A stretch of 20,680 bases of DNA from a virus. The notes under the pieces were generated by a model, which did no database searches, was not told the DNA's origin, and was given only the letters and a program-made list of their open reading frames with translations. Below are positions 1 through 20,680 of this stretch, one piece after another. Position 1 is the stretch's first letter; the number at the start of each line of letters is the position of its first letter. The stretch is from the IMG/VR virus record IMGVR_UViG_3300025840_000333, positions 1-20,680 of that record. One strand, 5' to 3'. Made by a program: the position numbers and the translations under genes.

Positions 1-89
1 GTCTTGCCATTGATCCAGAAGCCCCTGGTTCCAGTAACACATCCAATTCACGTATGAGCATGCAAATGCCTGCTATGCGTATGTATTAA
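1..89 (+). CDS. C-terminal end of an unidentified phage protein (partial)
   Basis: An open frame enters from the left edge (first full codon at position 3) and ends with TAA at 87-89. The visible 28 residues are rich in Ser, Asn, Pro and Met and end in MRMY. No domain can be recognised in so short a tail. The gene lies directly upstream of the major capsid gene on the same strand. In many tailed phages that place is held by a scaffold, protease or portal gene, but nothing in these residues proves any of these. The frame has no stop from the window edge to the TAA, and its composition differs from the following non-coding leader. Confidence 0.6.
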   Translation, partial: LAIDPEAPGSSNTSNSRMSMQMPAMRMY

Positions 90-192
90 GTAGTACTTAA
101 TATTTAAGACTGCTAAAATTTTCATTAGATAGGACTTTTGTCCGATCTTTAATCTGACAAACTAATCCGGCGACACTGGAGGATAAAAGAAA
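90..192 (+). promoter_or_regulatory. Leader of the major capsid gene with a small hairpin
   Basis: This 103-nt gap precedes the capsid gene. A hairpin at 127-148 pairs AGAT (127-130) with ATCT (145-148) and GGAC (132-135) with GTCC (140-143) around a TTTT loop, with one mismatch; it is followed by a short T run. It could be a weak terminator for the upstream gene or a structure in the capsid mRNA leader. A weak promoter-like pair, TTTAAG (103-108) and TAGATA (126-131) with 17-bp spacing, lies just before it. Both readings are inference. Confidence 0.35.
178..183 (+). promoter_or_regulatory. Strong Shine-Dalgarno site for the capsid gene
   Basis: GGAGGA at 178-183 stands 9 nt before the GTG at 193. 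It is the clearest ribosome-binding site in the window and it decides the GTG start. Most other genes here have weak or no visible Shine-Dalgarno sequence. Confidence 0.8.
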
Positions 193-1356
193 GTGTTCTT
201 AGACAACGATTTTCCTAAGATTTTAGGTGCGGAGCTTTACCGTCCGCATCCTGCTTACATTTGCGAGATGGCGGTTGAGCCCGTGGTTGTCCACGACTTC
301 ACTTCTCAACCTGGCCAAACGGTTCAGCTTGATCGTTATAAATTCTGGGGATCGCCCGGCACCAAGGATAGCCGTGAGCGTATCTCTGATCAAACGATTG
401 GTACTGCTAACAGCCGCAACATCACCAAGGAGAAGGTGCTTGTTGTGCTGAAAGAGTACACCGGCCCTGCAGATCCGGGTGATCCTACTCAGCCTTCTAC
501 CTTTAAGATTGCTCGTGAAACTCTGATTACTGCTCAGCGTTTGTTGCTTGATACCGGCAACCTGAACATGTTCCATCAGAGCATCGGCTCTCTGACCCTG
601 TTAGACGATTATCGTCGTTGGCGTGACCGCGTGTTCATTGATGAACTCGCCAAAGCAGAAGCAAATGGTCAAGCCTCTTCTACTCAAGGTGGTTACTATT
701 TTGCTGGCGATAAAGCCAAAGATTCTAGCGGCCGCGTGTCTTACACCGTTGCTGAATATGGCGCTCAAGTTCAACAGTTCTCTGTTCGCACTGACCTTTT
801 AGAAGTCGTCAAGGATCTGCGTAAGCGCAACGTTCCTACCTTCGCTGACGGTCTGTATCGTTGTATTTGCGATCCCGTCTTCATGATGCATCTGCGTCGT
901 GATCCTGACTTCCGCGAAATCGCTCGTTACTCTGGTAATCCTGGTCAAGGCATGTACATGGGCAACCCCATGATGCCTAACAACTCCAGCTTCTATATGG
1001 GTCCCCAGGCTGGACAAGGTTATTTCCTGGCTGGTGAACCTGTGATGCCTACTGGCGTTCAGTTTGAAGGCGTTAAGTTCTTCGAGTCGACTAACTTCCC
1101 TACCAAGAATGTTACTGCTTCGTTTGATGCTGGTAGCACCTACTCTTCTCAGGAAGTTGCTCAAGGTTACTTCTTCGGTCCTCAGTCCGTTGGTGTTGGT
1201 ATTGGCGGCCCCAATGCTCAGGTGCTCATCAATAACAACGATGACTTTAGCCGGTTCATCATTCTTATCTGGCAGCTCTATGCTGGTTTCGAAATTCTGA
1301 ATAAGGACTTCATCACGACTGCATTTAGCTTCGTTCAAGATGACGGCGATATCTGA
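193..1356 (+). CDS. Major capsid protein (HK97-fold, N4 gp56-like)
   Basis: This 387-residue protein is read as the major head subunit. Length and layout fit an HK97-fold capsid protein. Around residues 213-245 there is a segment with GLYRCICDP followed by a DPDFREIARY stretch, resembling the 'Y-x-x-(I/V)-x-x-P ... D-x-x-(F/W)' pattern of the N4 gp56-type capsid family. The C-terminal part (about 325-380) has the usual 'G-x-x-A ... D-x-x-R ... W-x-x-Y-x-x-x-x-L-N' pattern. The start is GTG, supported by the GGAGGA site 9 nt upstream. Codon use is distinctly more C/G-rich than most of the window, as expected for a very highly expressed late gene. A second structural gene follows after 35 nt in the same probable transcript. 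The capsid call is confident; the exact family is from memory and less certain. Confidence 0.8.
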   Translation: MFLDNDFPKILGAELYRPHPAYICEMAVEPVVVHDFTSQPGQTVQLDRYKFWGSPGTKDSRERISDQTIGTANSRNITKEKVLVVLKEYTGPADPGDPTQPSTFKIARETLITAQRLLLDTGNLNMFHQSIGSLTLLDDYRRWRDRVFIDELAKAEANGQASSTQGGYYFAGDKAKDSSGRVSYTVAEYGAQVQQFSVRTDLLEVVKDLRKRNVPTFADGLYRCICDPVFMMHLRRDPDFREIARYSGNPGQGMYMGNPMMPNNSSFYMGPQAGQGYFLAGEPVMPTGVQFEGVKFFESTNFPTKNVTASFDAGSTYSSQEVAQGYFFGPQSVGVGIGGPNAQVLINNNDDFSRFIILIWQLYAGFEILNKDFITTAFSFVQDDGDI

Positions 1357-1391
1357 TAAAAAATAAAAGTAAACCTCTATTGAGAAAGTAA

Positions 1392-2162
1392 ATGGCATAC
1401 TTATCTGCTAAGAAAATCTATCCAGGGGACATGACTGAGCCCCTGAATGGTTGGTACAAAAATATTGACACCAACGATAGTGGCAGCAACGATGCTTCAA
1501 AGGGTGGCCCGACTTCGGTTCTGGCCAACCCTGGCTGGCAGTTTTATCAACTGCGTGGTTATGTGCCTGTTACCACTGCTACTGGTGACGGCTATACCAC
1601 CGTTGCTGATGTCATCATTCCTTCCCCTTATAAGAATGACGACACCCGCACCAACATCACCGGTATGACTCTTACCGCTGATAGTGCTCGTCCTGCTTAT
1701 GTGTATCGCGCTGCTATTTCCGTGGCCTCTGGCTGGGACGATGGTCGCGTTGCTGAAGACGGCCTGACCACCTCTGGTGCTACTCAAGTCATCGGTTTTG
1801 GTCCTGGTACTGCTAGTGCTCCTGTTAGCTTCTCTGGTGTTGTCCAGGGTGCAAACCTGACCGCTACCTCTAACAACATCGCAGCTGGTGCTGCTGGCCT
1901 GGGCGCTAACCCCTTCCAGACTGCTACTACCTTAACGGCTCCAATGCTGTATAAGGAGTACACCACTGATACCACCTTCCGCGTTTACTCCAAGGCTGCC
2001 ACTAACTCCACCTCTACTAACGGTGGTTGGGCAATCTCTGATGCTGATAAAGACGCTGGTCGCACCGGTTACATCCTTTGCGAAGTCTGCTTTATCCGTC
2101 CCGATGTGGCTGTTGAGTATGACGACATGGAGCAATACTTGCCTTATCGCACTGTTTCTTGA
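1392..2162 (+). CDS. Capsid-associated structural protein (decoration-like, unassigned)
   Basis: A 256-residue protein rich in Thr, Ser, Ala and Gly, with many short segments that look like beta strands and no membrane segment or catalytic motif. It follows the capsid gene by 35 nt, with GAG of a weak ribosome-binding site 7 nt before the ATG, and shares the capsid gene's C-ending, high-expression codon use. A strong terminator lies 37 nt after its stop, so capsid and this gene probably form the main high-level transcript. Position, composition and codon use suggest an abundant virion component such as a head decoration or fibre protein. No specific family is recognised, so function is inferred from context only. 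Confidence 0.6.
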   Translation: MAYLSAKKIYPGDMTEPLNGWYKNIDTNDSGSNDASKGGPTSVLANPGWQFYQLRGYVPVTTATGDGYTTVADVIIPSPYKNDDTRTNITGMTLTADSARPAYVYRAAISVASGWDDGRVAEDGLTTSGATQVIGFGPGTASAPVSFSGVVQGANLTATSNNIAAGAAGLGANPFQTATTLTAPMLYKEYTTDTTFRVYSKAATNSTSTNGGWAISDADKDAGRTGYILCEVCFIRPDVAVEYDDMEQYLPYRTVS

Positions 2163-2197
2163 TCAATTTAGTTATTGATCATTAATTAGAGTAATAT

Positions 2198-2226
2198 GGG
2201 ACCAGTGATTAATACACTGGTCCTTT
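2198..2226 (+). terminator. Strong intrinsic terminator after the capsid genes
   Basis: GGACCAGTG (2199-2207) pairs perfectly with CACTGGTCC (2215-2223), a 9-bp stem around a 7-nt loop, followed by TTT (2224-2226). The T run is short because the next start codon, ATG at 2227, follows at once. The hairpin therefore both ends capsid transcription in part and occupies the place where a ribosome-binding site for the next gene would be. Confidence 0.75.
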
Positions 2227-2637
2227 ATGCTTTATCGACATAAAAAAAACGGAGCTCGAATCAAAGTTGTCTCCGAATGGGATGAAGGTGATTGGTACAT
2301 GGTAGAAGACCAAGACGGTCGTATTTATACCGTGTACAAAACAGAAATTGAACCTGACGAGCCAGCAACCAAGAAGGTTAAAACCCTTCAGGTAAAAGAT
2401 GCAGCTAAAGGCGATGAACCTCGTAAATTCCCTACTGAAACGCGGTTAAATATTAATACTGCAACAGCACAAATGATTGCCGATCACATTAAAGGCGTGG
2501 GAATTAAAACTGCAAAAGAAATTAAAGATTTACAGATGTCATTATCTGGAGAACGCTTTAATAACTTAGAGCAGTTGAAAAAGATTCCACGTGTTGATTG
2601 GGAAAATGTATTTGCAGCAGATTTAATTCGTGTTTAA
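2227..2637 (+). CDS. Helix-hairpin-helix (ComEA-like) DNA-binding protein
   Basis: A 136-residue protein with two visible parts. Residues 1-43 look like a small SH3/KOW-type beta barrel, with alternating charged and aromatic residues (KVVSEWDEGDWYMVEDQDG). Residues about 73-130 match the ComEA-type helix-hairpin-helix pattern: LNINTATAQ, then GVGIKTAKEIK, then a second hairpin around NLEQLKKIPRV. In bacteria such domains bind double-stranded DNA non-specifically through the GxG turns. Between capsid and neck genes, a role at the DNA entry/exit site or in packaging is possible, but this is inference. The ATG lies 3 nt after a terminator stem with no room for a normal ribosome-binding site. A second terminator follows the stop, so it may be a separately controlled, low-abundance gene. 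Confidence 0.65.
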   Translation: MLYRHKKNGARIKVVSEWDEGDWYMVEDQDGRIYTVYKTEIEPDEPATKKVKTLQVKDAAKGDEPRKFPTETRLNINTATAQMIADHIKGVGIKTAKEIKDLQMSLSGERFNNLEQLKKIPRVDWENVFAADLIRV

Positions 2638-2642
2638 CAAAT

Positions 2643-2665
2643 AGCCCTTCGGGGCTTTTATTTTA
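2643..2665 (+). terminator. Intrinsic terminator with UUCG tetraloop
   Basis: AGCCC (2643-2647) and GGGCT (2652-2656) form a 5-bp stem capped by TTCG, the very stable C(UUCG)G tetraloop. It is followed by TTTATTTT. It begins 5 nt after the stop of the helix-hairpin-helix gene. Confidence 0.75.
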
Positions 2666-2671
2666 TAAATA
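2664..2671 (+). promoter_or_regulatory. Possible T4-type late promoter element
   Basis: TATAAATA at 2664-2671 is identical to the T4 late-promoter consensus box and lies 39 nt before the next start, directly after a terminator. A TATAAT at 2683-2688 is a second, sigma70-like option for the same gene. AT-rich intergenic DNA gives such matches by chance, so confidence is low. Confidence 0.3.
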
Positions 2672-2710
2672 ATTAAGCAGATTATAATAAACAAATAATG
2701 ACGGGGCGTT

Positions 2711-3190
2711 GTGCAGTTATCTGAATTCAATAAAAGCCGTATTAGATACCACCTGGGATACTATGTTGTTAGTGTTCCGGCGGGGGACTATGCGCGTCTA
2801 GAGGAAGCAATGAATTCTGTTCCGGATTCAGTTTTCCACGATAAACTTGTTTATCAGATTGGACGTTGTGATGCTGCTGAACGCAAAACACAACTTGCTT
2901 CTTATGAGGATGGTTTCCAGCCTCCTAGCACGCGAATTGAAGGCATTGTTGGTGACGTTGACCGTACGATTCGTTCTAGTAATGTCAAAGAATCTTTGAA
3001 AGTATGGGACGAAGTTTATTTGTATGAGACAAATCGTCTTGCACATATTCTTTATGTTCCTAACTACAAAGATCCTTTCCAAGCACGTTACCGTTATGAG
3101 CGCTCTGGCGCTGAATTTATTCAGGCATTACCAGGCCCAGCTGACACTGCAGTAGGAGCCAATATTTACCTTCACCTTAACTATCGTTGA
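2711..3190 (+). CDS. Small virion/neck-like protein, unknown function
   Basis: A 159-residue soluble protein starting with GTG at 2711; the upstream ATG at 2698 is in another frame that stops at once. Its sequence is mixed alpha/beta with no signal peptide or membrane segment. Notable stretches are HLGYYVVSVPAGDYARLEEA near the start, a central conserved-looking DVDRTIRSS, and a C-terminal RYRYERSGAEFI...PGPADT segment. I have the impression of similar small proteins near capsid genes in marine phages, but no named family. Length and position between the capsid genes and the ejection-type genes would suit a head completion or neck protein. It has its own putative promoter region after the upstream terminator and ends 2 nt before the next ATG. 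Confidence 0.6.
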   Translation: MQLSEFNKSRIRYHLGYYVVSVPAGDYARLEEAMNSVPDSVFHDKLVYQIGRCDAAERKTQLASYEDGFQPPSTRIEGIVGDVDRTIRSSNVKESLKVWDEVYLYETNRLAHILYVPNYKDPFQARYRYERSGAEFIQALPGPADTAVGANIYLHLNYR

Positions 3191-3192
3191 TC

Positions 3193-4740
3193 ATGGATTC
3201 TTTATTTGACAATTGGTTACGCTCAAGAGGTGTTCCTGTCAGCGTTCCAGTTGATCCTATTGGGACAAGTTCTTACGAAAAAATACAAAAACAAGCAGCT
3301 CAGGTACTGCAACGTAATATACCTCCCAATCTTCAAGGTGCTGGATTTCAAAATGTAAACACCAATATTATTGGTGAATTAAATCGTATTGAAAATATGC
3401 CTTTAGGAGCAGAAAAAGAAGCTGCTCGTAATCGGGTTCAACAATATCTACAAAGGCAATCGAGCCTGCAAAAGGGCCCAACAAGTTTTACAGGCAGTCA
3501 AGGTCCTACAGGTGAATTACGCGCTCCAGGCTCAACTCGACCCCGTATTAATTACAGTGTTAGGCCTCAATCTCCATTTCCAGGTACTCCTTATGCAACT
3601 GATTATGGTTTAACGCGTCAATCGCCTATTCCACAAATGAGTAGCGATATTCGTAGAGCAAATACACCTAGGCCATCTGCTGGAAGAGCACCAGTAAACT
3701 TTTCACCTTGGGGGCAAGGAGCTTCCACTGCACCTCCTATTGGTCGACCAAGGGCCACAGGTACTGAAAGAATTGTTGGCAATGCTCCCCTTCGGCAGGC
3801 TACCTCTGGTGCTAAAGGCCTTAAAGGTGTAAAAGTTGGTCCATTAAGTGCTGTTGTTAATGCAGGTCTTATTGCCAACGATGTATATAACGCAAGTCAA
3901 ACAGGCGGTGATCCTTTACGTACAGGATTAAGAGGTGTGGTAGGTATAGCCGGTGGTACTTTAGGTGCTGCAGGAGCGGGTCTTTTAGGTCTTCCTACAG
4001 GACCAGGGGCTGGTGCTGCTGCTATAGGAGGATACCTGGCTGGTAACACTGTTAGCGAAGAACTTTTTGATGCTTTTTATCCACGGCAAAGAAAAGAGAC
4101 AACAAAACCCGGCGGCTACTTAGATTTACAAATTGATCCAACTACTAATAAACCTACGTTAGTTACAAAGGCAGGTCCTCCAATTTCTTCTGCAGGCAGC
4201 AGACAGGGGACCGGAGCCTGGACAATAAACGGCTGGGATCCAAATGCTAAACCTTATACCCCAGAAGTAGATGAAATTATTGTCCCAACTTATAATCCTC
4301 CAGTAGCAGACGGAAGCACCGTGCCAACTGCTAATCCTCAGAACACTGATCTTCCTCCTTCCTCTGAACAAGTGGCTCCTGTTGATCCTTATGCTTATAG
4401 TCTCTCTATTTATGGCCAGGGGCGTCAAGCAGCAGATTCACAAGAAGCAATGAATAAAGTTCGTGATCTTGGTTTAGCTATTAATCAAGCTAAATATTCA
4501 CAGTTTTATCGCGAATCTTATAATCCTTTAATGGCAGCAACGTTCCCTGAGCGTTATCAAAAGACACCTGAAAACTTTGTTGTTCAACAAGGTATTCAAG
4601 TTCCTGTTGCTATGACCGCTAAAGATAGTCAAGCAGAATTATTTGCAGCAGAAGAAGATGCAAATGTTAAACGTCTTGATCAATCTAGTCAAAGAGTAGA
4701 AGAATTCTTAAAAGACTATTTAAGTAAAGGAGCCATCTAA
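3193..4740 (+). CDS. Glycine-zipper virion protein, probable DNA-ejection component
   Basis: A 515-residue protein. ATG at 3193 is preferred over the in-frame TTG at 3187, which would overlap the previous stop. The N-terminal third is Gln/Asn/Pro-rich and disordered. Residues about 244-283 form a strongly hydrophobic glycine-zipper stretch (GVVGIAGGTLGAAGAGLLGL, then GPGAGAAAIGGYLAG). Such segments insert into or span membranes and occur in ejected internal proteins of phages. The C-terminal part is helical and ends with an acidic, Gln-rich tail. Its stop TAA overlaps the next start by 1 nt (TAATG), and the next gene is a cell-wall hydrolase. The pair suggests a cell-penetration module delivered from the virion. 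No named family is recognised; the ejection role is inference. Confidence 0.55.
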   Translation: MDSLFDNWLRSRGVPVSVPVDPIGTSSYEKIQKQAAQVLQRNIPPNLQGAGFQNVNTNIIGELNRIENMPLGAEKEAARNRVQQYLQRQSSLQKGPTSFTGSQGPTGELRAPGSTRPRINYSVRPQSPFPGTPYATDYGLTRQSPIPQMSSDIRRANTPRPSAGRAPVNFSPWGQGASTAPPIGRPRATGTERIVGNAPLRQATSGAKGLKGVKVGPLSAVVNAGLIANDVYNASQTGGDPLRTGLRGVVGIAGGTLGAAGAGLLGLPTGPGAGAAAIGGYLAGNTVSEELFDAFYPRQRKETTKPGGYLDLQIDPTTNKPTLVTKAGPPISSAGSRQGTGAWTINGWDPNAKPYTPEVDEIIVPTYNPPVADGSTVPTANPQNTDLPPSSEQVAPVDPYAYSLSIYGQGRQAADSQEAMNKVRDLGLAINQAKYSQFYRESYNPLMAATFPERYQKTPENFVVQQGIQVPVAMTAKDSQAELFAAEEDANVKRLDQSSQRVEEFLKDYLSKGAI

Positions 4741-5534
4741 TGCCTACCGTATCCCAGCTATTTGGTTTAAGTCCAGCAGAAACTAATGCTTATTACAACA
4801 CCATTGCTGGTGAAGCATTCCAAGGAGGACAAGGAGGAGACATCGCTGGTGTGGCACAAAATTTACTTGCCAGGCGCTTAGCTGGTAACTGGGGCGGCAC
4901 TAATATGGTTGATATTGCCAAGAGTCCTTCACAATATATAGCTAACGATCCTTATACAGCGCAACAAATTAGTCAACGAAATATTCGCGGGTTTTCTCCT
5001 GAAGATTTTCAACGTTTAATTAATATTGCAGAAGATCCTTCAAGAGTTGGAGCAGCGTTTCAAAAATCACAAGGATCTCAATCCTTCCGTGGACAAGAAC
5101 TCCTTGGAAATAGAAAGCCAGGTAATGTGCGAGCAGGAGGAGATATGATGTATGAACCACAAGGTAATTTTTTCTTTAATCCTTTAAGTGAAGATTTATA
5201 CGAAAAAGGGGTGCAGGTGTTCCAAGGGGCAGGGCCTCTTCCTTCTTCTAATGCCGCTTATGCTGCAGATGTGCCGGATGGAACAGTAGCTGGTGGCTAC
5301 ACCAACACAAGTTCAACCAATCCTACTGGAAATATCGTTATTAATAATTACATTGGTGATGGCACTGAAACTAAACAAAAGAAAGAAAAGAATTTTGTAG
5401 ATAGTTTAATTGGTTCTTTGATGAATCAAGCATTAAACAGAAAAGATCCTATTACTGCTATGATGAATAGTATGATTCAAAGAGGATCCGGATATTTAAA
5501 TCCGCTTGGTCTGTATAATCAATTCCTAAAATGA
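4740..5534 (+). CDS. Virion-associated cell-wall hydrolase (SleB/Hydrolase_2-like)
   Basis: 264 residues. The first 110 resemble the SleB-type cell-wall hydrolase fold: TIAGEAFQGG with the candidate catalytic Glu25, then GDIAGVAQNLLARRLAG (the usual 'aVa-x-V-x-x-N-R' helix), then SPSQYIAND, equivalent to the 'P-x-Q-F/Y' motif. Known family members cleave peptidoglycan glycan strands. The remainder is low-complexity and Asn/Gln-rich with a Lys-rich patch near residue 220, and probably anchors the enzyme in the particle. The gene overlaps its neighbours on both sides (TAATG before, ATGA after), so the three are translationally coupled. A separate endolysin exists at 13063, so this enzyme most likely acts at entry rather than at lysis. 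Confidence 0.65.
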   Translation: MPTVSQLFGLSPAETNAYYNTIAGEAFQGGQGGDIAGVAQNLLARRLAGNWGGTNMVDIAKSPSQYIANDPYTAQQISQRNIRGFSPEDFQRLINIAEDPSRVGAAFQKSQGSQSFRGQELLGNRKPGNVRAGGDMMYEPQGNFFFNPLSEDLYEKGVQVFQGAGPLPSSNAAYAADVPDGTVAGGYTNTSSTNPTGNIVINNYIGDGTETKQKKEKNFVDSLIGSLMNQALNRKDPITAMMNSMIQRGSGYLNPLGLYNQFLK

Positions 5535-6298
5535 GCGCAACTAATACCAACAAACAACCTGTTTTTATCGATCGTCCTCTTATTGCACGATCAAGGCTTA
5601 CCAACCAAATTGTTGGTACAGCAACGGACTTAACTGTTCAGGGTGGACAAAGCCCTGCTTTATTGGTAGACATGGATGCAAGTCTATCTTCTGATAACAA
5701 CAGTGGTGGAATTATTGACTCAATTCGCATTACGCGTGACAACACTAGTGTTGCTGTTAGCCCTGATTACACTGTTAATGCATCTTCTTCCGGTAACTAC
5801 ATTGGTGTTGTAAGTGGCCAGACTGTTTATATTGAAAATTCAGGTGTTCTCGCTAGCGCTGTAAACGTTGGCTATTACACCTTTACAGGCACTACTGCTA
5901 CGGGTAATTACAACGTTGATATTGATTACAGTACTAATTTTGTTTATACCGCAATTGAATCAGGTGTTCTTCCTGCTGTAACCTTTGCTGTTTACCACAC
6001 CCGTGGCACTACAGTACCGATTCCTGCTGACGGTGATTATCATTTAATCTTTACTAAAACAATGGATGTCAATGTGACAGCTGTTGATTGTACAAATGAA
6101 ATGCCTGAATTATCAGCTCCTGTTATGTCTGCTGGTAATATCAATGGTATTGAAGAAGGTGCTCCTCTTAAAAATCGCGCTATTAATCTTCAACGCGGTG
6201 ATCGTATTTATATCGGTGTTCTTCAAAAAGGTGTTTATAGCACAACTTCTGGTTTAATTCCTGGTGCACATGTTATTGCACAAGGCGGTTACTATTGA
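5531..6298 (+). CDS. Beta-rich structural protein, unknown function
   Basis: A 255-residue Thr/Ser/Val/Gly-rich protein with repeated short beta segments and no membrane span. Its ATG overlaps the stop of the hydrolase gene (ATGA). The sequence near residues 55-110 (a DSIRITRDNT run followed by GNYIGVVSG) and the C-terminal RGDRIYIGVLQKG segment suggest a jelly-roll or other beta-sandwich, as is common in head decoration, baseplate or fibre proteins. No enzyme motif is seen. Codon use is intermediate between the capsid genes and the rest. Its position inside the virion block is the main support for a structural role. Confidence 0.55.
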   Translation: MSATNTNKQPVFIDRPLIARSRLTNQIVGTATDLTVQGGQSPALLVDMDASLSSDNNSGGIIDSIRITRDNTSVAVSPDYTVNASSSGNYIGVVSGQTVYIENSGVLASAVNVGYYTFTGTTATGNYNVDIDYSTNFVYTAIESGVLPAVTFAVYHTRGTTVPIPADGDYHLIFTKTMDVNVTAVDCTNEMPELSAPVMSAGNINGIEEGAPLKNRAINLQRGDRIYIGVLQKGVYSTTSGLIPGAHVIAQGGYY

Positions 6299-6304
6299 TT
6301 AATC

Positions 6305-7939
6305 ATGGCGTCAAAACCCAAACGCTCAGGAGGAAGCTTTGGTAATTTTGGCGGCAAGTCTTTTGGTAAAGTCGCTGAAATAAAACCTTATAAAGTAGAA
6401 CCTATTACAGCAGAATTTGGCGGTTCTATTCCAAACTCTCTTTACACAATTGATCGTAACTCTTCCTGGTCCCGCTGGAGAAGAGGCTACGAACTTGCAA
6501 CTTCTAACTTAGCATTATCAGAATTTAGTTATCCTTTTGTTTACGAGATCCCAACAGCAGGATCTAGTGGAGCAGTAGGAAACCGTGAACCATTAATTTC
6601 TGGTGCTTTTTTAGGTTTCCCCACAGCAAACAAAGAACTTGGTATGCATTGGGCAGGACACGTCCTCGCTGGTAATTTACGTTTTGATCGTTTAGATGAT
6701 AATCCATCAGGCCCTGGGACCCCATTGGCGATCTCAGGTGAGGTTCCAAAAACAACTTTATTTTTAGGTTTACCGCAAGACAATGAGAATTATTGGTATA
6801 TACAACTTAGTGGTACATTTAGTTTTATTAATCCTGTACCGCCACCTTTATATGTTACTTTTTCTGGCCAGCCATTTGGCATTAAACCAATTAATGGCGA
6901 CGTTTTAGAAGATAAAATTTTAACCGTTTCTGGCGAAGCAATTAATAAAGATACGAGGAACCCAGCTACTAATATTCGATATGGCTTTGTTCAAGCTGTT
7001 CTGTCTGATCTTGATCAATTTCAAGGAATTTTAAAATTAGAAAAATTAGGTTCTGTACAAGCAACAATTGATGGTGTATTAGTAACTCCATCTAGAATAC
7101 CGCCTCATAAAGATAGGTTTTTTCAAAATGGAGATCGATTTTGTTGTTCTTGTCAAGATTTTACTAGGAGAAATTATGCATATTTATCTAATGTTGGTAA
7201 ATACAAGCGGCCTTTATTTCCAAGAAATAATGTTGCAAGTTTAAAACCAGGTCGTTCAGAAGAAATGTATTACAACGGTGATCGTTTAAATGCAGCGATG
7301 ACAAAAGCAAATCAAGATATTGTACAAAATAGAACAATGACTTTAGTTGCACCTAGTGGCTATCAGTTGTTAGGTATCGCTAGTAGTGGCATTACTAAAG
7401 ATGTAAGAGACCCAAAAACACTATATCGAGATGTACCAGGTGTTTACAGTGAATTTGGATCTGTTTATAGAAGGGGATTTGGTGATAATCCTTCTCCTAC
7501 TCAAATTGCGGAAGGCATGCCTAGATATGGTGACTATACACAGAGTGGCTTAGCAATTACAAGCATTACAGATAACTGGACTTATGTATTAGATCAATAC
7601 AGATATTGTAAACATATTTATGCGATGAGATATTTGGAGGGAGAGTTTCCTACGGAACCATCAGACTTCCCTGCACAAGTCGCTGGAATGGTGGAATGGG
7701 AGAATGAATTAATTGAAAAAACACAAAAAGAACAAGCTAAGGCTTTTGAAAATGTTGTTTATCATGGCATCAGCTATATGGATGTACCACCATATAACTG
7801 TCAAGCACCAATGATGATGCCAATGATGCAACGTTTGTTTAATGTTCCTACTGAGTTTATTGATATGAATTATTTTATTATGTATGACAAAAATAATCAG
7901 CCATATATTCCAGTATCAGGCGAGAAGCCAGGGCAATAG
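6305..7939 (+). CDS. Virion-block protein with a split SWIM-type zinc motif
   Basis: A 544-residue protein. The N-terminal 35 residues are Gly/Lys/Ser-rich. The middle is mixed, with beta-rich segments around 140-260. Cys281-x-Cys283 in a CSCQDF context and Cys435-x-His437 in a YCKHIYA context are the two halves of a SWIM zinc finger (CxC...CxH). Here they are separated by about 150 residues rather than the usual short spacer. Known SWIM domains bind DNA or protein partners. The C-terminus has an amphipathic helix (about 464-483) and a Met-rich patch (MMMPMM near 503-508). It starts 6 nt after the previous gene and closes the + strand virion block. Large size and location suggest a tail, tail-tip or vertex protein, but the family is not recognised. 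Confidence 0.6.
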   Translation: MASKPKRSGGSFGNFGGKSFGKVAEIKPYKVEPITAEFGGSIPNSLYTIDRNSSWSRWRRGYELATSNLALSEFSYPFVYEIPTAGSSGAVGNREPLISGAFLGFPTANKELGMHWAGHVLAGNLRFDRLDDNPSGPGTPLAISGEVPKTTLFLGLPQDNENYWYIQLSGTFSFINPVPPPLYVTFSGQPFGIKPINGDVLEDKILTVSGEAINKDTRNPATNIRYGFVQAVLSDLDQFQGILKLEKLGSVQATIDGVLVTPSRIPPHKDRFFQNGDRFCCSCQDFTRRNYAYLSNVGKYKRPLFPRNNVASLKPGRSEEMYYNGDRLNAAMTKANQDIVQNRTMTLVAPSGYQLLGIASSGITKDVRDPKTLYRDVPGVYSEFGSVYRRGFGDNPSPTQIAEGMPRYGDYTQSGLAITSITDNWTYVLDQYRYCKHIYAMRYLEGEFPTEPSDFPAQVAGMVEWENELIEKTQKEQAKAFENVVYHGISYMDVPPYNCQAPMMMPMMQRLFNVPTEFIDMNYFIMYDKNNQPYIPVSGEKPGQ

Positions 7940-7947
7940 AACTGAAT

Positions 7948-7977
7948 TTGACTTGACATGGGTTAATCCTTTATAAT
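7948..7977 (+). promoter_or_regulatory. Sigma70-type promoter for the integrase-like gene
   Basis: TTGACT (7948-7953) and TATAAT (7972-7977) are separated by 18 bp, a near-consensus vegetative promoter. A second TTGACA at 7953-7958 overlaps it. Transcription would start near 7984, leaving a leader of roughly 94 nt before the ATG at 8078. It is the best sigma70 match I see in the window and lies just after the virion block ends. Confidence 0.65.
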
Positions 7978-7986
7978 GTCTTCATT

Positions 7987-8049
7987 AAGAAGCAATAAGC
8001 CTTCTTGATAAAAAGCTTGAGACAAACAGTTTGGTTTGGCCCTGTGTCT
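7987..8049 (+). promoter_or_regulatory. Structured leader with two hairpins
   Basis: Between the promoter and the ATG at 8078 there are two inverted repeats. AAGAAG (7987-7992) pairs with CTTCTT (8001-8006). AGACA plus CAG (8020-8029, two unpaired A) pairs with CTGTGTCT (8042-8049). Neither is followed by a T run, so they look like leader-RNA structure or protein/recombinase sites rather than terminators. Confidence 0.4.
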
Positions 8050-8077
8050 ATAGTGCTAACAACCAGCGAGACATACC

Positions 8078-8488
8078 ATGATTCATCAGCATTTGCCTAG
8101 TGATCCACGCATTGTTGACGAAGTCTTTTCTGTCATGGCCCAACCAGGCTTAGAAGATGTTGGTTGGCTTCTAGGCATGGTAGCTACTTTTGGAGAAACA
8201 CCAAGTAGTCTTAAGGCTTTTACTTGGAATGACGACAACTCTATTAACATCACATCAAAAAAACGTCCCCTTAAACCCCTGCATCCGCAGTGGGTTATTT
8301 TATTTCAACTCAAAGAAAAGCAGCCCTCCAGAACGAAGAGCCGCTGGTTACCCATCTCCAGAAAATTAAATGACGCTTGCCTTGAAGGCAAGTGTGGTTT
8401 AAATGTTAAAGGCCTCCTCCTTGCTTACAAGGTTCGCAAAGTTTACTACACACCTATTAAGCAGCACTCTGAGCTGTGTTATGCATAG
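8078..8488 (+). CDS. Tyrosine-recombinase-like protein lacking catalytic residues
   Basis: A 136-residue protein resembling the catalytic domain of cyanobacterial and cyanophage tyrosine recombinases. GLEDVGWLLGMVATFG (24-39) is the helix before box I, FTWNDDNSINITSKKRP (48-63) the following beta region, and LHPQW (68-72) and LLLAYKVRK (113-121) align with later conserved parts. The residues needed for strand transfer appear to be missing. The box I 'LRPHE' equivalent reads ETPSS (Thr41 where Arg is expected), the second 'LRH' reads LLL, and the protein ends before the Tyr segment. It is therefore either a decayed integrase or a protein reusing the DNA-binding fold. It has its own promoter and is convergent with an excisionase-like gene, overlapping it by 32 nt. 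Family assignment is from memory. Confidence 0.5.
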   Translation: MIHQHLPSDPRIVDEVFSVMAQPGLEDVGWLLGMVATFGETPSSLKAFTWNDDNSINITSKKRPLKPLHPQWVILFQLKEKQPSRTKSRWLPISRKLNDACLEGKCGLNVKGLLLAYKVRKVYYTPIKQHSELCYA

Positions 8489-8675
8489 CGTTTAACTGCT
8501 TTTCAACTAAAGGAATATTCCAATAGTAGGTGTCCCTTGACCGCGTAAGAGGTCCTGCGCCATAATGCTTGCCAAGCTTGAAGGTACCATCATCACGCAT
8601 GCGATGAAGTTCGTCTCGCTTGATTTCAAGAATTTTTTCTGCCTTGTGGACAGGAACCCAGTTTTTGGAAAGCAT
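8457..8675 (-). CDS. Excisionase-like small helix-turn-helix protein
   Basis: A 72-residue minus-strand protein with the winged-helix layout of Xis/AlpA-type proteins. VPVHKAEKILEIK (7-19) and RDELHRMRDDGTFK (20-33) form the helix-turn-helix, then GKHYGAGPLTRSRDTYYWNI supplies the wing, then a C-terminal helix. Such proteins bend DNA at attachment sites or act as small repressors. Its 3' end overlaps the integrase-like gene tail-to-tail by 32 nt, so the two transcripts are complementary there. A minus-strand promoter candidate lies upstream over an inverted repeat. The Int-like/Xis-like pair is the usual content of a lysogeny or integration module, though no attachment site is identified here. 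Confidence 0.55.
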   Translation of the reverse strand: MLSKNWVPVHKAEKILEIKRDELHRMRDDGTFKLGKHYGAGPLTRSRDTYYWNIPLVEKQLNAMHNTAQSAA

Positions 8676-8698
8676 GGAACGCTTTGAGCTACATATTT

Positions 8699-8726
8699 AA
8701 AATAGGCTTTGACAAAGAAATGTCAA
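8699..8726 (-). promoter_or_regulatory. Promoter for the excisionase-like gene over an inverted repeat
   Basis: On the minus strand TTGACA (8726-8721) and TATTTT (8704-8699) are spaced by 16 bp, about 24 nt before the start codon at 8675. The -35 box is one arm of an inverted repeat, TTGACA (8709-8714), six bases, TGTCAA (8721-8726). The + strand arm is itself a TTGACA and could serve a divergent + promoter with a TTATTT at 8732. The arrangement suits an operator controlling both directions. Confidence 0.45.
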
Positions 8727-8755
8727 GCTGTTTATTTTGTTTTAATCAGTGTGTA

Positions 8756-8772
8756 TTTACGTAAACATATGT
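8756..8772. repeat. Adjacent short palindromes upstream of the HNH gene
   Basis: TTTACGTAAA (8756-8765) and ACATATGT (8765-8772) are perfect palindromes that share one base. They stand about 32 nt before the ATG at 8804. They could be operator half-sites or recombination-protein sites; chance cannot be excluded in AT-rich DNA. Confidence 0.3.
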
Positions 8773-8803
8773 AGATTAAAATTGGTTTAGTAGCAAGAAT
8801 ATT

Positions 8804-9175
8804 ATGTTCAGGACGGAGAACGAACCACTCGCCCTCCTTGTTGAACTACGACCTAAACTTGCGAAGAAACGATTTAGAGAAGGAATATATAACGCCTGGG
8901 ATCATAAATGTGGATACTGTGGTGATACAGCCACTTCATTAGATCATATTATTCCAAAATACAAATCAGGTTGTTCTAATTGGTACAATTTAATGCCAGC
9001 CTGTAGGCGTTGTAATGCTAATAAAGCAAGCCAAGATATGGAAAGCTGGTATACAAAACAAACATTTTTTTGTGCTGATAAGTTAGAAAAAATTAAACAA
9101 TGGATGAATCATCAAATATTCTGCTTCTTTTCAAATGAAGTAGAATCAATTGATGACAGCTTTAAAACAGCATAA
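8804..9175 (+). CDS. HNH endonuclease
   Basis: A 123-residue protein with a clear HNH domain. CGYCG (Cys36, Cys39) and CRRCN (Cys67, Cys70) form a zinc-binding pair of CxxC knuckles. SLDHIIPKYKSG holds the Asp47-His48 catalytic motif, and NLMPACRRCNANKA completes the beta-beta-alpha metal finger with its Asn residues. Known members nick or cut double-stranded DNA. Many phage copies are free-standing homing enzymes or packaging cofactors. Its TAA overlaps the next ATG by 1 nt (TAATG), tying it to the 926-aa gene. No intron or split gene is seen nearby. The ribosome-binding site is weak. It may be a mobile insertion next to the integrase-like module. Confidence 0.8.
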   Translation: MFRTENEPLALLVELRPKLAKKRFREGIYNAWDHKCGYCGDTATSLDHIIPKYKSGCSNWYNLMPACRRCNANKASQDMESWYTKQTFFCADKLEKIKQWMNHQIFCFFSNEVESIDDSFKTA

Positions 9176-11955
9176 TGGCTAAAGTAAATACTTATTATGA
9201 TCCTGAATTTACGCAGTTATTTTTAGACGTTTATGGGCGAGTGCCAGAACCTGGTAATGGGTGGTATGACGCATATAAAAATATACTGGCAGAAAACAAA
9301 GGTGATCGCAAGAAAGCAATTAAAATTTTAGATAATAACTACCGCTTTAGGTTTAATCCAGAAACTTTTAAACCTGAAAATGCTGTTAAAGCAGCATATG
9401 AAACTTATTTAGGGCGACCACCAACGGGAGAAGAACTAAAAAAAGAAACAAAAAATATGAAAGCTTATGAAAGTAAGGAATGGCTTAAAAGTTTTAATTC
9501 AAGAAAAGAAGTACAAACTTTTAAGGAATTAGTAAAAAATAACTATTCAACTTTGTCAGGTAACTTGCCAAAGAATGCAACTCCTGAGCAGAAATATGCT
9601 ATTGCAATGGAGCAGTGGCAGAACTCAGGCAAAAAAGGAACAGGCATGATTAAAACTGATGCCCCCCTTGTCCAAGTAGTAAAAAATAAAGAGGGAAAAG
9701 AACAATTAAGATTAAATCCAAAGCTTTCAAATGTTTTATCTATATCTGCAAGGAATAAGTACACTAATTTAGTTAATCAATTCAATGGCAGCAAAGGAGG
9801 AAATTATAACGACCTGGTAAAACTAGCATCAAACTTAGGAGACAAAACAGTTGTTGATAATTTCTTCAAAGGCAAAACAAAAGAATTGGCAGATGTTTTT
9901 TATTCAAAAAATAAAGTTTCAAAATGGGATGCTGCAAAAAATGGTAAGCAGCCTCCCACTGGATTACTTGATACGAAATATTATTCAACTAAAGACCCTA
10001 AAGCACAAGAACAATGGAAATCTGCTGGTAATCAAAAAATAGGTAATTATGGTTATAAAAATTTAGATGTAACTTCTAGGTATGGAACGTTAGATAATTA
10101 CTTGTCTTATCGTTATTCAACTTACGGAAAGAGTAATAATATTCGAGGAAATAAAGCAGTAGCAGCTGCTGCAGCAGAAAGCTATAAAGAAATATATGGA
10201 GGAAAAACAGATGCAGAAAAAGCACTCGTTAGAAACGCAATGGAGAAAAATTTTTATGGTAGTTATGGAAAAGACTATGAAAAAAAAGAACTTGCATTTA
10301 GTACGCTTGCTTTAGATGCTTTAAAAACAGCACAAGAAGAATTAACAAAGGCAAAGGAAGAAGAAGCGCAACTTGGTTTGTATAGAGACATGCCAGGTTT
10401 TGAAGAGGTTTATAACTCTAATGAAACCATTGTTAATTCACTTCTGGGTGATAGCGGTATCGGAGGTATTCTTGCATTAGGCGGAGAAAATACTAAAGGA
10501 ATTAAAGAATCATTAACAGGTGTGGTTGAAAAAGCAACCGGCTTATCCAGTAATAACACTATTCGTAACTGGCAAAAATGGTTTGATGAAACACTCACCA
10601 AAAAATATGAAAATATGAAGAGCGTCAAGATTAAAACAAAAGATGGTGACAAAGAAATTGAAGAAGAATATGCATTAGACAAAAAAGATATAAACGATTT
10701 TATTAACAATTACTTAACGCCTCGCTTTAATCAATCTAAATCAATGTCAGAATTTTCTGAATACATTGATAGTATTGTTCCCAAATACGACGAAAAAGGA
10801 AATAAAATTGAAACACAAAACGTGTTTCAAACACAAACAACTCTTAACGCATTAAAAAGCAAGTCTGAAGAAAAAGCAAAAGAATACATCGATAGCCTTA
10901 AAGGAACAACATCATCTTTTAATGCTGATTTTTACTTTAATCCTTTGAAAACTTCAAGCAAAGATTATAGCAAAGCAAGAAAAACAAGCTATCAAAAACA
11001 AAGTGAAAACATAAAAAATGATTGGGCGAAAGCAAAAAAAACTCCAAATCAAAAAATAAAAATCTTTGGAGACAAAAGTGATCTTACATGGAACCAATGG
11101 GCTTATTATTATGGGTTAGATCTCAACAAAAAAGAAGACTTTGCTAAATTACATTATCAAATTATTGGTCAAATAAAAGGTTATGACCCTGCAGAAGACG
11201 TTGTTACCAAATATGATATTGACAAAAATTTTGCAGATGTTGTTTTGCCTGCATTAAAAAAACTTGATAAAGGAACCGCTTTCCAAAAATTTACTACGCC
11301 AAAAGAATTTACAGATGAAATTTTTGAAGGTTTAGATCCTTTTGAAGATAAAGAAGAATGGAAAGAACTTGCAAAAGAATTAGGTTTAGAAGAAGATGCT
11401 TCTTTAGATGAACTAAGAGGATATGTTGAAGAAGCAGTCTCCGGAAACTCCGCGCTTGCTATTCGACAAGAGATTAAATATTTAAATGAACGAGATAAAG
11501 ATTTAAATCAATTAAATCTAGGAGCTGATTATATTGAAAGAGAAACAGACAAAAAAGAATTAAAAAATCCTAGCGCTACTAGTATCTATAATATATTTAA
11601 AAAAGGAGGATATGGAGGAACTGAAGAAGAATTTTATAATGAGTTTATGACTGACTTAGACAAAGAAGATGTAGCGTTAATGGATAAAGTTGCATCAGGA
11701 AAAATAGGTGATATCAATGAATTAGTTGGTGATATTGAGGATGATCCTTTTTCAGCGCTTGCCTCTGTTTCAAGTTTTATGGGCGATGGAGATGATATTT
11801 TAGGAAGTGGTACTTCTGCTGACTCAGATAAAAAACAAACAGGACAAGAAAAAGCAAAAAGTTATTTTGATCTTTTTAGTGACGAAAAAAAAGAAGAAGA
11901 TAGCTTTAATTCAGGGGGAAGTATGATGGGTTCATATAGCTCTTTATTTGGTTAA
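9175..11955 (+). CDS. Large lysine-rich helical protein, probable internal virion protein
   Basis: A 926-residue, Lys/Glu/Asn-rich, mostly helical protein with no signal peptide and no clear membrane span. Near the N-terminus two related motifs repeat: LFLDVYGRVPEPG (15-27) and AAYETYLGRPPTGEEL (about 68-83), reminiscent of the 'Y-x-x-x-L-G-R-x-P-(D/T)' motif of DUF4214-like segments. Long charged helices fill the rest, for example around 385-398 and 575-585. The acidic, Gly/Ser-rich tail ends SYSSLFG. Size, charge and phage context suggest an internal core or ejected protein, or a tape-measure-like component, but it lacks the long hydrophobic heptads usual for the latter. Codon use is strongly A-rich, unlike the capsid genes. 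It follows the HNH gene (TAATG) and ends 2 nt before the next start. Confidence 0.55.
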   Translation: MAKVNTYYDPEFTQLFLDVYGRVPEPGNGWYDAYKNILAENKGDRKKAIKILDNNYRFRFNPETFKPENAVKAAYETYLGRPPTGEELKKETKNMKAYESKEWLKSFNSRKEVQTFKELVKNNYSTLSGNLPKNATPEQKYAIAMEQWQNSGKKGTGMIKTDAPLVQVVKNKEGKEQLRLNPKLSNVLSISARNKYTNLVNQFNGSKGGNYNDLVKLASNLGDKTVVDNFFKGKTKELADVFYSKNKVSKWDAAKNGKQPPTGLLDTKYYSTKDPKAQEQWKSAGNQKIGNYGYKNLDVTSRYGTLDNYLSYRYSTYGKSNNIRGNKAVAAAAAESYKEIYGGKTDAEKALVRNAMEKNFYGSYGKDYEKKELAFSTLALDALKTAQEELTKAKEEEAQLGLYRDMPGFEEVYNSNETIVNSLLGDSGIGGILALGGENTKGIKESLTGVVEKATGLSSNNTIRNWQKWFDETLTKKYENMKSVKIKTKDGDKEIEEEYALDKKDINDFINNYLTPRFNQSKSMSEFSEYIDSIVPKYDEKGNKIETQNVFQTQTTLNALKSKSEEKAKEYIDSLKGTTSSFNADFYFNPLKTSSKDYSKARKTSYQKQSENIKNDWAKAKKTPNQKIKIFGDKSDLTWNQWAYYYGLDLNKKEDFAKLHYQIIGQIKGYDPAEDVVTKYDIDKNFADVVLPALKKLDKGTAFQKFTTPKEFTDEIFEGLDPFEDKEEWKELAKELGLEEDASLDELRGYVEEAVSGNSALAIRQEIKYLNERDKDLNQLNLGADYIERETDKKELKNPSATSIYNIFKKGGYGGTEEEFYNEFMTDLDKEDVALMDKVASGKIGDINELVGDIEDDPFSALASVSSFMGDGDDILGSGTSADSDKKQTGQEKAKSYFDLFSDEKKEEDSFNSGGSMMGSYSSLFG

Positions 11956-11957
11956 TA

Positions 11958-12272
11958 GTGGCAGAACATAAGAAAGCTGCTAAAGCAGCGAAATTACATA
12001 AAGACAAGATGGCATGCAATAAACCAAGGCGGGACGTTAGAGGCGGCAAAAAATCTGTCGTAAAAGGCTGTGAGGGAAATAAACAAACGATTATCCGCTT
12101 TGGTGATGCAAATATGACAATCAAAAAAAATGATCCTGCCAGACGCAAAAGCTTTAGAGCTAGACACAAATGTGATGAAAAAAAGAGTAAACTAACTGCA
12201 GGCTACTGGTCGTGCAAAGCGTGGGCCGTATTACCTTTTATCTTTGTTGCTAGTGGATTAAATATCTGGTAA
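11958..12272 (+). CDS. DUF6321-like small basic phage protein with hydrophobic tail
   Basis: 104 residues, starting with GTG 2 nt after the previous stop. It matches from memory a small basic protein common in marine phages: MACNKPRR near residues 18-25, then GGKKSVVKGCEG, then IIRFGD, then RRKSFRARHKCD and a closing AGYWSCKAW. The usual protein ends soon after this Trp. Here 15 more residues (90-104) follow, largely hydrophobic (AVLPFIFVASG), possibly a membrane-interacting tail. It carries several Cys (20, 38, 72, 86) that could bind metal. The function of the family is unknown to me; the high positive charge suggests nucleic-acid binding. It sits between the 926-aa gene and a 38-aa basic gene. 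Confidence 0.6.
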   Translation: MAEHKKAAKAAKLHKDKMACNKPRRDVRGGKKSVVKGCEGNKQTIIRFGDANMTIKKNDPARRKSFRARHKCDEKKSKLTAGYWSCKAWAVLPFIFVASGLNIW

Positions 12273-12296
12273 AATTCAAAGAGATAAATAAATCCA

Positions 12297-12413
12297 ATGA
12301 AAAAAGGCGGCGGCTACGTCATTGGCAAACCCAAGAAAACTCATCAGGGGCAGTCTAAAAATAGTAAGATGAAACCCCGACGAAAACGGCTCCGTGGACA
12401 AGGAAAAGGTTAA
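12297..12413 (+). CDS. 38-aa highly basic phage protein ending in RGQGKG
   Basis: A small open frame from ATG at 12297 to TAA at 12411-12413. The peptide begins MKKGGGYVIGKPKK and ends with a cluster of Arg/Lys and a final RGQGKG; about 40% of residues are Lys or Arg. From memory, very short basic proteins ending in 'RGQG(R/K)' recur in marine phage genomes, which is why I call this a real gene despite its size. The role is unknown; charge suggests binding to DNA, RNA or the packaged genome. The downstream endonuclease frame opens inside its last codons. A GATAAATA lies 6 nt upstream of the ATG. Confidence 0.55.
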   Translation: MKKGGGYVIGKPKKTHQGQSKNSKMKPRRKRLRGQGKG

Positions 12414-13002
12414 GAGCAAATTATATGGCTGTGTCGTAGACAAAAAAGGCAAAATTTATGGGCGATTAACAGTATTAGGTTACAGTCCTAGTAATAAACA
12501 TCAGACAACTCGCTGGGTTGTTTTTTGTTCGTGTGGAACCATATTCACTACTTATGGAATGAGCTTGAATTCTGGTAAGACATTAAGTTGCGGATGTTTA
12601 CAAAAAGAAAAAGCAACTAAACACGGATACTCAAAACATCCACTTTATAAAACATGGGTATCTATAAACTATAGATGTACAAATCCAAAGTGTAAGGACT
12701 ATAAAAATTATGGCGGCAGAGGAATTAAAAATTCTTTTCAATCCTTTGAAGAGTTTTGCAGAGTAATGGGACCAAGACCAACTAGCATGACCATCGAACG
12801 AAAAGATGTTAACGGAGATTACTCCCCTTCTAACTGTATTTGGATACCCAATAAAAAACAGGCTAGCAATAGACGCTGTTGCATTTCTGCTGAAACTAAA
12901 AATTTAGTTAAAGATCTTTTTAGCTCAGGGGTTTCCAAAAGTGAAATAGGTAGAAAATTGAATATAGGAACAACATCTGTATGCAGAATACTCAAAAATT
13001 AA
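12394..13002 (+). CDS. HNH homing endonuclease with C-terminal helix-turn-helix
   Basis: Up to 202 residues, from GTG at 12394, which overlaps the 38-aa gene by 20 nt. Later starts inside the first 20 codons are not obvious. The N-terminal zinc-like part carries FCSCG (45-48) and SCGC (65-68). A YRCTNPKCKDYKNYGGRGI stretch (93-111) precedes the catalytic block TIERKDVNGDYSPSNCIW (133-150) with NKKQASNRR, the 'D-x-n-G-x-Y-x-p-x-N-C-x-W' pattern of free-standing phage HNH enzymes. Residues 163-200 form a helix-turn-helix (SGVSKSEIGRKLNIGTTSV) that would target DNA. Such genes are mobile and spread by cutting phages that lack them. Its insertion between virion-type genes and the endolysin fits that. 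Confidence 0.75.
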   Translation: MDKEKVKSKLYGCVVDKKGKIYGRLTVLGYSPSNKHQTTRWVVFCSCGTIFTTYGMSLNSGKTLSCGCLQKEKATKHGYSKHPLYKTWVSINYRCTNPKCKDYKNYGGRGIKNSFQSFEEFCRVMGPRPTSMTIERKDVNGDYSPSNCIWIPNKKQASNRRCCISAETKNLVKDLFSSGVSKSEIGRKLNIGTTSVCRILKN

Positions 13003-13039
13003 ATTTCCTGTAACCACTGCACTGAAGAAATAAGATAAT

Positions 13040-13064
13040 ATATTGGTAATTAATGTACCAATAT
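13040..13064 (+). promoter_or_regulatory. Hairpin enclosing the endolysin start codon
   Basis: ATATTGGTA (13040-13048) pairs perfectly with TACCAATAT (13056-13064), a 9-bp stem with a 7-nt loop. The last two bases of the stem are the A and T of the ATG at 13063. No purine-rich ribosome-binding site is visible before it. In an mRNA that includes the whole hairpin, the start would be partly hidden; a transcript starting inside the 5' arm would leave it open. Confidence 0.55.
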
Positions 13065-13728
13065 GTACCCCTACAAAGAAGCTGTTCAGCTGATTAAAAA
13101 ATTTGAGGGGTTCCATGAGAAGGCTTTCTGTGACCCTACGACAGGCCAGGAAGCCTATCTTATTGGCTATGGTACTACTTATTACCCAGATGGATCTCCG
13201 GTCAAGCAAGGACATCTCTGCACCAAGCAAAAAGCAATGGAGTATTTACTGCAAGAAGTAAACGTTATTGCTAATGAACTAAACAAATTAAACTTAGGTC
13301 TTGATGCCTCTATGCTTAACGCGTTAATTTCTTTTGTCCATTCAGTAGGCTGGGAACCTTTTCTTTATAGCAGTATTATTGACTGGTGCGAACAGGAAGA
13401 TTATATCCAGGCATCCCGAGAAATCACTAAATGGATTTTTGATGCCACGCATCAAGCCATTGGTGGATTAATTGACAGACGTAGGCAAGAAGTTAAATTA
13501 TTTCTTCAGGAATACAATACAAATTCCTGGACATCAGATGACATACTTTTAAAGGCTTTCAGGAATTATGTTGCTGCTCCACATCAGGTACGTGCTATAC
13601 GTACACTGCAAGAATCAGTAAGTCCCTACACATTGTCTGAGTTCGCCAATGATTTTGATCTTGAATCCGATCCTTATACGGATTTTTCCCAAGATGAGTT
13701 AGATTCAATCTTTAAATGTTTGGACTAA
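13063..13728 (+). CDS. Endolysin, GH24 lysozyme-type muramidase
   Basis: A 221-residue protein with an N-terminal phage-lysozyme domain. IKKFEGF places the catalytic Glu at 15, CDP the second acidic residue at Asp24 (spacing of nine, as Glu11-Asp20 in T4 lysozyme), and IGYGTTY (34-40) the G-Y/H-G-T motif. SFVHSVGW (about 91-98) and an IDRRRQEVKLFL helix complete the domain near residue 150. These enzymes cut the MurNAc-GlcNAc bond of peptidoglycan to release progeny. The last 70 residues, ending in an acidic DFSQDELDSIF tail, are not part of the core and may bind the wall or a regulator. No signal peptide or transmembrane start is seen, so export would need a holin or similar; none is recognised here. 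A hairpin covers the start codon. Confidence 0.8.
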   Translation: MYPYKEAVQLIKKFEGFHEKAFCDPTTGQEAYLIGYGTTYYPDGSPVKQGHLCTKQKAMEYLLQEVNVIANELNKLNLGLDASMLNALISFVHSVGWEPFLYSSIIDWCEQEDYIQASREITKWIFDATHQAIGGLIDRRRQEVKLFLQEYNTNSWTSDDILLKAFRNYVAAPHQVRAIRTLQESVSPYTLSEFANDFDLESDPYTDFSQDELDSIFKCLD

Positions 13729-13741
13729 AATAAATAAAGTA

Positions 13742-14047
13742 ATGGCAAACGGTATGGGTGAATCTACCACTAAGGAATTTGATATGCCACTGCATCTTCA
13801 ATTGGCAATGCGTAAGGCAGAGATTGCCGTCAAAGAGATGACATGGGATGAACTTCAAGATGCCATTTTGAATCTTTATCACCAGCATTTGCTACAGATT
13901 CAAGCAGTTAAAGATATGTTGCAAGCAGAAGACATCGAGCTAGAATTTGACCTTCCTTCTGATATTGAGTTAGCGCAACTTGCTTTATCAATGATGAACG
14001 AGGAAAATTATGAAGACGAAGAAGGAGATGATTTTGCTCCTTTTTAA
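13742..14047 (+). CDS. NblA-like protein (candidate phycobilisome-degradation adaptor)
   Basis: A 101-residue acidic protein. Residues 16-61 align without gaps to the two-helix NblA/Ycf18 pattern recalled from cyanobacteria and freshwater cyanophages: L-x-L-x-x-Q-x-x-x-R (here PLHLQLAMRK), a V at the helix end, x-M-T/S-x-x-(Q/E)-x-x (KEMTWDELQD), then LY-x-Q (ILNLYHQHLL) and a final x-x-L-L/Q. Known NblA dimers link phycobilisome rods to Clp protease so that the antenna is degraded. The NblA core is about 60 residues; this protein adds an acidic C-terminal extension (residues 64-101, many Glu/Asp). It follows the endolysin by 13 nt. Identity is low and from memory, so this could be another short two-helix protein; if correct it is a host-metabolism gene acting on light harvesting. 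Confidence 0.45.
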   Translation: MANGMGESTTKEFDMPLHLQLAMRKAEIAVKEMTWDELQDAILNLYHQHLLQIQAVKDMLQAEDIELEFDLPSDIELAQLALSMMNEENYEDEEGDDFAPF

Positions 14048-14062
14048 GTTTTTTGTTGCGAA

Positions 14063-14073
14063 TCACTTATAAT
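14063..14073 (+). promoter_or_regulatory. Shared -10 type element TCACTTATAAT
   Basis: TCACTTATAAT at 14063-14073 ends 23 nt before the ATG at 14097. The same 11 bases occur on the minus strand at 15170-15160, 24 nt before the start at 15135. No good -35 box is found at 17 bp for either, so this could be a phage-specific or activator-dependent promoter. Confidence 0.4.
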
Positions 14074-14096
14074 CAAAACAGAATAAACAGTAGTGC

Positions 14097-14414
14097 ATGT
14101 TGTCAACGGAATATAGATTACGTCTTGAATTTATCTGTAACAAAATTTCTTGTAAAGAACCAGTTCAATTAAAAGATATGATCTGGGCTGAGAAGTTAGC
14201 TAAAGCTAATCGATCAGCAGGTGAGCTTTTAAGGCGCGCACGACGCATTGCTCATAACCCAGAAATGAAACAAAACAGTCTTGATGGTTTTATGAATGCA
14301 ATGGATCTTGGTGATCCAGACCCACAAAATTACCGCACCGGTTTTGACAGTGCGGATGACATTGTGGAATGGTTTAGCCAGGAAAAAACAGACGACTGGC
14401 GCCAAAGAGATTAA
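14097..14414 (+). CDS. Small conserved-looking cyanophage protein, unknown function
   Basis: A 105-residue mostly helical protein. The N-terminal half, EFICNKISCKEPVQL then DMIWAEKLAKANRSA and LLRRARRIA (about 10-50), has a pattern I associate with small hypothetical proteins of T4-like cyanophages, but no function is attached to them. The C-terminal part contains an acidic GFDSADDIVEWF helix. There is no membrane segment. A putative TATAAT-containing promoter precedes it. Its TAA shares bases with the minus-strand DUF3310 stop codon (TTAA, 14411-14414), so the two convergent genes overlap by 4 nt with no terminator between. Confidence 0.55.
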   Translation: MLSTEYRLRLEFICNKISCKEPVQLKDMIWAEKLAKANRSAGELLRRARRIAHNPEMKQNSLDGFMNAMDLGDPDPQNYRTGFDSADDIVEWFSQEKTDDWRQRD

Positions 14415-14776
14415 TTTTTCTCTGCGTCTGCTACTTCAATAAGACGATCAAGATACCAACGACATTTTTTTAAATCTTCCACACCGCCTTTATTTTTCCA
14501 ACGCCATAAATATTTAACGCAATTGCCACGAAGAAACCCTTCGTATTCCTCAAAAGTAAGTTGTGCTTCAATTGCTTCAATACATTCAATACCACCTTCT
14601 TCTGTGTAGTGTGAAGGATGATTAATGTTATTAATTAATACAGGACGCATTGATGTTTCTTTTGGCTCATCATTACCACTAGTATCTGTTGCCCAGGGGA
14701 CAGGACAGACACCTCCTGGACAATCGCTGATCTCAGTCAACTCATTTGTATCAATTGGTTCAAACAAATCCTTCAA
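14411..14776 (-). CDS. DUF3310 protein
   Basis: The C-terminal half matches the DUF3310 pattern seen in many phages: NHPSHYTEEGGIECIEAIEA, then GFLRGNCVKYLWRWKNKGG, then EDLKKCRWYLDRLIE. The family is small and helical and often lies near phage nucleotide-metabolism genes; its biochemical role is unsettled. The start is uncertain. The frame stays open to an ATG at 14935, but that would overlap the upstream gene by 163 nt in a different frame. I chose TTG at 14776, whose TTGA overlaps the upstream stop and gives about 121 residues starting KDLFEPIDTNELTEIS. ATG at 14650, directly before the conserved domain, is the other option. The segment before the domain includes a Cys pair (CPGGVCPVPW). 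Confidence 0.65.
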   Translation of the reverse strand: MKDLFEPIDTNELTEISDCPGGVCPVPWATDTSGNDEPKETSMRPVLINNINHPSHYTEEGGIECIEAIEAQLTFEEYEGFLRGNCVKYLWRWKNKGGVEDLKKCRWYLDRLIEVADAEKN

Positions 14777-15135
14777 CGATTCACGCCTTGCTTTAGTTTC
14801 CTTTGCATCGCCATTGACACTTCCTGTTCCTCCGGCGACAGTTGCCCCATATCCACCAGTAGTTGCCTTGGTTGAGGCTGTGCCCCGTGCATAATTCCCA
14901 TCTCTGCGCTGGGAATCATTCCTGTTAATCCGCATCGTGGTTGCGCTCTAGGATCTATACTTAAGTTATCACGTGGCATGTCTTGTTGGGTAACAGCTAA
15001 GCCAGTGTTGTATTGATCGTAAAGTGGTACATCATTAGCATCGTTATCTAGAGGCTGACCAAAAGTATCTAGATTTGTTAAACGCTGCTTTAATTTATAA
15101 TTGCCTTCAATGAAAGCATTTAAAAAAGCATCCAT
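14773..15135 (-). CDS. Unknown phage protein upstream of DUF3310
   Basis: A 120-residue protein from ATG at 15135 with its own promoter-like element (TCACTTATAAT) 24 nt upstream. It is Gln/Asp/Asn/Pro-rich. The N-terminal MDAFLNAFIEGNYKLKQRL looks like an amphipathic helix. The C-terminal LSPEEQEVSMAMQRKLKQG is another. The middle is probably unstructured. No family is recognised. Its stop codon overlaps the likely TTG start of the DUF3310 gene, suggesting translational coupling and a shared transcript. Confidence 0.55.
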   Translation of the reverse strand: MDAFLNAFIEGNYKLKQRLTNLDTFGQPLDNDANDVPLYDQYNTGLAVTQQDMPRDNLSIDPRAQPRCGLTGMIPSAEMGIMHGAQPQPRQLLVDMGQLSPEEQEVSMAMQRKLKQGVNR

Positions 15136-15179
15136 GAATATTTTCCTGATTTAAACTACATTATAAGTGATACAATTCG
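15136..15179. promoter_or_regulatory. Divergent promoter region
   Basis: This 44-nt gap separates two divergent genes. On the minus strand, TATAAT at 15165-15160 lies inside the 11-base element TCACTTATAAT that also precedes the gene at 14097. On the + strand, TACAAT at 15171-15176 lies 3 nt before the ATG at 15180, too close for a normal -10, so the + promoter may be elsewhere. Confidence 0.4.
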
Positions 15180-15527
15180 ATGCTAATTCCAGATATTGGT
15201 GAAGGAAGAAGTAGCTCGGGTTCTTCCATTACCGATTTAAATCCTGAGCGTTCTTACGACGTAGATATTCGCCGGTTAGATGATGATGAAAAAGAAATTG
15301 CCCGTGCTGCGGATACTCGCAACGTAGGACAGCAGCGTCGTGTTGAAAAGTTCTTGAAATCAGCTCGTTCAGCTGGAAAGTTTCGCCAGAAAAGAAACTA
15401 CGATCAGCCATATACAACCAGAGAAGGACAAACCCCTGCTTTTATCGAAGGAGATCGATTTGGCAGGGCCGGTTCAACAAATTATGCAGATAAGCCACAA
15501 CCGTCAACCAGTAGGCTTTATTACTAA
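15180..15527 (+). CDS. Small charged protein, unknown function
   Basis: A 115-residue hydrophilic protein, the only + gene between two minus-strand groups. The N-terminus is Ser/Gly-rich, followed by an acidic-basic stretch (SYDVDIRRLDDDEKEIARAA), a basic helix (QQRRVEKFLKSARSAGKFRQ) and a Gly/Pro/Tyr-rich tail ending RLYY. No domain, signal peptide or membrane segment is seen. The frame is open with coding-like composition and begins directly after a divergent promoter gap. The function cannot be assigned. Confidence 0.5.
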   Translation: MLIPDIGEGRSSSGSSITDLNPERSYDVDIRRLDDDEKEIARAADTRNVGQQRRVEKFLKSARSAGKFRQKRNYDQPYTTREGQTPAFIEGDRFGRAGSTNYADKPQPSTSRLYY

Positions 15528-15539
15528 AGCTATACCCTT

Positions 15540-15566
15540 AGTCTAGCCATACTAAAATTTTAGACT
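15540..15566. terminator. Possible bidirectional terminator between convergent genes
   Basis: AGTCTA (15540-15545) pairs with TAGACT (15561-15566), and the loop region contains the perfect palindrome CTAAAATTTTAG (15552-15563). The element lies between the + gene ending at 15527 and the minus gene ending at 15560. The stem is AT-rich and short, so termination would be weak. Confidence 0.3.
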
Positions 15567-16144
15567 TTAGAAAGGACTACTTCATAAGGTTGTTTGTTAT
15601 ATTTGCCTTTACGTTCAAAGTAACTAACTTCACAAGGCTCTCCTTGATAAAACAAGAGCTGACAGATACCTTCGTTAGCGTAAATTTTATTAAACAATGG
15701 AGTGCAGTTACTAATTTCTAAAGTCAAATGGCCTTCCCAGCCAGCTTCAGCTGGTGTAATATTTGCCATAATGCCAGCACGGGCATATGTAGACTTGCCC
15801 ACAGCAACTACAGTGACATCTCGTGGGAGCTTAATATGTTCAATAGCAACGCCTAAACAGTAACCATAAGGCGGAATAATAAAATATTGACCCCTTTCAT
15901 CCTTATGCAATTCAGTTTCTTTTAAAATTTCAGGATCAAAGTTTTTGGCATCGCACATGCCATGCTGCACACCGCCAAATAAAAGACATTGGTTAGGAGA
16001 TAAACGAATGTCATATCCATACGAGCTAAGCCCATAACTTAAGACTGGGACATCGTTTTCTTTATTGACAAGATAATCCTGGAAAGGAGTTATCATCCCT
16101 TCCTCAGCTAATTTACGGATTTCTTTGTCGCTAAGAACAGACAT
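15560..16144 (-). CDS. dcd: dCTP deaminase
   Basis: A 194-residue enzyme that deaminates dCTP to dUTP, feeding dTTP synthesis during phage replication. Family signatures are clear: YGLSSYGYDIRLS (37-49), GKSTYARAGI (116-125), TPAEAGWEGHLTLEISN (130-146) with the expected catalytic Glu137 in GWEG, and YANEGICQLLFYQG (155-168). Length is normal for the trimeric family. Whether it stops at dUTP or also hydrolyses dUTP to dUMP (bifunctional form) cannot be read with certainty from these motifs. It is the last gene of the minus-strand operon, 23 nt after the Dam-like gene, with a weak GGA upstream of its ATG. Confidence 0.9.
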   Translation of the reverse strand: MSVLSDKEIRKLAEEGMITPFQDYLVNKENDVPVLSYGLSSYGYDIRLSPNQCLLFGGVQHGMCDAKNFDPEILKETELHKDERGQYFIIPPYGYCLGVAIEHIKLPRDVTVVAVGKSTYARAGIMANITPAEAGWEGHLTLEISNCTPLFNKIYANEGICQLLFYQGEPCEVSYFERKGKYNKQPYEVVLSKV

Positions 16145-16167
16145 GTGCTTTATCCAATGAAGATAAT

Positions 16168-16761
16168 CTACACCAAAATTCTTCCTTTTTCGCTGTAGAT
16201 ATCAACAAAATTCTCTGTAGCTTCTTGCACATTATCACGTGGTTGTAAGTAAACTATGACACTACAGCCCGTGGTTTTATGCATTGTTTCATCCGTTGCA
16301 AGATAATGACGCATCAACTTGGGTCTTGATTTCATGATGCAAACAGGATGATCAAAGATGTCTTGTACATACATCGTTATGTCAATATAATTACTGAAAA
16401 AAATAGCTTGCTCTACTTTGCCTTCTAGCCATTTTCGCTTCAGTGTTTTCCACCACAACGCATGGCCTGAAGTTAAAGTAGGAGACAAGCCCCTGGTGCG
16501 AATCCATTTATCTTCTTTTTTGTTAAAGTAATAAGAAAATTGAGGGGGGAATAAATAAACGTTACCGTACCATTCGTCTTCATTAAGCGGGTCATTAATA
16601 GGTGTGTAGTAATTTTTTGCTTGTACGTACTGATTTGCGAAATCAGAACTAGCAGGATCTAATGTGATCTCTCCTAAAAGCATATGAGCGGAATCGATTA
16701 AATCTCGATTGGTAACCCACTCAAAATCTTCAGTTTTAATGTTGCCTCTTTTGATACCCAT
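16168..16761 (-). CDS. Dam-like DNA N6-adenine methyltransferase with altered catalytic motif
   Basis: A 197-residue protein resembling phage DNA N6-adenine methyltransferases. EWVTNRDLIDSAHMLLG (14-30), ITLDPASSDFANQYVQA (32-48) and the following Y-Y-T...DPLNEDEWYGNVYL match the usual 'W-x-T-P ... LDPaS ... AN ... DgL ... W-x-G-x-v-w' order. The next motif should be (N/D)PPY, which places the target adenine; here it reads FPPQ (71-74). That change would be expected to impair or alter catalysis. The ATG at 16761 overlaps the previous TGA by 1 nt (TGATG) and is preferred to the in-frame TTG at 16764. The protein could protect phage DNA, mark it, or be a non-catalytic DNA-binding descendant. 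Confidence 0.6.
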   Translation of the reverse strand: MGIKRGNIKTEDFEWVTNRDLIDSAHMLLGEITLDPASSDFANQYVQAKNYYTPINDPLNEDEWYGNVYLFPPQFSYYFNKKEDKWIRTRGLSPTLTSGHALWWKTLKRKWLEGKVEQAIFFSNYIDITMYVQDIFDHPVCIMKSRPKLMRHYLATDETMHKTTGCSVIVYLQPRDNVQEATENFVDIYSEKGRILV

Positions 16762-17132
16762 CAATCACTAACCTGGTTATAATCAATTGCAAAATAACGC
16801 ATCCCTTGGTGGTCATTGATGATATAACCAGCGCCTGCTGCAGGATCAAGTTTTTGAGCAGATTCTAAAATTGTTTTAAACGTTTCTTGAAGCTCTCCTT
16901 CAGAAGATTCCTGAGCAGCGTGTAGTTCTTTTAGTGTCAACCAAAACATTGAACGATCGTTGTTGTTTGGCTGAAAGCACATTATTCCAGGGCCTTCTGT
17001 TTCCCAGAATTTATTGAAGTATTTACCCATATCACCAAGAAGCAGTTTAATTGTTGCATCTGCATACTTGGCGCTAGCAGAATCAAAGTTTTCTCCGATT
17101 ACAGAAGCTAGTAATTTCTCGCGTCTATCCAT
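16761..17132 (-). CDS. Unknown small protein of the minus-strand operon
   Basis: A 123-residue protein. ATG at 17132 (MDRREKLLASVIGENF) is preferred to the in-frame TTG at 17138. It overlaps the upstream gene by 8 nt and the Dam-like gene by 1 nt, so the three are clearly co-translated. The sequence is mixed alpha/beta with a helical start, a central FWLTLKELHAAQESSEGEL helix and a C-terminal GYIINDHQGMRYFAIDY beta pair. No catalytic motif or known domain is recognised. Confidence 0.55.
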   Translation of the reverse strand: MDRREKLLASVIGENFDSASAKYADATIKLLLGDMGKYFNKFWETEGPGIMCFQPNNNDRSMFWLTLKELHAAQESSEGELQETFKTILESAQKLDPAAGAGYIINDHQGMRYFAIDYNQVSD

Positions 17133-17586
17133 GATCAATTAAACGTTGTTTGTGTAAAGCTTGTAGCATTTTAGGCAATGGTTCATAAATAACAACCATC
17201 TTTCCTAGTGCGCCACGTTTCTTTATTAATTTATCATTTTCGTTTCGCATTTTTCTAAACTCCCCTGAGCGTATTAAGTATTCAGCAACACAACGAAGCC
17301 TGCGTTTTAAAGGAAGATCTGCATTGGGGAACCGACTACAAATTGTATCTGGCTCCATGTTTACAAATGCTAGACGCAAACGATTCGCCAAAGTCATGTT
17401 ACTGTTAGGATCTTCGACTTCAAAATCATGCAGTAGTTTTATATAGCGTTGTAAACAACCATCATCAAAAGAACCCTCTGGTGGTAAAAAAAGACGTACC
17501 TGCGAAGCTAAGCTCACTGGGAGAAGTTCCTGATAATTATCTAGAGTTAAAGCGCTAATCACGATGCCATCAAAACGGTGAGCCAT
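17125..17586 (-). CDS. Unknown protein of the minus-strand operon
   Basis: A 153-residue protein beginning 2 nt after the HTH gene. It has a Leu-rich N-terminus (ALTLDNYQELLPVSLASQVR), a central helical region (ANRLRLAFVNMEP) and a basic C-terminal half (LKRRLRCVAEYLIRSGEFRK, then KLIKKRG). The basic part and its link to a DNA-binding HTH gene would fit a nucleic-acid-associated role, but no family is recognised. Its stop overlaps the next gene by 8 nt. Confidence 0.55.
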   Translation of the reverse strand: MAHRFDGIVISALTLDNYQELLPVSLASQVRLFLPPEGSFDDGCLQRYIKLLHDFEVEDPNSNMTLANRLRLAFVNMEPDTICSRFPNADLPLKRRLRCVAEYLIRSGEFRKMRNENDKLIKKRGALGKMVVIYEPLPKMLQALHKQRLIDHG

Positions 17587-17588
17587 AA

Positions 17589-18029
17589 TTATTCTTTCGG
17601 GATGCCGACATTTTCTAATTCTGTGCGTCGTTGTTTATACATTCCACTTCCACCATCAAATGTACGAAGACTTGCTTCCGGACCTTTATGAAAAGAAAGG
17701 ATTAATTGATTCCAGGGGATACGAACAAGTTGTTTAGTTTTACCTGCAGGAATGACAATATAATGAACCCCCTGGACCCAACCAGTAAAATTATCTGGTT
17801 TATTTTTTTTCTTACCTTGTAGAATCCAGTTGCGAATTGTTTGATCAGTTACGCCAAGGCGTTTGGCACATTCTTCGGTTGAGATGTATTCATCTGCATA
17901 GATCTCAGGACTGACTTGATCCGTTTCTTTATTGCTGTATTTAGAATGCCATATCGAAGCAAGGATGTTTCTGATTCCTTTTAGTTCTCCTGCAATAACT
18001 GATAACTCTTTGTTGATGTCAGAAGACAT
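17589..18029 (-). CDS. Helix-turn-helix DNA-binding protein
   Basis: A 146-residue protein, first gene of the minus-strand operon. Residues 1-35 are helical and may dimerise. YISTEECAKRLGVTDQTIRN (48-67) is a good MerR/AlpA-type helix-turn-helix, followed by a basic turn (GKKKNKPDN) and a GVHYIVIPAGKTKQLVRIPW wing. It therefore looks like a winged-helix transcription factor; small terminase subunits and excisionases have related folds and cannot be excluded. It is divergent from the + gene at 18056 with a 26-nt gap, so it may regulate its own operon and that gene. Confidence 0.6.
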   Translation of the reverse strand: MSSDINKELSVIAGELKGIRNILASIWHSKYSNKETDQVSPEIYADEYISTEECAKRLGVTDQTIRNWILQGKKKNKPDNFTGWVQGVHYIVIPAGKTKQLVRIPWNQLILSFHKGPEASLRTFDGGSGMYKQRRTELENVGIPKE

Positions 18030-18055
18030 AGATAAAAATAAATGCTACAGTTTGT
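18030..18055. promoter_or_regulatory. Short divergent intergenic gap with AT-rich boxes
   Basis: Only 26 nt separate the HTH gene from the membrane-protein gene. AT-rich runs are present on both strands, including TTTATT on the minus strand, but no convincing -35/-10 pair lies within the gap. Any promoter must extend into the adjoining genes. Confidence 0.25.
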
Positions 18056-18493
18056 ATGCAGAATAACCCGACAAGCATGGAAGATCAAGTACCTTCTAGC
18101 AATATTCCTCAGCAAGAAGGAAACTATTACGTTGATCCGGCTGGCGAACGATATCAAAATCCTACTGAATTTAATCAGGCACAAATGCAAATGCCTGAAA
18201 AAAGGAGTTTTAATTTTGAAGAAATGCGACAAAAAGCACTACAAGATGCAATTCAGCAAGTAACCGCAAAGCGTTCTGTTGAACAAGAACAACCTATGCA
18301 AATGCCGTTTAAGCAAGAAGTGCCAGTAGTTACAAGCAATTCAACGCCGCAAATAGTTTATGTAAAACGCAATATGACACTTGCAGAGTTATTGTTAACG
18401 CTTTTATTGGCTTGCGGAATCGTAACAGGAGTTCAATTCACTTGGAGCTTTGCTACTGATTTAATTTCGCGTATCGAAATCAAAGGTAAATAA
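18056..18493 (+). CDS. Single-pass membrane protein, unknown function
   Basis: A 145-residue protein with a long hydrophilic, Gln/Met/Pro-rich N-terminal region (1-100) and one transmembrane segment near the C-terminus (about 110-130, AELLLTLLLACGIVTGVQFT), preceded by a VYVKRN positive cluster. A short basic end (ISRIEIKGK) follows. The positive cluster before the segment suggests the N-terminal part stays in the cytoplasm. From memory, similar C-terminal '(K/R)RN-x-T-x-AEL' membrane segments occur in cyanophage proteins of unknown role. A holin or superinfection-exclusion function is possible but not supported by a specific motif. It directly precedes the tail fibre gene. Confidence 0.6.
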   Translation: MQNNPTSMEDQVPSSNIPQQEGNYYVDPAGERYQNPTEFNQAQMQMPEKRSFNFEEMRQKALQDAIQQVTAKRSVEQEQPMQMPFKQEVPVVTSNSTPQIVYVKRNMTLAELLLTLLLACGIVTGVQFTWSFATDLISRIEIKGK

Positions 18494-18495
18494 GC

Positions 18496-18518
18496 AGTCC
18501 TATAATTAAATGAGGACT
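18496..18518 (+). promoter_or_regulatory. Small hairpin and -10-like box before the fibre gene
   Basis: AGTCC (18496-18500) and GGACT (18514-18518) form a 5-bp stem around a loop that begins with TATAAT (18501-18506). The TATAAT could be a -10 box for the fibre gene, but no good -35 box is found. The stem lacks a T run, so it is not a clear terminator. Confidence 0.3.
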
Positions 18519-18532
18519 TGGCTTAGAGCAGG

Positions 18533-20680
18533 GTGCCAAATAGAAAGATAACAGATTTTCCCGCTATTCTTCCAGGGGATATTGTCGATGCAGACGTGCT
18601 CAATTTGGTGCACGTTTTTGAAGTTGACCCTGCTCTACGCAATAAGAAAATTACTTTCAGTGGTTTTCGTGAATATTTAGATACATATTATATTAACTAT
18701 AATGAAATCGATCCTTTTGAGTTAAACAATTTAATTGTATCAGGCTATTTAAGAGTCAGTGGTGAAGCTACATTAGCCACTGGTTTAACAGTAAGTGGTA
18801 ATGCAGATTTTAAACAAGATGTAATTATTAGAAATGATTTGCTTATTGCCAATGATTTAACAGTAACAGGAAATATAACAGGAAATCAAATTGATGTTAA
18901 TAATTTATTAGGTGATTATTTAGAAGTTACTTCAGGCAATTTTACAATTGCAACAGGCACAACAATTGATTTTGTTAGTGGTTATTTTGACAATGTATCT
19001 GGAACAACAATTACAGGAGATTCTGTAGGCATTGATGATGGCACTGCAGTTACTTTTGCTGTAACAGATACTCTTGATGCTGTATCTGGTTTATTTGATT
19101 ACGCTAATGTAAAAGATTTAATTGCCACTGGAACCGTTGAAGTTAGTGGTACTTTTCTTGTAAGTGGTATTACAGCTACAGGTACTATTAGTGGTCAAAC
19201 AATTACAGGAGAACTTGCTAGTTTTACCACTGTAATTGCTCAAACAGGCATCTTTACTTCAACGGGAACCCTTTCAGGCGCAACAATAACCGGTGATGTA
19301 ATTAGATACACAACAGCAACAGGAAACGCTTTAACACTAACTACTGGTGACTTCACAAATGTTTCAGCCACTGGTATTAACGTCAATACTTTAACTGGAA
19401 CAACTATACAATTTACCAATGGTTTTATTGGTAATGACCTTACTGTTACAGGTGATTTAACAGCTACAAATATTACAGGAACTTACATCTCAGGTGCTAC
19501 AGGTGAATATACAACACTATCTGGAGCATCAATTACAGGCGATACTATTGATGCAACAACAATAAATGTTTCCACTTTAACTGCTGCAAATTTAAGCTTT
19601 AGTGGTGATCAGACTATTAGCGGTGATTTTACCGTTTTACAAGATATTTTTGCAAGTGGATCAGGATATTTTGCTTCCGGTATTAGCGTCACAGGAACTA
19701 TTAGTGGCGAAACAATTACAGGGCAGTCAGGTACTTTTGATACTTTAATTACTGCTCCTACTATTACAGGAGGTTTCGTTAGTGTTACAGGTGTTGTTGT
19801 TTCTGGTGACGTAACTGCAACAGGTGATTTAAGAGTTAGTGGTGTTTTAGATGTTGCTAACAATACAGATATTGGTGGAAATCTTATTGTTGTAGGAACA
19901 ACTCAATTAAGCGGCAATACTGATATTAGTGGGACTGTTTCTATTACCAGTGGAAATGTTGTAGGCGATGGGCTTACTAATATTAGTGGCATTTCTTTCT
20001 TAAATGTAAGCAGTGGTTTAGTTGATAACAATTTAATTGTTAGCGGAGATTTAGATGTCAGCGGTACTGCTACCTTTGATGAGTTAGTTATTCTTAGTGG
20101 GTTAACAGTTAGTGGAGACTTTTTAGTTTCTGGATCATTAACTGTTGATGATGATGCGACAATTAGTGGAAATATTACAGCTGTTACTGGTGTTTATACA
20201 ACAGTTACTGGTAATCTTGTTGAGTTTACGTCAGGAATATTTCAAGATTTAAGTGCTGTTACTGCTAGTGGCACAGCTTTAAGTTTTACAAATATTACAG
20301 GTACAACTGTAACCGGTATTGATGCATTATTTACTAATGGTACTTTCCAAACGCTAACAGGTGTTACTGTTACTGGTACTACATTAAATTTCACAAGTGG
20401 CTTCTTTGTTGATTTAGAAGCATCAGGCGACGTTACGCTTGATGGTAATTTAACTGTAATTAGTGGATTAACAGCAGCATCTGGAGTAATTGAAAATACC
20501 TTTACTGTTACAGGATCTACCACATTAGTCAGTGGTTTAACAGTTAGTTCAGGACAAGCTGCTTTCCCATGGGGAACTTCGGGAGAACCTGGCATTACGT
20601 TTACAGGTGATCTTAATACAGGTTTTTATAATGATTCTGGTGAACGTATTGGATTTGCTACAAATGGAAATCGTGCTGTA
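18533..20680 (+). CDS. Long repetitive tail fibre protein (partial, runs off the window)
   Basis: The frame is open from GTG at 18533 to the right edge with no stop, giving 716 visible residues. TAG at 18524-18526 closes the frame upstream. GAGGA at 18512-18516 is a distant ribosome-binding site. Residues 1-50 (NRKITDFPAI, then a KITFSGFREYL stretch) form an attachment-type head domain. From about residue 68 to 670 a beta repeat of Thr, Ser, Gly, Val and Ile recurs many times, with units like SGDLTVTG, VSGTTITGD and TNISG. The last visible part, DLNTGFYNDSGERIGFATNG, is a pattern commonly found just before the C-terminal intramolecular chaperone (Peptidase_S74-type) of phage fibres. It most likely binds the host surface; the receptor-binding end lies outside the window. 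Confidence 0.8.
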   Translation, partial: MPNRKITDFPAILPGDIVDADVLNLVHVFEVDPALRNKKITFSGFREYLDTYYINYNEIDPFELNNLIVSGYLRVSGEATLATGLTVSGNADFKQDVIIRNDLLIANDLTVTGNITGNQIDVNNLLGDYLEVTSGNFTIATGTTIDFVSGYFDNVSGTTITGDSVGIDDGTAVTFAVTDTLDAVSGLFDYANVKDLIATGTVEVSGTFLVSGITATGTISGQTITGELASFTTVIAQTGIFTSTGTLSGATITGDVIRYTTATGNALTLTTGDFTNVSATGINVNTLTGTTIQFTNGFIGNDLTVTGDLTATNITGTYISGATGEYTTLSGASITGDTIDATTINVSTLTAANLSFSGDQTISGDFTVLQDIFASGSGYFASGISVTGTISGETITGQSGTFDTLITAPTITGGFVSVTGVVVSGDVTATGDLRVSGVLDVANNTDIGGNLIVVGTTQLSGNTDISGTVSITSGNVVGDGLTNISGISFLNVSSGLVDNNLIVSGDLDVSGTATFDELVILSGLTVSGDFLVSGSLTVDDDATISGNITAVTGVYTTVTGNLVEFTSGIFQDLSAVTASGTALSFTNITGTTVTGIDALFTNGTFQTLTGVTVTGTTLNFTSGFFVDLEASGDVTLDGNLTVISGLTAASGVIENTFTVTGSTTLVSGLTVSSGQAAFPWGTSGEPGITFTGDLNTGFYNDSGERIGFATNGNRAV
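18734..20560 (+). repeat. Degenerate coding repeats in the tail fibre
   Basis: Short imperfect DNA repeats encode the (S/T)G-rich beta units. Recurrent forms are variants of ACAGG, AGTGGT, ATTACAGG and GGTGATTTAACAG. The unit is variable in length and no exact tandem array is present. The repetition can support recombination between units and hence variation in fibre length. Confidence 0.6.

Follow-up and report, generated by a model that had tools for sequence, protein, structure and literature searches.

A distant, enlarged NblA relative behind the endolysin gene of S-EIV1-type cyanophages

Directly behind its endolysin gene, the window analyzed here (the whole stretch of DNA, a 20,680-base virus record that shares its gene order with Synechococcus phage S-EIV1 between orf5531 (or orf6305) and orf18056) encodes an enlarged protein distantly related to NblA, with which cyanobacteria mark their light-harvesting antennae for degradation. 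In the S-EIV1-type lineage the gene holds this place in every genome that could be checked, and the one annotated genome, that of S-EIV1, calls it hypothetical. We favor, with somewhat better than even confidence, the explanation that the product is a divergent NblA homolog, belonging to a long-branch family of single origin in S-EIV1-type cyanophages, and that it dismantles the antenna via Clp. Phage nblA genes as such have precedents in phages of Microcystis and Planktothrix and in some marine phages. Divergent phage NblAs found by HHpred have likewise been described (PMC9602691). As far as the literature naming both S-EIV1 and nblA was covered, we found no connection between the two; an earlier mention is possible.

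Results

The gene and its surroundings

The NblA-like open reading frame that the first-pass annotation placed at 13742-14047 is present as described; it lies on the plus strand and encodes 101 amino acids. The true start is probably the second ATG, at 13754, because nearly all relatives begin at a Met that matches window residue 5, the second Met of the frame (MG[DE]../ME..). The separation of 13 nt from the endolysin given in that annotation therefore holds for the start at 13742 and becomes 25 nt for the probable start, a distance from the lysozyme that occurs more often than any other in the lineage. Scans for promoters and terminators near the gene returned signals that were weak or at chance level. 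The features of the locus are as follows.

13063..13728, plus strand: endolysin (phage lysozyme), the upstream neighbor; PF00959 (Phage_lysozyme), E=1.2e-18, and synteny
13754..14047, plus strand: NblA-like gene from its probable start at the second ATG, 97 aa; conserved start and spacing
13775..13939, plus strand: NblA-like core, residues 12-66; gapless NblA match and predicted hairpin, helices 17-32 and 35-62
13925..13999, plus strand: conserved extension without counterpart in NblA, residues 62-86; it consists of the linker ENIELEFD.P.D and the start of a predicted third helix (74-92)
13994..14044, plus strand: acidic C-terminal tail, residues 85-101, ending APF; charge and Phe conservation
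14097..14414, plus strand: phrog_507 gene, downstream, in only some relatives; phrog_507, E=2.7e-48

The association with the endolysin is seen from both sides. At loci fetched with the NblA-like gene, a lysozyme gene is the upstream neighbor wherever the contig reaches; at loci fetched by the lysozyme alone, the NblA-like gene comes next in 78 of the 78 contigs that extend far enough, a count drawn from the best 80 of at least 580 lysozyme loci, with some contigs present in both fetched sets. Every S-EIV1-type phage that could be checked carried the NblA-like gene.

Several neighboring genes vary or are of separate interest. The phrog_507 gene at 14097-14414 lies between the NblA-like gene and a convergent DUF3310 gene in about one third of S-EIV1-type loci and is missing from this slot in S-EIV1, and the position looks like an exchangeable cargo slot; 460 cyanophage records contain the phrog_507 family, most of them entries for Synechococcus, Cyanophage and Prochlorococcus, and the ones listed are mainly T4-like. 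Directly 5' of the lysozyme gene, an HNH endonuclease gene (12394-13002) is shared with near-identical contigs and one other relative (L089) only and is probably a homing endonuclease insertion. The minus strand carries a dCTP deaminase-like gene (15560-16144) that is conserved in S-EIV1 and relatives. Finally, a long open frame of more than 716 aa (18533-20680) exits the window; it is rich in SG/TG/TV repeats, for example 'TVSGDL', and its product probably resembles a tail fibre or is a beta-repeat protein of another kind, the P/V/T-rich minus-strand ORFs opposite it probably being a shadow of that frame.

Relationship to NblA

Homology of the phage family to NblA is well supported by sequence comparison at several levels. 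Residues 13-61 of the window protein align gaplessly to residues 5-53 of NblA, with 22% identity and 57% similarity, a score that none of 100,000 shuffles equals, which bears out the gapless NblA pattern first claimed for residues 16-61. The Pfam search originally proposed as a check fell short: alone, the window protein scores 9.9 bits against Pfam NblA (PF04485), below the gathering score of 25 bits, and no tested member reaches that value. The best relative, which is of brackish/freshwater type (a label taken from sequence type, not from sample metadata), scores 22.6 bits (E=1.4e-4) over 47 of 50 positions without a gap. Pfam NblA is the most-hit family, matched by eight of nine members, and the best family for most relatives in a wider set. 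By itself the window protein has no significant match in Pfam, PHROGs or NCBIfam, and tblastn with Anabaena NblA as query found no phage. Two other Pfam candidates, DUF4054 (the window protein's top match, E=0.024) and DUF4030 (weak, in relatives), were rejected as inconsistent across members.

It is the family context that carries the argument, and there profile methods give a clearer signal. Searched alone against the PDB, the window protein has a single match, NblA 1OJH, at E=0.8; a family profile, A1, likewise picks out a single entry among 177,635 distinct sequences, again 1OJH, at E=6.8e-4 and gapless over 50 residues (9.4e-4 with a wider profile). By hhalign, the first profile matches 15 cellular NblAs with a probability of 93.5% (E=2.3e-7), and a profile with more relatives does so with 95.8% (E=7.5e-9), the alignment covering 53 columns without a gap. 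With the first, smaller profile, the real score of 40.0 compares with a best of 24.9 among 300 shuffles (150 column shuffles and 150 that keep heptad classes) and with 10.6 and 11.8 for reversed controls. When the family profile was run against 386 cyanobacterial genomes in six frames, 48 matches were returned, of which 36, including the 19 strongest, are verified nblA (10 by an NblA profile, 26 by coincidence with Pfam NblA places); 11 more look like nblA, and the weakest is not nblA. In the opposite direction, a profile of cellular NblA gives the best family members 33.8 bits, compared with 38.2 for the NblA of PaV-LD.

Structure prediction is in keeping with these comparisons. An AF2 model of the 55-residue core alone reaches a pLDDT of 90.4, with helices at 6-20 and 24-51, so that the two-helix fold anticipated by the first-pass annotation is recovered as a predicted helical hairpin, as expected for an NblA domain. 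The full-length model is of moderate confidence (pLDDT 68.7), with helices at 17-32, 35-62 and 74-92. Foldseek searches of the PDB and BFVD found no NblA structure, with no chain at all for the core and nothing relevant for the full model, and a second look with VIA did not recover NblA either; with a query as short as this 55-residue hairpin, such negatives carry little weight.

The likeness to NblA noted at the outset thus stands as distant homology, carried by the PDB profile search, the profile-profile comparison, the six-frame genome search, the Pfam matches of relatives and the predicted hairpin, and the profile evidence argues for common ancestry with NblA. Because its scores lie below the Pfam cut-off and its C-terminal end departs from that of NblA, we do not file the phage protein as a curated PF04485 member.

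Motifs, extension and tail

The N-terminal motif LSLEQQFS.R appears as LPLE.QFS.R in brackish/freshwater-type members and is weakened to PLHLQLAMR in the window protein. At the other end of the core, the QWG of the K..QWG end of cellular NblA is absent from family members. The position of Lys53, which together with Leu51 we take to be a key residue of this C-terminal end, is mostly Q, A, E or others in the family, and K once. The N-terminal motif is the reported ClpC-binding side of NblA, and the C-terminal end is the reported phycobiliprotein-binding side (PMC4103541). Loss of QWG is not decisive, because the C terminus of PaV-LD NblA likewise lacks QWG, yet that protein is reported to be active (PMC9602691; PMC5780444).

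Beyond the core, the acidic extension of about 38 residues described in the first-pass annotation is not one piece, being acidic only in its last ~15-18 residues. The segment before it, residues 62-86, is conserved as ENIELEFD.P.D.EL..LA, with D70, P72, E76, L77 and L80 invariant in 33 sequences. The last 18 residues have a net charge of -3 to -11, and a Phe stands among the last three residues in all 33 members and at the very end in 25; most members finish in PF or F, others in PFFG (several marine members) or FFD. The tail may hold an SSB-type or other docking peptide, a possibility raised because the single-stranded DNA-binding protein of S-EIV1 ends TDEPF. In S-EIV1 that protein (29657-30466, L330) finishes ..DMTDEPF, and its C terminus resembles the window tail at 13994-14044.

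Distribution and ancestry of the phage family

Among 50,697 phage records, tblastn found one real relative, S-EIV1 AHV82245.1, which is annotated as hypothetical, and a second member used as query agreed; S-EIV1 is the sole isolate of the family. In IMG/VR, at least 369 viral stretches encode a relative. No relative was found by tblastn in 84,980 bacterial and archaeal genomes, a pattern scan of cellular genomes did not find the full-length phage type, and in 386 cyanobacterial genomes searched by profile the matches were nblA cores, none of them full-length. The family is phage-only. The phages Syn5, P60 and S-TIM5 gave no match with either of the two profiles used.

Thirty-three distinct sequences of the family were compared, and no member has a gap in the core. 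Purifying selection acts on the gene: the median dN/dS is ~0.17 for the core, 0.34 for the linker with the third helix and 0.51 for the tail, figures that are rough because few pairs are unsaturated. In a tree of the core, all 33 phage sequences fall on one side of a branch (support 100/99, stem of ~2.2 changes per site), and cellular NblA, Ma-LMM01 and PaV-LD fall on the other. The tree supports a single origin of the phage family; it is silent on the source of that family because the alignment has 49 columns only.

An earlier account of the S-EIV1 group gives hli and ptoX and no nblA (Nishimura et al. 2017, PMC5332604). In our searches, short hli (Chloroa_b-bind) matches occur in S-EIV1 at 13753-13911 and in 4 of 13 large relatives (L326-L329); of these, only the S-EIV1 match exceeds the cut-off, in a frame for which three stops are reported.

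Discussion

By analogy with NblA, we propose that the phage protein most likely acts as a Clp adaptor against phycobilisomes. It would form a dimer and dock on ClpC through its N-terminal region, and phycobiliproteins would thereby be brought to the Clp protease and the antenna dismantled. The linker, the third helix and the acidic tail with its terminal Phe probably provide a second docking site or a tether. Gene position alone suggests late timing: the gene ends the structural and lysis block, and its product would be synthesized late, when a supply of amino acids and reduced light harvesting could help the final burst. A phycobilisome-bearing host, as first proposed for the window phage, is consistent with its cultured relative S-EIV1, whose host is a Synechococcus.

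The main doubt concerns the cargo. Auxiliary metabolic genes seldom hold a fixed place next to the endolysin in every checkable genome, so that this one could have another core role; the fixed gene and its rebuilt C terminus could point to another target. One such reading, which we hold to be doubtful, is that NblA has been rebuilt as a fixed late Clp adaptor with a second docking tail that ties controlled breakdown of host proteins to the lysis module, perhaps for a target other than phycobilisomes. Less likely again is an NblA-derived Clp adaptor for new cargo, in which the hairpin would sit on ClpC and the rebuilt C-terminal half would deliver some other host or phage protein or block the protease. 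The N-terminal NblA motif is the best kept (as L.LE.QFS.R in brackish/freshwater-type members), the gene is fixed beside the endolysin, and the reported phycobiliprotein-binding C-terminal end (PMC4103541) is replaced by a conserved phage-specific segment, all of which would fit this arrangement. However, the reported activity of PaV-LD NblA without QWG means that the C-terminal region is no firm criterion. That we know of no alternative cargo also counts against it.

Two further explanations depart from the Clp pathway altogether, and we regard both as improbable. The protein might serve DNA metabolism or assembly, its PF tail mimicking an SSB peptide and recruiting SSB partners, or masking DNA or basic proteins late in infection. 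The acidic tail, the Phe at or near its end in all members and the ..DMTDEPF ending of the S-EIV1 SSB are compatible with such mimicry, but an OB fold is lacking, the helical hairpin of the core shares ancestry with NblA, and several marine members finish PFFG rather than PF. By a slight degree the least probable is a lysis helper or minor virion protein whose likeness to NblA reflects convergence of short amphipathic hairpins. Strict synteny with the endolysin would suit a lysis or virion role, and hairpins are a common small fold; against this, the profile evidence is specific to NblA, the shuffle controls keep helical periodicity, and the sequence has a strongly acidic C terminus and no hydrophobic stretch suited to a holin.

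If the protein is active as an adaptor against phycobilisomes, antenna dismantling would be a core, and probably late, step of a whole phage lineage and not an occasional acquired trait. That widespread lineage has been estimated to make up ~3% of cyanophage content in ocean viromes (Nishimura et al. 2017, PMC5332604), and S-EIV1 provides a cultured phage for testing the NblA-like gene.

Compared with cellular NblA/Ycf18 (PF04485; Anabaena, 1OJH), the phage protein shares the hairpin of ~50 residues in a gapless alignment, with common positions L.L..Q...R, M[ST].[DE]. and L..LY.Q and a core identity of ~21-33%. In contrast, the K..QWG end is replaced in the phage family, and the phage protein is half again as long, adding the linker, the third helix and the acidic tail with Phe. 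The cores of the phage proteins are similar to Anabaena NblA to a comparable degree, with identities of 22% for the window protein, 33% for one relative (L291), 31% for Ma-LMM01 and 14% for PaV-LD. The NblAs of the freshwater cyanophages Ma-LMM01 and PaV-LD are phage-encoded hairpins too, but they lie above the Pfam cut-off (52 and 45 bits) and lack an acidic tail. Their settings also differ: the nblA of Ma-LMM01 lies beside nrdA in a nucleotide-metabolism cluster with early transcription (PMC4103541), whereas the window gene stands right behind the endolysin. The marine cyanomyovirus S-SCSM1 and relatives carry a putative nblA found by HHpred (PMC9602691); like the window family, it encodes a small, distant NblA-like phage protein recognized only by profile methods, but it has 54 aa, belongs to another phage group and shows no detectable similarity to the window family. 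The closest counterpart is S-EIV1 AHV82245.1, a direct ortholog in the same post-lysozyme place with 44-50% identity.
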